From contig NZ_JAUKPO010000003.1 of NCBI RefSeq assembly GCF_030503435.1, positions 248,001-312,000 on the forward strand: a stretch of DNA of 64,000 nt, given 5' to 3'. The notes beneath the pieces are model-generated. The model saw only the letters and a list, made by a program, of their open reading frames with translations. It did not search any database and had not been told where the DNA came from. How positions within the stretch are numbered: position 1 is the first letter of the stretch; each line of letters starts with the position of its first letter. The stretch comes from Rhodocytophaga aerolata (lineage in GTDB: Bacteria; Bacteroidota; Bacteroidia; Cytophagales; 172606-1). Positions 1 to 64,000 of this stretch are shown here, one piece after another. The position numbers were made by a program, and so were the translations under genes.

Positions 1-1
1 T

Positions 2-2332
2 TTGGATCCTTTTCATGGATTTTGGGCCAATGCGGAACGGAAAGAGGTAATTGAAGAAAAGAAATTCAATATTCCAGGTGTTCAGTCTCAGGTGCAAATC
101 TTGTTCGACGACCTGATGGTGCCACATATCTTTGCTCAGAACAACCGAGACATGTATTTTGCCCAAGGCTATGTAACGGCCATGCACCGTTTATGGCAAA
201 TGGAATTTCAAACACACGCCGCCGCCGGACGTATTTCCGAAATTGTAGGCGAAAAAGCACTGGAGCTAGACCGCTACAGCCGCCGGATGGGTATGATGCA
301 AGCAGCTGAAAATTCCTTAAAATCTATGATGGCTGATTCAACCAGTAAGATGATGCTGGAGGCCTATTCTGCAGGAATAAATGCATACATACAAACCCTT
401 TCCCCGGAAGACTACCCCCTGGAATACAAACTTCTAGATTATGCACCGGAAACCTGGACACCTTTAAAATGTGCATTGCTATTAAAGCAAATGGCTTCTA
501 CTTTATCAAGCGGCAGCGATGATCTGCGGATGACAAATATTCTGCAAAAATACGGCAAAGAAGTGGTACAAAACCTTTTCCCGAATTATCCTTACCGGGA
601 AGATCCTATTGTCCCTTCCGGAACTCAGTGGGATTTTACGCCTGTTCCTGTTCCAAGTCCTCCACAAAATACAACTACAGCTATTACGGAAGGAGTGCTT
701 CCGCCGGCCCCCAGCCCGGAAATTGGTAGCAACAACTGGGCTATTAGCGCTGACAAATCTGCGACTGGTTACCCTATTCTGGCTAATGATCCTCACCTAA
801 CATTGAGCCTTCCTTCCATCTGGTATCAGATTCAGCTGGTATGTCCGGAAGTAAATGTATATGGCGCTTCTTTGCCCGGAGCACCGGGTGTAATTATTGG
901 CTTTAATAATCAGGTTAGCTGGGGTGTAACGAATGTGGGGTCAGATGTACTGGATTACTACCAGATAAAATTTAAAGATGCCTCCAAAAAGGAATACTGG
1001 CACGACAACCAGTGGAAGAAAGTTACCCAAGTCGTAGAAGAGATAAAGCTGAGAGGAGGCCAACCTGTAAACGATACCGTTTTATATACGCATCACGGCC
1101 CGGTAGTATATAGTAGGGGAGAAAATGTGTTTAATACTCAAACACCAGTAGATCATGCCATGCGTTGGGTAGCCCATGAATCGCTAAACGAAACGCTTAC
1201 TTTTCATAAATTAAACCGGGCAAAAAATTACCAGGATTATGTGGAGGCTCTTTCGTACTACGGTTCTCCAGCACAGAATTTTATCTATGCCGATGTATAT
1301 AAAGATATAGCCATATGGCCCAATGGGCGCTTTCCGCTGAAGTGGGAAACCCAGGGTAAATTCCTGCTAGATGGCACTAACCCCAACCACGACTGGAAAG
1401 GATGGATTCCGCATGCACACAATCCGCATGTTAAAAATCCGCCAAGGGGTTTTGTGAGTTCAGCTAATCAGTTTTCGGCCGATACCACTTATCCGTACTA
1501 TCTGGGCTGGGAGTTTGAAATGGCTGACCGTGGCATCCGCATTAACCAACGGCTGGCAGCTATGCAAGGAGCTACGGCAGATAGCCTGCGGATGCTACAA
1601 GCTGATAACTATAACCTATATGCAAAAACAGTATTACCTCAAATGCTCTCCTACGTGTACCAGGGCAAGCTCACAGATGAGCAAAAAAAGGCGTACGAAA
1701 AAATAGCCCAATGGAACTACTGGAACAATGCCGACGAAATTGGTCCTACTATTTTTGCCCGCTGGTGGGGCAGCCTGAATCAGGCCATCTGGGAAGATGA
1801 ATTCGGCACCAAAAACAACATAGAAATGCGTTACCCCAACCGTGACCGGACCATACACCTGATTTTAAATGAACCTCAATCGCCATGGATAGATAATACT
1901 CAGACGCCAGAGAAAGAAACATTAGCGGATGTAGTAAATAAATCGTTTGTGGAAGCAGTAAATAAGCTAGAGGAAGACCTCGGCGAAGTAAGTGATAAAT
2001 GGGCATGGGCCACATATAAAAGTACCGATATTATGCATTTGGCCCGTATTCCGGCTTTGAGCCGTATGGATGTAAGTACTGGCGGGGGTAGTGGTATTGT
2101 GAATGCAACTACAGGCAGAACGGGCCCTTCCTGGCGTATGGTGGTAGCTTTAGGACCAAATGTTAGGGGATATGGGGTTTATCCGGGCGGCCAGTCGGGG
2201 AATCCGGGCAGTTATTATTACGACAATTTACTGGAAACCTGGCGCAAGGGAGAATTATACGAACTGGTGTATCTGCAAAAGCCAGGCGATGCCAATAAAC
2301 GGATAGTGAGCAAATGGATGCTGGAAAAATAA
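2..2332 (+). CDS. penicillin acylase family protein (5' end cut by window)
   Basis: An Ntn-hydrolase of the penicillin amidase (S45) family, normally an exported enzyme that cleaves itself into two chains and hydrolyses amide bonds; the substrate (beta-lactam, acyl-homoserine lactone or other N-acyl compound) cannot be read from sequence. The visible 776 codons hold the family landmarks in order: an A-chain segment with VPHIFAQNNRDMYFAQGYV, then RLWQMEF and GRISEIVGEKALELDR near residues 37-90; the autocatalytic Gly-Ser junction SNNWAIS with nucleophile Ser243 (numbered in the window); NDPHL just after it; and the B-chain QNFIYAD segment. The first codon in frame is TTG at base 2, but the family has a signal peptide and about 30-60 more N-terminal residues, so the true start lies outside the window. 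The stop is TAA. Family assignment is firm; substrate is unknown. Confidence 0.93.
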   Translation: MDPFHGFWANAERKEVIEEKKFNIPGVQSQVQILFDDLMVPHIFAQNNRDMYFAQGYVTAMHRLWQMEFQTHAAAGRISEIVGEKALELDRYSRRMGMMQAAENSLKSMMADSTSKMMLEAYSAGINAYIQTLSPEDYPLEYKLLDYAPETWTPLKCALLLKQMASTLSSGSDDLRMTNILQKYGKEVVQNLFPNYPYREDPIVPSGTQWDFTPVPVPSPPQNTTTAITEGVLPPAPSPEIGSNNWAISADKSATGYPILANDPHLTLSLPSIWYQIQLVCPEVNVYGASLPGAPGVIIGFNNQVSWGVTNVGSDVLDYYQIKFKDASKKEYWHDNQWKKVTQVVEEIKLRGGQPVNDTVLYTHHGPVVYSRGENVFNTQTPVDHAMRWVAHESLNETLTFHKLNRAKNYQDYVEALSYYGSPAQNFIYADVYKDIAIWPNGRFPLKWETQGKFLLDGTNPNHDWKGWIPHAHNPHVKNPPRGFVSSANQFSADTTYPYYLGWEFEMADRGIRINQRLAAMQGATADSLRMLQADNYNLYAKTVLPQMLSYVYQGKLTDEQKKAYEKIAQWNYWNNADEIGPTIFARWWGSLNQAIWEDEFGTKNNIEMRYPNRDRTIHLILNEPQSPWIDNTQTPEKETLADVVNKSFVEAVNKLEEDLGEVSDKWAWATYKSTDIMHLARIPALSRMDVSTGGGSGIVNATTGRTGPSWRMVVALGPNVRGYGVYPGGQSGNPGSYYYDNLLETWRKGELYELVYLQKPGDANKRIVSKWMLEK

Positions 2333-2390
2333 GTATACTTGCAAAGTTGGCACAAGTCATTCGCTGATCCAGATTTAAAAACCCTTTTTC

Positions 2391-2945
2391 ATGATTAGGT
2401 ATATACCCGTAAGCACCCATGAACATATCCACCAGATTGTAGAGCTGCAGCAACAGAATCTGGCCGGTAATCTAACAGACGAGCAGAAACGTTCTCAAGG
2501 CTTTGTAACGCTCGTGCATACAGATAATGTGCTTCAGCGGATGAACAATACAGAACCCAGTATTATTGCCCTGGATGAAAACAAGATAGCCGGATATTGC
2601 CTGGCCATGACGGAAAGCTTTGCCGAAGAATTTCCTGATTTACAGCCAATGTACCAGGAGATAACCCGTATGCAGGCAGAAAATACATTACCTGCCAAAC
2701 CCTATATTACCATAGGCCAGGTATGTGTAGCACAGGAGTACCGCGGACAAGGCGTATTCGATAGTTTATATGAGGCTTTCAAAAAACAATTCAGCCAACG
2801 GTATGCATTTGCTGTTACAGAAGTTTCCGCCAGAAATCAACGGTCTTTACAGGCACATAAACGAGTAGGCTTTACCGTTATTCATACGCACCCCGGAGGC
2901 GATTGGCTAACCGTCTTATGGGATTGGAGCAGAAACTCGGAATAA
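2391..2945 (+). CDS. GNAT family N-acetyltransferase
   Basis: 184-residue GCN5-related acetyltransferase that transfers an acetyl group from acetyl-CoA to an amine, probably a small molecule or a protein N-terminus. The acetyl-CoA motif A is clear: the beta strand GQVCVAQEY followed by RGQGVFDSLYEAF (about residues 118-135, Arg/Gln-x-x-Gly pattern). The C-terminal strand pair AVTEVSARNQRSLQAHKRVGF matches motif B, where Asn and the RVGF segment are typical. The ATG start is 58 bases after the acylase stop, so the two genes could share a transcript. No specific subfamily is recognisable and the substrate is not predicted. Confidence 0.85.
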   Translation: MIRYIPVSTHEHIHQIVELQQQNLAGNLTDEQKRSQGFVTLVHTDNVLQRMNNTEPSIIALDENKIAGYCLAMTESFAEEFPDLQPMYQEITRMQAENTLPAKPYITIGQVCVAQEYRGQGVFDSLYEAFKKQFSQRYAFAVTEVSARNQRSLQAHKRVGFTVIHTHPGGDWLTVLWDWSRNSE

Positions 2946-3031
2946 ATGCTAAAAATATAGCCAAGTTAATTTATTAGTCTTCCCTCAGAAAGTCCTTCAA
3001 GTCTTGCACACATTTAAAACTCCTGCCAGTG

Positions 3032-3039
3032 TACCTTTG
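3032..3039 (+). promoter_or_regulatory. candidate -7 promoter element (TACCTTTG)
   Basis: Exact match to the Bacteroidota -7 consensus TAnnTTTG, 86 bases before the ATG of the FAD/Fe-S oxidoreductase. A TTG lies 25 bases upstream, longer than the usual spacing for a -33 box, so only the -7 half is well supported. Confidence 0.4.
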
Positions 3040-3125
3040 AATAACAATCAAAATATTCTAAGATTGTAAAGTTTTTCAGAAGAATATACTCCCATTATAC
3101 TTCAGCAGAAAGCGGGATACGTACT

Positions 3126-6059
3126 ATGAATACATTACAACAACTGGCCGGACAGCTAGAAGGAAAACTTTACTACGATACAACAATGCGTACACTGTAC
3201 GCAACCGATGCCTCCGCTTACCGCGAACTGCCTCTGGCTGTAGCCATACCCAAAACCATTGCCGATATAAAGAAATTAATTGCTTTTGCAAACCAGCAAA
3301 AAACTTCTCTTATTCCCCGGACTGCCGGAACTTCGCTTGCCGGACAAGTGGTAGGCAGTGGTATTATAGTAGATGTTTCGAAAGAGTTTACTAAAATACT
3401 CGAATTAAATAAAGAAGAGCATTGGGTACGGGTACAGCCAGGCGTCATACGCGACGAACTGAATATGTTCCTGAAGGAACATGGCTTATTTTTTGGCCCG
3501 GAAACCTCTACGGCTAACCGGGCGATGATTGGCGGAATGGTCGGCAACAACTCCTGCGGCTCTAACTCTATTGTCTATGGCAGCACCAGGGAACACTTAA
3601 TTTCTGTAAAAGCTATTCTCAGCGATGGTTCTGAAACAGAGTTTAAAGCCATCAGTAAAGAAGAATTTGAACAAAAATGCCAAGGCCAGGGTACAGTAAG
3701 CCCTCTGGAAAGACAGCTATACCAAACTGTTCAGCAACTTCTTTCCGATCCGGAAAATCAGGAGGAGATCAGGCGGGAGTTTCCGAAGAAGACTATTCAC
3801 CGCCGTAATACTGGCTATGCGGTTGACCTACTTTTAGAAACATCTCCCTTTACTCCAGCAGCAGAACCTTTTAACTTCTGCAAGCTCATAGCAGGCTCAG
3901 AAGGCACGTTGGCTTTTATTACTGAAATCAAGTTAAATGTATCACCGCTGCCTCCAAAAGAATCTGGCTTATTGTGTATTCATTGCCATACCATTGACGA
4001 ATCTTTACGAGCCAATCTGGTTGCCCTACAATATAAACCTAGTGCTTGTGAACTAATTGACCATTATATACTGGATTGTACCAAAAATAATATTGAACAG
4101 AGTAAAAACCGATTTTTTGTACAAGGAGAACCAGGCGCCATTCTGGTAGTGGAATTGTCCAGGGAAACCCGCGAAGAAGTAGAAAGAGAGGCAGACTTGC
4201 TAAAAGCGGAATTACAACAAAAAGGGTTGGGATACCATTATCCGTTGCTGTTCGGAGAAGATACTAAAAAAATATGGACACTTCGCAAGGCAGGTCTAGG
4301 ATTGCTCTCCAATATGCCAGGTGATGCCAAACCAGTTCCTGTTATTGAAGACACCGCCATAGATGTACAGGAATTGCCTGCGTATATCCGTGAGTTTAAT
4401 GTGATCTTGGAAAAGCACGGCTTGCATTCTGTACATTATGCCCATGCCGGATCAGGCGAATTGCATTTACGTCCGATTATCAATTTAAAAACACCTGAAG
4501 GAAATGCCCTTTTCCGGACCATTGCAGAAGAAATAGCCATTTTAGTAAAAAAATATAAAGGTTCGTTAAGTGGCGAACATGGCGATGGCCGCTTAAGGGG
4601 AGAATTTATCCGGTACATGGTAGGTGCAAAGAACTACAAATTACTAGAGGAGGTAAAGCGGGCCTGGGACCCAAATAATATATTCAATCCTGGTAAAATT
4701 GTGGATACGCCTCCTATGCACACCAGTCTCCGTTTTACGCCAGGGCAAGAGACGCCACAATTCAATACTGTATTTGATTTTAGTGCTACCAAAGGCATTT
4801 TACGTGCAGCCGAGCAATGTAACGGTTCTGGCGATTGCCGCAAAACCCAGGCAAGTGGTGGCACTATGTGCCCCAGCTACATGGTTACCCGCAATGAGAA
4901 AGATACTACCCGCGCCAGAGCTAATATTCTGCGCGAATTTCTGACTAACTCTAATCAACCTAACCGCTTCAATCATGAAGAGATAAAAGAGGTAATGGAC
5001 TTATGTATCTCCTGCAAAGGCTGTAAATCAGAGTGTCCGTCTAATGTAGATATGGCTAAGATGAAAGCAGAGTTTTTGCAGCAATATTATGATGCCAATG
5101 GGATAAACTTCCGTACCAGAATGGTGGGTAACTTTACAAAAGCTACCAGTATGGCTGCTATTGCCCCTGGTGCTTATAACTTTTTATTCAAAAATGAATT
5201 AACGGCTTCCATCGCTAAACAAGTAATGGGCTTTGCTCCCAAACGGTCTTTGCCATTGTTGCATAGCACTACTTTACAGAAATGGTATAAAAAGCACCAG
5301 GCTAAAAATAAGGTTCAGGGTACAAAAGGTAAAGTATATCTTTTCTGTGATGAGTTTACCAACTTTAATGATACAGAAATAGGCATTAAGGCCATTCAAC
5401 TCTTGGAAAAGCTAGGCTATGAGGTAATTATACCTGCACATCAGGAAAGTGGCCGTACCTATATTTCTAAAGGACTATTGCGGGAAGCAAAGAAAATAGC
5501 TATACAAAACATCCAAATGTTGAAAGGGCTGATTACTCCCGAAACACCTCTTATCGGCATAGAACCTTCGGCTATTCTTACTCTCCGTGACGAGTATCTG
5601 GACCTGGTAGGAGAGGAGCTGCTGCCAGAAGCTGTGAAAATTGCTGGTAATGCCTTACTGATAGACGAATTTATAGCTAGAGAAATAGATAATGGCAACA
5701 TTACTAAGGAAGCTTTTACCCAGGAGAAGAAGCTGATAAAACTCCACGGCCACTGCCACCAGAAGGCATTGTCATCTCTTACGCACACCAAAAAGATGCT
5801 CTCCTTACCCGAAAACTATACCATGCATTTGATTCCATCCGGCTGCTGCGGAATGGCGGGTTCCTTTGGCTATGAAAAAGAGCATTATGAAGTATCTATG
5901 CAAATTGGCGAGCTGGTATTATTCCCAACTGTACGTAAGCAACCAGCAGAGGTACTAATTGCCGCGCCAGGCACTAGCTGCCGCCACCAGATTAAGGATG
6001 GCACAGGCCGCCTGGCATTACATCCGGTAGAAATTCTCTGGGAGGCATTAAAAAAATAA
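3126..6059 (+). CDS. FAD-binding and Fe-S oxidoreductase (YdiJ/D-lactate dehydrogenase-like)
   Basis: 977-residue fused flavoprotein resembling E. coli YdiJ and other D-2-hydroxyacid dehydrogenases, which oxidise D-lactate, glycolate or related 2-hydroxy acids and pass electrons through Fe-S clusters to a quinone. Domain order: PCMH FAD-binding fold (about 35-220; GTSLAGQVVGSG and GNNSCGSNSIVYGSTREH); FAD-oxidase C-terminal domain (about 230-540; GEHGDGRLRGEF, then WDPNNIFNPGKI); a ferredoxin-like part with a Cys cluster starting at Cys565 and CISCKGCKSECP at 627-638; and two CCG-type halves near 875 (GHCHQKAL) and 906 (SGCCGMAGSFGYE). All expected Cys ligands are present, so the enzyme looks intact. 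It stands alone between a candidate promoter and a terminator. The precise substrate is not determined. Confidence 0.9.
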   Translation: MNTLQQLAGQLEGKLYYDTTMRTLYATDASAYRELPLAVAIPKTIADIKKLIAFANQQKTSLIPRTAGTSLAGQVVGSGIIVDVSKEFTKILELNKEEHWVRVQPGVIRDELNMFLKEHGLFFGPETSTANRAMIGGMVGNNSCGSNSIVYGSTREHLISVKAILSDGSETEFKAISKEEFEQKCQGQGTVSPLERQLYQTVQQLLSDPENQEEIRREFPKKTIHRRNTGYAVDLLLETSPFTPAAEPFNFCKLIAGSEGTLAFITEIKLNVSPLPPKESGLLCIHCHTIDESLRANLVALQYKPSACELIDHYILDCTKNNIEQSKNRFFVQGEPGAILVVELSRETREEVEREADLLKAELQQKGLGYHYPLLFGEDTKKIWTLRKAGLGLLSNMPGDAKPVPVIEDTAIDVQELPAYIREFNVILEKHGLHSVHYAHAGSGELHLRPIINLKTPEGNALFRTIAEEIAILVKKYKGSLSGEHGDGRLRGEFIRYMVGAKNYKLLEEVKRAWDPNNIFNPGKIVDTPPMHTSLRFTPGQETPQFNTVFDFSATKGILRAAEQCNGSGDCRKTQASGGTMCPSYMVTRNEKDTTRARANILREFLTNSNQPNRFNHEEIKEVMDLCISCKGCKSECPSNVDMAKMKAEFLQQYYDANGINFRTRMVGNFTKATSMAAIAPGAYNFLFKNELTASIAKQVMGFAPKRSLPLLHSTTLQKWYKKHQAKNKVQGTKGKVYLFCDEFTNFNDTEIGIKAIQLLEKLGYEVIIPAHQESGRTYISKGLLREAKKIAIQNIQMLKGLITPETPLIGIEPSAILTLRDEYLDLVGEELLPEAVKIAGNALLIDEFIAREIDNGNITKEAFTQEKKLIKLHGHCHQKALSSLTHTKKMLSLPENYTMHLIPSGCCGMAGSFGYEKEHYEVSMQIGELVLFPTVRKQPAEVLIAAPGTSCRHQIKDGTGRLALHPVEILWEALKK

Positions 6060-6112
6060 CTTTTAAACTGTAGGTTTCTACTATTTAATTTAATACATAT
6101 TCTCATCCCAAC

Positions 6113-6145
6113 AAAGGCAGCTTTAGTATTATAAAAGCTGCCTTT
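6113..6145 (+). terminator. stem-loop terminator after the FAD/Fe-S oxidoreductase
   Basis: Perfect 12-bp inverted repeat (AAAGGCAGCTTT at 6113-6124 with AAAGCTGCCTTT at 6134-6145) and a 9-base loop, 54 bases after the stop. The trailing T tract is weak. Confidence 0.6.
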
Positions 6146-6183
6146 ATTCTACTTGTATAGTAATATTTTTCCTGTTTTTTATT

Positions 6184-6201
6184 CAATTATTAGAATAATT
6201 G
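6184..6201. promoter_or_regulatory. 18-bp dyad upstream of the aquaporin
   Basis: CAATTATT and AATAATTG are perfect inverted arms separated by AG. The dyad lies 75 bases before the aquaporin ATG, where an operator could sit. Near-perfect AT dyads arise by chance in such AT-rich DNA, so this is only a candidate. Confidence 0.25.
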
Positions 6202-6275
6202 ATAAACCTTTAATAGATTACCAATCTACTTTGACAGGGAACAATAAACTCATTACATAATTTTTACATTCACAT

Positions 6276-7100
6276 ATGTCTGCATTTTTAGGTGAACTGG
6301 TAGGCACCATGGTACTTATTATCCTGGGAGGTGGTGTGGTGGCTGGCGCTATTTTAAAAGGAACAAAAGCCGAAAATTCAGGCTGGATAGTTATTACCAT
6401 AGGCTGGGGATTAGCTGTAACTTTGGCCGTGTACACAGCTACCAAATTTAGTGGAGCCCATCTAAATCCGGCTGTTACCTTGGGATTAGCTGCCGTTGGC
6501 GACTTTCCCTGGACGGATGTTCCTATGTATATTGTTGCCCAACTGATAGGTGCCTTTTTGGGAGCTACCGTTGTATGGGTACACTATCTGCCGCATTGGA
6601 AAGAAACCAGGGATCAAATGACGAAACTAGCCGTATTTGCCACAGGCCCAGCCATCCGGAAACCCTGGTCTAACTTGCTGAGTGAAATGATCGGCACCTT
6701 TATTTTATTATTTGGTATATCTGCTATTGGGGCAAATAAATTTACAGAAGGCTTAAATCCCTTGGTAGTGGGGTTACTGGTAGTGGCTATTGGCCTTTCT
6801 TTAGGCGCCACAACCGGATATGCCATCAATCCGGCTAGAGACTTAGGCCCCCGAATCGCCCATTTTGTCTTACCTATTTACGGCAAAGGAAGTTCTGACT
6901 GGGCATATGCCTGGATTCCCATCGTAGGACCTATCATAGGAGGTATGCTAGGAGCTTTGGTATATAAAGCCTTATTTACTCAACAAATTTTCGGATTATT
7001 GTGGGTAGTAGTAACCATAGCATTATTAATTATAGTAATTGCTGTTGTGAAAGAGAGTTCTTCGGTACCGGGCGTGCCACAGCAGAAGCAAAAAAACTAA
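6276..7100 (+). CDS. MIP family channel, aquaglyceroporin type
   Basis: 274-residue integral inner-membrane channel for water and small uncharged solutes such as glycerol. Both pore-lining motifs are present: HLNPAVTLG with Asn64 of the first NPA box, and INPARDLGPR with Asn185 of the second. The Asp after the second NPA-Arg is characteristic of the glycerol facilitator (GlpF) branch, so glycerol conduction is inferred. Length and hydrophobic periodicity fit six helices plus two half-helices. The C-terminus carries one extra hydrophobic stretch (about 243-262) after the normal sixth helix, which is unusual and could be an added membrane segment. There is no glycerol kinase or glycerol-3-phosphate dehydrogenase next to it. 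Confidence 0.92.
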   Translation: MSAFLGELVGTMVLIILGGGVVAGAILKGTKAENSGWIVITIGWGLAVTLAVYTATKFSGAHLNPAVTLGLAAVGDFPWTDVPMYIVAQLIGAFLGATVVWVHYLPHWKETRDQMTKLAVFATGPAIRKPWSNLLSEMIGTFILLFGISAIGANKFTEGLNPLVVGLLVVAIGLSLGATTGYAINPARDLGPRIAHFVLPIYGKGSSDWAYAWIPIVGPIIGGMLGALVYKALFTQQIFGLLWVVVTIALLIIVIAVVKESSSVPGVPQQKQKN

Positions 7101-7340
7101 CTGAAATTTTTGGGCATTTCTTTCCTAGACTTGTTTTATTACAGGCTATTGTATCTCTCTATTTCAACATTTATTTAGTTACCTACCACCTTTATTTACT
7201 TTTACAAAAATTTTTGTTGAAATCCATCAGCAAAAATACAAATAAACTTACCACTGCTTCTCTAGCAAAAAATGGATCATTCGAGCATGCTCAACATTGG
7301 ATATTTGCTCTTAAGATAAAATAGAAGAATATTTTCAAAA

Positions 7341-7358
7341 TTTTCTTACGTAAGAAAA
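7341..7358. repeat. perfect 18-bp palindrome
   Basis: TTTTCTTACGTAAGAAAA reads the same on both strands with no loop, the geometry of a dimeric regulator site rather than a terminator. It is isolated, 240 bases from the nearest gene end. Confidence 0.45.
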
Positions 7359-7890
7359 CAAGTGCATTATGCTTATAGACTATATTTTCGGCTAACTTTT
7401 GTTAAATTCTATAATAAATATTACATGAAAATTACGTCAACTGTAAGAGATTTAACAAAACTCTATCTAACAACAGTCGGATTTTATCAATCAAATAGTG
7501 CGTATTCGTATAATATAATTTTTTTACTATATGCTTACCGGACAAATCATAGCTATTATTTGAAAAATTATATTTAATAATATTCTTTATGTATTATTCT
7601 TAGTTCTGCCTTTACTTTAATTTAGAAATATAAATATTACTAGTTAAAAGGAGAAATTTCATTTATTTACACACCTCCTATGAATTATTAAAATATTCCT
7701 ATCAAAATGCCTCTATTTTCAAATATCATACTGCTATAGTACAATTTAACAAATCTATGGATTTAACTTTATATTAAAAATTTTATATTTATTATAAGGA
7801 GCATACTACAGCACTTTAACAATTATGCGTTTTTTTGTACAAGCAAATATTATCTCCACTTTTTGTATTTTACTAATAAAGCAATGCTCT

Positions 7891-7898
7891 TAGATTTG
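7891..7898 (+). promoter_or_regulatory. candidate -7 promoter element (TAGATTTG)
   Basis: Exact TAnnTTTG match 28 bases upstream of the ATG at 7927, implying a leader of about 20 bases. A TTTG lies 25 bases upstream. Confidence 0.55.
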
Positions 7899-7926
7899 CA
7901 TAGAACACAATAAATGTAAAATCGCA

Positions 7927-8517
7927 ATGAGAAAGAAAACAACTTTATTAGCTGTACTTATAACACTTATGAGTACTTCTCTTTTTGCTTCTAATGATAG
8001 AGGCGAGGTAAAAGAAAATGCACAGCCTATTGTAAGACCTACCAGCAAAAAATCTGTTTATCAGGTTGTATATCAATCTGCACATAAAGGAGCTGTTACG
8101 GTAAACATTTTAGATGCAAATGGCAAAGTGATTATGGTAGACCGCATCATCAATGATTCAGAAGGCTTTATGCGTCCATATAACTTTGCTTCTTTGGCAG
8201 AAGGAAATTACCAGATTGAAGTGAAAGATCACACTGGCCGCGTAGTATTACCATTAAACCATACAGTTGCTGTGGCTCCTGTTAAAGTTAAAATCCAAGC
8301 CTTAGATACAAAGAAGTTTCAGCTGGTTATGGTTGGACAGTCATCTGGTGGTTTGCAGGTAGAAATTAAAGACAACAACAACCGGATTGTATACAGCGAC
8401 TATATTCAAACATCTAGTAGCTTCAGCAAGGTTTATAACTTAAGCCAGTTACAAGCTGAGAACTTTACGTTTGAAGTAAAAAACAACAACAAAGTAATTA
8501 CTTCAGAACAATTTTAA
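7927..8517 (+). CDS. secreted protein with two sorting-domain-like modules
   Basis: 196-residue protein of unknown function. A Sec signal peptide (MRKKTTLLAVLITLMSTSLFA, about residues 1-21) indicates export. The mature part has two similar beta-rich repeats of about 80 residues. The first has VTVNILDANGKVIMVDRI followed by NFASLAEGNYQIEVKD; the second has LQVEIKDNNNRIVYSDYI followed by NLSQLQAENFTFEVKN. This pattern (strand, G/N turn, strand, LxxGxY strand) resembles the C-terminal sorting domains of T9SS cargo and the small DUF3244-like proteins of Bacteroidota, but here it makes up the whole protein. The gene has its own promoter and a strong terminator. Conserved family membership is inferred, not proven. 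Confidence 0.75.
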   Translation: MRKKTTLLAVLITLMSTSLFASNDRGEVKENAQPIVRPTSKKSVYQVVYQSAHKGAVTVNILDANGKVIMVDRIINDSEGFMRPYNFASLAEGNYQIEVKDHTGRVVLPLNHTVAVAPVKVKIQALDTKKFQLVMVGQSSGGLQVEIKDNNNRIVYSDYIQTSSSFSKVYNLSQLQAENFTFEVKNNNKVITSEQF

Positions 8518-8552
8518 TTCTTCTGCCACGGTATTATAACCTGGTTATTACC

Positions 8553-8590
8553 AACAGCTTCTGGCCAACGTCAGAAGCTGTTTTGCTTTT
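8553..8590 (+). terminator. rho-independent terminator
   Basis: 11-bp perfect stem (AACAGCTTCTG at 8553-8563, CAGAAGCTGTT at 8572-8582), 8-base loop, then a T-rich tail, 36 bases after the stop of the small secreted protein. Confidence 0.85.
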
Positions 8591-8651
8591 TGTAGTAATT
8601 CTTTCAAAGAATATACATCCTAAATGGCCCTTTCCCTTCAGGCTTTTGTCT

Positions 8652-8659
8652 TATCTTTG
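8652..8659 (+). promoter_or_regulatory. candidate -7 promoter element (TATCTTTG)
   Basis: Exact TAnnTTTG match ending 23 bases before the ATG of the AddB-like nuclease gene. Confidence 0.5.
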
Positions 8660-8682
8660 AAATAGTACTACTTTTTTTACTC

Positions 8683-11661
8683 ATGCAAACATTTCTGGAG
8701 CAGGCTGCGGCGCATGTGTTCAAAACCTATCCGGACAGGTTGCACCGGATTGTTGTAGTATTGCCTACCAACAGAGCTTGTTTTTTCTTTAAACGTGCCC
8801 TGGCTATGCAGGCAGATACCCCAGTGTTTGCCCCCAATGTATTACCTATTGACGATTTTATTACGGAAACCGCAGAGGCAGAACTAGTAGAACCGATAAG
8901 CCTGCTGTGGCTGCTGTATGATGTATGCAAAGAAATAGACCCGCATATACAATTCGACCGCTTCACTTCCTGGGCACATCCGCTACTACAGGATTTTGAT
9001 AAGATAGACCAGTATCTGGTAGATACAAAAGATCTATTCAGCTACCTTACTAAAGTAAAAGCCATAGAGCGCTGGCAGCCAGATATATTACCTACCTCTT
9101 CGGCTATTCATTCTCAGCTGGTAGACAACTATTTTAAACTCTGGGAGAACCTCGACCGGACTTATGCTGCGCTGAAAAGCAAACTTCAGGAACAGAAAAA
9201 GGCGTACCGGGGTATGATGTACCGCTGGGTAGCTGAGCATCCTGAGAAACTGCTGGAAGCTAACGAGGTAGACCAGTATATATTTATTGGATTAAATGCT
9301 TTAAGTTTTGCTGAAGAGAAAATACTGAAAGAACTGGTTAAAGCCCGTAAAGCTACTCTGCTTTGGGATACGGACAGCTATTATATGGAGTATAATATAG
9401 AAGCCAAAGCCGGAGATTTGTTGCGCCGCTATAAAGCACAAGGTAAGTTAGGAGAGTGGAATTGGCAAGCTGACTACCTGTCAACAGATAAAAAAGACTT
9501 TTATATGATTGGGGTGCTTAATGCCAGTATGCAAGGCAAAGTGGCCTCTCAGATTTACCTCAACCTTCAGAAAGAAAAAATTTCTTCGCTGCCTTTAGAA
9601 GAAAACTCTTATACCGATTCAGGGATGACGGCCATTATACTGCCCGACGAGAATTTATTAATGTCTGTTCTTCAGTCGCTGGACCCGGCAGTAGAGGATT
9701 TTAACATTACCATGGGCTTATCTCTTAGAAGCTCTGCCCTGTTTACCTTAGTGAACCTACTCTTTGAGCTTCAATACCTGACTTTATCGGGCAGAGGTAC
9801 CCAGAAAAAAACAGCCAAGTTTAATCACCGGCATGTAGTAAAAGTACTTACACACCCATTTATCAAACAATACGAACAACTTTTTCTACAGGCTCAGGAA
9901 GAGAACACTAGTGAAGAAGGAGGTACAAGTAATTATATCCGCCATACACTTACTTATATTACAGAGTTTAATAAAGTATTTCTCAGCCCGGAAGAATTAC
10001 AGAGTTTAGGTAAGCATGAACAGCTTTTTACAGTATTGTTTACTCCCTGGAACGGAGAAGCCCGCAAAGCCTTACAGTGTTTCTACAATTTGATTGATGT
10101 ATTGCGCAAAGTATATAAAGTACACAAAGATGCCATAGAAACAGAATATTTGTTCCGTTTCTATAAGATTATCAAACGGCTGGACACTATTTTACAGGAA
10201 CGCGAGCAGCAAGCTGGAACAGAAACTCTATCCTTACGCAGCTTAAAATTATTTTTATACGAATTATTTAAACAAGACAAAATTCCATTCAGCGGAGAGC
10301 CGGTAAGCAAGTTGCAGATTATGGGTATGCTGGAAACCCGTACACTAGATTTTGAAAACGTGCTTATTCTGTCAGCCAATGAAAAGGTTTTGCCGGGCAT
10401 AAAAAAGCAAAATTCCCTAATTCCTCTGGATATCAGCCTGCAATTTGGCTTGCCCAATTACCGCTCGCAGGAAGCCACGATAAGCTATCACTTCTACCGT
10501 TTGCTGCAGCGGGCAAAAAAAGTATATTTCTTATATGTACTGCCATCTGAAACCTATAATGCAGGGGAAAAAAGCCGGTTTTTGCATCAACTAGAACATG
10601 AACTGGCCATGCAAAACCCAAATATCCGCATCCATCACCAGACGGTAAAATTATCAGAAAACACATCTGCGCCAGCTGTACTGCCCTTACAAGTAGAAAA
10701 ATCAGCACCGCTGCTGGAGCATTTAAGCCGGGAGATCGGTAAAGGAATTTCCCCTACACAAATCAACACCTATATTACCTGCTCCTTGCGGTATTATTAC
10801 AGCTACCTAAGCAACCTGAAGGAAGAGGAAGAAGTGCAGGAAAGTATGAGTGCAGGCACTTTTGGAAATCTGGTACACAAAACTTTAGAGGAAATTGACC
10901 ATGAACTGGCGGCTTTTGGCAGAGCCATACAGAAGGATGACATCCGGCAAATTTTAAAAACCATTCCTGCCAGGGTACAAAGAATATATGCTGAAACCCA
11001 TCCAGGGGGCAGTTTGCAAAATGGATTAAATTTTCTGCTTTACAAAGTAGCTTCTCATGTCATCAGAAACTTACTGGAACACCAGCTGGAAGAAGATATA
11101 TTTCCGCTGGAAATTCTTGGGTTGGAAAAAACATTGAGTACCAGCCTAACGCTTGACATAGAAGGAAAGCCCGTAAAAGTACAACTATATGGCCGCCTGG
11201 ACCGGATAGATAAAGTAGGAAACACCATACGGATTATTGATTATAAAACCGGCAAAGTAGAAAAAAATCAGTTGAAGGCTGGAAGCACCGATCTGGAGAC
11301 AGTATTAGTAACCAACCCGGAAGCAGACAAAGTGCGTCAGTTATGGCTATACAAGTATATTCTGGCGAAGCGAATGCTACATGAAAAAGGGCTGCGTTTG
11401 GCTGACCGCCATTTGTCAGCCGAAGAACATGAACTGATTGCAGGGATTTATTCTTTCCGCAATATTGGCGAAGGGTTACTTACCGACCAACTTAGGTTTA
11501 ATGAGGGAGCTGGCCATACTCTGGAAAATTTTGTTTCCCAATCAGAAATATATCTGCAAAAACTTATTTCAACTATACTGAATCCGGATAAACCTTTTGA
11601 GCGTACTACCCGGCTGGAATCGTGTACATTCTGCCCGTATACAGGTATTTGTGGGCGGTAA
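8683..11661 (+). CDS. PD-(D/E)XK nuclease family protein, AddB-like
   Basis: 992-residue protein with the layout of AddB, the helicase-like and nuclease subunit of the AddAB recombination complex that processes double-strand breaks. The N-terminus (VVVLPTNRACFFFKRAL, about 23-40) corresponds to the degenerate helicase motif I. The C-terminal RecB-type nuclease has YGRLDRID near 833 and IIDYKTGK near 853, supplying the Asp and the Asp-x-Lys catalytic residues. Four cysteines, Cys700 and the terminal Cys981, Cys984 and Cys990, match the 4Fe-4S staple around the AddB nuclease. No AddA helicase gene is adjacent, so the partner must be elsewhere. It stands alone, with its own promoter. Confidence 0.88.
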   Translation: MQTFLEQAAAHVFKTYPDRLHRIVVVLPTNRACFFFKRALAMQADTPVFAPNVLPIDDFITETAEAELVEPISLLWLLYDVCKEIDPHIQFDRFTSWAHPLLQDFDKIDQYLVDTKDLFSYLTKVKAIERWQPDILPTSSAIHSQLVDNYFKLWENLDRTYAALKSKLQEQKKAYRGMMYRWVAEHPEKLLEANEVDQYIFIGLNALSFAEEKILKELVKARKATLLWDTDSYYMEYNIEAKAGDLLRRYKAQGKLGEWNWQADYLSTDKKDFYMIGVLNASMQGKVASQIYLNLQKEKISSLPLEENSYTDSGMTAIILPDENLLMSVLQSLDPAVEDFNITMGLSLRSSALFTLVNLLFELQYLTLSGRGTQKKTAKFNHRHVVKVLTHPFIKQYEQLFLQAQEENTSEEGGTSNYIRHTLTYITEFNKVFLSPEELQSLGKHEQLFTVLFTPWNGEARKALQCFYNLIDVLRKVYKVHKDAIETEYLFRFYKIIKRLDTILQEREQQAGTETLSLRSLKLFLYELFKQDKIPFSGEPVSKLQIMGMLETRTLDFENVLILSANEKVLPGIKKQNSLIPLDISLQFGLPNYRSQEATISYHFYRLLQRAKKVYFLYVLPSETYNAGEKSRFLHQLEHELAMQNPNIRIHHQTVKLSENTSAPAVLPLQVEKSAPLLEHLSREIGKGISPTQINTYITCSLRYYYSYLSNLKEEEEVQESMSAGTFGNLVHKTLEEIDHELAAFGRAIQKDDIRQILKTIPARVQRIYAETHPGGSLQNGLNFLLYKVASHVIRNLLEHQLEEDIFPLEILGLEKTLSTSLTLDIEGKPVKVQLYGRLDRIDKVGNTIRIIDYKTGKVEKNQLKAGSTDLETVLVTNPEADKVRQLWLYKYILAKRMLHEKGLRLADRHLSAEEHELIAGIYSFRNIGEGLLTDQLRFNEGAGHTLENFVSQSEIYLQKLISTILNPDKPFERTTRLESCTFCPYTGICGR

Positions 11662-11873
11662 GCCCAACCAGTAGTGTACGGATAAAGATAGCTATTAATA
11701 AAAATAGGGTAGGTTAGTATGGTATTATCTCAAAATATTTGTATACTTCAGATGGTTTTTGTATATATTTTTAACTCTCACTGATGCAGACCTTACTAAA
11801 TAAGCCTATCCGGAAATTCAGTAATTTTAATTTAATACGTAATCAGCAACTCACCAGAATAGCTTAACCACTT

Positions 11874-13637
11874 ATGGAGATTGCCTTAGTGTTAGGACTA
11901 CTACTATTAGCTATCGTGCTGTTTGCCACAGAGAAATTGTCGGTAGATATAGTTACGCTGATTCTGCTTATTGTGCTCATTCTGAGTAATATACTTACGC
12001 CCGCCGAAGCGTTTGCCGGATTCAGCAGCGATTTTATTGTTATTCTTGCTTCTATATTTATTATTAGCGGCGCTTTACGCGAAACTGGTGTACTGGATAA
12101 AGTAGGGGGCAAACTTGCAAACCTATCAAATGTTAGTCCGGGTATACTTATGCTGTCTGTGATGTCGGTAACTGGTACCATTTCGGCTTTTATGAATAAT
12201 ACCACTGTTACAGCACTATTTGTAGGCCCTATTCTGGGCATGTGCCGGCGGCTGAATATAAGTGCATCCAAATTGTTGATGCCACTGGCATTTGCTTCCA
12301 TTCTGGGTGGTACCTGTACCTTGATTGGCACGTCTACGAATGTAGCGGTAAGTGGGTATATGCGGCAGATGAATTTGCCTGCTATTGGTATGTTTGAAAT
12401 ACTGCCTATAGGATTAATTTTGTTTGGTACGGGTACTCTATATATGGTACTGATCGGGCGACATTTTTTACCTAATCATATTGACCATAACCTGACAGAT
12501 GAATATGCTATCCGGGAATACTTAAGTGAGGTAGTTGTAGTACATGGTTCCCCCCTGATTGGGCAGAAAATTATAGGTTCCAACCTAAGCCGTATGGATA
12601 TCCGCATCCTAAAACTTATCCGGAATAAAACGCAGTTTTTTCCGCATCCGCATTTAGAAATTGAAGCAGGAGATATGTTGCTGGTAGAAGCCAAGATTGA
12701 TCAGTTAATAAAAATTAAGGAAACTAACGGCATTCAGATAAAAGCAGATACCTTGGATGATATTACGATACAAACCGATGGTATCCGGCTGGCAGAAGTA
12801 CTTATTACAAATAATGAATCGGAACTGGTAGGTACTACAATCAAGCAAGCTGGCTTTAGGCAGCGTTATGGCCTGGTGGTGCTGGCTATTTACAGACATG
12901 GGCAACCATTGGTAGATAAAATCAGCAGTATAGAGTTACGCTTAGGAGATCTATTGCTGGTTCAGGGCACTTCCGAACGTATACAGGCTATAAAAGAAAG
13001 CCGTGATCTGGCAATTATTGGAGAAGAGTTTACACCCATTAAGTACAGAGAAAAGAGGGGCTTTTTTTCAATCATTGTATTTATGCTGGCTGTAATTGCC
13101 GGATCATTGGGACTGGCACCTTTATCTGTATGCTTTTTGACGGCTGCTGTACTGGCGGTTATTTCCAAATCTATGCCTATTGAGAAAGCTTACACAAGTA
13201 TTGATTGGCGCTTACTGATTCTTATTGGCGGTATGAGTGCGTTTGGCACTGCCATGGAAAAATCTGGCGCCTCTGACTTTTTAGCCGCTCATGTAGTAAA
13301 CTTGCTAGAACCTTTGGGTGTCATCTTCATCATGGCAGGCTTTATTATATTAACTGTATTTCTGACTCAGCCCATGTCTAATGCGGCAGCGGCCTTAGTA
13401 GTTTTGCCTATTGCCCTGAAAACAGCTGAAGAGTTAGGAGCCAATCCGCGTTCATTCGCCATAGCTATTATGCTGGCCGCCTCTGTATCGCTAGTTACTC
13501 CTTTTGAGCCCTCGTGTATTCTGGTATATGGCCCCGGAAAATATAAATTTTTCGACTTTCTGAAGACTGGCTCTATTCTTACATTAATCCTCATTGCCCT
13601 GCTCATATTTTTTGTACCTTACTTCTGGCCTTTATGA
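11874..13637 (+). CDS. SLC13 family permease with two TrkA-C domains
   Basis: 587-residue inner-membrane transporter of the divalent anion:sodium symporter superfamily. N-terminal helices (about 1-190) include the SxxTN segment in GTCTLIGTSTNVAVSGYM. Two cytosolic TrkA-C (RCK-C) domains follow (about 205-285 and 290-375; VVVHGSPLIGQKIIGSNL and LGDLLLVQGTSERI). A second helix bundle completes the fold (SNAAAALVVLPIAL, then SLVTPFEPSCILVYGPG). This is the architecture of prokaryotic sulfate or dicarboxylate permeases. The assimilatory APS/PAPS reductase 2 kb away makes sulfate the most attractive substrate, but that is inference from neighbourhood. It is convergent with the BamA-like gene, 30 bases apart. 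Confidence 0.87.
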   Translation: MEIALVLGLLLLAIVLFATEKLSVDIVTLILLIVLILSNILTPAEAFAGFSSDFIVILASIFIISGALRETGVLDKVGGKLANLSNVSPGILMLSVMSVTGTISAFMNNTTVTALFVGPILGMCRRLNISASKLLMPLAFASILGGTCTLIGTSTNVAVSGYMRQMNLPAIGMFEILPIGLILFGTGTLYMVLIGRHFLPNHIDHNLTDEYAIREYLSEVVVVHGSPLIGQKIIGSNLSRMDIRILKLIRNKTQFFPHPHLEIEAGDMLLVEAKIDQLIKIKETNGIQIKADTLDDITIQTDGIRLAEVLITNNESELVGTTIKQAGFRQRYGLVVLAIYRHGQPLVDKISSIELRLGDLLLVQGTSERIQAIKESRDLAIIGEEFTPIKYREKRGFFSIIVFMLAVIAGSLGLAPLSVCFLTAAVLAVISKSMPIEKAYTSIDWRLLILIGGMSAFGTAMEKSGASDFLAAHVVNLLEPLGVIFIMAGFIILTVFLTQPMSNAAAALVVLPIALKTAEELGANPRSFAIAIMLAASVSLVTPFEPSCILVYGPGKYKFFDFLKTGSILTLILIALLIFFVPYFWPL

Positions 13638-13667
13638 ACATTTCCTAGCCTTAAAGCCCAGTAATCA

Positions 13668-15608
13668 TTAATACCTCTGGCCAAAGTTTATTACTTCCGG
13701 GGCTCTTATATCAAAATCGCTTAGGCGCAGACTCGGAATGCCTGAAAACTGGGTCCGGAATATGGCCGCATTATTAGGAATGTTGGGGTAATAGCCTAAA
13801 CGGAACTGGAAAGTATTAAACGTAAGATTCTCGTTCCTGATTCTAAAGCCTAACCCATATCCTTGAAATAATTGACCGGCAAACAGGTTTACATCCGCAG
13901 GAGTGATCATGCCCAGATCGGCATAAGTAAAGCTGGCTATCTGAAAGCCTAAAATATTAATAGGTGTAAAAAATACCGTTTCCAGGTTGACTACTATACT
14001 TTTGGTACCCCTCAAAGCCAGATTACCTATTCCGCGTATACCATTGGAGTTGCTAATATCAATAAACTCTGTGTCAAACCGGCCAATGCCCTTTGTAAAA
14101 CGGAAATCCACAAATTGCCGTACCCGCCATGTTCTAAGCATAAATAACCGGCTAAAGTATTTTGTTCCTAGGCGTAGTACACCTTCTTCCCATCGTTTGT
14201 TATCTATAAAACTACCAGCCTCAAGCGTGTTAACCAGATAGCCAAAGTTAGGATAGTATTTGCCTCGGGAGGCTTTTATGCCTGCATACATCCGCCTGCC
14301 AAACTCATTGCTTTCCAGGCCGCCAGTAAACGATAACATTCCTCCATAAGGTACGTCCTCTGTACGCCCAAACCCATAGATTAATACATCGCGGAAATAG
14401 CTGCGGTTAGAAATACCTACACTCACTAAACTTAAAAAACGGTTCCAGTATAATTGATTGGTATCTGCTGTAACTAAGGGACGTTCATTAAAATTATTGC
14501 TGGTTACCCTTCCTGCCAGAACAATTCGTGTTCGCTGCCTGAAATTTTCGCTGCCAATATTGATAGGAAAAGACCGGCCAAGCCATACATCAGTTAAATT
14601 AAAGGAATAGGTAAACCGCTGAGCAACCGTATCGGTGCCAAAAGGGATAAACTCCCGAAGTAACCGATGTTGTGTCACTTCAAGGCCACCGGCAAATTTG
14701 GTACTGGGTGTCAGGAAATCTCTACGCAAACGCAACCCATAAATATTCTGATTCCACTCATTAATATAGCTCAACTCACCAAAAATGAAGGTTTTGCCAA
14801 TGAAAGGTACCCGGTAATAGCCCCGGTAGCCCCACTTCTGGTCACGGAAAACATTATAGGATACTTGGTTAATTAATTCATGACCTAATCCAAAAATGTT
14901 TTTATCGTCCAGCTTAGCATTTCCGGAAGTTAAGCCGCCAATAGCAAAATCGCCGGATATTGACCAGTTATCCTGCACAAGTACAAGTACATCTACGGTA
15001 TCTCTGTCGTGTATTCTGGGAAGCACAAAAATGCGGGCATCTTGAATAAAAGGTAATTGCTGCCTGAGCACCCGTTCATTATCTGAAATAATGCGTGGAT
15101 TTAATGGTTTTCCTTTACTAAACAATAAGCTTTGCCGGATTACATAAGACTTGGTAGAAACATGCATGGTATTGCCGGCCCTTTCCAGCCAGTTATCTGC
15201 CTGCCGCAGGGTATCATTTACCCTGGCACCAAAAGGGTCTAACGTATTAATATCAATTCTGCCAATAATGCGGCCTTCGTACTTATCATACCGGTTGTCT
15301 GTTTTTTGAGTAGCAAAAGAAGCGGCATTTTGATACGGCTCCCGGAAGAGCATCCGGTATAATTCACGCGTAACTCTGGTCTTAGAAAATGTTTTTTTCA
15401 GTTTCTCATAAAAATGCCTAGAGGAATCTGCCTCATTTTTTCTTTTCTGAATAGATTCCAATATTTCATTATCACCCACTATTAATCTATTATGGGTAGT
15501 ATCCTTAAGGGTACGTATGGTATCGTTCCGAATCTGAGCGGATAAACCACTGTATACTAACAATAGAAAAATAACGCCCGCCCATCTATTCAAACACCGC
15601 TTAGTCAC
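13668..15608 (-). CDS. BamA/TamA family outer-membrane protein
   Basis: 646-residue outer-membrane beta-barrel protein. The signal peptide ends near SGLSAQ (about residue 26). One POTRA-like segment follows the linker (about 110-210, including LPFIQDARIFVLPRIHDRDTVDVLVLVQDNWS). The remainder is a barrel of alternating aromatic and polar strands with the closing surface-antigen region. BamA relatives insert proteins or lipids into the outer membrane; this one is shorter than housekeeping BamA, which has five POTRA domains, so it is a paralogue of unknown client. The ATG start is 73 bases from the divergent cysH start. The N-terminal 25-100 stretch is rich in charged residues and probably periplasmic. 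Confidence 0.82.
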   Translation of the reverse strand: MTKRCLNRWAGVIFLLLVYSGLSAQIRNDTIRTLKDTTHNRLIVGDNEILESIQKRKNEADSSRHFYEKLKKTFSKTRVTRELYRMLFREPYQNAASFATQKTDNRYDKYEGRIIGRIDINTLDPFGARVNDTLRQADNWLERAGNTMHVSTKSYVIRQSLLFSKGKPLNPRIISDNERVLRQQLPFIQDARIFVLPRIHDRDTVDVLVLVQDNWSISGDFAIGGLTSGNAKLDDKNIFGLGHELINQVSYNVFRDQKWGYRGYYRVPFIGKTFIFGELSYINEWNQNIYGLRLRRDFLTPSTKFAGGLEVTQHRLLREFIPFGTDTVAQRFTYSFNLTDVWLGRSFPINIGSENFRQRTRIVLAGRVTSNNFNERPLVTADTNQLYWNRFLSLVSVGISNRSYFRDVLIYGFGRTEDVPYGGMLSFTGGLESNEFGRRMYAGIKASRGKYYPNFGYLVNTLEAGSFIDNKRWEEGVLRLGTKYFSRLFMLRTWRVRQFVDFRFTKGIGRFDTEFIDISNSNGIRGIGNLALRGTKSIVVNLETVFFTPINILGFQIASFTYADLGMITPADVNLFAGQLFQGYGLGFRIRNENLTFNTFQFRLGYYPNIPNNAAIFRTQFSGIPSLRLSDFDIRAPEVINFGQRY

Positions 15609-15648
15609 ATTACTCGGAATTAATTTAATATTTAAATTGTACTTTATG

Positions 15649-15656
15649 TATATTTG
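15649..15656 (+). promoter_or_regulatory. candidate -7 promoter element of cysH (TATATTTG)
   Basis: Exact TAnnTTTG match ending 25 bases before the TTG at 15682. It supports that unusual start codon, since no ATG is available near it. Confidence 0.55.
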
Positions 15657-15681
15657 TCGCTTTATTTAAACAAGCAGTACC

Positions 15682-16338
15682 TTGGAAACCACACTTATTC
15701 GCAAACAAATCGAAGGTTATAAGGAAAGGGGCCTCCGGCTTTTTTCTACTTCGTCTTTTCAAACACACAGTGTTGTATTACTGCATATTTTGAGCCAGAT
15801 TGACCGGACAATCCCAATCTACTTTATCAATACTGGCTTTCACTTTCCTGAAACTGTAGTTTACAGGGATCAGATAACCCAGTTATTAGGGTTAAATTTA
15901 GTGGATTTACACTCCAGTACCTCAAAGCATATGCAGAAAGATGCTTCCGGCCGATTACTTTTTACTTCTGATCCTGATTTCTGTTGTCATTTAAACAAAG
16001 TTCAGCCACTTGATAACGTATTAGCTGAGCATGATGTTTGGATTAATGGCGTACGAGCCGACCAGAGTGATGTGCGCAAACGCATGAAGGTAGAACAGCC
16101 GGCGCCGCACGGTACTTTCCGCTTTCACCCAATGCTCGACTGGAACAGCCGGATGATTGAACAGTATTTGAAAGAACACAAACTTCCACGCCATCCGCTG
16201 GAAGCGCAGGGATACTTTAGTATTGGTTGTGAACCTTGTACCCGCAAGTTTGATCCGGAAATGCTGGAACGTGAAGGCCGCTGGTATGGACTAAAGAAAA
16301 CAGAGTGTGGCTTGCACACAGAATTAGTCTCTAAATAA
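15682..16338 (+). CDS. cysH: assimilatory phosphoadenylyl-/adenylyl-sulfate reductase
   Basis: 218-residue reductase that converts activated sulfate to sulfite with thioredoxin. The C-terminal KTECGLH box carries catalytic Cys209. Two further cysteine pairs, Cys101-Cys102 and Cys183-x2-Cys186, are the ligands of the 4Fe-4S cluster of the APS-using class, so adenylyl sulfate rather than PAPS is the likelier substrate. The start is TTG: an in-frame TAA lies at 15667-15669, no ATG or GTG lies between it and 15682, and a promoter element sits 25 bases upstream. Genes for ATP sulfurylase (cysD, cysN) and sulfite reductase are not in the window. Confidence 0.92.
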   Translation: METTLIRKQIEGYKERGLRLFSTSSFQTHSVVLLHILSQIDRTIPIYFINTGFHFPETVVYRDQITQLLGLNLVDLHSSTSKHMQKDASGRLLFTSDPDFCCHLNKVQPLDNVLAEHDVWINGVRADQSDVRKRMKVEQPAPHGTFRFHPMLDWNSRMIEQYLKEHKLPRHPLEAQGYFSIGCEPCTRKFDPEMLEREGRWYGLKKTECGLHTELVSK

Positions 16339-16352
16339 ACAGAAATGGATGT

Positions 16353-16403
16353 GGATGAATGAAAAAAGATTAGTTATGATTTATTTTCATTCATCCCTAT
16401 TTT
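16353..16403 (+). terminator. stem-loop terminator after cysH
   Basis: 13-bp perfect stem (GGATGAATGAAAA at 16353-16365, TTTTCATTCATCC at 16384-16396), 18-base loop, then CTATTTTTTATC. A second copy of TCATTCATCCCTATT (first at 16387-16401) lies at 16421-16435, just before the next gene. Confidence 0.6.
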
Positions 16404-16439
16404 TTATCATTCGTCAATAATCATTCATCCCTATTCAAT

Positions 16440-17402
16440 ATGAATATACTCATTACAGGCGGAGCCGGTTACATTGGCACTGAGCTGGTAAGGTACCTTG
16501 TTTCCTTTCCGCAAATAGACAATATTATTATCTACGATAACCTTAGTAAAGGAAATTACAACCTGTTTCTGGGCAATCGGCTGGAAACAAACAAAATTAA
16601 ATTCATTTTTGGAGATCTGTTAGATTCACGAAAACTGCGAAAGTCATTGCAGGGAATAGATATTGTATTTCATCTGGCCGCTAAAGTAACCACTCCTTTT
16701 GATAATACAGATTCGCATTTCTATGAGCAGGTAAACCATTGGGGAACGGCAGAACTGGTGTATGCTATAGAAGAAAGTCAGGTTGCTAAACTAATATATG
16801 TAAGCAGTACATCTGTATATGGCTCTTCTTCTGACGTACTTACTGATGATAGCAGCCCAAACCCGGAAACTTTTTATGGTGTTTCTAAATTGCGGGCAGA
16901 AACCCATATCAAACGGCTGTTCAACAAGATTGATACCCTTATCATCCGTTGCGGCAATGTATATGGATACAGCCCCAGTATGCGGTTTGATGCAGTAATT
17001 AACCGGTTTATGTTTGATGCGAACTTTAACAACCGGATTTCTATCAATGGCAATGGCAAGCAACACCGGTCTTTCATTCACATAGATAAATTGGTAGCTG
17101 GCTTAACTCAGGTTATTTTAAATGAAATTCCTTCTGGTATTTATAACCTGACAGATAAGAATATACAACTGCTTGATTTGATAGATGTATTTAAAGAAAT
17201 TTTTCCGAGCCTCGAATTCCTGTTTATCAATCAGCACCTTACGCTGAAAGAGATAAAGATAGACCCTAACAGTAAGCTTAGAGAATATATAACATTGCCT
17301 GAAACTTCACTCAAACAAGAATTAATCAGCTTTAAAGAACGGTTTGCCTTTAGCTCTTCTGATGTTATTTTGCAAGACAAAGGCTATGGACAAGGTATCT
17401 AA
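16440..17402 (+). CDS. NAD-dependent epimerase/dehydratase
   Basis: 320-residue extended short-chain dehydrogenase acting on a nucleotide sugar. The Rossmann motif GGAGYIGTELVRYL (7-20) binds NAD(P). HLAAKV follows near 78. The catalytic Ser-Ser-Thr segment VSSTSVYG is near 120 and the active-site pair YGVSK near 146. The second half has the usual substrate-binding region (RCGNVYGY, then HRSFIHIDKLV). It could be a UDP-glucose 4-epimerase-like or dehydratase enzyme for surface polysaccharide; the family alone does not decide. It follows the cysH terminator and is probably transcribed separately. Confidence 0.87.
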   Translation: MNILITGGAGYIGTELVRYLVSFPQIDNIIIYDNLSKGNYNLFLGNRLETNKIKFIFGDLLDSRKLRKSLQGIDIVFHLAAKVTTPFDNTDSHFYEQVNHWGTAELVYAIEESQVAKLIYVSSTSVYGSSSDVLTDDSSPNPETFYGVSKLRAETHIKRLFNKIDTLIIRCGNVYGYSPSMRFDAVINRFMFDANFNNRISINGNGKQHRSFIHIDKLVAGLTQVILNEIPSGIYNLTDKNIQLLDLIDVFKEIFPSLEFLFINQHLTLKEIKIDPNSKLREYITLPETSLKQELISFKERFAFSSSDVILQDKGYGQGI

Positions 17403-17567
17403 CATTGCAGTTCTGAATCTATTTTGCCTATGAATGCTTGTTCACCTTATAGGTGGCTACTTGTACGTGTAATAGCTTTTAAGAAATACAAGCTACCTTT
17501 TGCTAGCGTATAACGGCATCTATGAGTTTGTGTCACTATAGGTTGCCTAGTTTGGCGCAGGTATTAA

Positions 17568-18167
17568 TCAAAGGTGAATTAACTTTCTGTTCTTTAACAA
17601 CTCCTTAAGTTCTGGCGGTAATCCAAAATGTTCATCAATAAAATCATCCAGTACTTCCTTCGTTTCGGGAGATAATTGCTCTGCAATTTCCTCTATGGCC
17701 CGTCCACTAATCATAAATGGCATGGCTGAAAAAACAAGATAGCTGCCTTCACAATAGGCGTATATTTGGTATTCTGAAATGTCCGTGACAGGCGTTTGAT
17801 AAATTAAACAGTTAGTTAACCAGGCATCTATATCTGGTCCATGTTCCTTTAGCATTTTATGCCGGCGGCTCATTAAATCTACCCGCTGATTAAAATACGT
17901 GTTAATTAGCTCCTTTGAATACTCTGATAAACTGTTTTGCATTTCTGCATTACATGCCAGGCAAATGGCATACTCAGATACTACATCTTTAGCTGTATAG
18001 GTAGGGTATTTTTTAATTGCTTTTTCAATTACATACGGGGTATCTGACTCCAGGAGTTTCTTTTTGCATACCAGGCACTCTTCGAAAGGTTTTTGAGTTG
18101 CATAGCAATAGAAAATCTGAGGTATTTGTATATATCCAGCATTATGTTCTTTGTTTGAGGAATCCAT
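17568..18167 (-). CDS. conserved hypothetical protein with zinc-ribbon cysteines
   Basis: 199-residue soluble protein with no recognised family. The N-terminal half carries ECLVCKKK and AICLACNAEM (about residues 30-75), two CxxC knuckles 30-40 residues apart that would bind one zinc ion. The rest is predicted helical and acidic. The C-terminus (PETKEVLDDFIDEHFGLPPELKEL) has no known motif. No signal peptide or membrane segment is seen. The gene is isolated, with 165 bases to the epimerase and a strong terminator on its other side, so context gives no hint. A role in nucleic acid or protein binding is possible but unsupported. Confidence 0.75.
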   Translation of the reverse strand: MDSSNKEHNAGYIQIPQIFYCYATQKPFEECLVCKKKLLESDTPYVIEKAIKKYPTYTAKDVVSEYAICLACNAEMQNSLSEYSKELINTYFNQRVDLMSRRHKMLKEHGPDIDAWLTNCLIYQTPVTDISEYQIYAYCEGSYLVFSAMPFMISGRAIEEIAEQLSPETKEVLDDFIDEHFGLPPELKELLKNRKLIHL

Positions 18168-18377
18168 GTAAAAGAGTGGTTTTGCGAGTATTATTTAACT
18201 CTGGGAGCAACACTAAAGTTTCAGAAAATTTACTCAGGCTTTTTATACCAATCCTACAACCCATTCCCGCACCCTTTTGTTAGTGTTTCATGTATAGATT
18301 GTGCCTAGTTCACTTCAGTAGTATTCTGTTAGCACACAATCAATAAAGGCATCTCATTCAACTATAAAACCATTTAC

Positions 18378-18431
18378 AAAAAAGTATCCCGCTGCATGTG
18401 CTTCCATATACATACAGCGGGATACTTTTTT
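18378..18431. terminator. strong bidirectional terminator
   Basis: 17-bp perfect stem (arms 18378-18394 and 18415-18431, core AGTATCCCGCTG), A-rich on one flank and T-rich on the other. It lies 44 bases beyond the stop of the lipoprotein gene on the minus strand. The rest of 18168-18474 shows nothing else. Confidence 0.85.
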
Positions 18432-18474
18432 ATAGACCAATCAGCCTATTATCAGGCACTCAGCAGAGCCGTTG

Positions 18475-18972
18475 TTATTCTGCAGGAATCAGTTTAACAT
18501 CCACTGGTATTTGTTCATCTGCAAAAACTAATAAAGCCCGTAAGTTAGCAGGCAGTAACGATGAATCTATTTCGTTTTTATTGATTGAGAATCGTAAATC
18601 CAGGTTTTTATCTGTTAAGGTAACAATGTCAAAGGTTGTTTCATCAGCTGTCCCTTTATCTAAGATTAACGTTGTCTCATTGGAGCCAAATTCCCATTTG
18701 CCAGGAGTGGTAGCATTGGTTGTACGATTGGTAGCTATATAGCTGCCATCTTTATTAAATTTAAAATTAGAATTAGTTACGCCTCCTAAATATTGCGCAA
18801 CGCCTAGAGTGGTCAAATTCTGTCCGAAAGCAAATAAATCCTGAAACTTCCAATCTCTGCCCGTGAGTATATCTGTTTTGGTGGGTTGCTTGGGTTCATC
18901 GTCTTTTTTACAGCCAGAAATAATACATATTGATAACAACAAGGCAAACAATAGCGCAGAATATCTTTTCAT
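18475..18972 (-). CDS. lipocalin-like lipoprotein
   Basis: 165-residue exported lipoprotein. The type II signal peptide MKRYSALLFALLLSICIISGC ends in lipobox ISGC (Cys21). KKDDEP follows, the charged stretch that in many Bacteroidota directs lipoproteins to the outer membrane. The remainder is a small beta-barrel of the lipocalin-like/META type: a GRDWKFQDL strand, NFKFNKDGSYIATN, GKWEFGSNETTLIL, then a closing DLRFSIN strand. Such proteins usually have no known ligand. It ends in a strong terminator and is 56 bases downstream of the ABC ATPase gene. Confidence 0.83.
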   Translation of the reverse strand: MKRYSALLFALLLSICIISGCKKDDEPKQPTKTDILTGRDWKFQDLFAFGQNLTTLGVAQYLGGVTNSNFKFNKDGSYIATNRTTNATTPGKWEFGSNETTLILDKGTADETTFDIVTLTDKNLDLRFSINKNEIDSSLLPANLRALLVFADEQIPVDVKLIPAE

Positions 18973-19028
18973 TTCAAGGAAGAGTTAGGAGTAAAGTTTA
19001 TTGTGGATTAAAGTTAAATATACGCAAT

Positions 19029-19658
19029 TCAACGCACATTCACATAGGCATCTTCTATGTGCAGTATTTTTTTACAGAATTCATATTCATACGGCTGGTT
19101 AGAACAGATAATGACAATGCGGTTATGCAGATTCTGTGCAATCTGTTGGTTATACCAGGTTACACCGGTTTTATCAAGATTAGAGGTAGGTTCGTCTAAT
19201 AGAAGAATAGGCGTATCTGAGTAAAAAGCTAATCCTAATTTTAACCGTTGCTTCATACCAGACGAAAAAAACTTAACAGGTTTGTGAAAGGCTTTTGGCA
19301 GATAAATTAATTCTACAAACTCTTTTGTTGTAATCCCTTTCCGTAATGGCTTAAACCGGGTGTGAAAAGTAACGGTTTCAATTAATGTAAATTCTTCAAT
19401 TAACTCCTGATAGGGGGTAGCCATTACCAGGTAACGAAAAAACTCATCTGGTGTAATAGTTTTCTGATTTTGCAGGAAAGTAAGCTTACCTTCGGTAGGT
19501 GGCAGTATACCAGCAAGTGTTTGTAATAATGTAGATTTGCCGCTTCCGTTAGCGCCGGTTATCGCATAGGATTGATTTGCAGAAAATGAAGTAGATAGAT
19601 TTCTAAATATCCAATCGCGGTTAAATTTTTTCCCCAGATTTTCTACATGAATCTGCAT
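19029..19658 (-). CDS. ABC transporter ATP-binding protein
   Basis: 209-residue ABC ATPase. Walker A is TGANGSGKSTLL (about 34-45), the Q-loop region is near 80, the signature is FSSGMKQRLKLG (about 132-143), and Walker B with the D-loop is ILLLDEPTSNLD (about 153-164). The short length and position after lpxA resemble CcmA-like or lipid-exporter ATPases. No permease gene is adjacent, so the partner is not identified and its transport substrate is unknown. It lies downstream of lpxA in the same direction, 128 bases apart, so membership of the lipid A operon is possible but not proven. Confidence 0.88.
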   Translation of the reverse strand: MQIHVENLGKKFNRDWIFRNLSTSFSANQSYAITGANGSGKSTLLQTLAGILPPTEGKLTFLQNQKTITPDEFFRYLVMATPYQELIEEFTLIETVTFHTRFKPLRKGITTKEFVELIYLPKAFHKPVKFFSSGMKQRLKLGLAFYSDTPILLLDEPTSNLDKTGVTWYNQQIAQNLHNRIVIICSNQPYEYEFCKKILHIEDAYVNVR

Positions 19659-19786
19659 TGAATCATTAAATAAATTAGCGCATGGCCTGATAATTAGACT
19701 ATGCTTCTGAGGAAATTCTTAATTAAGCAACTAACAGAGTAGATTGGCAAAAAGAGTAATGGCGCATAATTGTAAATGCTTTTATT

Positions 19787-20569
19787 TTAAGCATCGTTGC
19801 CCTTCATAATGCCTCTTTCTGAGCTTTTAATGAAGTTTAATATCTCATCTCTTTCCTTAGAAGGGGCCATTTCTACCTCTATCAGATCTACAGCATCTGC
19901 ATTGTTCATTCCGCGCAGGTAAATATTTCGATAGATTTCCTGAATTTCATTTATTTTCTCATTTGTAAACCCTCTTCTGCGCAAACCTATTGAGTTAATT
20001 CCACAGTAAGCCAAAGGTTCACGGCCGGCTTTTGTATAGGGCGGAACGTCTTTACGCACTAAAGAGCCTCCGGAAATCATGGCATGTGCACCTACTTTCA
20101 CAAATTGATGTACCGCCGAAGCACCACCAATAAAGGCATAGTCCTGCACTTCAATATGGCCGGCTAATTGTACAGAGTTTACAATAATTACATTATTGCC
20201 AATAATACAATCGTGTGCTATATGCACATATGCCATAATCAGGCAGTTTTTGCCAATCATGGTTGTATTTTTATCCAGGGCTGTACCACGGTTAAGGGTT
20301 ACACACTCACGAATTACTGTATTATCTCCGATTTCTACCGTAGAAGGTTCCCCTTTGTACTTCAGATCTTGGGGGGGTGCTGAAATTACTGCACCAGGAT
20401 ATATCTGACAGTTTTTGCCTATCCTGGCACCTTCCATAATCGTTACGTTGGGGCCAATCCAGGTTCCCTCTCCTATATGTACATCTTTATATATAGTAGT
20501 AAAAGGCTCTATCGTAACGTTCTGAGCAATTTTAGCATCCGGATGGATGTAAGCTAAGGGTTGATTCAT
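19787..20569 (-). CDS. lpxA: acyl-ACP--UDP-N-acetylglucosamine O-acyltransferase
   Basis: 260-residue cytosolic enzyme of lipid A synthesis that transfers a 3-hydroxyacyl chain from ACP to the 3-OH of UDP-GlcNAc. Left-handed beta-helix hexapeptide repeats (I/V-G-x-N/G-x) run through residues 10-190. The catalytic His is in the segment YVHIAHDCIIGNN near residue 120. The C-terminal helical part (GINSIGLRRRGFTNEKINEI) is the normal LpxA trimer domain. Its ATG overlaps the lpxC-fabZ stop by 4 bases, so translation is probably coupled. Confidence 0.97.
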   Translation of the reverse strand: MNQPLAYIHPDAKIAQNVTIEPFTTIYKDVHIGEGTWIGPNVTIMEGARIGKNCQIYPGAVISAPPQDLKYKGEPSTVEIGDNTVIRECVTLNRGTALDKNTTMIGKNCLIMAYVHIAHDCIIGNNVIIVNSVQLAGHIEVQDYAFIGGASAVHQFVKVGAHAMISGGSLVRKDVPPYTKAGREPLAYCGINSIGLRRRGFTNEKINEIQEIYRNIYLRGMNNADAVDLIEVEMAPSKERDEILNFIKSSERGIMKGNDA

Positions 20570-21957
20570 TTTTTTCTTACAATACTTGCTGACATAACTG
20601 CTTCACAAACTAGGTTACCGGCTACAAATGCCTGGCCCTGCATTTTGGCAATGCCTCTTTTAACAGGCGCAAGTAACTCGCACTTAAATATAATCGTATC
20701 ACCCGGTAACACCATCCGTCTGAACCGGCAACTTTCAATACCTAACAGGTATGCCCAATAGTTTTCAGGATCGGGTACAGAATTTAGCACCAGTATGCCG
20801 CCTGTCTGTGCCATTGCTTCAATCTGAAATACCCCAGGAAATACTGGATTACCCGGAAAATGGCCTTCAAAAAAAGGTTCATTAATCGTTACGTTCTTAA
20901 CTCCGGCCACCGTAGATTCATCCAGATAAATAATTTTATCTACCAGGCGGAAAGGAAAACGGTGAGGCAATATTCGGGCTATATCGTTAATATCCAACAC
21001 TGGAGGTAATTTAGGATCGTAATGTGGAATATTATTTTTTGCCGATTCACGCATCACTTTTTTTATTTTTTTAGCAAACGCCACATTAGCAGCATGCCCC
21101 GGGCGCGCAGCCAGAATTTGTGCCTTCAATGGTCTGCCAGCAAGTGCTAAGTCACCTACTAAGTCGAGTAGTTTATGACGGGCAGGTTCATTTTTATACC
21201 GCAGTTCAACATTATTCAGGATACCCTCTTTTTTAACCTCTACCTTTGGTTTGTTAAATAAGCTGGCCAGATAATCTAATTCATCGTCGCGTATAACCCT
21301 ATCTACAATTACAATTGCATTGTTCAAATCACCACCTTTTACTAGGTTTTGCTTGTGCAGCATCTCTAGTTCATGCAAGAAACAGAAAGTACGGCAGGCA
21401 GCAATTTCTTTTGGAAACAGGCGTATATCATTTAACGAAGCATGCTGGCTACCTAACACCGGCGAGTTATAATCTACCATAACGGTAATGCGGTAGTCAT
21501 CTAATGGAAGGGCAGCAATTTCTACGTTTCTTTCTTTATCCCGGTAATGAATGCTTTCCGTAACTTCAAAATAGTTGCGCAAGGCATTTTGCTCCTCTAA
21601 TCCTGCTGATTCCAGTATTTCTACAAACTTTTGGGAGCTGCCATCCATTATGGGTGGTTCCGGCCCATCCAGTTGAATAAGTACATTGTCTATTTGTAAG
21701 CCAACCAAAGCGGCCAATGTATGCTCTACAGTATTAATCCGGGCACCGCTTTGTTCAATGGTTGTACCTCGGGACAAGTCAACTACATTATCTACATCGG
21801 CATCTACAATGGGTTGCTCTTCTAAATCTACCCGTTGAAATTTATATCCATGATTGGGTTTTGCAGGTAGGAACGTCATATTAACAGGTACTCCTGTATG
21901 TAAACCTACGCCTGATACTGTTACTGATTTCTTAATAGTATGTTGCTTAATATTCAT
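20566..21957 (-). CDS. lpxC-fabZ: bifunctional LpxC/FabZ: UDP-3-O-acyl-GlcNAc deacetylase and 3-hydroxyacyl-ACP dehydratase
   Basis: 463-residue fusion of two cytosolic enzymes. Residues 1-about 300 are LpxC, the zinc deacetylase committing to lipid [10 protein letters not shown] holds a zinc His, and [11 protein letters not shown] holds the other zinc His/Asp segment. Residues 310-463 are FabZ, which dehydrates 3-hydroxyacyl-ACP for fatty acid elongation: the active-site loop is [12 protein letters not shown] and the Glu is in [10 protein letters not shown]. This fusion is well known in Bacteroidota and joins two pathways that share the 3-hydroxyacyl-ACP pool. It overlaps lpxA by 4 bases and is 147 bases from lpxD. 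Confidence 0.97.
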
Positions 21958-22104
21958 CCAAAGAGTATGATTAGTATTGAGTATTGAATGTCAGTTAAAA
22001 GATGATATATTATAAATATTATATTATTACTTAAAAATGTAACATTTAATGTTGGTATTATTCCCTGTAATTAGCCAAATTCACTGCGCATTACTCAATA
22101 CACG

Positions 22105-23148
22105 TTACGTTTTGTCTGACAAATTTAATATTTTTTCTTCCAAATCATCAAGCTTCTTTAGTAAAAGGGGTAACTTTCTGAATATCACCTGTGATTTCAA
22201 ATTTTCTTTATAGTCAAATGCCGGAGAACCCTGCACAGCCGTACCAGGTTTAGTAATACTTTTTCCTATTCCAGACTGGGCTCCAACACTTGTTTTATCG
22301 GCAATACGGATGTGTCCGACAAAACCTACCTGACCACCCACAACACAATTTTCTCCAATTTTTGTTGAGCCGGAAACACCTGTCTGTGCAGCTATTACTG
22401 TATTCTTTCCAATCTCCACATTATGTGCTATTTGTATAAGATTATCTAGTTTTACTCCTTCACCAATAATTGTGCTTCCCAGGGTGGCACAGTCAATAAC
22501 GGTGTTGGCTCCTATGCTTACATTATCTTGCAGGATTACGTTCCCTACTTGAGGAATGGGTTTATAGGAGCCATCGGGTTGTGGGGCAAACCCAAATCCA
22601 TCGCTGCCTATCACTACTCCGGCATGAAGAATACAATTGTTGCCAATAATGCTTCCAGAATAAATTTTTACACCGGGATGAACAACGGTATAATCACCAA
22701 TTTGCACGTTATCTCCGATATAGGCTTGTGGGTATATCCTTACATGCTTGCCAATCGTGCAGTTGTGCCCAACATAGGCGAAGGCCCCAACATATATATT
22801 TTCCCCTACCGTTGAACTGCTGCCAATAAATGAAGGTTGCTCTATTCCTGTTTTACTGTTATTGAGCAGTCTGTTATATTCATTCAGCAAAACGGTAAAG
22901 GCTGTATAGGGATCTTTTACCAGAATTAAGGCAGCACCTATCTCTCTTTTTGGCGTATACTGATCGCTTATAATAATGGCTGATGCCTGCGTGGTATATA
23001 AATAGGGTTCATATTTAGGATTTGACAGAAAAGATATGCTGCCGGGTATACCTTCTTCTATTTTAGAGAGTGTATGAATCTTAGCAGACGCATTTCCTAT
23101 AATTTTTCCTCCAAGTATGCTGGCGATTTGCTGTACGGTGAATTCCAT
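22105..23148 (-). CDS. lpxD: UDP-3-O-(3-hydroxyacyl)glucosamine N-acyltransferase
   Basis: 347-residue cytosolic enzyme that adds the second acyl chain to the lipid A precursor. The N-terminal UDP-binding domain (about 1-100) contains SIAFLSNPKY-like text (PGSISFLSNPKYEPYL). A left-handed beta-helix follows (about 105-310). The catalytic His is in the motif QIAHNVEIGKNT near 240. A C-terminal helix (KLPLLLKKLDDLEEKI) mirrors the E. coli trimer tail. It is first in the three-gene lipid A run on this strand. Start ATG is at 23148, 86 bases after the HD gene stop. Confidence 0.96.
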   Translation of the reverse strand: MEFTVQQIASILGGKIIGNASAKIHTLSKIEEGIPGSISFLSNPKYEPYLYTTQASAIIISDQYTPKREIGAALILVKDPYTAFTVLLNEYNRLLNNSKTGIEQPSFIGSSSTVGENIYVGAFAYVGHNCTIGKHVRIYPQAYIGDNVQIGDYTVVHPGVKIYSGSIIGNNCILHAGVVIGSDGFGFAPQPDGSYKPIPQVGNVILQDNVSIGANTVIDCATLGSTIIGEGVKLDNLIQIAHNVEIGKNTVIAAQTGVSGSTKIGENCVVGGQVGFVGHIRIADKTSVGAQSGIGKSITKPGTAVQGSPAFDYKENLKSQVIFRKLPLLLKKLDDLEEKILNLSDKT

Positions 23149-23234
23149 TCGATAGTTTAGAAAGAGAATTTTCGAATTTCGTATGACTTTGAAAATAAGA
23201 AGTTACTTAAATTTTCTTTTTATAAGCAGTTATT

Positions 23235-24473
23235 TCAATTTTCATTCATAACTATATTTTTAGGCCAGCATGTATAGTATTTCTTCACAATTTTACTCAT
23301 AGTTTTGATATTTGGCAGATCAGAGGCTTCCGCTATATCTACAATTGCCCCTTTTTTTGTCAGTACATTAATTGTTTCTCCACCTGCCAGATAAGCTGCA
23401 TTGCTAGTAGACCCTTGAATAAGAAAGTATTCTGCCTCTTGCGGGGTTAACTGGTATTGGTTCATTATCTGTTTTCTTAGCCTGGTGGCCAGTTCCTGAT
23501 CAGGCTTCTCTGTAGACAAAATTACTTTAAATATTTTTCTCTCCAATAACATGCGGCTGATAGTCGAAAGGACTTTGTCTGGGTGGTTTGTCCACATCTT
23601 AATAGCTCCCCAGATATCGTAATCGTCAATAGACGCAAATGCATGCAGGCAAGATTCATCACATTCGAAATCTTGCAATTGTACACTTTGCCTAATAAAT
23701 TTTAGCAACTCAGGTGTAGCAAACAGCTCTTTCCCTTGCAAAGCCACTTCTCTGGCACGTTTTATTATCTGAATCAGCATTTCTTCGGTACTGATCGTAG
23801 TTTTGTGTAAATACACCTGCCAATACATAAACCTGCGGGCACTCAGGAAGCTCTCTATGCTATAAATGGCTTTTTCCTCCACCACTATTCGTTCATCTAC
23901 AATATCGAGCATCTTTATAATACGGTCTGCACCTATGGTACCTTCAGAAACACCAGTAAAGTAACAATCTCGCTGCAGATAATCCAGGCGGTCTATATCC
24001 AGCTGGCTGGAAACTAACTGATGAAAAAAAGGTCTTGGATAGGTATTATTAAACATTTGCATAGCCATCTCCAGCATACCTCCATACTTTTTATTGAGGC
24101 TTTTCATGAACAGATACGATAACCGCTCATGATGTACCCCAGCTAGTATGCTGGCTTCTAAAGCATGAGAGAAAGGACCATGCCCAACATCGTGCAGTAA
24201 AATGGCTATCAGCGCTGATTCGAATTCTTTCTCGGAAATGTCGTGTCCTTTGCTGCGGAGATTATCTAAGGTAACGCCCATCAGGTGCATGGCCCCTAAA
24301 GCGTGATGAAAGCGGGTGTGTAGAGCCCCAGGATATACATAATCTGTGAGACCTAGCTGCTTAATACGTCTGAGACGCTGAAATAAAGGTTCTTCAATAA
24401 TATCGAACACCAGTTCGCTTGTAATAGTAACGAAGCCATAGACCGGATCGTTAAATATTTTCCGTTTATTCAA
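23235..24473 (-). CDS. HD domain-containing phosphohydrolase (dNTPase-like)
   Basis: 412-residue metal-dependent phosphohydrolase. The HD signature is complete: HHALGAMH near 55-65, HDVGHGPFSH near 93-102, and DIDRLDYLQRD near 158-168. These features match the SAMHD1/EF1143-like group that removes triphosphate from dNTPs, though small Bacteroidota homologues are uncharacterised. The C-terminal half is helical. It lies upstream of lpxD on the same strand and divergent from porX. The functional link to lipid A is unclear; the grouping may simply reflect conserved gene order. Confidence 0.85.
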   Translation of the reverse strand: MNKRKIFNDPVYGFVTITSELVFDIIEEPLFQRLRRIKQLGLTDYVYPGALHTRFHHALGAMHLMGVTLDNLRSKGHDISEKEFESALIAILLHDVGHGPFSHALEASILAGVHHERLSYLFMKSLNKKYGGMLEMAMQMFNNTYPRPFFHQLVSSQLDIDRLDYLQRDCYFTGVSEGTIGADRIIKMLDIVDERIVVEEKAIYSIESFLSARRFMYWQVYLHKTTISTEEMLIQIIKRAREVALQGKELFATPELLKFIRQSVQLQDFECDESCLHAFASIDDYDIWGAIKMWTNHPDKVLSTISRMLLERKIFKVILSTEKPDQELATRLRKQIMNQYQLTPQEAEYFLIQGSTSNAAYLAGGETINVLTKKGAIVDIAEASDLPNIKTMSKIVKKYYTCWPKNIVMNEN

Positions 24474-24529
24474 GCTGTTTGTACTATGTTAAAGTATGTT
24501 AAAATAAATATAACTGGCTGACAATGGCA

Positions 24530-24537
24530 TATTTTTG
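24530..24537 (+). promoter_or_regulatory. candidate -7 promoter element of porX (TATTTTTG)
   Basis: Exact TAnnTTTG match 112 bases before the preferred ATG at 24650, implying a leader of about 100 bases. Confidence 0.4.
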
Positions 24538-24649
24538 GTGCTCGCCCGTTCTATAACTAGAACCAGACTACCTGCATTATGTTATATAAACTTTTAGACT
24601 GGCTTCATGGTTGCTTAAACATCTGATAACTTATTTAAATTTTGTTACT

Positions 24650-26248
24650 ATGCCTTTCTTTAAGACAAACTATAATACAAAGCCTGCACCTGATGTACAA
24701 AGATATTCTATTTTATGGGCAGATGACGAAATAGATTTATTAAAACCACACATATTATTTCTCGAAAATAAGGGATACGACGTAACACCAGTAAACAATG
24801 GAGCGGACGCTTTGGAGAAATGCAATGAAGTAAATTATGATATTGTCTTTCTGGACGAAAATATGCCTGGCATGAGTGGCCTGGAAACATTGGCTCAGAT
24901 TAAATCAAGCAAGCCCAGCCTTCCGGTTGTTATGATCACCAAAAGTGAAGAGGAGCACATCATGGAAGAGGCCATAGGCTCTAAAATAGCCGACTACCTG
25001 ATAAAACCCTTAAATCCGAATCAGATATTACTATCGGTTAAAAAAATTCTGGATAACAAGCGGCTGATATCTGAAAAAACCAATTTGGGGTACCAGCAAG
25101 ATTTCCGGAATATCAGCATGGCTTATAACGAACGTATTGGCCACGAAGAATGGGTAGAAATCTATAAAAAACTTATTTTCTGGGAATTGGAAATAGATAG
25201 TTCGGCTAACAAAAGCATGGCCGAAGTCTTAGAAATGCAGAAAGGAGAGGCTAACTCAAATTTTGCCAAGTTTATCAGTGAAAATTATGAGTCTTGGCTG
25301 AATGATACGAAAGCAGAAAAGCCTTTACTTTCTCATCAACTCATGAAGAAGAAAGTTTTTCCTCTGGTAAAGCCTAACGAGACCTTGTTTTTCTTTCTGA
25401 TAGACAACCTGCGTTACGACCAATGGAAAATTCTGGAAGGGATTATTAGCGAATTCTATAATGTAGAAGAAGAATCTGCTTACTATTCTATACTGCCTAC
25501 TACCACAGCCTTTGCCCGAAATTCCATTTTTTCCGGTATGCTGCCCAGCGAAATGGAAAAATATCATCCGGATTTATGGGTGAACGATGATGAAGATGAA
25601 GGAAAAAACAACCAGGAAGAAGAGTTCCTTATACGCCAGTTACAGAAAAACCGGATAGATGGCAAAGCTTCTTACCATAAAATTATTAGCACGGCGCAAG
25701 GTAAGTCTCTGGTAGATCAGATAAACAATCTCATGAATAACCAGCTGAATGTAGTGGTGTATAATTTCGTAGATATGCTTTCCCACGCCCGTACCGACAT
25801 GGCCATGATCCGGGAATTAGCACCCGATGAGGCAGCATACCGATCCCTTACCCGTTCCTGGTTCCTTCATTCACCGCTGCTGGAAGCACTAAAGAAAATT
25901 GCTGATAAGAAGGCCAGGTTAATTATTACAACCGACCATGGTACTATCCGGGTTAAACGGCCGTATAAAATTATTGGTGATAAAAATACAAATACCAACC
26001 TAAGGTATAAACAAGGTAAAAATTTGGGTTTTGAAGAAGATAATGTATTGGTGGTACGTAAGCCAGAGCGTTTCTTTCTGCCAAAGTTGAATGTATCTAC
26101 TGCCTATGTATTTACTTTGGAAGATTATTTCTTCGCCTATCCGAACAATTATAACTACTACGTAAATTACTACAAAGATACCTTTCAGCATGGAGGCGTT
26201 TCTTTAGAAGAAATGATTATTCCTTTTGTATCTTTGATACCAAAATAA
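24650..26248 (+). CDS. porX: PorX: response regulator with PglZ domain (T9SS regulator)
   Basis: 532-residue two-component protein of the PorX family. Residues 20-135 are a CheY-like receiver (ILWADDE; phospho-acceptor Asp69 in FLDENMPGMSG; Lys in DYLIKPL). Residues 220-530 are a PglZ alkaline-phosphatase-like domain (FFLIDNLRYDQWKILEG; Thr-rich TTTAFARNSIFSGMLPSEMEKYHPDLW; ITTDHGT; QHGGVSLEEMIIP), with the expected zinc ligands. In Porphyromonas and Flavobacterium PorX controls type IX secretion and has phosphodiesterase activity. The open frame extends upstream to a TTG at 24611, but the ATG at 24650 matches the family N-terminus better. No sensor (PorY) or sigma factor is in the window. 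Divergent from the HD/lpx genes. Confidence 0.93.
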   Translation: MPFFKTNYNTKPAPDVQRYSILWADDEIDLLKPHILFLENKGYDVTPVNNGADALEKCNEVNYDIVFLDENMPGMSGLETLAQIKSSKPSLPVVMITKSEEEHIMEEAIGSKIADYLIKPLNPNQILLSVKKILDNKRLISEKTNLGYQQDFRNISMAYNERIGHEEWVEIYKKLIFWELEIDSSANKSMAEVLEMQKGEANSNFAKFISENYESWLNDTKAEKPLLSHQLMKKKVFPLVKPNETLFFFLIDNLRYDQWKILEGIISEFYNVEEESAYYSILPTTTAFARNSIFSGMLPSEMEKYHPDLWVNDDEDEGKNNQEEEFLIRQLQKNRIDGKASYHKIISTAQGKSLVDQINNLMNNQLNVVVYNFVDMLSHARTDMAMIRELAPDEAAYRSLTRSWFLHSPLLEALKKIADKKARLIITTDHGTIRVKRPYKIIGDKNTNTNLRYKQGKNLGFEEDNVLVVRKPERFFLPKLNVSTAYVFTLEDYFFAYPNNYNYYVNYYKDTFQHGGVSLEEMIIPFVSLIPK

Positions 26249-26344
26249 CAAGTTTTACGTAATGTGCTGATAGTGTATGTGCTGATTTGTTCGTGTAGAA
26301 TGAGTTGGCACATTCGCTTATAACACAATCAGCATAGCCACCAT

Positions 26345-26782
26345 ATGACCGGTTTTTCTATCTCTTATTCCTCCGAAAGGCAACTTCCTCTGGTTGCTAA
26401 ACAGATATTATCTTTTGCCAAAGATCACCACTGCAAAATATGGTTGCTGGAGGGTGAGATGGGTGCAGGCAAAACCACATTAATCAAAGCCATTTGTAAA
26501 GAATTAGGTGTAATAAATACAGTGCAAAGCCCTACCTATGGCTTAGTAAACGAATATCTTTCTCCAGGTGCAGGCAAACTTTACCATTTCGATTTTTACC
26601 GACTCAACCATGAAGTAGAAGCCTTAGATATTGGCCTGGAAGAATACTTATACACAGGCAATTATTGCTTCATAGAATGGCCTTCTAAAATTCCTTCTCT
26701 GCTTCCGGCAAAATATTTAGAAATAAATATTAACTTCGTTGGTTCCAATCAGCGTGTTATACACGTAAGTAAGCATGAGTAG
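26345..26782 (+). CDS. tsaE: tRNA threonylcarbamoyladenosine biosynthesis ATPase TsaE
   Basis: 145-residue P-loop ATPase needed with TsaB, TsaC and TsaD to make t6A at position 37 of ANN-decoding tRNAs. Walker A is GEMGAGKTTLIKAI (about 37-50). The QSPTYGLVNEYL switch and the HFDFYRL Walker-B-like segment (about 65-85) follow. The C-terminal FIEWPSKI (about 110) carries the family Trp. Length is normal. It overlaps the alanine dehydrogenase start by 8 bases, so the two are co-transcribed. Confidence 0.95.
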   Translation: MTGFSISYSSERQLPLVAKQILSFAKDHHCKIWLLEGEMGAGKTTLIKAICKELGVINTVQSPTYGLVNEYLSPGAGKLYHFDFYRLNHEVEALDIGLEEYLYTGNYCFIEWPSKIPSLLPAKYLEININFVGSNQRVIHVSKHE

Positions 26783-28007
26783 CATTAGCAAAACAGGCCT
26801 GCAAGACTTAGCAAAACAGGGCGCCTTATCTCCCCAGGAAGCACTGCTGAAAGTAAAAACCAGCAGCAAAGAACTTCTGATAGGCATTCCTAAAGAACTG
26901 GATATTAACGAAAATAGGGTTGTACTAACGCCTGAAGCTGTTTCTATTCTGGTAAATAATGGCCATCAACTGTATATTGAAACTGGAGCCGGAGAGTTTT
27001 CTAAGTTTTCTGATAAAGACTATAGTGATGCAGGGGCTCACATAGCTTATTCGGCTAAAGAAGTATTTGAAGCGGATATTATCCTTAAAGTAGACCCACC
27101 TACTCATGAAGAAATTCAATATTTTAAACCAGGTAAAACACTAATCTCTGCTTTGCAGATGGCAAAGCTGAGTCCGGAATATATTCATGCCTTAAATGCA
27201 AAAAAAATTACTGCTGTTGGCTTTGAATTAATACAAGATAAAGTCGGAGGCATGCCAGTAGTGAGGGCCATGAGTGAAATTGCCGGTAGCACAGTTATGC
27301 TTATTGCAGCCGAATACCTGAACAGCGTGAACAATGGCAAAGGCATAATTCTAGGTGGTATTACAGGGGTTCCACCCACTAAGGTAGTTATTTTAGGCTC
27401 CGGTACGGTGGCTGAATTTGCTGCCCGTACAGCTTTAGGACTGGGCGCAGAAATTAAAATTTTCGATAAGCACATTTATAAACTTCGCAGATTCAAATAT
27501 GCTATTGGACACCAGGCATATACTTCTACCATTGATAATACTTTTATCCTGAGTGAAGCAATAAGTAGGGCAGATGTTGTAATTGGTGCTATGCGGGCAG
27601 AAGATGGCATTAGCCCCTGTGTAGTTACTGAAGAAATGGTAGCTATGATGAAACCCAACTCTGTTATTATAGATGTAAGTATAGACCAAGGTGGCTGCTT
27701 TGAAACATCAGAGATGACTACGCATAGCAATCCTATTTTCAAAAAATATGATGTAATCCACTATTGTGTACCTAATATTTCTTCCCGGGTTGCCCGTACA
27801 GCTACTACCGCCTTCAGCCACATTTTTACTCCCTTTATTCTTCAGATTGGGAAATCAGGTGGTATAGACGAAATGATATTTGCTAATAAATGGTTTATGA
27901 AAGGGGTATATGCATACAAAGGGAGTCTTACCAATGAGCACATTGCCAAAAAGTTTAATATGAAATATAAAGATATGAGCTTGCTTACTGCTGCTGCCCG
28001 CTTGTAA
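26775..28007 (+). CDS. ald: alanine dehydrogenase
   Basis: 410-residue enzyme for the NAD-linked interconversion of alanine with pyruvate and ammonium. The N-terminal catalytic domain has ELDINENRVVLTPEAV (about 37-55) and the K/H-bearing segment GKTLISALQMAKL. The NAD-binding site is the glycine-rich VVILGSGTVAEFAARTALGLGA (about 205-225). SVIIDVSIDQGGCFETS follows near 295, as is typical of Ald. A slightly long N-terminal leader of about 30 residues precedes the conserved core. It follows tsaE in an overlapping two-gene operon and ends at a hairpin. Confidence 0.93.
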   Translation: MSSISKTGLQDLAKQGALSPQEALLKVKTSSKELLIGIPKELDINENRVVLTPEAVSILVNNGHQLYIETGAGEFSKFSDKDYSDAGAHIAYSAKEVFEADIILKVDPPTHEEIQYFKPGKTLISALQMAKLSPEYIHALNAKKITAVGFELIQDKVGGMPVVRAMSEIAGSTVMLIAAEYLNSVNNGKGIILGGITGVPPTKVVILGSGTVAEFAARTALGLGAEIKIFDKHIYKLRRFKYAIGHQAYTSTIDNTFILSEAISRADVVIGAMRAEDGISPCVVTEEMVAMMKPNSVIIDVSIDQGGCFETSEMTTHSNPIFKKYDVIHYCVPNISSRVARTATTAFSHIFTPFILQIGKSGGIDEMIFANKWFMKGVYAYKGSLTNEHIAKKFNMKYKDMSLLTAAARL

Positions 28008-28014
28008 GAAAAAA

Positions 28015-28040
28015 AGCCATGCTAATCAGTTAGCATGGCT
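28015..28040. terminator. bidirectional terminator between ald and a glycosyltransferase
   Basis: 11-bp perfect stem (AGCCATGCTAA at 28015-28025, TTAGCATGGCT at 28030-28040) with a 4-base loop. The minus strand has the better T tract (AAAAAA just before 28015), so it serves the minus-strand glycosyltransferase gene best. Confidence 0.85.
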
Positions 28041-28079
28041 TCTCTTGTAGTGTATAATTCAGTAATATTAATAGCTGTA

Positions 28080-29129
28080 TTAAGCAGGGCTTATTTTATA
28101 CGCAGGTTCGTTCCACTGATAATCTACAGATACAGGTCTTGGAGCAAAATTGCTATTAAGCACGGTATCTACTACTGTTTCTGTAATATCCGGATAATCT
28201 ACATGAATAGCACTCCCGTTTTCTACCCATTCAGCTAAAGCATAATTATACTTCTCATGTAACTTCTTCAATACTGGAACACCTATTGTTTTTAATACTT
28301 CTGCATTACATAGTTGTTCATACTGATTAGAAATAGGCACTACCATTAATTTTTTGTTTAAAAACAATGCTTCTGCCGGCGTTTCAAAGCCTGCTCCACA
28401 AAGTACACCTGATGAGGAAGCCATACTTTCTACAAAAGCATCGTTATGTAATGGGCGTATGTGTACATTCCCTAACTTAAATGGAGATTTATTGTGTTTA
28501 GAGAACACTTCCCAAGTTGTGTTTTTAAACACAGAGAGAAAATTATATAGTTCAGCATCTCCATAGGCTGGCAAGTATACGGTATAGTGTCCTTTATCAG
28601 TTACTGTTGCCTCACGTATTTGCTTTCTGATGATAGGAGTGAAAATATTCTTATCGAATTTCATAAAATGAAATCCATACTGTTTAACGGCAGGCGCATA
28701 GTATTTGCATATAAGTTTACCTGGCATTGTATACGGCTCAGATTTTGGGGCAGCAGGAGATAGAACGGCACAATGATGACTCAATCCTATACACATCTTG
28801 CCTTTAGCTTTGGCTGCCCAGGCAGATACAGGCTCAAAATCGTTAATAATTAAATCGTATTCTTCAATTGGCAAACTGTTCACTTCCTGAAGGAATTTTG
28901 GCAGATTAGATTTAAACATTGTATTAAACAAGCTTATATCTCCACTCTTGCCAAAAACAAAACTGAATCCATTTAATCGGTATTTTACCGGAAAATTTAC
29001 AGGAATATCCGATTGGGTACCACTAATCAGCACATCCAACTCAACTCTTTTTCCTAAAGCAGCTATAATATCTTCTGCTCTACTTAAATGTCCATTTCCA
29101 GTTGCTTGTGTTGCGTATAATACTTTCAT
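28080..29129 (-). CDS. glycosyltransferase (Glyco_trans_1_3 type)
   Basis: 349-residue GT-B-fold protein resembling UDP-GlcNAc transferases of the MurG-like group. The N-terminus ATQATGNGHLSRAEDII (about 6-22) has the GxGHxxR nucleotide-sugar motif. The C-terminal domain has the donor-binding loop GVLCGAGFETPAEALFLNKKL (about 245-265) and VPISNQYEQLCNAEVL. The target acceptor is unknown. It sits alone, next to an AT-rich gap and a second glycosyltransferase on the other strand. The ATG start is at 29129; no Bacteroidota promoter is clear upstream. A role in polysaccharide or glycolipid building is inferred only. Confidence 0.83.
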   Translation of the reverse strand: MKVLYATQATGNGHLSRAEDIIAALGKRVELDVLISGTQSDIPVNFPVKYRLNGFSFVFGKSGDISLFNTMFKSNLPKFLQEVNSLPIEEYDLIINDFEPVSAWAAKAKGKMCIGLSHHCAVLSPAAPKSEPYTMPGKLICKYYAPAVKQYGFHFMKFDKNIFTPIIRKQIREATVTDKGHYTVYLPAYGDAELYNFLSVFKNTTWEVFSKHNKSPFKLGNVHIRPLHNDAFVESMASSSGVLCGAGFETPAEALFLNKKLMVVPISNQYEQLCNAEVLKTIGVPVLKKLHEKYNYALAEWVENGSAIHVDYPDITETVVDTVLNSNFAPRPVSVDYQWNEPAYKISPA

Positions 29130-29910
29130 AAATGAGGTTATTCAGATTAGTTCAAGGGGTATGTATTTTGTTTACAAAAACTACTAACTAGTTTAACGTA
29201 AAGTATAAATAAGGGTTTTTGGATAGAACTAAAATATAAATTTCTTTATCTGGGGTATATCTAAATTACAATACGGTAAAAATGGACAATTGTATACTAA
29301 AATCATATAGTTTTAAGGAAAAATATATCGTATAATAGTATTTTCTTGATCCAAATTAGAAGACTATTATAATAATTTTAATATAATATTGTTATCTGTT
29401 TATAAGAATTGATAACAATATTCTGAAATTCAATTGCAAATACCTCATACACAGAAATATACATAAATTTTTATTCAATCTATCATTATTGAAAAAAAAT
29501 ATCTTTTCTATGTAATTATATTTTTTAGAGTTAGCAAAGAGTGTGGTAATTTTTGTACTGTACTATGCCTAAAATTTAAAGCAGGAGCCAACTGAATTAA
29601 AGCCAAAATTCAACTAATTTTGAGCATGTGATACATCTTTATCCGGAATAGGAATTTTCGTTGAATATACGGTGATGCATTTTTGTGATTGAAGAATAAT
29701 ATATTATAAATTTACTTATTATTTTATTCTACTTACCAACAGCTGCATTTCCTATGGAACAAATCAAAAAGTTAACTAAAACAGGCCTTCCAACAGGATA
29801 TAGTATTTGAGTTCAACAGAATAATTATCAACAATATTCATACCATTCAATTATTATCATGTAATGTTTGTTAAAGATTTTAACAGCTACATTTCTTAAA
29901 TCTGCTCATA
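29130..29910. other. AT-rich intergenic region
   Basis: About 780 bases of very AT-rich DNA between two glycosyltransferase genes. It holds a 12-bp perfect inverted repeat (AATATTGTTATC at 29385-29396, GATAACAATATT at 29411-29422, 14-base loop) and an 18-codon open frame (29754-29810). I see no protein family, RNA or mobile element. Confidence 0.55.
29385..29422. repeat. 12-bp inverted repeat in AT-rich gap
   Basis: AATATTGTTATC and GATAACAATATT are perfect inverted arms with a 14-base spacer. It may be a regulator site or a chance AT palindrome. Confidence 0.35.
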
Positions 29911-30921
29911 GTGAATAGTCAAAAGATACTTGTTGTACAAACAGCATTTATAGGCGATGTTATTTTAGCCACTGCTATAGTTGAAAAAGTAAAACAGTAC
30001 TTTCCTTATGCACAGATAGATTTCCTGCTTCGAAAAGGGAATGAAAGTTTATTCAATCAGCATCCATTAATAAACAAAGTTCTTATCTGGGACAAACATC
30101 ATCATAAATATACCAATCTAGTAAAGCTTATTTCTTTGGTCCGAAAATCAAGATATGATGTGGTGGTCAATTTACAACGCTTTGCTGCCATGGGATTGCT
30201 TACCGCTTTTTCGGGAGCAAAGCAAACACTAGGATTTTCTAAAAACCCCGTATCTTGGTTGTTTACGAAAAGTTTTGACCACCGGATAGATAATCATCAG
30301 CACGAAACTGAACGTAACCATCAATTGATTGCTCATTTAACAGATGCCATACCAGCCAAACCTAAATTATATCCTTCCCTGAAAGATTATGAAGCTATAG
30401 CAGGATATATCTTCACTCCTTATATATGTGTTGCGCCTACATCTGTATGGTTTACCAAGCAGTTTCCTGAAGAGAAATGGATTGAGTTTTTGAAACATAT
30501 CCCCGAAAAATTTCACATTTATTTGCTTGGCGCTCCAGCTGATAAAAGTAACTGTCAACAGATTCTGGATGCTTGTGAATCGAAGAATGCAACAAATCTA
30601 GCAGGAAGGCTATCATTATTAGCCTCTGCTGCGCTTATGCAAAAAGCAGCAATGAATTTTGTGAATGATTCTGCCCCTATGCATCTGGCCAGTGCCATGA
30701 ATGCGCCTACGTGTGCTATTTACTGTTCCACAGTACCCTCTTTTGGGTTTGGCCCTTTAGCTGAAAAGTCTTTTATTGTAGAAGTATCGTATCCACTGTA
30801 TTGTAGACCCTGTGGGTTGCATGGGTATAAAGCTTGTCCGGAAAAGCATTTTAAGTGTGCTCACGATATATCTATAACCAGTATAGTAAAAATACTGGAT
30901 ACCGTAAGTACGGCCTCTTAA
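29911..30921 (+). CDS. glycosyltransferase family 9 (heptosyltransferase-like)
   Basis: 336-residue GT-B enzyme of family 9, which adds heptose or similar sugars to lipopolysaccharide core. The start is GTG, preceding the conserved KILVVQTAFIGDVILATAIV (about 5-24), the usual N-terminal strand-loop with Gly-Asp. The C-terminal donor site is NDSAPMHLASAMNAPTCAIY (about 251-270), with the family Asp-Ser and His-x-Ala. The tail PLYCRPCGLHGYKACPEKHFKC is rich in Cys, as is common in this family. It is convergent with rnc, 15 bases apart. A role in lipopolysaccharide is suggested by the family, and no other core genes are adjacent. Confidence 0.88.
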   Translation: MNSQKILVVQTAFIGDVILATAIVEKVKQYFPYAQIDFLLRKGNESLFNQHPLINKVLIWDKHHHKYTNLVKLISLVRKSRYDVVVNLQRFAAMGLLTAFSGAKQTLGFSKNPVSWLFTKSFDHRIDNHQHETERNHQLIAHLTDAIPAKPKLYPSLKDYEAIAGYIFTPYICVAPTSVWFTKQFPEEKWIEFLKHIPEKFHIYLLGAPADKSNCQQILDACESKNATNLAGRLSLLASAALMQKAAMNFVNDSAPMHLASAMNAPTCAIYCSTVPSFGFGPLAEKSFIVEVSYPLYCRPCGLHGYKACPEKHFKCAHDISITSIVKILDTVSTAS

Positions 30922-30936
30922 AAAAACAAAACACGT

Positions 30937-31734
30937 CTATTTTAGCTGAAGTATTTCACAGGATTTTTCGGCGGCTGCCTGCTCAGCCTTTTTCTTACTA
31001 TAGCCACTTCCGGTAGTAAACGGCTTATCGTCTATAACAATCTGTGCTATAAATTCTTTATTATGGAGATTTCCTTTTTCTTCAATAATTTCAAAACGTA
31101 GATTCCGGTTTTCACGCTGAGCCCACTCAATTATCAGGCTCTTAAAGTTTGAATTAGTCTCTACAATCTTTTCCAGATCAAAATGAGGACTTATTAACCG
31201 TTTAATGATAAACTTTTTGCAGTATTTAAATCCTTTATCTAAATAGATTGCGCCTACCAAAGCTTCCAAGGCATCACCATTCATCGATTTATGGGTAAGA
31301 ACCGTTTTGCGGTTCCCATCAAATACAATAAGTTTGTTCAAGCCAATTTTTTTAGCCAGGTTATTTAGCGACTCGCGGTTTACAATACGGGAACGTATAT
31401 CGGTAAGGAACCCTTCTTCTTTATAAGGAAATTTTTTAAATAAAAAATCAGCTATAACAGCTCCTAGGATAGCATCCCCCAGGTACTCTAGCCGTTCGTT
31501 CGATTCGCGGAATCCGGATTTACCGGTTTCTTTGGAAGCAGATGTATGTTGGAGGGCTAATTTGTATAAATGAATATTAGCAGGCTTGCTGCCAATGATC
31601 TGGGAGATATCGGCAGCAAGTTTTTTATCTTTATCGGAACTCCTTTTGAAAAAATCGCTAACAAAACGAAGGATGTCAACCACTGGATCAGGCTTGCAGT
31701 TTTCTGAACAAGATTGAAAAATTGTGCCCACCAA
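30937..31734 (-). CDS. rnc: ribonuclease III
   Basis: Double-strand-specific endoribonuclease for rRNA and mRNA processing. The catalytic signature NERLEYLGDAILGAVIADFLF (near 83-103) bears the metal-binding Glu and Asp. The second acidic segment is MNGDALEALVGAIYLDKGF, and a dsRBD closes the protein (FIAQIVIDDKPFTTGSGYSKKKAEQAAAEKSC). The frame opens at ATG 31734, giving 265 residues but overlapping fabF by 47 bases. A GTG at 31683 would give a 248-residue protein that starts just after the fabF stop. I give the longer frame because it is the only ATG, but the GTG is a serious alternative. It lies downstream of fabF in one operon. Confidence 0.94.
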   Translation of the reverse strand: MVGTIFQSCSENCKPDPVVDILRFVSDFFKRSSDKDKKLAADISQIIGSKPANIHLYKLALQHTSASKETGKSGFRESNERLEYLGDAILGAVIADFLFKKFPYKEEGFLTDIRSRIVNRESLNNLAKKIGLNKLIVFDGNRKTVLTHKSMNGDALEALVGAIYLDKGFKYCKKFIIKRLISPHFDLEKIVETNSNFKSLIIEWAQRENRNLRFEIIEEKGNLHNKEFIAQIVIDDKPFTTGSGYSKKKAEQAAAEKSCEILQLK

Positions 31735-32941
31735 AGCCGAAGGTATTACTAAGGACAGTATTTATTTTTCTGGATTGGGCTTTATTAAATGTAAAATTCA
31801 ACCTGGCATCAAAAGCTTCATCGTCGGTAAAATGATTGATGGTTGGCGGAACTAACTGATGTTGAATAGCCAGAATGGATGCAATGGCTTCTATTGCTCC
31901 GGCAGCTCCTAACAAATGTCCGGTCATAGATTTCGTAGAGCTAATATTCAGTTGATAGGCATGCTCACCAAAAACCTTCTGAATAGCAGATGTTTCACTA
32001 ATATCTCCTAAAGGCGTAGAGGTGCCATGAACATTAATATAATCTATATCTTCAGGTTTGATGTTGGCATCCCGTAAAGCATCGCGCATTACATTTAAAG
32101 CACCCAAACCTTCAGGATGAGGCGCTGTAATATGATAAGCATCAGAAGACATACCTCCACCAATCAACTCGGCATAAATATGAGCGCCGCGGGCTTTAGC
32201 ATGTTCATATTCCTCTAAAATTAATGCACCTGCTCCCTCGCCTAGCACAAACCCATCCCGATCTTTGTCGAATGGACGAGAGGCAGTTTGAGGGTCTTCA
32301 TTGCGTTCCGACAATGCCTTCATAGCGTTAAACCCACCGATACCAGCTTCTGTAACAGCAGCCTCTGAGCCTCCGGCTATAGCAATATCTATTCTTCCAA
32401 TACGTATATAATTAAATGCATCTACTAACGCGTTGGTAGCAGAGGCACAGGCAGATACGGTGACAAAATTTGGCCCCCGGAATCCGTATTTAATTGAAAT
32501 GAAGCCCGAACTAAGATCGGCGATCATTTTAGGAATAAAGAAAGGATTGAACCTAGGTGTACCATCGCCTTTGGCAAATCCCATAACTTCTTCCTGAAAA
32601 GTTCTTAACCCTCCTATACCAGATCCCCAGATTACACCTGCCCGGTCTAAATCAATTCTATCTATCTCCAATTTAGAATCTGTAAGTGCCTCTTCGGCAA
32701 CCACCATAGCATATTGAGTAAAAGAGTCCATTTTACGGGCCTCTTTCCTATCTATAAAATTATGTATATCGAAATTTTTAACCTCGCAGGCAAACCGGGT
32801 TCTAAATTTTTCTGCATTAAACTTCGTGATGGGTGCAGCACCACTTACCCCTGTAGACAAAGAATGCCAAAAGTCTTTTACATTGTTTCCTATGGGGGTA
32901 AGTGCGCCTAATCCAGTAACTACTACTCTCCTAAAATTCAT
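31688..32941 (-). CDS. fabF: 3-oxoacyl-[acyl-carrier-protein] synthase II
   Basis: 417-residue condensing enzyme that elongates acyl-ACP with malonyl-ACP. The thiolase-fold active site is complete: nucleophilic Cys in VSACASATNALVDAF (near 165), His in NVHGTSTPLGD (near 305), and His in KSMTGHLLGAAGAIEA (near 340). GGSEAAVTEAGIGGF and the C-terminal NTFGFGGHNFSILF are typical. It follows acpP by 53 bases and leads into rnc. No fabD, fabG or fabH is in the window. Confidence 0.97.
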   Translation of the reverse strand: MNFRRVVVTGLGALTPIGNNVKDFWHSLSTGVSGAAPITKFNAEKFRTRFACEVKNFDIHNFIDRKEARKMDSFTQYAMVVAEEALTDSKLEIDRIDLDRAGVIWGSGIGGLRTFQEEVMGFAKGDGTPRFNPFFIPKMIADLSSGFISIKYGFRGPNFVTVSACASATNALVDAFNYIRIGRIDIAIAGGSEAAVTEAGIGGFNAMKALSERNEDPQTASRPFDKDRDGFVLGEGAGALILEEYEHAKARGAHIYAELIGGGMSSDAYHITAPHPEGLGALNVMRDALRDANIKPEDIDYINVHGTSTPLGDISETSAIQKVFGEHAYQLNISSTKSMTGHLLGAAGAIEAIASILAIQHQLVPPTINHFTDDEAFDARLNFTFNKAQSRKINTVLSNTFGFGGHNFSILFRKLQA

Positions 32942-32994
32942 AGAACGAACTCTCTGCTCATGCAGATTTGATGGGAAATTGATGGGTATGCTAC

Positions 32995-33231
32995 TTATTT
33001 TACATTCTCCTCTAAGTAAGCAATCGCTTGACCTACTGTTGAGATATTTTCAGCCTGGTCGTCGGGAATAGAAATGTTGAACTCTTTCTCAAACTCCATG
33101 ATCAGTTCTACAGTATCCAAAGAATCAGCTCCCAGGTCATTGGTAAAGCTTGCCTCATTCGTTACTTCTGACTCTTCAACGCCTAACTTGTCTATAATAA
33201 TACTTTTAACTTTTTGTGCAATTTCTGACAT
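32995..33231 (-). CDS. acpP: acyl carrier protein
   Basis: 78-residue acidic four-helix protein that carries the growing acyl chain on a 4'-phosphopantetheine arm. The attachment Ser is in [17 protein letters not shown] (near 38). Length and charge are normal. It is the first gene of the acpP-fabF-rnc run on this strand and supplies the substrate carrier for FabF, for the FabZ half of the fusion, and for LpxA and LpxD. Confidence 0.97.
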
Positions 33232-33544
33232 TTCCTTTTATAAAATTTAAGTTAAAAACCACTGCAAAGAAATACATTTAAACTAATATTGTCAAACAAT
33301 TTCTACTATTCTTAATTTAAAAGTCTTTTTAATCATACCTTTACGATGAATTAGATAACGATTTATTGCTTAATGCGGTAATTGTTCAAATAAATACTGC
33401 TAATATTGCAACTAACATGCTATAAATTCTTATATACTCCTATCAGGAGAATCTGCTTTGCTAGTAAGTAATTTATATAATTCATCTATTTTTGAAAGTA
33501 CGAATTAGCCAACCAATAAAGATTAATCACTATCAATTACACAA
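33232..33544. other. divergent intergenic region between acpP and pyk
   Basis: 313 bases with both 5' ends pointing outward, so it should hold both promoters. Only the pyk side has a clear element (33487-33494). I see no riboswitch fold or long dyad here. A fatty-acid regulator site may exist, but none stands out. Confidence 0.5.
33487..33494 (+). promoter_or_regulatory. candidate -7 promoter element of pyk (TATTTTTG)
   Basis: Exact TAnnTTTG match 50 bases before the pyruvate kinase ATG. A TTTG lies 26 bases upstream, longer than typical spacing. Confidence 0.45.
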
Positions 33545-34981
33545 ATGAGAATACACTTCAATAAAACCAAAGTAATTGCCACTGTTGGACCTGCCTGTAA
33601 TAAAAAAGAGCAGCTACTTGAACTGATTGAGGCTGGGGCAGATGTATTCAGGCTTAACTTTTCGCATGGCAGCCATGAAGAGCATCTGAAAGTAGTGGAA
33701 GCTGTACGTAGTTTAAACAAAGAACACAACTTTCATATAGGATTGTTACAGGATTTGCAAGGCCCTAAAATCCGTACGCGCGAAGTGGAGAACAATGGTG
33801 TCATGCTGCACAAAGGAAGTAAATTAACCCTGACAACAGAAAAGGTAGTAGGTAATGCCGAACGGATTAGTACTACTTATATGGAAATGGCTAGTGATGT
33901 AAAACCTGGAGAGGCTATTTTGTTGGATGATGGAAAAATTGAGTTGCGGGTATTAAGCATTGAGGGTTCAGATGTATTGACGGAAGTAGTATATGGGGGT
34001 ATTCTTAAATCTAAAAAAGGGATTAATCTACCGAATACCAATGTATCTATACCAGCTCTTACGGAAAAAGATCGTGAAGACTTGTTGTTTGGCTTAGAAC
34101 ATAATGTAGAGTGGATTGCTTTATCTTTCGTAAGAACAGCCGAGGAGGTTATTGAGCTTAAAAATATTATAAAAGATAGTGGCAAAAAGGCTAGGGTTGT
34201 ATCTAAAATTGAAAAGCCTGAAGCTATCCGGAATATCGATGCAATTATTGCTGCTTCGGATGCCTTAATGGTGGCCCGCGGCGATCTAGGGGTGGAAATA
34301 CCAATGGAAGAAGTGCCTATGATTCAAAAAATGATTGTGCAGAAGTGTAATCAGGCAGCCAAACCGGTAATTATAGCCACTCAAATGCTGGAAAGCATGA
34401 TTACGAGTCCGCGGCCTACCCGGGCAGAAATTAATGACATCGCTAACTCTGTAATAGATGGCGCTGATACATTAATGCTGAGTGCAGAGAGTGCTTCTGG
34501 CATGTATCCTACGTTAGCTGTAAAATGTATGACGGATACTATTCACAATATTGAGGGATCAGCAGACATCTATTTTAAAAACCATGCAAATGTTCTTAAA
34601 TTCAGAGAAGATCCAAATTTCAACAGCAATAATGTCGTAGTTAGTGCTTGCCGCCTGGCCAGAGATACGGAAGCGAAAGCAATTGTAGGAATGACCAGTT
34701 CAGGATATACGGCCTTCCGGATTTCGAGCCACAGGCCAAAAGCAAATATATTCATCTTTACCAGCAATATTTTCTTACTCAATACATTGAGTCTCTCTTG
34801 GGGTGTAAGAGCTTTTTATTACGACAAACTTACTACTACGGATGAAACATTTCAGGATATCCAGGATATATTAGCTAAAGAAGGCCATTTACATAAAGGG
34901 GATATTATTATTAATACAGCAAGTATGCCTATCAGCAAAAAGCAAAAGACTAATACAATTAAACTAAGTGTAGTGGAATAG
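33545..34981 (+). CDS. pyk: pyruvate kinase
   Basis: 478-residue glycolytic enzyme making pyruvate and ATP from phosphoenolpyruvate. The barrel has KVIATVGPACNKKEQLLELIEAG (about 9-31), FRLNFSHG, KIRTREV, the catalytic KIEKPEAIRNIDAII (near 219-233) and ARGDLGVEIP. The C-terminal AMGMTS-type effector domain is present but shortened (GMTSSGYTAFRISSHRP). The Lys of KIEKPEA and the Asp-Leu-Gly metal site are intact. A solitary gene with a clean terminator. Confidence 0.97.
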   Translation: MRIHFNKTKVIATVGPACNKKEQLLELIEAGADVFRLNFSHGSHEEHLKVVEAVRSLNKEHNFHIGLLQDLQGPKIRTREVENNGVMLHKGSKLTLTTEKVVGNAERISTTYMEMASDVKPGEAILLDDGKIELRVLSIEGSDVLTEVVYGGILKSKKGINLPNTNVSIPALTEKDREDLLFGLEHNVEWIALSFVRTAEEVIELKNIIKDSGKKARVVSKIEKPEAIRNIDAIIAASDALMVARGDLGVEIPMEEVPMIQKMIVQKCNQAAKPVIIATQMLESMITSPRPTRAEINDIANSVIDGADTLMLSAESASGMYPTLAVKCMTDTIHNIEGSADIYFKNHANVLKFREDPNFNSNNVVVSACRLARDTEAKAIVGMTSSGYTAFRISSHRPKANIFIFTSNIFLLNTLSLSWGVRAFYYDKLTTTDETFQDIQDILAKEGHLHKGDIIINTASMPISKKQKTNTIKLSVVE

Positions 34982-35010
34982 TCTAATGTCTAATATTTAT
35001 AGAAATAAAT

Positions 35011-35046
35011 AAAAAGCTTCAAAGAATATTTGAAGCTTTTTTATTG
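35011..35046. terminator. bidirectional terminator between pyk and the DUF5606 gene
   Basis: 13-bp perfect stem (35011-35023 and 35029-35041, core AAGCTTCAAA) with a 5-base loop, and A and T tracts on both flanks, 29 bases after the pyk stop. Confidence 0.85.
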
Positions 35047-35075
35047 TACATACTATTGACGTACTATTAAAATAT

Positions 35076-35525
35076 TTACGAGGATTTCTTCTCTTCTTCA
35101 GCCGGTGCTTGTACAGCATCTTCCTGCTTCTTCTCAAATAGATCCGGCGCATGGTTCACCAATATACCATACCAGGTTACTAATTTTTTAATATCAGACG
35201 AATATACCCGCTCCCGGTCATATTGGGGCACGATTTCTTCTATAAAACTGAAGAGATCCTCGGAGGAAGATTTTGGTTGAACCGGCAAGTCTTTACCATA
35301 TTTCTCAAAAATGGCTGCTAATACTTCTTCCAATTGAACGGAAGACTCTTTGCCAGTTGTGTAAATTGAAATTTCTTTCAATATAGAAACCCGGTATTGA
35401 GGCCCAGCCACCAGTTTGCTTTTTTGCTCATCAATTGATTCCAGAATTACACCGGAACGTGTAGGTTTTACCAATCTGAATAAGCCTCCTTTTCCAGAGA
35501 CAGTTGCTATTTCTTTTAAATCCAT
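35076..35525 (-). CDS. DUF5606 domain-containing protein
   Basis: 149-residue soluble protein of a family conserved in Bacteroidota, of unknown function. The N-terminus MDLKEIATVSGKGGLFRLVKP matches the family start. The middle has VSILKEISIYTTGKESSVQLEEVL (about 50-73) and the C-terminus is a short, acidic, Glu/Ala-rich tail (about 130-149), probably disordered. It lies 21 bases downstream of the TonB-C-like gene and probably shares its transcript. No catalytic motif is visible. Confidence 0.8.
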   Translation of the reverse strand: MDLKEIATVSGKGGLFRLVKPTRSGVILESIDEQKSKLVAGPQYRVSILKEISIYTTGKESSVQLEEVLAAIFEKYGKDLPVQPKSSSEDLFSFIEEIVPQYDRERVYSSDIKKLVTWYGILVNHAPDLFEKKQEDAVQAPAEEEKKSS

Positions 35526-35546
35526 GAATAGTTTAATTAGAATTAC

Positions 35547-35924
35547 TTACTTCTGTAGATCAAACCGGACAGGTATGGTGGCATCTACTCTATAACCCGG
35601 AGCTTTGAATTTAAGGCTCCGTACTATACGCATAGCCTCTTCGCCACATCCTGCACCGATATTTTTTATCAACTTTTGATTTATCATTTTCCCATTCTCT
35701 TCCAGAGTAAAAGCAACAACACACTCTCCGTGGACGCGGTTACGTTTAGCCATAGGTGGATATTGAAGATTTTTCTGTATATCAGCCAATAAAGCTTCTC
35801 TGCCACCTTCGTAGTGCTCTGCCACCGGAAGCACTCTTTCGTTGCTGCTCGCCGAGGTTTGAGCAATTGTTACGCTACTTACCAAAAGAGCAAAGAATAA
35901 TAAAAACATTAACTTGTTTCGCAT
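35547..35924 (-). CDS. TonB C-terminal-like exported protein
   Basis: 125-residue protein with a signal peptide (MRNKLMFLLFFALLVSSVTIAQ, about 1-22) followed by a TonB C-terminal fold: IQKNLQYPPMAKRNRVHGECVVAFTLEENGKMINQKLI and the conserved RIVRSLKFKAP with the YxVDATIPVRF closing strand. In true TonB an N-terminal helix anchors the protein to ExbBD; here a cleavable peptide replaces the anchor, so this is a stand-alone periplasmic protein. It may interact with TonB-dependent receptors or bind peptidoglycan; function is unknown. An internal frame on the same strand is a shadow. It has its own TAnnTTTG promoter upstream. Confidence 0.83.
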   Translation of the reverse strand: MRNKLMFLLFFALLVSSVTIAQTSASSNERVLPVAEHYEGGREALLADIQKNLQYPPMAKRNRVHGECVVAFTLEENGKMINQKLIKNIGAGCGEEAMRIVRSLKFKAPGYRVDATIPVRFDLQK

Positions 35925-35993
35925 AATAATAGCTATTAAGATGATACATTAGATTATTCTACATAGCTACGCGTAAAACAACCTATTTCATAT

Positions 35994-36001
35994 CAAAATT
36001 A
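35994..36001 (-). promoter_or_regulatory. candidate -7 promoter element of the TonB-like gene (TAATTTTG)
   Basis: Exact TAnnTTTG match on the minus strand (CAAAATTA on plus), 69 bases upstream of the TonB-like ATG. Confidence 0.4.
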
Positions 36002-36088
36002 CCCAATTTTATTACACCTTGCAAAAGATCATTGACAATCGCCTCAACCGCTAGTTATATCATACAGTACTCACCCTTATGAATTTTG

Positions 36089-36694
36089 TTATATCTTTTT
36101 ATAAGTTTTATTTAACGAATCAATAAACTTCAGTATTTCATCCCGCCCATCTCTTGAAACAGATGATGTTACGAAATACGAAGGAACCTCCTCCCATTGT
36201 TCAAGCATTTTTTGAATATACTGTTCTACATGAAGCTGCGTCTTGGATTTTGTTTGTTTATCTGCTTTTGTAAATATAATGCTAAAAGGTATTTCCGATT
36301 TTCCTAACCACTCCATAAACTCCAGATCAACCTTTTGTGCCTCATGCCGGGAATCTATCAATACGAATACACATAACAAATTTGTACGCTGAAGCAAATA
36401 TTGCCTGATCATCGTATCCCATTTTTCACGGTCTGCTTTACTGGCCTGAGCCCATCCATATCCGGGCAAGTCTACCAGATACCACTCATCATTTATGAGA
36501 AAATGATTGATCAACTGTGTTTTACCGGGCTTTTGTGACGTTTTAGCCAGGTTTGGGTGGCCGGTAAGCATATTTATTAATGACGATTTCCCGACGTTGG
36601 AACGGCCTATAAAAGCATATTCGGGCTTTTCTGGGGCAGGACATGCTTTATAGTCGGTATTACTCTGAATAAAAGTGGCTTGTATAATTTTCAT
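36089..36694 (-). CDS. engB: ribosome biogenesis GTP-binding protein EngB (YsxC/YihA)
   Basis: 201-residue TRAFAC GTPase required for large-subunit assembly. G1 is [14 protein letters not shown] (about 31-44), G3 is DLPGYGWA (about 75-82), G4 is TKADK (about 141-145), and G5 is SSVSRDG near 178. Length is standard. It is a single gene with a promoter element about 30 bases upstream. It has no operon partner in the window. Confidence 0.96.
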
Positions 36695-36728
36695 AAGACT
36701 GTTGTACGCTTCGTACCTGAAATACGCT

Positions 36729-36736
36729 CAAAATTA
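36729..36736 (-). promoter_or_regulatory. candidate -7 promoter element of engB (TAATTTTG)
   Basis: Exact TAnnTTTG match on the minus strand (CAAAATTA on plus), 34 bases upstream of the engB ATG. Confidence 0.5.
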
Positions 36737-36850
36737 ACCAATTATTCAGCTTGCCCCTTATTAATTCGCTTGAACTTACATTCACATTCTACGAGTTGCT
36801 AGAGCTTTGTTTAAGATTAGCATAACTTAAGTGTCTAGTTTACTTGAATA

Positions 36851-38884
36851 ATGAGAAATAAACTCCTATCATTCTTGCCTTTCCTTAGGCAGATTATTCT
36901 TTTTCTGCTGATCCAGAATGCTGCTGCACCACTTTTTGCTCAATCCTCAAAAAGAATATTGAAAGAAGCCGGTGAATATTTTGAAAGTGGCGATTATATA
37001 AATGCCCTGCCTATTTATCTGGAATACCTTAAAGCTGATCCGGAGCATCCCCAAGCAAATTTCAATACAGGCATCTGTTATTTGCAAACCATTCATGAAC
37101 ATAAGGCGGTGGCTTACTTACAAAAAGCCTATGCAAAAATGCCTGCTATCCATCCCGATATACATAGGTATTTGGGGGAAGCCTATCAATATAATCACCA
37201 ATTCAAAGAAGCAATAGATGCTTTTAAAGCGTATAAAGCTATAGCTGTCAAAACTCTCACAAAAGATCTAAGCCTTCTACCCATCTTAGAGAGGCGTATA
37301 TATGAATGTCAAAATGGATTAACATACCTGGATAAACCGGTAAAAGCTCAGATAGATAATATTGGTCCTATCATTAATTCTAAGTACGCCGAATATGCAC
37401 CAGTTATTTCAGCCGACGAATCTGTACTCGTATTTACCTCCCGCAGGGCAGGTTCTACCGGTGGCTTTGTAGCTATAGATGATAATCAATATTATGAGGA
37501 CATTTATATTTCTATTAAATCGAATGGCAAATGGGCTGAGCCGAAAAATATACAAGAAATTAATACAGATAAACATGATGCCTGTATAGCCTTATCGTCG
37601 GATGGTAAGCAGCTTTTTATTTACAAAGATAGCCGTGGCGGGGATATTTATGTTTCTAGGTTTGATGCGTTAAAAAATATATGGTCTAAACCGCAAAGCT
37701 TAGGTGAAACGGTAAATACTAAGTATCAGGAACCCTCTGTCTCTATGACGGCTGATGGCAATACTATTTATTTCTCCAGCAACCGCCCTGGCGGCCTGGG
37801 CGGGCTAGATATTTATATGAGCCACAAAGATGCAAAAGGCAATTGGGGAGAAGCCATAAATCTGGGGGCTCCCATCAATACACCTTACGACGACGATGCT
37901 CCGTTCATTCATCCCGATGGGCAAAATCTATACTTCAGTTCCAGAGGGCATGCCGGTATGGGCGGCTACGATATTTACCGGTGTTCCATGGAAACAAACG
38001 GAAAATGGTCGGTACCCGAAAATATTGGCTATCCTATAAATACGTCTGGAGATGACACTTACTTTGTACTCTCTGCCGATAACCGGCATGGATACTATGC
38101 CTCTGCGAAAGAAGGAGGTTTAGGAGAGAAAGATATTTATATTATCTCTATGCCAAAAAGAGAAACCCTGGCTTCAGCCACCGGAAGTGCAATTAAGATT
38201 GAGAAAAAGATAGAAATCAAAAGCCTCCCTCTGGATCAGCCAGCAATTAAACCAACAGCGGGCGCAACTACTATTTTGAGTGGATACATTACTGATGCTT
38301 TCACTAAAGAATCGTTGGAAGCAGAGATTGTGCTTGTAAATAATGAAAACAGTGAAGTTATCTCCGAACAAGTATCAGATTCTGCAGGTTTTTACAAAAC
38401 TGTTATGCTATCTGGCAAAAACTATGGCTTCTCTGTTCAGAAGGAAGGTTACCTGTTCCACTCTGAAAACTATGACATCCCGGCAAGTGAAGGCTTTCAG
38501 GAAATTACCCTTAATGTAGAGCTAAAGAAAGTAAGCGTGGGGTCCAGAATTATTCTGCGGAATATCTTTTTTGATTTCGATAAGGCCACGCTTAAAAAAG
38601 AAAGTACAGCCGAGTTAGAAAAACTCTTAAGCATTATGAATGAGGTGCCTACCCTAAAAATTGAGGTATCTGGCCACACCGATAACAAAGGAAGTGCAGA
38701 CTATAATAAGAAATTATCTGAGCGGCGGGCAAAAGCAGTTGTTGATTATCTGGTTGCCAAAGGGGTAAGTCCTGAGAGATTAGGCTATGCCGGATATGGA
38801 ATGGGACGTCCATTAGTATCTAACGACGATGAAACGGGTAGGCAATTAAACAGGAGGACAGAATTTGAGATTACAGGTAAGTAG
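36851..38884 (+). CDS. TPR, beta-propeller and OmpA-domain protein, PorE-like (copy 1)
   Basis: 677-residue exported protein. Order: signal peptide ending near PLFAQ (about 31), N-terminal TPR-like repeats (35-160), a beta-propeller built of PD40 WD40-like blades (about 190-440; EYAPVISADESVLVFTSRR, VSMTADGNTIYFSSNRPGG, PFIHPDGQNLYFSSRG), a carboxypeptidase-regulatory-like beta sandwich (475-560; LSGYITDAFTKESLEAEIVLV), then an OmpA/MotB peptidoglycan-binding domain (575-675; FFDFDKATLKKES, VSGHTDNKGS, SERRAKAVVDYL, GRPLVSNDDE). This is the architecture of PorE, an accessory component of the type IX machinery that links the outer membrane to peptidoglycan. Unlike PorE it lacks a lipobox. Followed directly by a paralogue. 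Confidence 0.88.
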   Translation: MRNKLLSFLPFLRQIILFLLIQNAAAPLFAQSSKRILKEAGEYFESGDYINALPIYLEYLKADPEHPQANFNTGICYLQTIHEHKAVAYLQKAYAKMPAIHPDIHRYLGEAYQYNHQFKEAIDAFKAYKAIAVKTLTKDLSLLPILERRIYECQNGLTYLDKPVKAQIDNIGPIINSKYAEYAPVISADESVLVFTSRRAGSTGGFVAIDDNQYYEDIYISIKSNGKWAEPKNIQEINTDKHDACIALSSDGKQLFIYKDSRGGDIYVSRFDALKNIWSKPQSLGETVNTKYQEPSVSMTADGNTIYFSSNRPGGLGGLDIYMSHKDAKGNWGEAINLGAPINTPYDDDAPFIHPDGQNLYFSSRGHAGMGGYDIYRCSMETNGKWSVPENIGYPINTSGDDTYFVLSADNRHGYYASAKEGGLGEKDIYIISMPKRETLASATGSAIKIEKKIEIKSLPLDQPAIKPTAGATTILSGYITDAFTKESLEAEIVLVNNENSEVISEQVSDSAGFYKTVMLSGKNYGFSVQKEGYLFHSENYDIPASEGFQEITLNVELKKVSVGSRIILRNIFFDFDKATLKKESTAELEKLLSIMNEVPTLKIEVSGHTDNKGSADYNKKLSERRAKAVVDYLVAKGVSPERLGYAGYGMGRPLVSNDDETGRQLNRRTEFEITGK

Positions 38885-39018
38885 AAAAAATAGTTTTTTC
38901 ACGATTTATATACATATAACATATTTAACCGGTAAATGAAACAATTACTCTTCTAAGGCTGGCTACATTGCCATAGAACTCAAATTGAAGATACTATTTC
39001 ATTTCAGGTTTGAAGATA

Positions 39019-41094
39019 ATGAAAGATTTTATAAAAATTATGTTAAACAAATACTTGTCTGTCTGGCTACTGGTCGTTACCTGTTTACTTGTAAACGTAG
39101 GAAAGGTATCCGCTCAACTAGATAACGACTTAGTAGCAGAAGCGGATGCTGCATATAATATAGGTGCTAAATCCCTTGCCCTCGACAACTATATGTTAGC
39201 CTTACGGGAAAATCCAAACAACGTAAGGGCAAACTTTATGGCTGGTAAAGCAATTATAGAAACCATTGATAAAAGCAGGGCAAGTAAGTATTTAATTAAA
39301 GCCTACGAACTGGACCCCGGTATTAGTGCAGATATTTTACTTTTGATTGGGCAATCATTTCAATATGGCAACGATTTCGACAATGCTATTGCCTATTATG
39401 AGAAGCATAAAACGAAGATCCAAGCAGATGCTGCAACTAAAAAAACAAATAAAAACACATTAAAAGCTATTCTGGCTGAGATTGATGAAAAAATAGCAAA
39501 ATGTAATAATGGTAAAAAGTACACAAGTGATCCGCTGGAATATTCTATAAAAAATCTTGGCAAAGGTGTTAATTCAGGCCATGCTGATTATGCACCGGCC
39601 ATTAATAAGGATGAATCGGTAATGATCTTCACTTCGCGCCGTGAAGGGGGCGTGGGTATTGGAAACGTAGATAAAGACTTAGAATTTTTTGAAGACATTT
39701 ATATTTCCGAATTTAAAGATGGCGAATGGCAACCTGCTCAAAACTTAGGCGCTAACATAAACACAGAATACCACGATGCAAGTATAGGTTTGTCAGGCGA
39801 TGGAAAAACGCTATTTCTCTATAAAGATGAAAATGGGGGAGATATTTATGTTTCTAATCAGCGGAAAGATGGTACATGGTCTAGCCCTGAGCCGCTTAGC
39901 TCTAACATAAATTCAACCTATAATGAAAATTCTGTTTCCATATCTCCGGATGGGCAAACCCTGTTCTTCACTAGTGACCGTCCAGGAGGCAAAGGAGGTA
40001 TAGATATTTACATGAGTAAGCTGGATAAAAATGGGAGATGGGCTAAACCAACCAATATGGGTGCTCCCATCAATACAATATCTGATGAAGACGGTCCTTT
40101 TATCGATTATGATGGCAAAACACTTTATTTCAGTTCACGCGGCCATGAAGGTATGGGTGGGTATGATATTTTTGTAAGTGAATTTGATAGTACAACCAAG
40201 AAATGGTCAGAGCCAGTTAACATTGGTTACCCGATAAATACACCGGATGAAGATATTTATTTTGTAAAATCTGGTGACCGCCGATTTGGCTATTATGCTT
40301 CTGTTAAAGATGGCGGTATGGGGGAGAAAGATATTTATAAAGTAGCTATTCCCGACAATTTGCAGAACTACGACAAGCTGAAAGTGCGGAAGATCTCAGG
40401 TAAACCGGCCCCAATCGTAAAAGTACCTGATGCATTAAATCCAGTAAAACTGGTTATTCGGATAACTGATGCCTCTGCTCAAACTCCGATAAGTGCCAGT
40501 ATCCTGTTGAAGTCTAAAACAAATGAAGCTGAAGTTAGTCTAACTAAAGTATCTGAAGGAGTGTATACGTGCACGTTTAATAATAGTGGCTCGATGGATT
40601 ATGGCATTGCCGTAGAGAAAGATGGGTATATGTACACCAATGCAGATGTATCTATCCCTGCTATATCTGCTGAAGCCAAGGAAATAGTTAAAGAAATTTC
40701 TCTTTCTAAATTGCAGATAGGTTTTAAAACCATCTTACGCAATATTTATTTTGATACAGGGAAAGCAACTCTAAAACCTGAATCATTTCAGGAATTAGAA
40801 AAATTAGAAAAAATGCTGAAAGAAAACACAAGCTATACTATAGAAATATCTGGTCATACAGATAAAATTGGTTCTGCTGAACTGAACAAAAAACTTTCTC
40901 AAAATAGGGCAAAGGCTGTAGTTAAATATCTAACTGATAAAGGTGTTGAATCAAACAGATTAATTGCAGTTGGATATGGAGAAGAAAAACCCTTAGCTTC
41001 TAATGATGATGAATTAGAAGGAAGAGAAATTAACAGAAGAACAGAGTTTGAAATCATTAGCCAGGTACAGAACCAATCGGCAGCCGTAAAATAA
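39019..41094 (+). CDS. TPR, beta-propeller and OmpA-domain protein, PorE-like (copy 2)
   Basis: 691-residue paralogue of the preceding protein with the same order of parts: signal peptide ending near GKVSAQ, TPR-like repeats (about 35-160), PD40 beta-propeller (170-445; YAPAINKDESVMIFTSRR, VSISPDGQTLFFTSDRPGG), a regulatory-like sandwich (475-580), and the OmpA domain (585-685; YFDTGKATLKPES, ISGHTDKIGS, SQNRAKAVVKYL, EEKPLASNDDE). The frame is open from a TTG at 39010, but ATG 39019 begins a standard signal peptide. It is 134 bases after copy 1, so one transcript is possible. Divergence is substantial, so the copies are not recent. Function may be cell-wall anchoring or T9SS assembly; unproven. 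Confidence 0.88.
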   Translation: MKDFIKIMLNKYLSVWLLVVTCLLVNVGKVSAQLDNDLVAEADAAYNIGAKSLALDNYMLALRENPNNVRANFMAGKAIIETIDKSRASKYLIKAYELDPGISADILLLIGQSFQYGNDFDNAIAYYEKHKTKIQADAATKKTNKNTLKAILAEIDEKIAKCNNGKKYTSDPLEYSIKNLGKGVNSGHADYAPAINKDESVMIFTSRREGGVGIGNVDKDLEFFEDIYISEFKDGEWQPAQNLGANINTEYHDASIGLSGDGKTLFLYKDENGGDIYVSNQRKDGTWSSPEPLSSNINSTYNENSVSISPDGQTLFFTSDRPGGKGGIDIYMSKLDKNGRWAKPTNMGAPINTISDEDGPFIDYDGKTLYFSSRGHEGMGGYDIFVSEFDSTTKKWSEPVNIGYPINTPDEDIYFVKSGDRRFGYYASVKDGGMGEKDIYKVAIPDNLQNYDKLKVRKISGKPAPIVKVPDALNPVKLVIRITDASAQTPISASILLKSKTNEAEVSLTKVSEGVYTCTFNNSGSMDYGIAVEKDGYMYTNADVSIPAISAEAKEIVKEISLSKLQIGFKTILRNIYFDTGKATLKPESFQELEKLEKMLKENTSYTIEISGHTDKIGSAELNKKLSQNRAKAVVKYLTDKGVESNRLIAVGYGEEKPLASNDDELEGREINRRTEFEIISQVQNQSAAVK

Positions 41095-41120
41095 TCATTT
41101 AACCTTAGTACTTAATCAGA

Positions 41121-41158
41121 CATAGAAAAAGCACCTTTTACAAGGTGCTTTTTCTATG
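41121..41158. terminator. terminator after OmpA copy 2
   Basis: 17-bp perfect stem (41121-41137 and 41142-41158; core GCACCTT) with a 4-base loop. The T-run lies within the right arm. Confidence 0.85.
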
Positions 41159-41420
41159 AATACCCACAAGTAGTACGCCGCTTAAGAACTGCACAATACG
41201 CTCACTTGCCTGCTATTACTTTCAGAGTTGTTAAATATAACCCACCCATGTATTCAGCTAGTTAGATTAAATTTATGTCAGACAATCAAAGCATATTACA
41301 TTTCTAACAATTTCTTTGAATAAAAGCATTTAATCGCAAGACCATAAAAGGCTCTTGAACAGGAGATGATAAGATTAGTATACATATAGTATGTATTTTC
41401 TCTTTATATATTCATCTAAA

Positions 41421-41467
41421 AAGAGAAGGGACTAAGCGTAAAGTAAATACGCTTAATCCCTTCTCTT
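41421..41467 (-). terminator. stem-loop terminator after the first DUF3857 gene
   Basis: 20-bp stem with a single C-A mismatch (arms 41421-41440 and 41448-41467, core GAGAAGGGA), 7-base loop, followed on the minus strand by a short T run. It lies 61 bases beyond the stop. Confidence 0.65.
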
Positions 41468-41527
41468 CAAACTATCAATCAGCTGCTAGGATTTGATTGA
41501 TAGAGGTAATTTGTAAAACAACCTTCG

Positions 41528-43441
41528 TTAACTTTTATTTACAAGCACAATCTGAGTTTTATCGGCTTTTGCTACCTTTTTGCGGAATTCAACCAACTCA
41601 TTATAAGATGCTGCCGGATAGGTGCCTCTGTTCATCGTAAATTTTCTGATGTATAGAATTATGCCTCTATCTACTACGATGGAAGCTGTATATTCACCAA
41701 AAGCAGATTTATAATGAATGGTTTCAGGTAAAAATTCCGGATGGAAACCCTCTGGTACATGATACCGGATAGTATCGGTATCTATATAAGAAAGTGGAAG
41801 TACAACCGCTGAACGTCTGTTTTCAGTAACAGGTGGTACATAACTGATGGCAGACAGTAAATTAGGCGTAAGAAATATTCTGCTTCCACTTTTTGAGGCA
41901 CATTTACGAATATTCAATACTACCTTTTCAGAAACTGCCGGTACACGTTCTTTCGTATGTGTGTATGTAAAAGAATTAATCTCATAACTAGGTATTTTAA
42001 TGCTCTTATACAGCATTTTCTTTTGTTCTTCCGGGCCATAGGCATAAATCATCTGGCTCAACATATCTTGCTGTTGTCCGGTATAAACACTGGTTATTTC
42101 AGCGGTGGCATCTCCATGAGCCGCAATAACTACTTCTGCTTTTCTGTGCTGCAAATTATCTTTAGCTGTATAAGAAGGCGTTTTTACGAGCTTTCCCCCT
42201 TCTGAAGTGATAAGTAATGCATGCCGGTTACCAGTAAATCCTCCCATATAGCCAAATGGTTTCGTCTGGTCGGTACATTCCAGCCAAATAGTATCTTTCT
42301 GCACCGGAACACATAGAATTACATGGTTAAATTGCATAGTCGGAAAATCGGTTGCAATATCCTGCTCATCATCTCCGGCTTTAATAAGAGCAAAATAAGA
42401 TTCTACCCCTACACTTTTAAGCATGGCTTTGGTATAATTAGAAAGGGCTTTACAATCGCCATATCCTTTGTCTGCCACTAAGGACGCTTCAAAAGATTGC
42501 CAGCCCCCTATCCCAAGCTGTATACTAACATATCTGGTATTTGCTTGCAGGTATTCATATATCTTTTTTACCTTTTTCGCTTTATCAGTTTCTCTGGCTG
42601 TCAGTTGCTGTAATTTTTGCTTCACGCTTTCAGGTAATACATCGCGGCCTTCATTTAATTTATGTTGCCATTTGCCTAATTCTTGCCAGCTACTCATGTT
42701 GCCCTGATATCCTTCCACTTCAAAGTCTGTAGGTGCCGTATATACAATAGGCAGCAATGTAGTTGCCGGCGCCGATAAGGGCTCTACTTCAAATACTGGA
42801 AGATTAGCTATTTGCCAAGTATATATGGTGTTGTTTTCTACTGAAGAAAGGCTCACTTTCTGATTAATATTTACTTCTTTATACCGGAGTTTCAAATTTT
42901 TCGGCATTATCACCGTAAACATAGATTGTTCTACTGCATAGTGCTCTGCCCCCTGAGGCGTCCACACCGGATAAAACAGGGTATTTTTGCTGGTAGTTTC
43001 GTATTCAAATTCTACGGTATAAGGATATTCAGAATACGAAAAAGCGGCTATCTTCATGCGGTTATCCTCAAAGAGGGAATTATCTGAAACTGCACTTACG
43101 TCTTGTGTATCAGCTTTTTTAAGTTTACTTACTAACTTACCCTGTGCATCATATACAGAACCTTGCAGATTGTTTACTTTTACTAATTTATCGTACCCAA
43201 CGTAGGCTTTGGCATATTTCTTTCCTTTTTCATTTAATATAGTAATTGCATAACGGGTTTTCTTGGTAGCTTCACCAGGAGATTTTACCGTAAAAGTGAT
43301 TTCTTCCATACGCTGCACAGCATAAGCATTTTCTAATAGTTTAGCTGGAATACTACTTACAGCATAGTTTCCATCTCCCGCCATAACCCGGAAATAACTG
43401 CACACAAATAGCAGAAGAGAAACAGATTTAATGTTGAACAT
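41528..43441 (-). CDS. DUF3857/transglutaminase-like protein (copy A)
   Basis: 637-residue exported protein. After a signal peptide (about 1-22) comes a DUF3857 beta-rich domain (30-260; TRYAITILNEKGKKYAKAYVGYD). A transglutaminase-like papain-fold domain follows (about 285-430), with catalytic Cys in YGDCKALSNYTKAML, His in FNHVILCV and Asp in LECTDQTKPFGY. A C-terminal beta domain resembles DUF3858 (440-630). Such proteins are common in Bacteroidota; function is unknown. The Cys-His-Asp triad is intact, so cross-linking or proteolytic activity is possible. The open frame begins at an ATG 42 bases upstream (43483), but the ATG at 43441 starts the signal peptide. Downstream of a paralogue on the same strand. 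Confidence 0.83.
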   Translation of the reverse strand: MFNIKSVSLLLFVCSYFRVMAGDGNYAVSSIPAKLLENAYAVQRMEEITFTVKSPGEATKKTRYAITILNEKGKKYAKAYVGYDKLVKVNNLQGSVYDAQGKLVSKLKKADTQDVSAVSDNSLFEDNRMKIAAFSYSEYPYTVEFEYETTSKNTLFYPVWTPQGAEHYAVEQSMFTVIMPKNLKLRYKEVNINQKVSLSSVENNTIYTWQIANLPVFEVEPLSAPATTLLPIVYTAPTDFEVEGYQGNMSSWQELGKWQHKLNEGRDVLPESVKQKLQQLTARETDKAKKVKKIYEYLQANTRYVSIQLGIGGWQSFEASLVADKGYGDCKALSNYTKAMLKSVGVESYFALIKAGDDEQDIATDFPTMQFNHVILCVPVQKDTIWLECTDQTKPFGYMGGFTGNRHALLITSEGGKLVKTPSYTAKDNLQHRKAEVVIAAHGDATAEITSVYTGQQQDMLSQMIYAYGPEEQKKMLYKSIKIPSYEINSFTYTHTKERVPAVSEKVVLNIRKCASKSGSRIFLTPNLLSAISYVPPVTENRRSAVVLPLSYIDTDTIRYHVPEGFHPEFLPETIHYKSAFGEYTASIVVDRGIILYIRKFTMNRGTYPAASYNELVEFRKKVAKADKTQIVLVNKS

Positions 43442-43485
43442 AGAATGATAAAAATTAGTAGGAAGTGAAACTATTATACACATTA

Positions 43486-43536
43486 GTATCGCTGCCCAAA
43501 TAAGTTAAGTTTTTTTACCTATCTGGGCAGCGATAC
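43486..43536 (-). terminator. hairpin between the two DUF3857 genes
   Basis: 13-bp perfect inverted repeat (GTATCGCTGCCCA at 43486-43498, TGGGCAGCGATAC at 43524-43536) with a 25-base loop containing a T-run. It lies just after the stop of copy B, but no T tract follows the stem, so it is an atypical terminator or an intercistronic stabiliser. Confidence 0.45.
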
Positions 43537-43552
43537 GATGACATACGGATTA

Positions 43553-45562
43553 TTAAATTTTAGATTTTTTTATCACAATCTGCTCTGCATGTTTGGCCAC
43601 AACCTGATTGAAGAACTCTTTCAGAAAAGGATACTCTTCCGAATAATATACAGGCTTTTTTAAAGTAATTCTGCTGGTAATCTGGATAGTGTTGCCATTC
43701 ACAGCTACCATATAAGTAAAGCGTCCTGTCTTTTCCGGCAAATCCAGAATAGCACCTTTTGGCATTTCTTCTACTTTGTATCCTTCAGGAATAGTAAATG
43801 TACAAGCATATGTTTCATCCACTGAATAAGCAAAATCTACAGGAAATAACCTATTTTCCAGTTTAAAAGGATTAGCGTTTCTGGCTTCGCTAAGCATAGG
43901 CTTCAGGTATATCATATCTCCGGCTACTTGTGCAAAATCAGATAGGGTAACTTCATATTTTGCATTCACTGTTTTATCAATCTCCTCAACATCTGTGAAA
44001 CTATGGGCGGTAATTTGCCATTCAGGATGTTCTTTTTTAACAGTTTCTATATATTTGTCTTTCCCTTCAGAGAAAATCTTTTTACGCATAGCCAGAGCGC
44101 TGTATCCGCCATCCGAGACATCTATATTTCCTTTCAAGTCCCCTTCCGGTGAAACATTTAATCTGGCAACAAATACGTGCGCTAGTTTTTCTATTGGTTG
44201 AAGTGATACCCAATGAGGATTTTTCTCTGATACCAACCATCCTTCCCCATTCAGACATCTGGCAGGCAGCATACCTGGCTTTATTACCGGGTCGGTTGCA
44301 TCTAATAGAAACTCATTTCCATTGATATTTACATGTGCTATTACATAATTAAATTTTGTAATTAAAGCATATGTCTCGAGCACTCTTCCATGATCACGGG
44401 TACTTAAAATTACAGGATTGGCCTCTATACCTACTTCTTTTAAAAAAGCCACCAGCATAAGATTAATATCGGCTGAGCTACCGCTATGTGTTTCATAAGC
44501 TTTCTTTAAACCAGACGTATATTTTTGCTTTACCTCATTCCATTTTACCTGTTTTCTCACAAAATTATACACAGCAGTTGTCCGTTGTACCGGATCTGTA
44601 TATTTTAAGGAAATAGCCGCTAACTCATCTTTTGCAAAGCCGGTTCTTTTTAATGGCAGGCCAAAACTTTCTCCCTCCAATAAACTCTTTGTTAAGGCTT
44701 GCCAGGTATTATTAATTGGTTGTATCATTTGCCCAGGCAGTTTAACAGTCGCCAACTCAAAATTGATTTTGGTCACATAATCATTAATAGTTGTCATGTA
44801 GGGCTCTTCACGAAGCGCAGGCATGTCTTTGGCTACCCAGCGGTAAACAGTAGCTTGCGGAGTTAACGGATTCGGATCTCCATTAAATCTGTTGATACGT
44901 TCGGTTACCGTTTTTACTTCCGTAGAGAATGACTCATAGCCTTGCGATAACTTTTTATAGTCGAAATATTCGAGCATGGTAGCACGGTACTCACTCCATA
45001 CAACAGGGATACTTTCTTGAAATTGCCACTCTCTAAATGTAAAAGGGAAATCAGACTTAATTGTATAACTGAACTCTATTACAGAGCCTTCTTTCACATT
45101 GGGCATTGTAAACTTCTTAATTACCCAGTTGTCACTTACCTGCTCATCAAAAATAGCTTCTTTGGTTAACTTGTCTTTTATAATTTCTTTGCCATTAAGA
45201 TTATATGTGTATCCTTTTAAATTTAACACTTCTTCTTCTTGGCTATTACTCACACGGTAGAATGGAATTTGTACGTTTGCCCAGTCGTACCCTGCTTTTT
45301 TCAGAATTTTTAAACGTACCTGTCTTTCAAAATACACCTGGAATCCATCATGGTCTGAATACTTGAAATAAGATTTACCAAAATCGCATAAAATTACTGC
45401 ATGCGCACTGGTATCTTTAGCATAGGTGCTCATCTGCAATTCTGGCAATTCTACTTTACCAAATTTTATGGGATCTGCCTGGCCGAAAGCCGATAAGGTA
45501 AGAAAAGAGAGAGAAACTGAAATGATGACTCTGGAAAATGTCTCCAGAAAAAGATGTTTCAT
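43553..45562 (-). CDS. DUF3857/transglutaminase-like protein (copy B)
   Basis: 669-residue paralogue of the neighbouring protein. After a signal peptide (ending at SAFGQ, about 28) it has DUF3857 (about 45-290; YFERQVRLKILKKAGYDWANVQIP), then a transglutaminase-like domain (310-430; Ser replaces Cys at the usual nucleophile position: HSGSSADINLMLVAFLKEVGIEANP, where copy A has YGDCKAL), and a C-terminal beta domain (450-665). HVNINGNEFLLDATDP keeps the Asp region. The absent Cys suggests a non-catalytic, structural or binding protein. The frame is open from an ATG 21 bases upstream, but 45562 gives the cleaner signal peptide. Upstream of copy A in the same direction. Confidence 0.82.
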   Translation of the reverse strand: MKHLFLETFSRVIISVSLSFLTLSAFGQADPIKFGKVELPELQMSTYAKDTSAHAVILCDFGKSYFKYSDHDGFQVYFERQVRLKILKKAGYDWANVQIPFYRVSNSQEEEVLNLKGYTYNLNGKEIIKDKLTKEAIFDEQVSDNWVIKKFTMPNVKEGSVIEFSYTIKSDFPFTFREWQFQESIPVVWSEYRATMLEYFDYKKLSQGYESFSTEVKTVTERINRFNGDPNPLTPQATVYRWVAKDMPALREEPYMTTINDYVTKINFELATVKLPGQMIQPINNTWQALTKSLLEGESFGLPLKRTGFAKDELAAISLKYTDPVQRTTAVYNFVRKQVKWNEVKQKYTSGLKKAYETHSGSSADINLMLVAFLKEVGIEANPVILSTRDHGRVLETYALITKFNYVIAHVNINGNEFLLDATDPVIKPGMLPARCLNGEGWLVSEKNPHWVSLQPIEKLAHVFVARLNVSPEGDLKGNIDVSDGGYSALAMRKKIFSEGKDKYIETVKKEHPEWQITAHSFTDVEEIDKTVNAKYEVTLSDFAQVAGDMIYLKPMLSEARNANPFKLENRLFPVDFAYSVDETYACTFTIPEGYKVEEMPKGAILDLPEKTGRFTYMVAVNGNTIQITSRITLKKPVYYSEEYPFLKEFFNQVVAKHAEQIVIKKSKI

Positions 45563-45951
45563 GGGGTTAAAAGTTTTGACCATAAAATATTTGTTTTTTC
45601 TGAATACTTGTTCACTCTCTTCTGTAACTCATGTATAGATTTGCTCAGATTATGAAAGTTTATTCTCCTTTTTTACTCAAAAACTCTCATCAGTTTGGCT
45701 CTGATAGTATCTTACTAAGCAGGTATAGACTTTATTTCAATTTCCTGTATCAGCCTTACTTGATTACTGGCTAACCCTAACTATGTTCTCTGCTACCAAG
45801 TATATAATGGTAGTTATGTAAGAATAATGCCCCTTTTCCATAAACTATTATTACCCATATTTGCATTTTATTGTAAATTATTCAACCCAATTACTGGTCG
45901 ACAAATTCAGGGGAATCGAACTCAAAAATGTGCCAGTGTGTATCTTACAAT
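45563..45951. other. divergent intergenic region upstream of the WG-repeat gene
   Basis: About 390 bases between divergent 5' ends. A plus-strand TAGATTTG at 45636-45643 matches the -7 consensus but is about 310 bases from the ATG at 45952, so it would mean a long leader. No gene is supported. Confidence 0.4.
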
Positions 45952-48171
45952 ATGTACAGAATTTATTATTACTTTTTATTTCTTTGTTTTTCCATTCCTT
46001 CTTTTGCGCAAAGCAGCCAACCACTTTTCCTTTTTAAGGATCAGCAGGCACAGTTTGGCTATAAAAATGAAAGTGGCCAGATAATACTTGAAGCACGATA
46101 TGAGGAGGCCTTTCCTTTTACAGACAATTATGCTTTTGTAAAAAAAAATAATGCCTGGGGATTAATCAATACAAAAGGAAAGGAAGTAATTCCTGCTTCT
46201 TATGAAGATTTAGGATGGATGCTGCCTAAAGATAAATCAGCGGTTATGGGCGGCGAAATACTAGGTTATAAACAATCTGGTAAATGGGGATTGATTTCTA
46301 CTAAAAATAAAATAATAAGATCTGCTGCTTATGATATAATGCTTCCTTTTAGTGGAGATAAAATTAAAGTTGGGCAAGTCTCTGTTTCTCCTGTTGCTGA
46401 TACTTTGTATGGAGTAATTGATATACAAGGCAAAGTAGTCATTCCATTGCAATATCATGCCCTTGAAACAACCCCTGTAGATGGCATATTACTAGCAGGG
46501 TCAAACAAACTGTATGCTTACGCATCTACAGAAAAAATACAGTGTACTATAAAAGCCTATGGTTTGCTGAACTGGGCTAATACGGTTATTCTACCCATTG
46601 AACATAAAGCCATTCGTACAGAAAATCAGGAATTGCAAATTACCCCTTTTAATTCCTGGAAGATAATTGGCTCACTTGATTCTGTAGCAACGTATGGGTT
46701 AGACACGTTGTATGCTATTTCTGGTCAGCATTATGCTTTTTCTATTCAGAGCAAAGTAGGAATATTAGACACTACCGGTGTACTGCATGCTAACATGGAT
46801 GGTATACAGCCTGAGCATAACGGATTTATTATTTATCAAACAGCCACTAAATACGGTGTGCTTGTAGATGAAAAAGCAGTGTTGCAATCATTTCTGCCAG
46901 CCGTCTATGACCGTATCCATATTGATTCACCTGAATTCATCAGAGCGGGAACCAGGAATGAAACAGGCTGGCAATGGGAAATCCTGAAGAGACAAGGGGC
47001 AACAAAAACGAATATAACTCAGCAGCCCTACTCCTGGATAGAACCCATTACGCAACATCCTTTAATAAAAGTAGAAAACAACGGTAAGTATGGCTACATT
47101 AATCAGCAAGGAGAAGAGGTAATCCCCCTGCAATATGATTTTTTAGGTGAAGTAACAGATAGTATCTGTGTGGCTGTATATAAAGGAAAACATGGTATAC
47201 TTCACCAAAATGGGAAATGGGTAATTGAACCGAAAGCAGATTATTTTGCTATGAACCAGTTTGGCTATTATATCCGGAAAATAGCAGGTAAATATGAAGT
47301 GCTTGACAATACAGGAAGAGTAAAATACACTTCTACTGAACCTATGCAGTTTGTAGCAGACGGCAGTATTGCCATTCAACAAAAAGGCAAATACGGCAGA
47401 ATTAGTACTACAGGTATGCCTTGCATTCCAGCAGCTTATGACAGTATCTCACCTATGACACCCGACCATACCTTCTGGGCGTATAGTGGTAAAAATATAT
47501 TTTTGTATAGCAGCAAAGGAGAAGTATTAGTTAAGCCTGGCAGTGGTATTCAGAAAATAATATATCAGCAAGAACAAGAATTTTTGCCAGCTATTATAAA
47601 TGGCAGATATGGTTTCGTGGATAGTTTTGGCCGCCTTCGATTAGCAAACCGGTATGAGGATGTACGCCCGTTTGAAGGCAATCTGGCTGCTGTGAGATTG
47701 GCAGGCAAATGGGGCTTTATTACTAAGCAAGATAAACTTGTGATACAGCCTTATTACGAGGAAGTAGGGTTAATACAAGATGGAAAATTACTAGCGAAAA
47801 AGGATAATAAATATGGAATTATTGATGTCACAGGAAAAATACTAACACCCTTTTCGTTCGATAAAATTACCAGGCATTCAACGGGAGTATATTTATTCGA
47901 GCATAAAGGGAAGCAGGGCATGCTTAATAAAAGAGGGTTTGAAGTGCTCTATGCAAAATATGACCAGATACTTCCACAGCAGGACAATAAAGCTATACTA
48001 AGAACAAATAATAAATACGGATTAGCGGATGCAAAAGGAATAGTAATTATCCCGCCTTTGTTTGATATACTGGTAAAAAATCCATTTGCTGCCTCTTATA
48101 TAGGATTAGAGAAAGCTACTTCTTTCACATTTCAACCGCTAAATACCAAAGTTAAAGCCACTGCAAAATAA
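45952..48171 (+). CDS. exported WG-repeat protein
   Basis: 739-residue protein with a signal peptide (MYRIYYYFLFLCFSIPSFAQ, about 1-20) and a chain of about ten WG repeats, the beta-hairpin motif in which K/N-x-x-W/Y-G-x-I/L-x-x-x-G is followed by a ...P..Y... element. Examples are NAWGLINTKGKEVIPASYEDL, GKWGLISTKNKIIRSAAYDIM, GKYGYINQQGEEVIPLQYDFL, GKWGFITKQDKLVIQPYYEE and NKYGLADAKGIVIIPPLFDIL. WG proteins are generally binding proteins of unknown partner. The frame is open from ATG 45928, but 45952 begins the signal peptide. No lipobox or OmpA tail is present. It lies in a block of envelope genes and is divergent from the DUF3857 pair. Confidence 0.85.
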   Translation: MYRIYYYFLFLCFSIPSFAQSSQPLFLFKDQQAQFGYKNESGQIILEARYEEAFPFTDNYAFVKKNNAWGLINTKGKEVIPASYEDLGWMLPKDKSAVMGGEILGYKQSGKWGLISTKNKIIRSAAYDIMLPFSGDKIKVGQVSVSPVADTLYGVIDIQGKVVIPLQYHALETTPVDGILLAGSNKLYAYASTEKIQCTIKAYGLLNWANTVILPIEHKAIRTENQELQITPFNSWKIIGSLDSVATYGLDTLYAISGQHYAFSIQSKVGILDTTGVLHANMDGIQPEHNGFIIYQTATKYGVLVDEKAVLQSFLPAVYDRIHIDSPEFIRAGTRNETGWQWEILKRQGATKTNITQQPYSWIEPITQHPLIKVENNGKYGYINQQGEEVIPLQYDFLGEVTDSICVAVYKGKHGILHQNGKWVIEPKADYFAMNQFGYYIRKIAGKYEVLDNTGRVKYTSTEPMQFVADGSIAIQQKGKYGRISTTGMPCIPAAYDSISPMTPDHTFWAYSGKNIFLYSSKGEVLVKPGSGIQKIIYQQEQEFLPAIINGRYGFVDSFGRLRLANRYEDVRPFEGNLAAVRLAGKWGFITKQDKLVIQPYYEEVGLIQDGKLLAKKDNKYGIIDVTGKILTPFSFDKITRHSTGVYLFEHKGKQGMLNKRGFEVLYAKYDQILPQQDNKAILRTNNKYGLADAKGIVIIPPLFDILVKNPFAASYIGLEKATSFTFQPLNTKVKATAK

Positions 48172-48258
48172 GGGCTGATTTCAGAAAACTATTAGTAACA
48201 AATTTCTGTTAAGTAATTTTATAACAAAAAACACTTTAATTGTAAATTTTCCATTATA

Positions 48259-48266
48259 TATATTTG
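48259..48266 (+). promoter_or_regulatory. candidate -7 promoter element (TATATTTG)
   Basis: Exact TAnnTTTG match ending 27 bases before the ATG at 48294. It overlaps a possible TTG start at 48264, which argues that the real start is 48294. Confidence 0.5.
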
Positions 48267-48293
48267 GAAATTATTATTTTATTAGTAAAATTT

Positions 48294-48872
48294 ATGAAAT
48301 ATTTAAGTTCATTCTATATGTACACTAGCTCACAACTACTGCTTCCGGAAGAGATCTCTTTTGTTGATTCGCACAACGGTCTTACGATTGAGAAAAAATG
48401 GTTTGAATACGGAAGATTTTTACAGCTACTCTTCGCATTTATTATTAATATATCTGCCGGGTTTGCCTTACATGAGCTTATTTATGCAAAAGCTACCGGC
48501 ATATTGCTAGCCGGATTAATTGCTGTTGGAATAGTTGTTTGTACGTTGCAGATAATTGGTTTATGGATGTTATATAAGGCGATATGCGGATTTTTTAATA
48601 CCACCGTAATTACTATAAATAAATCTACCATATCTATTCATTTTAAGCCACTCCCTTGGTTTGGAGCTAAAACCATTAAACGGGACGATATAGTGCAGTT
48701 CAATGTAATTGAGAAAGATTACTCAGATGCTGTACTCAACCATGTGGCATATCAGCTGCAAGTAGTGGTAAAAAACAGTGACCCGATATTCTTGCTAAAG
48801 AACCTGGATACTCCTGAACAAGCGCAATTTATTGAAGAGAAGATTGAGCAATTTTTATTTGAAAGTAAATAA
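48294..48872 (+). CDS. hypothetical membrane protein
   Basis: 192-residue protein with two predicted transmembrane helices (about 48-70 and 80-108; FLQLLFAFIINISAGFALHEL, then GILLAGLIAVGIVVC and LQIIGLWMLYKAI). A soluble C-terminal part of about 85 residues follows (about 108-192; TVITINKSTISIHFKPLPWFG and IEKDYSDAVLNHVAYQLQVVV), which could form a PH-like beta fold. No family is recognised. The ORF is open from a TTG 30 bases upstream, but that codon falls inside the promoter element, so ATG 48294 is chosen. It follows the WG gene by 122 bases and ends at a good terminator, so it could be transcribed alone. Confidence 0.65.
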   Translation: MKYLSSFYMYTSSQLLLPEEISFVDSHNGLTIEKKWFEYGRFLQLLFAFIINISAGFALHELIYAKATGILLAGLIAVGIVVCTLQIIGLWMLYKAICGFFNTTVITINKSTISIHFKPLPWFGAKTIKRDDIVQFNVIEKDYSDAVLNHVAYQLQVVVKNSDPIFLLKNLDTPEQAQFIEEKIEQFLFESK

Positions 48873-48909
48873 AATTAACCAGATACATTTAACCTTAAAC
48901 CTTTTAACG

Positions 48910-48938
48910 GCTGTCTGATTATCAGGCAGCTTTTTTAT
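48910..48938. terminator. terminator between the membrane gene and recQ
   Basis: 9-bp stem with one G-T pair (GCTGTCTGA at 48910-48918, TCAGGCAGC at 48922-48930), 3-base loop, then seven T residues. Serves the plus strand best. Confidence 0.8.
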
Positions 48939-48955
48939 TTTGTAGGGATTACGAA

Positions 48956-50866
48956 TTACGAGGGTATATAAATGTTGCCGTTTGCTGCATATTTCACTTC
49001 CCCGGTGCCAGCCATTTCACGTATTGTATCCAGCAACATCTTTTCATTTTTAGGATTTATTGCATATACGAGCTGTTGTAAACTTATTTCCTTGCCTGTT
49101 AATAGCTGCAATATTTTCTGTCGGTTTTGATGGAAATAGTCTGAATAGTCTTTTTGTTTCTTTTTTTCAAGACAGATATCACATACTCCACATTCTTTAT
49201 CTGAAATCTCATCAAAGTATTCTAGCAAGAGTAAAGTCCGGCACCTGTTCTGGTGGGTAACATAGGTAATTACTGCCTGTACTTTATCTAATTCCTGTTG
49301 TTTACGAATTTGAAGATGGCGGGTCTGTAGAGGCATATCTACCGCATTAAACCGCACGGTCGTAAATGTAATTTGTGGCTTATCTTTTTGTTTATCGTAA
49401 ATCAGAATATTATACCCATGCAGTGCAGTTAGCATTCTTTCCACATCCGCTATCTGAATTTGTAACTGGCGGGCAACAGCATACTCTGAAATAACCATAA
49501 AACTGGTAAATACTTCTCCTCCATACATTCGCAATAGCATTTTTATTAATACATCAAACCCGGCATTGGCCACCTGAAACTCGTAAAGCTGTTTTTTATC
49601 TATTTGGAAGTATACTTTAGAGGGACTGTAAAAAGATTCATTAAACTGGATAAATCCTTCATCTTCCAATCGTTTTAAGGCATAATAAGTATCAGAAGGA
49701 GGTAATTTATACGTGTCTGCAAAAGTATCTAATTCAAAGTCATAGCTGGAAAGGTATCCGCTGCCCACAGCTATTTGATAGTAGTTTGCCAGAGATTGAT
49801 AAGTACGCCGAATAAACTCAATAGGGGGATAGGCACGCTCTACCCGTTCTTGCAGATCTGTAATGTCACTTTGGTGATACAAAGCTACGGCATATGCTTT
49901 TTTTTCATCTCGTCCGGCGCGGCCTGCTTCCTGGTAATATGCTTCCAATGTATCCGGCAAATCTATGTGAATTACGGTGCGTACATCAGGTTTATCTATG
50001 CCCATACCAAAGGCATTGGTAGCCACCATTACGCGGGTATGGTTAGTTATCCAGGCATCCTGTTTCTGGGAACGTTGCTGGTTGCTTAGCCCGGCATGAT
50101 AAAAGTCGGCACTAATACCGGATTGAGTAAGCCATTCTGCCAGTTTTTGTGTCCTTTTGCGGCTACGTACATACACTACTGCTGAACCAGGTACTCGTTG
50201 TAAAATAGTATAGAGTTTTTTTTCTTTGTTTTCTTCCTTGAACGCCGAATACGATAAATTTTCCCTGGCAAAACTCTTTTGAAAAACCTGTGGTTTGCGG
50301 AAAGCCAGTTTATCTATAATATCTTTTCTAACCTCTTTGGTAGCTGTAGCTGTTAAAGCGATTACAGGTACATCTGGCAGAATTTCCCGTAACTTCACAA
50401 TTTCCAGATAAGGAGGACGGAAGTCATAACCCCACTGCGATATACAATGTGCTTCGTCTACTGCCAGCAAGCCAACTTTCATGCGTTTAACCCGCTCAAT
50501 AAATAGTTCCGTTTGAATACGTTCAGGAGAAATGTAGAGAAACTTGTATTGTCCAAACACACAATTATCTAAGGTAATATCTATCTCCCGGCGGGTGAGG
50601 CCGGAATACAGGGCTACTGCCGGAATATGTCTCTTCTGCAATTGTTCTACCTGATCTTTCATTAAGGCGATCAATGGAGAGATAACTATACAAATACCAT
50701 CCATAGCCAATGCCGGAACTTGAAAACAAACAGATTTGCCTCCGCCGGTAGGAAGCAGCGCTAATGTATCTTGTTTCTGTAATACAGCTGAAATAATATC
50801 CTCCTGTAAAGGCCTGAAAGAATCGTAGCCCCAATATGTTTTTAAAATGTCATGGATGTGGCTCAT
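48956..50866 (-). CDS. recQ: ATP-dependent DNA helicase RecQ
   Basis: 636-residue 3'-5' helicase of DNA repair and recombination. Motif I is LLPTGGGKSVCFQVPAL (about 37-53), DEAH is DEAHCISQWGYDFRP (about 135-150), motif III is ALTATATKEV, motif VI is EAGRAGRDEKKA (about 310-321). The zinc-binding Cys set is near 525-555 (CRTLLLLEYFDE, CGVCDIC). A winged-helix region lies near 380-450. The C-terminus after the Cys set is short and shows no HRDC domain, so this is a HRDC-less RecQ. A promoter element is 28 bases upstream. Confidence 0.95.
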   Translation of the reverse strand: MSHIHDILKTYWGYDSFRPLQEDIISAVLQKQDTLALLPTGGGKSVCFQVPALAMDGICIVISPLIALMKDQVEQLQKRHIPAVALYSGLTRREIDITLDNCVFGQYKFLYISPERIQTELFIERVKRMKVGLLAVDEAHCISQWGYDFRPPYLEIVKLREILPDVPVIALTATATKEVRKDIIDKLAFRKPQVFQKSFARENLSYSAFKEENKEKKLYTILQRVPGSAVVYVRSRKRTQKLAEWLTQSGISADFYHAGLSNQQRSQKQDAWITNHTRVMVATNAFGMGIDKPDVRTVIHIDLPDTLEAYYQEAGRAGRDEKKAYAVALYHQSDITDLQERVERAYPPIEFIRRTYQSLANYYQIAVGSGYLSSYDFELDTFADTYKLPPSDTYYALKRLEDEGFIQFNESFYSPSKVYFQIDKKQLYEFQVANAGFDVLIKMLLRMYGGEVFTSFMVISEYAVARQLQIQIADVERMLTALHGYNILIYDKQKDKPQITFTTVRFNAVDMPLQTRHLQIRKQQELDKVQAVITYVTHQNRCRTLLLLEYFDEISDKECGVCDICLEKKKQKDYSDYFHQNRQKILQLLTGKEISLQQLVYAINPKNEKMLLDTIREMAGTGEVKYAANGNIYIPS

Positions 50867-50894
50867 ACGGCAGTAAAGAACATACTAAAATTAA

Positions 50895-50902
50895 CAAAAA
50901 TA
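50895..50902 (-). promoter_or_regulatory. candidate -7 promoter element of recQ (TATTTTTG)
   Basis: Exact TAnnTTTG match on the minus strand (CAAAAATA on plus), 28 bases upstream of the recQ ATG. Confidence 0.5.
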
Positions 50903-51032
50903 AGTGGTTTGACCATGATGCGCTAAAAGTGTATTAGAAACATCAAATTCTATATTAATAAAGCCCTGATATTTTATAGTTACTGATTTTTTAGTAAATC
51001 GTTGTTTGCTATAGAAATCCATTGGAATACGT

Positions 51033-51827
51033 ATGAAACGATTTGAAAACAAAAATGTATTGGTTACAGGAGCAGGCTCAGGCATAGGCTTTGGTATATG
51101 CCGCCACTTTGCCAGCGAAGGAGCTATTGTTGCATTAAACGATAAAAATGAAGTACTGGCCAAAGAGGCGGCTACTAAGATAAACAACGAGATAGGGGAG
51201 CAGCGTGTATTCCCGTATGCGTGCGACATAGCGAATGTAGAAGAGGTACGGAAGATGGTGAAAGAATTTGCTTCTACTCATAAGGGATTGCATGTGTTGA
51301 TAGCCAATGCTGGCATTACCAATTATGGAGCTTTTCTTACCTATACACCTGAAGCTTTCGACACGTTAACCAGTGTAAATATGCGGGGATCTTATTTCTC
51401 GGCTCAGGCTGCTGCATTGGCCATGATTGAATACAAAATTCCAGGTAGAATTATACTTATGTCATCAGTGACTGGTGTACAGGCGCATATTAATCTGAGT
51501 GCGTATGGCATGACCAAAGCGGCCTTACGCTTAATGGCCCGTGGGCTTGCCCTGGAACTAGGCCCCTACGGAATTACAGTAAATGCCATAGGTGCTGGGG
51601 CCACCATTACTGAACGCACGTTAACAGATGACCCAAATTATGAAAAGAACTGGAATTCTGTGGCGCCTAATGGGCGAACAGGATATGTGGAAGATGTAGC
51701 AAATACCGCTCTTTTTTTAGCCTCAACAGAAGCACGCCATATCACCGGAGATACCATAATGGTAGATGGCGGCTGGACCATCTACAGCCCGGTTCCTCAA
51801 AACCATCCGACAGCGGATAATAAATAA
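51033..51827 (+). CDS. short-chain dehydrogenase/reductase
   Basis: 264-residue classical SDR using NAD(P). The cofactor motif TGAGSGIGFGICRHF is at 12-26, with DKNE (about 37-40) and NAG near 91-93. The catalytic triad is Ser in SSVTG (about 142) plus Tyr and Lys in SAYGMTKAAL (about 156-160). The C-terminal DTIMVDGGWT is typical. Such genes are often called glucose 1-dehydrogenase or 3-oxoacyl-ACP reductase; the substrate is not deducible. It is divergent from recQ and ends at a terminator shared with clpX. Confidence 0.92.
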   Translation: MKRFENKNVLVTGAGSGIGFGICRHFASEGAIVALNDKNEVLAKEAATKINNEIGEQRVFPYACDIANVEEVRKMVKEFASTHKGLHVLIANAGITNYGAFLTYTPEAFDTLTSVNMRGSYFSAQAAALAMIEYKIPGRIILMSSVTGVQAHINLSAYGMTKAALRLMARGLALELGPYGITVNAIGAGATITERTLTDDPNYEKNWNSVAPNGRTGYVEDVANTALFLASTEARHITGDTIMVDGGWTIYSPVPQNHPTADNK

Positions 51828-51870
51828 AAAATAAAGCCTGTTAGAACTATCATCTAACAGGCTTTATTTT
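51828..51870. terminator. bidirectional terminator between the SDR gene and clpX
   Basis: 18-bp perfect stem (51828-51845 and 51853-51870; core AAAGCCTGTTAGA) with a 7-base loop. The A and T ends serve both strands. Confidence 0.9.
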
Positions 51871-51887
51871 GGAGAAATTAACTCAAA

Positions 51888-53117
51888 TTAAGCTACCGCT
51901 TTCAGCGTACTGAACTTCGACTTTTCAAATTCAGTTTTTGCATAATCTCTGGTTATAACAAATTCTTTAATATCTGTTCTGGAAGGTAATTCAAACATAG
52001 CATTTGTCATAATGGCTTCGCAGATAGACCGAAGTCCACGGGCTCCCAACTTAAACAACATAGCCTGATCCACAATATAATCCAGAGCATCGGTATCGAA
52101 TTCCAAGCGGATGCCTTCCATCTGGAATAATTTTTTATACTGGCGGGTAATAGCATTTTTAGGCTCTGTCAGGATTTGGCGTAAGGTGTCGCGGCTTAAA
52201 GGCTCCAGATACGTTAATACCGGCAGGCGGCCAATTAATTCAGGAATCAAACCAAAAGATTTCAAATCCTGTGCGTTAATATATTTAAGCAGGCTTTCCT
52301 GTTCGTGCGAAAAATCGTATTTGGTTTTATCTACAAACCCGATAGGACGCGTATTCACACGCTTGGCAATATGGCGGTTAATCCCATCAAAGGCTCCTCC
52401 GCAAATGAACAGGATGTTTTCTGTATTCACGGCAATCATCTTCTGATCAGGGTGTTTTCGGCCACCTTGAGGAGGCACATTTACCACAGTTCCTTCTAAT
52501 AACTTCAACAGAGCCTGCTGCACGCCTTCTCCACTTACATCTCTAGTAATAGAGGGATTATCTGATTTACGGGCAATTTTATCTATCTCATCAATATAGA
52601 CAATGCCTTTTTCTGCCTTTTCTACATCATAATCAGCTGCTTGTAAGAGGCGGGTTAGAATAGTTTCTACATCTTCGCCTACATAACCAGCTTCTGTAAT
52701 AACAGTAGCATCAGCAATGCAAAAAGGCACCTGCAAGGTTTTAGCCATGGTACGGGCCAGATATGTTTTACCAGTACCTGTTTCGCCTACCATAATGATG
52801 TTCGATTTTTCAATGGTTACATCATCTTCGGCTTTTGGCTGCATTAATCGCTTGTAATGATTATATACAGCTACCGCCAGTACTTTTTTTGCTTCATCCT
52901 GCCCAACTACGAATTGTTCCAGGAAATTTTTCATTTCTACAGGCTTCATTAGTTGAAAACTGGCAGGAGCACTTTTATCTTTGGGCTTAGTTTCTTCAAG
53001 TAATATCTGATGACCTTGCATAATGCAACGGTCGCAAATATGTGCGTTTATGCCGGAAAGCATTAAAGTGACCTCTTTTTTACTTCTTCCGCAAAACGAA
53101 CAATTGGTTTGAGCCAT
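51888..53117 (-). CDS. clpX: ATP-dependent Clp protease ATP-binding subunit ClpX
   Basis: 409-residue AAA+ unfoldase that feeds substrates to ClpP. The N-terminal zinc-binding domain has four Cys ([15 protein letters not shown], then CDRCIMQG, residues 6-40). Walker A is [14 protein letters not shown] (about 112-125). Walker B is [14 protein letters not shown] (about 177-190). The pore loop and the sensor region ([13 protein letters not shown], near 370) are present. It follows clpP on the same strand after a 327-base gap, with no clear own promoter. Confidence 0.97.
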
Positions 53118-53444
53118 TTTATTGAGATTAATTTATGTACAAATTGATAATCAGAAGACTGATTTATATACTATCAGCTATGTAAGCTACTTATTTTTGT
53201 CTGCTCCATCAACCGAAAAATCTTTTATTTTTTTACACCTTCTTCCCGACTAGAAGAAAATATATTTTTTGTAGTCCAGACCTTTTTTAATTAAATAGTA
53301 CAAAAAAGTAAAATTTATAGTTTCGCCATACAGCGGCAAATTCCAAAATTTTGTATAACAGTATTGTTTTCTAAGTATAAATAATAGCTTGGTAGATGTG
53401 TAAGCTAACACAGACTATTCCCGGATTGAGAATAGTCTGTATTT
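53118..53444. other. intergenic region between clpP and clpX
   Basis: 327 bases. An 11-bp hairpin (ACAGACTATTC at 53410-53420, GAATAGTCTGT at 53430-53440) lies just beyond the clpP stop. It has no minus-strand T tract, so it is an imperfect terminator. No TAnnTTTG is seen for clpX and no gene is supported. Confidence 0.5.
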
Positions 53445-54116
53445 TTATTGATGTCTTACCAATACTTCATCAATGAGCCCATAAGCTTTTGCTTCTTCGG
53501 CTTTCATCCAGTAATCACGGTCTGAGTCTTTTTCTACCTGCTCAAATGATTTACCACTGTGCTTAGCAATAATTTCATACAACTCTCTACGCAAAATAAC
53601 TATCTGCTTAGCTGTAATTTCAATATCTACTGACTGGCCTTGCGCACCGCCGGAAGGCTGGTGAATCATTACGCGTGCATGTTGCAAAGCAGAACGTTTG
53701 CCAGCAGCCCCTCCACATAATAACACAGCACCCATAGAAGCCGCTAAGCTGGTACAAATGGTAGCTACATCCGGACGGATATACTGCATGGTATCGTAAA
53801 TACCTAAACCAGCATAAACCGAGCCACCGGGACTATTTATGTACAAAAGTATATCTTTCTTAGCATCAGCTGATTCCAGGAACAACAACTGTGCTACAAT
53901 TATATTGGCAATATTGTCGTCAATACCCATTCCCAGAAAAATAATACGGTCGGCCATCAACCTGGAGAAAACATCAATCTCGCGGAAGTTGGTAGGCCTT
54001 TCCTCTATTACTGTACGGGTCATGTTTTCTACATGGTGAATATATCTGTCTACATTAGAACCGTTAATATTCTGGCCTTTAACGGCAAATTTTCTGAATT
54101 CATCTTTATTAAGCAT
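53445..54116 (-). CDS. clpP: ATP-dependent Clp protease proteolytic subunit ClpP
   Basis: 223-residue serine protease that forms the tetradecameric chamber used by ClpX. The catalytic triad is Ser127 in LAASMGAV, His152 in [11 protein letters not shown] and an Asp near 201 in SDRDYWM. A longer frame opens at a TTG at 54143, but that codon is part of the TAGTTTTG promoter element (54141-54148), so ATG 54116 (MLNKDEFRK) is chosen. It lies downstream of tig and upstream of clpX, the usual order, but a terminator and a promoter separate it from tig. Confidence 0.97.
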
Positions 54117-54140
54117 ACGCAGTGTGTGGTTTAATATATA

Positions 54141-54148
54141 CAAAACTA
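54141..54148 (-). promoter_or_regulatory. candidate -7 promoter element of clpP (TAGTTTTG)
   Basis: Exact TAnnTTTG match on the minus strand (CAAAACTA on plus), 25 bases upstream of the clpP ATG and directly beside the tig terminator hairpin. Confidence 0.5.
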
Positions 54149-54150
54149 AA

Positions 54151-54180
54151 AAAAAAGCCCTTTGTTAGAAGGACTTTTTT
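54151..54180 (-). terminator. terminator after the trigger factor gene
   Basis: 12-bp stem with one mismatch (54151-54162 and 54169-54180), 6-base loop and long A/T flanks. It lies between tig and clpP, 150 bases beyond the tig stop. Confidence 0.75.
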
Positions 54181-54329
54181 AAACTATTTCCTTGAAATGT
54201 GAATCAGGATTTGAAAGGTAAAGTTCATCAACTTTGGGTATTTCATGCCTAATTTTTTAATCAACTCTTGTAATGCTTTATAAAGTAAAGATTTTATGCT
54301 ATAAAATACCTTAAAATCTTTACCTTCTA

Positions 54330-55697
54330 TTAATGACTGTGGTCATGATCGTGGTCATGATCATGTGTATGAGCATCCAGCTTCTGGAATTCTTCTGAAG
54401 AAACTGCCCGGGTTTTTATAGGTGCCTGAGACTTTACTTGCGCTATTACTTTATCTGTAAATACCTGCTCGAAAATGTTCATGTAGTTTTTACCTTTTTC
54501 AGCTTTCAGGAAGTTATCTGCATAAGAAGTTAAGCTCTCATCTGGCAGTTCAGCCATACCCATGCTGGCAAATTGCTGGGTAATCATGTTTTTGGTTTTG
54601 TCTACCACTTCTTCATGTTCAACCTTAATGCTATTTTCTTCAGCTAGCTTATTTTTAATTAAGCTCCATTTGAGGTCTTTTACATATAAATTATATTCTT
54701 TGGAAAGGATCTCATCTGTTACATTGTTGTTAGAGGCTTTCAGCCATCTTTTCAAAAAGTCATCTGGCAATGTAATATCAGTATTATCTACCAGCTGAGT
54801 ACGTATTTCATCGGATAGGCGTTTCTCGGCTCCTTGCTTGTAATTATCTTGAAGAATTTCTTTTACTTTGCCTTTGAACTCTTCTTCGGTAGTTACTTTA
54901 TCCTTACCCAGCATTTTATCGAAAAAGTCTTGGTTAAGCGTGGCAGGCTCACTCCGCTCAATATCCGTTACTGTAAATTCAAAATTACCAGTCAGTTTTT
55001 CTGCTTCTTCTGTAGTAGTACCTAGTACATGAGCTGCTGTCTCTGGTTTTTCGAATGTATTCTGCACATCAAAAGTGATGGTATCCTCTTTTTTCACGCC
55101 TACAAACTGGGGCAGCGCATCTTTTTTTACCGTTACTAACGAAATAAAGGCATCTTCTTTTGCAAGCTCACCATCTACTTGTTTCAGTTTACCATACAAA
55201 AAGTCGCCTTCTGCAGAGGTTTCCGGATGGATGTGCTCGCCGTTTCTGGTCCGCAGATTATTAATTGCCTCGTCTAGTTCAGCATCACTTAATTCTACCT
55301 GGTAATCGGTGACGTCTAACTTGTCTACCGGCACTTTAAAATCCGGAACCAGGCCCACATTATAGCTGAACTCAAATTCTTTCTGGGTATCCCAGTCAAT
55401 GGTCTCAGCTTTATCGGTATCTGGCAGCGGTTCGCCAACAATAGGCAGTTTATTCTCTTTGATATAATTGTTTACCGCATCCGTTAACAGTTGATTAATT
55501 TCATCCACCATTACACTTTTGCCATACATCTTCTTTATTAAAGAAGGGGGTACTTTTCCAGGTCTGAAACCTTTAATTTGCGCCTTCTTGCTGTACTCCT
55601 TCAGCTTTGATTCTACCTTTGGCTGATAATCAGCTTCCGCAAGCTTAATTTTAATGGAAGCATCGGTGTTGGTTTGTTTGTCGAGTGTAATATCCAA
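54330..55697 (-). CDS. tig: trigger factor
   Basis: 455-residue ribosome-bound chaperone for nascent chains. The ribosome-docking motif is GFRPGKVP (about 42-49) in the N-terminal domain. The middle (about 150-240) corresponds to the FKBP-like prolyl isomerase domain but is poorly conserved. The C-terminal helical domain (about 250-430) holds clients. The last 13 residues contain seven His alternating with Asp, Thr or Ser (HTHDHDHDHDHSH), a likely metal-binding tail. The start is TTG: no ATG lies in frame between the previous stop and 55697, and the N-terminus DITLDKQTNTDASIKI matches the family. The gene follows the tRNA-Leu terminator. Confidence 0.95.
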   Translation of the reverse strand: MDITLDKQTNTDASIKIKLAEADYQPKVESKLKEYSKKAQIKGFRPGKVPPSLIKKMYGKSVMVDEINQLLTDAVNNYIKENKLPIVGEPLPDTDKAETIDWDTQKEFEFSYNVGLVPDFKVPVDKLDVTDYQVELSDAELDEAINNLRTRNGEHIHPETSAEGDFLYGKLKQVDGELAKEDAFISLVTVKKDALPQFVGVKKEDTITFDVQNTFEKPETAAHVLGTTTEEAEKLTGNFEFTVTDIERSEPATLNQDFFDKMLGKDKVTTEEEFKGKVKEILQDNYKQGAEKRLSDEIRTQLVDNTDITLPDDFLKRWLKASNNNVTDEILSKEYNLYVKDLKWSLIKNKLAEENSIKVEHEEVVDKTKNMITQQFASMGMAELPDESLTSYADNFLKAEKGKNYMNIFEQVFTDKVIAQVKSQAPIKTRAVSSEEFQKLDAHTHDHDHDHDHSH

Positions 55698-55732
55698 AGC
55701 AGTATAATTTTTGAGTGTAATTCCCTTAATTT

Positions 55733-55770
55733 AAAAACCCCCAGTCCCGTTTGTATGGGCAATGGGGGTT
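55733..55770 (-). terminator. terminator after tRNA-Leu
   Basis: 8-bp stem (AACCCCCA/TGGGGGTT), inner CCC/GGG pairs, then a T run on the minus strand, a few bases past the tRNA 3' end. Confidence 0.8.
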
Positions 55771-55777
55771 AGATTTG

Positions 55778-55859
55778 TGCGGATGGAGGGACTCGAACCC
55801 CCATGCCGTGAAGCGCTAGATCCTAAGTCTAGTGCGTCTACCAATTTCGCCACATCCGC
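55778..55859 (-). tRNA. tRNA-Leu (anticodon UAG)
   Basis: Type II tRNA with a long variable arm. The 7-bp acceptor stem pairs GCGGATG with CATCCGC, and the T loop is GGTTCGAGTCC. The anticodon stem is CTAGA/TCTAG around loop CTTAGGA, which gives anticodon UAG for CUA and CUG codons. No CCA is encoded; A at 55778 is taken as the discriminator base. It lies between rel and tig. Confidence 0.96.
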
Positions 55860-55881
55860 GCAGCTGTTTCAAAATGAGTTG

Positions 55882-55889
55882 CAAATGTA
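55882..55889 (-). promoter_or_regulatory. candidate -7 promoter element of tRNA-Leu (TACATTTG)
   Basis: Exact TAnnTTTG match on the minus strand (CAAATGTA on plus), 22 bases upstream of the tRNA 5' end, as expected for a tRNA promoter. Confidence 0.55.
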
Positions 55890-56183
55890 CAAATAAAATT
55901 TTCAAGCACAATAGATATAAAATATATTTTTTATTGTTATAAAGGTAGGTACTCATCGTTAGCAATTCATTTTTCCGGACAATAACCGATGAACGCAAAT
56001 AATTATTGAACCTACTCAAGCTTTCTGATTGTGAGGGGATAATTGCTTAGATAAAACGTCTTGAAAAGCTTAAATCTGTATGCAAACTTTGATTTTATTT
56101 ACTTTTAAGCTATCTTAATAAAACATTAATTGATAAGCCCACACCGGGCTTTATCTTTTTCCAATACAATACAGACATCTTAC
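55890..56183. other. divergent intergenic region between tRNA-Leu and rel
   Basis: About 290 bases. The only clear signal is the tRNA promoter beside it. No TAnnTTTG precedes rel, and no other gene is supported. Confidence 0.45.
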
Positions 56184-58400
56184 ATGGAAACGGTAGACCT
56201 CGAATTGGAAAGAAAGGAAATTCTGAGAAGATATCGCAGATTACTCAAAGTAGCCAAACCTTTTCTAAAAGATAATGATGCCAAGCTGATAAAAAAAGCT
56301 TTTAATACATCTCTGGAAGCACATAAAGAGATGCGGCGAAAGTCGGGTGAACCCTATATTTATCATCCGCTGGCAGTAGCCCAAATTTGTGTAGAAGAAA
56401 TCGGGTTGGGAACAACCTCCATTGTGTCGGCCCTCTTACACGATGTAGTAGAAGATACCGAACTGGAAATTGAGGATATTGACCGGGATTTTGGCCCCAA
56501 AGTCGCTAAAATTATAGATGGCCTTACTAAAATATCTGGTGTATTTGAGTATGGCACCTCTCAGCAGGCAGAGAATTTCCGAAAAATGCTGCTTACCCTT
56601 TCAGACGATGTACGGGTAATTCTGATCAAGATTGCGGATAGGCTGCATAACATGCGTACACTGGAAAGCATGTCGCGCAACCAGCAGTTGAAGATTTCTT
56701 CTGAAACCATTTATATTTATGCACCTCTGGCACATAGGCTAGGGCTTTACTCTATTAAATCGGAACTGGAAGATTTATATCTTAAGTATACAGAAGGAGA
56801 TATTTATAAACAGATTGCTGAAAAGCTGCGCGAAACAAAAGCTGCCAGGGAAAAATTTATTAAGGACTTTATTGCTCCATTAGAGAAAGAATTAACAGAC
56901 CATAGCTTTGATTTTGTTATTAAAGGCCGGCCGAAGTCTATTTATTCCATCTGGAATAAGATGAAGAAGCAAAAAATCCCTTTTGAGGAAGTTTACGACC
57001 TTTTTGCCATCCGGATTATACTCAATACCAGGCTCGAACATGAAAAAGCAGCTTGTTGGCAGGTATATTCTATTGTTACTGACTTTTATAAACCAAATCC
57101 GGACCGGTTACGCGACTGGATAAGTACGCCTAGAGCGAATGGGTATGAATCGTTGCATACTACGGTTATGAGCAAAACCGGCCAGTGGGTAGAAGTACAA
57201 ATTCGTACCGAACGTATGGATGAGATTGCTGAAAAAGGATATGCCGCCCATTGGAAATACAAAGACAATGGAGCACAGGAATCTGCCGTGGAAGTGTGGA
57301 TACGCCGCGTACGCGAGATGCTGGAACAAGATAACAGTTCTGCCATTGAGTTTGTAGACGACTTCCGCACAAACCTCTTTAATGAAGAAGTATTTGTGTT
57401 TACGCCGAAGGGTGAACTTAAAATATTACCTCACGGAGCTACTGCCCTGGATTTTGCTTTTGACATTCATACAGAAATAGGTTCGCATTGTTTAGGAGCC
57501 AAAGTGAATCAGAAACTGGTACCGCTGAGTTATATTTTAAACAATGGCGACCAGATAGAAATTCTCACATCCAGCAAGCAAAAACCCAGTGAAGACTGGC
57601 TCCGGTTTGTAGTAAGCTCCAAAGCCCGTTCTAAAATTAAAGAATACCTGCGGGAAGATAAAAAGAAGCTTACCGCCCAGGGCAAAGAAATGGTGGAACG
57701 GAAGCTACGGCAATTGCATATCGATTTAAATAACATTACTACTAACCAGCTCCGGGCATACTTTAACTGTAAAACTCCAATAGAGCTTTTTTATAAAGTA
57801 GGCAAAGGATTCGTAGACGTTAATGAAATAAATAAGTTTAAGAACCTGCGTCAGGAGAAATCTAACGGGAAATCGGAGGAAATATCAGATGCTAAAACAT
57901 TTGAAAACCAGATTAAGAAAGTCCGTGGGGTAGAGTCAGATATGTTGCTGATCGGGGAAGATATGGACCGGATTGATTATATCCTGGCTAAATGTTGTAA
58001 TCCTATTCCCGGCGATGATGTGTTTGGTTTTGTAACCGTAAATGAAGGCATAAAAATCCACCGGACTAGTTGCCCTAACGCCGTAGAATTAATGTCTAAT
58101 TATGGCTACCGCATTATCAAAGCCAAATGGACGTCCCAAAAAGAAATCGCTTTTCTGGCAGGACTACGCATAACAGGAACAGATCGAGTGGGGTTGGTAA
58201 ACGATTTGACTAAAATTATTTCCAACGAGCTGAAGGTAAATATGCGTTCTATCACAATTGATACAAACGATGGAATATTTGAGGGCTATATTATGTTATT
58301 TGTACATGATACTAAACATCTGGAAATACTGATGAAAAAACTCAGTAAAGTAGCTGGCATTGTGAACGTAACCCGCTTCGACTCTCAAACCACTGCCTGA
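56184..58400 (+). CDS. rel: bifunctional (p)ppGpp synthetase/hydrolase (RelA/SpoT family)
   Basis: 738-residue stringent-response enzyme that makes and degrades (p)ppGpp. The HD hydrolase has LLHDVVEDTELE (about 85-95). The synthetase has GRPKSIYSIWNKM (about 250-262) and the substrate segment RANGYESLHTTVM (about 318-330). A TGS domain follows (about 390-450), then a helical linker, a conserved-cysteine region (CCNPIPGDDVFGF, near 610), and an ACT domain (655-730). Both catalytic sites look intact, so it is probably the single bifunctional enzyme. The frame opens at a TTG 54 bases upstream, but ATG 56184 begins the family N-terminus (ELERKEILRRYRRLL). Confidence 0.96.
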   Translation: METVDLELERKEILRRYRRLLKVAKPFLKDNDAKLIKKAFNTSLEAHKEMRRKSGEPYIYHPLAVAQICVEEIGLGTTSIVSALLHDVVEDTELEIEDIDRDFGPKVAKIIDGLTKISGVFEYGTSQQAENFRKMLLTLSDDVRVILIKIADRLHNMRTLESMSRNQQLKISSETIYIYAPLAHRLGLYSIKSELEDLYLKYTEGDIYKQIAEKLRETKAAREKFIKDFIAPLEKELTDHSFDFVIKGRPKSIYSIWNKMKKQKIPFEEVYDLFAIRIILNTRLEHEKAACWQVYSIVTDFYKPNPDRLRDWISTPRANGYESLHTTVMSKTGQWVEVQIRTERMDEIAEKGYAAHWKYKDNGAQESAVEVWIRRVREMLEQDNSSAIEFVDDFRTNLFNEEVFVFTPKGELKILPHGATALDFAFDIHTEIGSHCLGAKVNQKLVPLSYILNNGDQIEILTSSKQKPSEDWLRFVVSSKARSKIKEYLREDKKKLTAQGKEMVERKLRQLHIDLNNITTNQLRAYFNCKTPIELFYKVGKGFVDVNEINKFKNLRQEKSNGKSEEISDAKTFENQIKKVRGVESDMLLIGEDMDRIDYILAKCCNPIPGDDVFGFVTVNEGIKIHRTSCPNAVELMSNYGYRIIKAKWTSQKEIAFLAGLRITGTDRVGLVNDLTKIISNELKVNMRSITIDTNDGIFEGYIMLFVHDTKHLEILMKKLSKVAGIVNVTRFDSQTTA

Positions 58401-58467
58401 TGCACTATGTCAGGAATGCCTGCGGAAAAAGCGGGCAAAATATATTACCAATCCTAGTAGTTTTTAA

Positions 58468-58475
58468 TACATTTG
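58468..58475 (+). promoter_or_regulatory. candidate -7 promoter element of the Fur-family gene (TACATTTG)
   Basis: Exact TAnnTTTG match ending 13 bases before the ATG, which would leave a very short leader. Confidence 0.4.
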
Positions 58476-58488
58476 CCGTTGAAATATT

Positions 58489-58965
58489 ATGCCATTGAAT
58501 ACAAGAAATTTCGAAGAAGTTAAAAAAATATTTACTGCTTACCTGGAAAGCAAAGAGTTACGGAAAACACCCGAACGTTTTGCCATCCTGGAGGAAATTT
58601 ATACACGTGATGGACACTTTGATGTAGAGTCGCTGTATATCAGTATGAAAAATAAAAATTACCGGGTGAGCCGGGCTACTGTTTATAATACCCTGGATAT
58701 TCTGGTAGACTGCGACTTGGTAAGCAAACATCAGTTTGGAAAAAATCTGGCTCAATACGAAAAGTCATTCGGCTATAAACAGCACGACCATCTTATTTGT
58801 ACAGAATGCCATAAGGTTATGGAGTTTTGCGATCCCCGTGTACAAAATATTCAGAACATGGTAGGTAATCTGCTTAATTTTAAAGTACTGCATCATTCAC
58901 TTATTTTTTACGGAAGTTGTACCAACGATCATTGTGAAAATAAAAAACAACTAGTTACGCAATGA
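58489..58965 (+). CDS. Fur family transcriptional regulator
   Basis: 158-residue metal-responsive repressor. An N-terminal winged helix (about 1-85) has recognition helix [20 protein letters not shown]. The dimerisation domain has the metal-binding [15 protein letters not shown] (Cys104 and Cys107), and a second pair Cys144 and Cys149 (SCTNDHC) completes the structural zinc site. Fur, PerR and Zur are not separable by sight. It overlaps the STAS gene by 4 bases, so the two are translated together. A Fur box is not evident upstream. Confidence 0.93.
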
Positions 58966-59315
58966 CCTATACCACAGAGATTACAGAAAATGTGCTCCGG
59001 CTGAGTCTTTCAGGAGATTTAACTGGGGCTTATGACATGCAGGAATTATTAGCAGCCGCCGATAAAATTATTGGCCAAGGGGTATTGCTTTGTGTGGTAG
59101 ATATTTCGCAGGTACGCTATTTCAGCAGTACTGGCATTAACCTGCTTACTACCTTGCTTGCAAAATTCAGGACCCGAGGTGGTGAACTTGTATTAACCCG
59201 GCCATCAGAACAAGTAAAAAAATTATTGATTGTCACTAAACTCACTTCTATTTTCAGTATCGTAGAAGATCAGGCGGAGGGAATTACCAAACTAAAAAGT
59301 GAGCCTGAGGAATAA
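58962..59315 (+). CDS. STAS domain-containing protein (anti-sigma factor antagonist-like)
   Basis: 117-residue single-domain protein of the SpoIIAA fold. The strand-helix pattern [19 protein letters not shown], then [21 protein letters not shown] (about 45-65) includes the usual phosphorylatable Ser position (SSTG). In the well-studied systems such proteins bind anti-sigma kinases, but a cognate kinase or phosphatase is not nearby. It overlaps the Fur-family gene by 4 bases, an uncommon pairing. A 280-base gap to purA follows and shows nothing noteworthy. Confidence 0.88.
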
Positions 59316-59595
59316 GCTAAAGTCAGGAGCAGGTGAGAATGAAGGCGCATAAAACGGAATGTGTTATTAAAAGCATGAATAATTATATTACTACCTGTAG
59401 TTCATTCTACATATAATTTCGTGCGCAGAAAGAATGAAGTATCATCTACTATTTAGCAGGATGTTTCAATTTGGTTTTACATCAGTTGCCTCTTTCTTAT
59501 AGCCTTCAACAGTAAAAAGTATGATTCTCCCAGGTTTTTTCAAGGGTATAGCATAAAGTATTTATTATTAATTCTTATAATCACTATTATTTAAG

Positions 59596-60879
59596 ATGGG
59601 CGTAGACGTATTATTAGGCTTACAGTGGGGCGACGAAGGAAAAGGGAAAATTGTAGATTTTCTGGCACCAAAATACAAAGTGGTAGCCCGTTTTCAGGGT
59701 GGCCCCAATGCAGGACATACACTTGAGTTTGATGGAAATAAGCATGTACTGCACCAGATTCCATCCGGCATATTCCGGCAAGAGATCCGGAATATTATAG
59801 GCAATGGCGTAGTATTAGATCCTATCATCTTCCGCAAGGAGATTGAAGCATTAACTAAGTACAAAGTAGATTTATCTAAAAACCTGTTTATCTCTAAAAA
59901 AGCCTCCATTATCATTCCAACACACCGGTTGCTGGATGCTGCATATGAACAGGCAAAAGGCGAAAAGAAAATCGGATCTACGTTAAAAGGTATTGGCCCC
60001 ACCTATCAGGATAAAGTTGCCCGGCACGGGTTACGGGTAGGAGATATTCTGGCAACTAATTTTACAGAAAGGTATACCGCTTTGTTAGAAAGGCATTTAT
60101 CCATCTTGGATGCCCATCAGTTTAGCTACGATCTGGCTCCCTTAGAAAAAGATTTCTTTGAAGCAGTAGAATTCATGAATCAATTTAACCTGGTAGATAG
60201 TGAATATCTGATTAATGAAGCTATTGAAACACAAGAAACGATACTGGCGGAAGGGGCACAAGGCTCTTTACTAGATATAGACTTTGGCTCGTATCCCTTT
60301 GTTACCAGCTCTAATACCATGACGGCTGGCGCCTGTACTGGGTTAGGCGTGGCACCCCGTCATATTGGAGAAGTATTAGGCATTTTTAAAGCGTATTGCA
60401 CACGGGTTGGTAGCGGCCCTTTTCCTACAGAATTGCTAAATGAGGAAGGAGAAATACTTCGTCGGGAAGGCAAAGAGTTTGGCTCCACTACCGGCCGTCC
60501 ACGCAGGTGCGGCTGGCTGGATTTGCCTGCACTTAAATATGCAATTATGATCAATGGCGTTACGCAGTTGATTATGATGAAGGTAGATGTATTAAATTCT
60601 TTTGATACCATTAAAATCTGTACCCATTACCGGCTGAAAAATGGAGAATTAACCGAACATTTCCCATACGATCTGCTGGATGAGGAAGTGGAACCAGTAT
60701 ATAAAGAATTTAAAGGCTGGAAAACTTCTCTGCAAAATGCAACTACTTTTGATCTTTTGCCTTCAGAATTAACGGAATATATCGCATTTATTGAAGATTC
60801 TTTAAACTTGCCTATCACCCTGCTCTCTGTAAGTCCAGACAGGACAGCTACTTTACAGCGGGAAGCTGTTTTAAGGTAG
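59596..60879 (+). CDS. purA: adenylosuccinate synthetase
   Basis: 427-residue enzyme that joins IMP and aspartate using GTP, the first step from IMP to AMP. The N-terminal GTP and catalytic loop is LLGLQWGDEGKGKIVDFLA (about 6-24), with catalytic Asp in GDEGKGK and His in PNAGHTLEF (near 41). The P-loop-like EGAQGSLLDIDFGSYPFVT (about 222-240) and the aspartate loop GSTTGRPRRCGWLDL (about 297-310) are intact. A standard-length single gene, followed by a very strong terminator. Confidence 0.97.
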   Translation: MGVDVLLGLQWGDEGKGKIVDFLAPKYKVVARFQGGPNAGHTLEFDGNKHVLHQIPSGIFRQEIRNIIGNGVVLDPIIFRKEIEALTKYKVDLSKNLFISKKASIIIPTHRLLDAAYEQAKGEKKIGSTLKGIGPTYQDKVARHGLRVGDILATNFTERYTALLERHLSILDAHQFSYDLAPLEKDFFEAVEFMNQFNLVDSEYLINEAIETQETILAEGAQGSLLDIDFGSYPFVTSSNTMTAGACTGLGVAPRHIGEVLGIFKAYCTRVGSGPFPTELLNEEGEILRREGKEFGSTTGRPRRCGWLDLPALKYAIMINGVTQLIMMKVDVLNSFDTIKICTHYRLKNGELTEHFPYDLLDEEVEPVYKEFKGWKTSLQNATTFDLLPSELTEYIAFIEDSLNLPITLLSVSPDRTATLQREAVLR

Positions 60880-60895
60880 TACATATTCTTATAAT

Positions 60896-60950
60896 GCAGT
60901 AAAATACTGTAAAAGGCTGCTTTTAGCAGCCTTTTACAGTATTTTACTGC
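60896..60950. terminator. 25-bp perfect stem-loop terminator after purA
   Basis: Two 25-base arms (60896-60920 and 60926-60950) are perfect reverse complements with a 5-base loop; the core reads AAAAGGCTGC/GCAGCCTTTT. It starts 16 bases after the purA stop. The unusual length makes it the strongest hairpin in the window. Confidence 0.85.
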
Positions 60951-61015
60951 AACTAATTATTGCTAGAAATTTTAATAACTACCTTGATAAAATATACGCG
61001 AAAAAATAGTTGATT

Positions 61016-61052
61016 GATCATTCGTAAGTAATGGCATTAATTACGAATGATC
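61016..61052. repeat. 12-bp palindrome upstream of the AT-rich membrane gene
   Basis: GATCATTCGTAA at 61016-61027 and TTACGAATGATC at 61041-61052 are perfect inverted arms with a 13-base spacer, 33 bases before the next ATG. An operator or a dispersed repeat is possible. Confidence 0.45.
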
Positions 61053-61085
61053 TCTAGAAAAATATATCATTTATAAGATTTTTAT

Positions 61086-62255
61086 ATGATTATAGAATTC
61101 ATAGCTAATATTTCCCGAAGAGTGTTTATATATATAGAGAAATTTGTTAACAAACCAACTTGGATCCTACAATTTGCTTTGTTATGTACTTTTTTGTGTG
61201 TCTGTTTTTCTTTTCCACCGCATAATCTCAGAAGTGCTATTAACCCATATTGGAAAGCTTTAAATGAACAAATAATAAGTCCTTTAAAAATAAATGAAAC
61301 TACATATAAAGATCCTGCCGATAATATAGCAAAACGTGCCTTTAGACTAACAATGCCTGTTTTGGGCCATATTTTTGGATTAAAAGTTATCCATTTAATT
61401 ATTATCCAACAGATTTGTGGAGTGTTTTTTTTTATTGTCTTGGCAAGGTTATTTCAAAAAATTACGAACGACCGGGTAACAGCTTTTCTTTTAGTAGCAG
61501 GCATTAGCTTTATATATGTTGGCAAAGCCTGCTTTTGGGATATTAAATATGTTTGGTTTGATGGTATTGCGTATTTCCTTTTGACATTAGCCATAATGTA
61601 TTCCCATCAGTCACTTATTGTTTTATTCACCTTGGCAGCTTGTTTTTTAGATGAACGAGCGGTGATAGCAAGTTTTTTTGTATACTTTTGGTGGAAGATG
61701 AAGGAACAAGGTATAGAAAACTTCAATTTTAAATCAGTATTTTCTCTTGGTAAATCATCAACAGCTGTTTTGTATGCATGGGCAGCATATTTTTTACTTA
61801 GATTCTATCTAGGACAAAAGTATGGCTTATCTACACCTATAGGGAGTAATGCGCACGTTGGATTATATTCCCTAAAAATAAACTCTTCGTTTATTGCTGC
61901 TGCAATATTTACACCTATTGAATTTTTTTGGATTTTACTTTTATTTGCTTTAATAATATTGAATAAGCTAAAATTTTATTTTCAATTGTTTTTATTTCTT
62001 GTTGGTATCTGTGCAGTTACAGCCGTAGCATTAAGTGTGGGAGATGTAACCAGAAGCCTATGCTATATTTTTCCTTCATTTTTTGTCGCATTATTTATAC
62101 TTCAAAAAGTAGAGAAAACAGTTACTTTAAGATATATCGCTTTATTTATTGCTTTATTTAATTTTATAATAGGAAGTTATTTTGTTCTAAATCAGATACA
62201 ACCAATTGCTCCTTCATTTAAATTTTTTTACATTTTAAATGAAGGAGCATTTTGA
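61086..62255 (+). CDS. hypothetical multi-pass membrane protein
   Basis: 389-residue integral membrane protein with about nine hydrophobic segments (near 25-45, 100-120, 130-150, 157-175, 180-200, 225-240, 265-290, 297-345 and 350-370). A charged DERAVIASFFVYFWWKM stretch lies after the fourth (about 188-205). The general shape resembles GT-C glycosyltransferases or DUF2029-like mannosyltransferases, but no conserved catalytic motif is certain, so I leave it unassigned. Codon use is much more AT-rich than the flanking genes, which suggests acquisition by transfer. It lies behind a palindrome and its 3' end overlaps a terminator-like hairpin. Confidence 0.7.
   Translation: MIIEFIANISRRVFIYIEKFVNKPTWILQFALLCTFLCVCFSFPPHNLRSAINPYWKALNEQIISPLKINETTYKDPADNIAKRAFRLTMPVLGHIFGLKVIHLIIIQQICGVFFFIVLARLFQKITNDRVTAFLLVAGISFIYVGKACFWDIKYVWFDGIAYFLLTLAIMYSHQSLIVLFTLAACFLDERAVIASFFVYFWWKMKEQGIENFNFKSVFSLGKSSTAVLYAWAAYFLLRFYLGQKYGLSTPIGSNAHVGLYSLKINSSFIAAAIFTPIEFFWILLLFALIILNKLKFYFQLFLFLVGICAVTAVALSVGDVTRSLCYIFPSFFVALFILQKVEKTVTLRYIALFIALFNFIIGSYFVLNQIQPIAPSFKFFYILNEGAF
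62207..62254 (+). terminator. hairpin overlapping the 3' end of the membrane gene
   Basis: 16-bp perfect stem (62207-62222 and 62234-62249, core CTCCTTCATTTAAA) with an 11-base loop, then TTTTGA. The stem is inside the coding sequence and the tail overlaps the stop codon at 62253-62255. Confidence 0.6.
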
Positions 62256-62325
62256 ACTTGACTATACAATTTCAAATACTATTGCCCATAACATTCTTGT
62301 TACTCAGCCGCAAGGATACTCCTCA

Positions 62326-63009
62326 TTATTTAGCAATAACCTTTTGTTCTGGCAACTTATTAAATTTCTTTTTGTAATAATTCACCCAGATAGATATTCC
62401 TATGCCCCCCAGGATAGTTGGCCATAACCAGCGGACTACAGGCGGCAGAAAATGAAAATTTACGGCGGAAAAAGCAGAAAGAGTAGCAATATAACTACCC
62501 AACATACCATTCATGTGGTCAAACCACCAGTTCATTTTAGTAGTAGAAGGCCAATAAAGTTTATGGAGCTGGCTTATAGAAAAACGCAGGCCTACTAATC
62601 CGAAAGCAATAGCAATAATCCCGAATGCTGTATCCGCAGTGCTTAATGCCGTGTACAACCCCCAGCCGATTAACAACAGGTAAACCAGTAATGAAGCGCC
62701 AGCAATACTTTTATCAATTAAAATACTCTGATAAACATTCTTTGCTTTTCTGGCCGCAGAAGCTCGGTATCCCGATACAGACAAATGCAAACTGAATACA
62801 GCAACCAGAAACAAAAATATATTTGGGTTATAGATAGATATAGGAATGGCCGTGAAAGCTACCACAACCATGCTCCAGAAAAATATCCTGCCCCAGAATA
62901 CATGCACAGAACTCCCTTTTCTGGCAACCATTGCTACAGGAGCCACAAAAAATGCCGTAATGCCCGCCGCAATATGTAAGTAACGGACAGCTATATAAAT
63001 ATTTTCCAT
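62326..63009 (-). CDS. DUF2306-like membrane protein
   Basis: 227-residue multi-pass protein with about seven predicted helices and conserved His residues: YLHIAAGITAFFVAPVAMV (about 10-30), VHVFWGRIFFWSMV (about 34-48) and HMNGMLGSYIATLSAFSA (about 168-185). This pattern matches the DUF2306 family of unknown function, which is also found near cytochrome or sensory genes. The His residues at matching helix positions could bind a metal or haem; this is inference. It is convergent with the AT-rich membrane gene and has a 322-base gap before the sensor gene. Confidence 0.75.
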   Translation of the reverse strand: MENIYIAVRYLHIAAGITAFFVAPVAMVARKGSSVHVFWGRIFFWSMVVVAFTAIPISIYNPNIFLFLVAVFSLHLSVSGYRASAARKAKNVYQSILIDKSIAGASLLVYLLLIGWGLYTALSTADTAFGIIAIAFGLVGLRFSISQLHKLYWPSTTKMNWWFDHMNGMLGSYIATLSAFSAVNFHFLPPVVRWLWPTILGGIGISIWVNYYKKKFNKLPEQKVIAK

Positions 63010-63331
63010 TGTACAGATGATGTATTTTGAATACTCTTCCTATACCAAAATAAGCCTTGCTTACAGGATGCACAACACACTGCCGATGAAGCATACAATA
63101 CTGCCCTTGAAGCAGATAAAGATCCTGGTAAAGCGGAAACCCAGAAATCGGGAGATTTTTTAGTATAGCCTATCAAACAATTTCGAATAAAATAGCTCAA
63201 AACACTACATTCGTTATACCTGGGTTTCATTTATACATAAGGGCCTTTCCATAAACTTTAAATTGTGCAATCAAGTAACAGATTTTTTCATATTCTGATT
63301 TTTTAAGCTTTTTGAAGAAAATTCCTGATCT
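63010..63331. other. intergenic region holding a possible gene remnant
   Basis: 322 bases between divergent genes. An open stretch without a start codon (63031-63168, plus strand) has coding-like composition, and the rest shows nothing. No TAnnTTTG precedes either gene. Confidence 0.4.
63031..63168 (+). pseudogene. possible C-terminal gene remnant
   Basis: 45 codons from just after a TGA at 63028-63030 to the TAG at 63166-63168, ending in polar text (DEAYNTALEADKDPGKAETQ then KSGDFLV). There is no ATG, GTG or TTG in frame. The acidic and Ala-rich composition looks like a real protein tail rather than a random frame. No homologue is recognised; it could also be chance. Confidence 0.3.
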
Positions 63332-64000
63332 ATGTCGAAAGAGAATGCAGTAACTACAGCAAAGATTTACCTGATTCCGGGTTCTATTGCTTTTTTAGCC
63401 ATTGTCAATTATCTGTGCAATCGGCAGACAACAACTTATATAGATGAACTGTTATTGTTCCTGTTTTCAGCGCTGGCTATGCTAGCATATATTTTCATTC
63501 AGTACACTTTTCTTAAAGCCCTTAATCAAGTAGCAGAAAAAGCCCTTTTAATTGCCCAAGGTGATGTAGAACAAAGAATAGAAGAAGTATCTCTTCCTCA
63601 ACTGGCCCAGATAGGTACCGTTATAAACAGCCTGGCTATAAACAACGAAAATGCTACTGAGTTTATAAAAAGTATAAAGGAAGGCAACTTGGAGGCTGAA
63701 TATAATACTTCGGCAACAGAGAAAAATGGACGTAAAGATGTTCTGGCCACTACACTCACCGACCTACGCGACCATTTGAAAAATATCGCTAACCAGGAAC
63801 AAGAAAGAAACTGGGCTACCGAAGGGTTAGCCAAATTTGTATATATTCTGCGTGCAAACAATGAAGAGATCACAACACTCGGCGACCAAATTATCACTAG
63901 TCTGGTAAAGTACGTAAATGCTAACCAGGGAGGCTTATTTGTGGTTAACGAAGAAGACGGACAACTTCCCCAGCTGGAACTGGTTTCTTGCCATGCCTAC
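63332..64000 (+). CDS. GAF-domain sensor protein (3' end cut by window)
   Basis: The first 223 codons of a sensory protein, open through the window end. Two transmembrane helices (about 12-28 and 38-58) bracket a short periplasmic loop. A HAMP-like linker follows (about 60-130; LLIAQGDVEQRIEEVSLPQL). Then comes a stretch that begins a GAF domain (about 165-223; RNWATEGLAKFVYILRANNEEITTLG, then VKYVNANQGGLFVVNEEDGQ). Bacteroidota proteins with this arrangement usually end in histidine kinase or adenylyl-cyclase-like domains, but the output lies outside the window. Start ATG is at 63332. Confidence 0.8.
   Translation, partial: MSKENAVTTAKIYLIPGSIAFLAIVNYLCNRQTTTYIDELLLFLFSALAMLAYIFIQYTFLKALNQVAEKALLIAQGDVEQRIEEVSLPQLAQIGTVINSLAINNENATEFIKSIKEGNLEAEYNTSATEKNGRKDVLATTLTDLRDHLKNIANQEQERNWATEGLAKFVYILRANNEEITTLGDQIITSLVKYVNANQGGLFVVNEEDGQLPQLELVSCHAY

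Follow-up and report, generated by a model that had tools for sequence, protein, structure and literature searches.

Proteins of the PorE/CHU_0125 superfamily combine a TPR region, a TolB-like propeller, a sandwich and a Pal-like OmpA domain. One described member, PorE (PG1058, NF052230), is a lipidated type IX secretion system (T9SS) protein of Porphyromonas gingivalis that binds PorP. Its OmpA domain carries a helical insert and contacts peptidoglycan through Asp576, Asn584 and Arg591 (PMC7192894, which also describes the roles of the DAP-contacting Asp and Arg of this domain). Another member is CHU_0125 (NF053607), a Pal-like lipoprotein of Cytophaga hutchinsonii with TPR, PD40 and OmpA domains, whose loss resulted in sixfold more vesicles (retrieved sections of PMC5891637). 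The lineage analyzed below is not described in the portions of PMC9143113, PMC12618676 and PMC5891637 that our literature search returned, which does not imply its absence from print.

We analyzed a 64,000-nucleotide stretch of the Rhodocytophaga aerolata genome (hereafter the window), in which two adjacent genes on the forward strand, A (36851..38884, 677 aa) and B (39019..41094, 691 aa), were found by ORF, domain and model analyses to share this architecture. ATG 39019 is the more likely start of B, and TTG 39010 is a possible alternative. An earlier note, made from the letters alone, had proposed that both proteins have the domain order of PorE with an ordinary signal peptide in place of a lipobox, and Pfam, AlphaFold2 and Foldseek agreed on the order, although the TPR and sandwich regions of B were weak by sequence. 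In A, a signal peptide of the signal peptidase I type (36851..36940, assigned by eye, cleavage between PLFA and QSS, no Cys) is followed by a TPR region (aa 32-163, 36944..37339; Pfam and model, with limits set by us), a PD40 beta-propeller (aa 165-435, 37343..38155; Pfam and model), a carboxypeptidase-regulatory-like sandwich (aa 470-562, 38258..38536; model) and an OmpA domain (aa 565-677, 38543..38881; Pfam, alignment and Foldseek). The corresponding parts of B are a signal peptide (39019..39114, by eye, cleavage between KVSA and QLD), a TPR region that is helical in the model (aa 34-170, 39118..39528), a PD40 beta-propeller (aa 176-445, 39544..40353; Pfam and model), an all-beta sandwich without a significant Pfam family (aa 475-565, 40441..40713; model) and an OmpA domain (aa 570-682, 40726..41064; Pfam, alignment and Foldseek). 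The B signal contains a Cys within its hydrophobic core (VVTCLLVN) and not at the lipobox position, and by eye neither protein has a convincing lipobox.

Pfam matches were strong for PD40 (1.1e-30 in A, 1.1e-21 in B) and OmpA (4.7e-23 and 1.2e-24), whereas TPR families reached 8.5e-8 at best in A and just 9.8e-4 in B. When the sandwich was searched alone, CarboxypepD_reg matched A with an E-value of 5.7e-5 and B, for which it was not the top match, with 0.04, both below the Pfam cut-off. AlphaFold2 models built on 28-row alignments had mean pLDDT values of 81.6 (A) and 83.0 (B) and displayed the same succession: helices at the N-terminus, an extended all-beta part, a second beta domain and an OmpA-like end; the packing of the domains is unsure because pTM was 0.57 and 0.60, respectively. 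The top Foldseek matches of both models were TolB chains and OmpA/Pal domains, including PorE (PDB 6top), and TolB was the first match of B. The TolB matches probably correspond to the propeller, the Foldseek output giving no query ranges. Compared with proteobacterial TolB and Pal, A and B are each one chain instead of two proteins, have additional TPR and sandwich regions and lack the lipid, and the Rossmann domain of TolB (PMC12204202, retrieved sections) was not evident in their models.

The earlier note had further pointed to PorE and the T9SS trans-envelope complex, and one proposal is that A, B or both are the PorE of this organism and anchor the PorK/N ring to the cell wall. The identical domain order fits this proposal, as does the fact that 6top was the best natural PDB match of A, behind an engineered TPR chain; for B, however, 6top ranked below other OmpA domains. 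The family scores point elsewhere. On the PorE model A scored 322.9 bits and B 279.8 bits, below the NCBIfam cut-off of 600 bits that all ten PorE anchors scanned had passed. The best NCBIfam match of each was CHU_0125, in one almost full-length stretch, at 357.7 (A) and 311.6 bits (B), again below the cut-off (620 bits); PorE proteins themselves scored 287-431 bits on this model (n=10), approximately the level of A and B. A 646-aa lipoprotein encoded on the same contig as A and B (C136:169138-171078) scored 880 bits on the CHU_0125 model and was the best of eight own proteins, A and B included, for all 25 PorE proteins tested (from 80 loci fetched; ten of the 25 were also scanned against NCBIfam). 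We infer from its family score and lipobox that the lipidated role in this genome belongs to this protein, and altogether the genome holds two candidates for PorE that are better than A and B. One of the 25 PorE proteins, L086, is titled Paenibacillus and is probably a mislabelled MAG.

Under the looser of two lipobox rules (a Cys at the signal end, with every Cys near the start also inspected), such a Cys was present in 9/9 PorE and 10/10 CHU_0125-type proteins and in only 2/77 A/B-type proteins; a stricter lipobox pattern gave 5/9, 7/10 and 2/75 (L152_9099 and L210), and L210, a relative within the A/B lineage, has a possible lipobox. Judged from these patterns, absence of the lipobox is common to the A/B lineage, with one ambiguous row. 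In addition, the helical insert of PorE is missing from the OmpA domains of A and B: the distance between the GYG and NRR-TE motifs was 46 in the six PorE proteins measured, compared to 19 in A and 20 in B.

The tree of PorE-like proteins that the earlier note had recommended proved worthwhile. We built trees of 87 rows and of 38 hand-chosen rows under LG+G4 without a mixture model. For the 87-row tree we had marked thirteen names for removal because the sequences were truncated, carried extra domains, were near-duplicates or formed long branches (one name was not in the set). CHU_0125 rows L221, L224 and L227 are also absent from that tree, and some own paralogues form long branches. A/B-type proteins were set apart from PorE, so that the refuting test named by the earlier note went against a PorE identity: AU tests rejected a clade of A/B-type with PorE (p 0.00055), of PorE with A-type (p 1.4e-83) and of A/B-type with CHU_0125 (p 0.0011). 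On sequence evidence, the A/B lineage is a separate old branch inside the PorE/CHU_0125 superfamily, so far found in only one order. On score, tree, lipobox and insert we reject A or B as PorE itself, and a role in its place at the T9SS ring is very unlikely.

The view of A and B as adjacent diverged copies was upheld. They are 44-47% identical (47% across residues 16-675 of A, E 9.6e-164) and lie side by side in seven of the eight family genomes examined, that of the window included. The pair is intact in five (G000, G001, G002, G003 and G005); in G004 B is broken into two ORFs, in G007 pieces of A and B lie on short contigs, and in G006, a 690-contig assembly, the pair was not found. A 17-bp perfect hairpin with A/T tracts located 3' of B (41121..41158, identified by eye) is the probable terminator of the A-B unit; it was absent from the terminator scan, and promoter and terminator scans gave results at chance level. 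No family reached its gathering score in an Rfam scan of 28000-52000. In the tree A and B belong to two clades, and since each also has members in other families, the duplication came before the family; a recent duplication is ruled out by the AU rejection of the family's A and B as a single clade (p 0.0004).

The explanation that we favor, and regard as reasonably probable, is that A and B are unlipidated, TolB-Pal-like, peptidoglycan-bound scaffolds with differing partners, and not PorE. Both would be exported by Sec and cleaved by signal peptidase I. Their OmpA domains would then grip peptidoglycan, as the conserved contact residues suggest: D611, K613, Y618, N619 and R626 of A and D615, N623 and R630 of B coincide with PorE contacts, and the DAP-contacting Asp and Arg are present in both. 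B departs from PorE at K578 and, in an alignment made by eye, at two positions with ligand-touching side chains, where T replaces F541 and L replaces Y583. Its binding of peptidoglycan may differ as a result. Since they lack a lipid, A and B would depend on a protein partner for any contact with the outer membrane, presumably bound through the TPR region and propeller. They would thus scaffold or tether outer-membrane partners while fixed to the wall, each copy probably having partners of its own.

Different partners are probable because the duplication predates the family and because the TPR and sandwich regions are the most divergent parts (29% identity each between A and B, compared to 54% for the propeller and 60% for the OmpA domain). 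This divergence need not mean new partners, since both regions also vary within each copy (inside the family the A copies share 50% identity in the TPR region and 64% in the sandwich, the B copies 65% and 40%) and only two positions cleanly separated A from B when 6 A and 10 B proteins were compared. A and B might instead be redundant general outer-membrane stabilizers, substitutes for Tol-Pal retained for dosage. TolB and Pal/OmpA folds were among the top matches of each chain, section 10 of PMC12204202 suggests that PorE is a tether made by fusion of CpoB, TolB and Pal, and the vesicle phenotype of CHU_0125 agrees with such a function. However, without a lipid A and B alone would not be Pal-like tethers, and an old duplication of which both clades persist argues against pure redundancy, which makes this option rather doubtful.

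The gene neighborhood bears on both the envelope and the T9SS. Upstream, on the reverse strand, lie engB/ysxC (36089..36694, identified by NCBIfam), which is divergent from A and kept across families, a gene for a secreted stand-alone TonB C-terminal domain protein (35547..35924), a neighbor in part of the order, and a conserved gene for a DUF5606/DUF6852 protein (35076..35525), the latter two recognized by domain searches and all three by locus comparison. The earlier note had placed A and B beside envelope genes; this holds in the window (the TonB_C protein and two DUF3857/transglutaminase proteins), whereas the loci of relatives matched only the tonB_C-engB side and none of the downstream envelope genes. 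In a highly improbable reading, the pair would form a soluble Tol-Pal-like system of this order that does without lipid, with A and B as its two wall-bound scaffold subunits; the TonB_C protein would dock on their sandwich domains and so connect the wall with a partner in the outer membrane.

The B clade is linked to the gene of PorT, a protein of the T9SS. In six families of the order a B-clade gene stands between engB and ubiE(-porT), an arrangement that could also be cited in favor of PorE, and 12 of 21 B-clade rows lie no more than three ORFs from ubiE or porT. Among the matches listed, 15 of the 61 genomes with both have an A-like gene no more than 5 kb from PorT (seven families; approximately 0.33 expected by chance), and PorT was found in 61 of the 62 genomes with an A-like gene. 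These A-like counts are lower bounds, at most 12 candidates per genome having been scored, and seven in each genome among the matches listed in a second scoring. Such linkage would suit B as an accessory factor acting with PorT at a locus shared by its clade. Yet engB adjoins ubiE-porT (L244) or porT (L238 and L246) at control loci that have no A/B-type gene, so the gene may ride an old housekeeping cluster and the linkage is weak evidence for, and not proof of, a T9SS function. Moreover, in R. aerolata ubiE-porT is 156 kb away from an engB-A-B group that remained together, and 31 of 92 PorT genomes had no A-like gene among the matches listed, so the T9SS seems not to need it. The accessory role is accordingly unlikely.

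The T9SS association that the earlier note proposed to test is thus positional only, and confined to relatives. A PorP-like ORF was not found in the window, nor at the A/B loci (60 loci, searched by blastp with three own PorP queries at 1e-5, which a divergent PorP could escape). Over 1275 ORFs the only matches were a PorP-OmpA fusion at L115 and one at L249, a locus that has PorT but no A/B gene. The gldL gene (C33:206343) and a PorP-family gene (C33:208568) of the same genome are on a different contig from A and B.

PorE-like genes are multi-copy and readily mistaken for T9SS parts, and this case is a caution against naming such genes PorE. It shows the lipidated PorE/CHU_0125 proteins to be deeply divided from a lineage without lipid, here from only one order, that has retained an old tandem pair. 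A and B also offer a way into the question of secretion or outer-membrane stability, the same question that section 10 of PMC12204202 asks of PorE.

Genes A (36851-38884, 677 aa) and B (39019-41094, 691 aa counted from its ATG, with TTG at 39010 as an alternative possible start) are adjacent on the + strand, 134 bp apart, and a 17-bp perfect hairpin, read by eye at 41121-41158, is probably the end of the A-B unit. In each protein a signal peptide precedes helical TPR, PD40 propeller, all-beta sandwich and OmpA regions. Pfam support was strong for the propeller and OmpA domains in both, moderate in A and marginal in B for the TPR, and weak in A and not significant in B for the sandwich. Top Foldseek matches of the A and B models included TolB and OmpA/Pal structures, PorE 6top among these. 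Domain packing is unsure because the pTM values were 0.57 and 0.60. Pfam and the models confirmed the tandem PorE-like pair described in the earlier note, with weaker TPR and sandwich support in B. Two adjacent DUF3857/transglutaminase-like proteins follow downstream (41528-45583); they had no matches beside the pair in the loci of relatives.

The earlier note's interpretation held for the PorE-type build; identity with PorE was not borne out by NCBIfam scores, tree placement or AU tests. The model of CHU_0125, a Pal-like lipoprotein of Cytophaga hutchinsonii, was among the best NCBIfam models (A, 357.7 bits; B, 311.6 bits; cut-off 620), and the PorE model gave 322.9 and 279.8 bits (cut-off 600), a threshold passed by all 10 PorE anchors scanned (651-1037 bits). 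Because the same anchors scored 287-431 bits on the CHU_0125 model, PorE and the A/B pair are about equally distant from CHU_0125. PorE, CHU_0125-type and A/B-type proteins formed separate groups in both a quick 87-row tree and a careful 38-row tree, computed under LG+G4 without a mixture and with some paralogues from this genome as long branches. AU tests rejected grouping of A/B-type proteins with PorE (p 0.00055) or CHU_0125 (p 0.0011), and of A-type proteins with PorE (p 1.4e-83). A or B as PorE was therefore rejected, given scores below 600 bits, the AU tests, the missing lipobox and OmpA-domain insert, and two better candidates in the genome.

By our own rule, 9/9 PorE and 10/10 CHU_0125-type proteins have a Cys at the signal end, as do two of the 77 A/B-type proteins, namely B and L196. 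This rule was mis-centred on a few rows, and Cys residues near the start were re-inspected in all 77. In B, further hydrophobic core and a VSA|Q site come after the flagged Cys, and in L196 the signal continues to LLAQS. A stricter pattern flagged two other rows: L152_9099, whose ORF start was probably called too early, and L210, where LIAC is followed by AQAQ and lipobox status is truly ambiguous. The first 75 residues of 22 of the 77 proteins lacked any Cys and, L210 excepted, no convincing lipobox was seen by inspection in the remaining rows, so the non-lipobox signal is a lineage trait. An ordinary signal peptide in place of a lipobox, as the earlier note had it, is thus common to the lineage. 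The OmpA domain of PorE bears an insert, according to a passage of PMC7192894; the distance from GYG to NRR-TE was 46 in the six PorE measured, compared with 19 in A and 20 in B, which lack both this insert and the lipoprotein Cys. CHU_0125-type proteins have similar spacing (20 in the measurable 3 of 4), but differ from A and B in their lipoprotein Cys.

Other proteins with the same architecture are encoded in the genome. One of them (C136:169138-171078), a lipobox-bearing protein of 646 aa, reaches 880 bits on the CHU_0125 model and so passes its cut-off, which is passed in 24 of 29 genomes searched, this one counted. It was the best of eight own proteins compared for 25/25 PorE tested (80 loci fetched) and is, as judged from sequence, the PorE counterpart. 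By position, the counterpart could be C129:54137-56062 (L110), a PorE-like paralogue of 641 aa without a lipobox, downstream of a QueE-like gene whose best model scores under its cut-off; porE follows a QueE-type gene in the three Porphyromonas loci among the 80. Grouping of this gene, a long branch, with PorE was rejected (p 0.0018). Neither candidate is A or B. Another PorE-like paralogue without a lipobox (C136:118112-120085, 657 aa; L111, L193) lies ~8.4 kb from PorT, and in genome G002 a CHU_0125-type gene lies ~9.4 kb from PorT.

Orthologues of A and B were adjacent in seven of eight genomes of the family, the window counted, with one on fragmented contigs; in a draft genome (G004, L155 3495-5574), B reads as two ORFs, either broken or a sequencing error. 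A single clade of the family's A and B was rejected (p 0.0004); in the 87-row tree the clades of A (f3, f8, f15, f20) and B (f6, f8, f9, f15, f16, f17, f19, f20) each reach other families. A survey of 148 genomes sampled across the phylum gave B matches at E 1e-90 in at least 4, and these all belong to the same order. A small number of candidates was scored in each genome, and at that depth of search the lineage appears restricted to the order. One locus (L157 4706-16474, G009:C22) carries a run of six A/B-type ORFs next to engB, of which the final three are shorter (559, 552 and 375 aa).

In the window, DUF5606, tonB_C and engB are followed by the divergently oriented A and B. Six families (f6, f8, f9, f15, f16, f19) have a B-clade gene between engB and ubiE. 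There porT adjoins ubiE, except in G025, whose two contigs both end at that point; the four of these porT genes that were scanned all pass the PorT/SprT cut-off. For 12 of the 21 B-clade rows in the tree, ubiE or porT lay within three ORFs. Among the matches listed, an A-like gene of any clade lay within 5 kb of PorT in 15 of 61 genomes holding both (7 families), versus a chance expectation of about 0.33. Among 20 control PorT loci, mostly from genomes without a linked A-like gene, engB adjoins ubiE-porT or porT with no A/B gene present in L244, L238 and L246 and is near in L239. Proximity of engB and porT is therefore possible with or without an A/B gene. A distant A-like gene turned out to be present in two of the 20 loci (L236, L253). 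In the window's genome, ubiE-porT lies at C136:128 kb, 156 kb from A and B, and C33 carries gldL and a PorP-family gene. PorE binds PorP, and six porP-like genes of F. johnsoniae adjoin porE-like genes, as a passage of PMC9143113 reports. This arrangement is not shown by the A/B loci, and blastp at 1e-5 with three PorP proteins of this genome gave no PorP-like ORF in the 60 A/B-region loci fetched. Elsewhere in this genome, L115 3862-5469 (C11) encodes a single protein of 535 aa in which a PorP-family barrel (155 bits on the PorP model, above its cut-off) is fused with an OmpA domain. The 834-aa product of L117 5795-8296 (C191) combines a PorG-like region scoring below the cut-off (71 bits) with an OmpA domain at its C-terminus.

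Ligand contacts of PorE include Asp576, Lys578, Tyr583, Asn584 and Arg591 (a passage of PMC7192894); aligned by eye, A retains all five and B the Asp, Asn and Arg. A and B would bind peptidoglycan, remain periplasmic and reach the outer membrane via protein partners. They are 54% identical in the propeller, 60% in the OmpA domain and 29% in both the TPR and the sandwich. Low identity in the latter two, which also vary within each copy, would fit different partners. Section 10 of PMC12204202 proposes that PorE is a tether of CpoB-TolB-Pal fusion type, which a TonB-like protein may drive via the CP domain. A secreted protein consisting almost only of a TonB C-terminal domain (35547-35924) lies beside engB and A/B in part of the order, and was counted by eye in 12 of 23 other loci with engB and an A/B-type gene; a link between this neighbor and a TonB-driven tether is speculative. 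On this proposal, A and B would be relatives of such a tether that lack its lipid.
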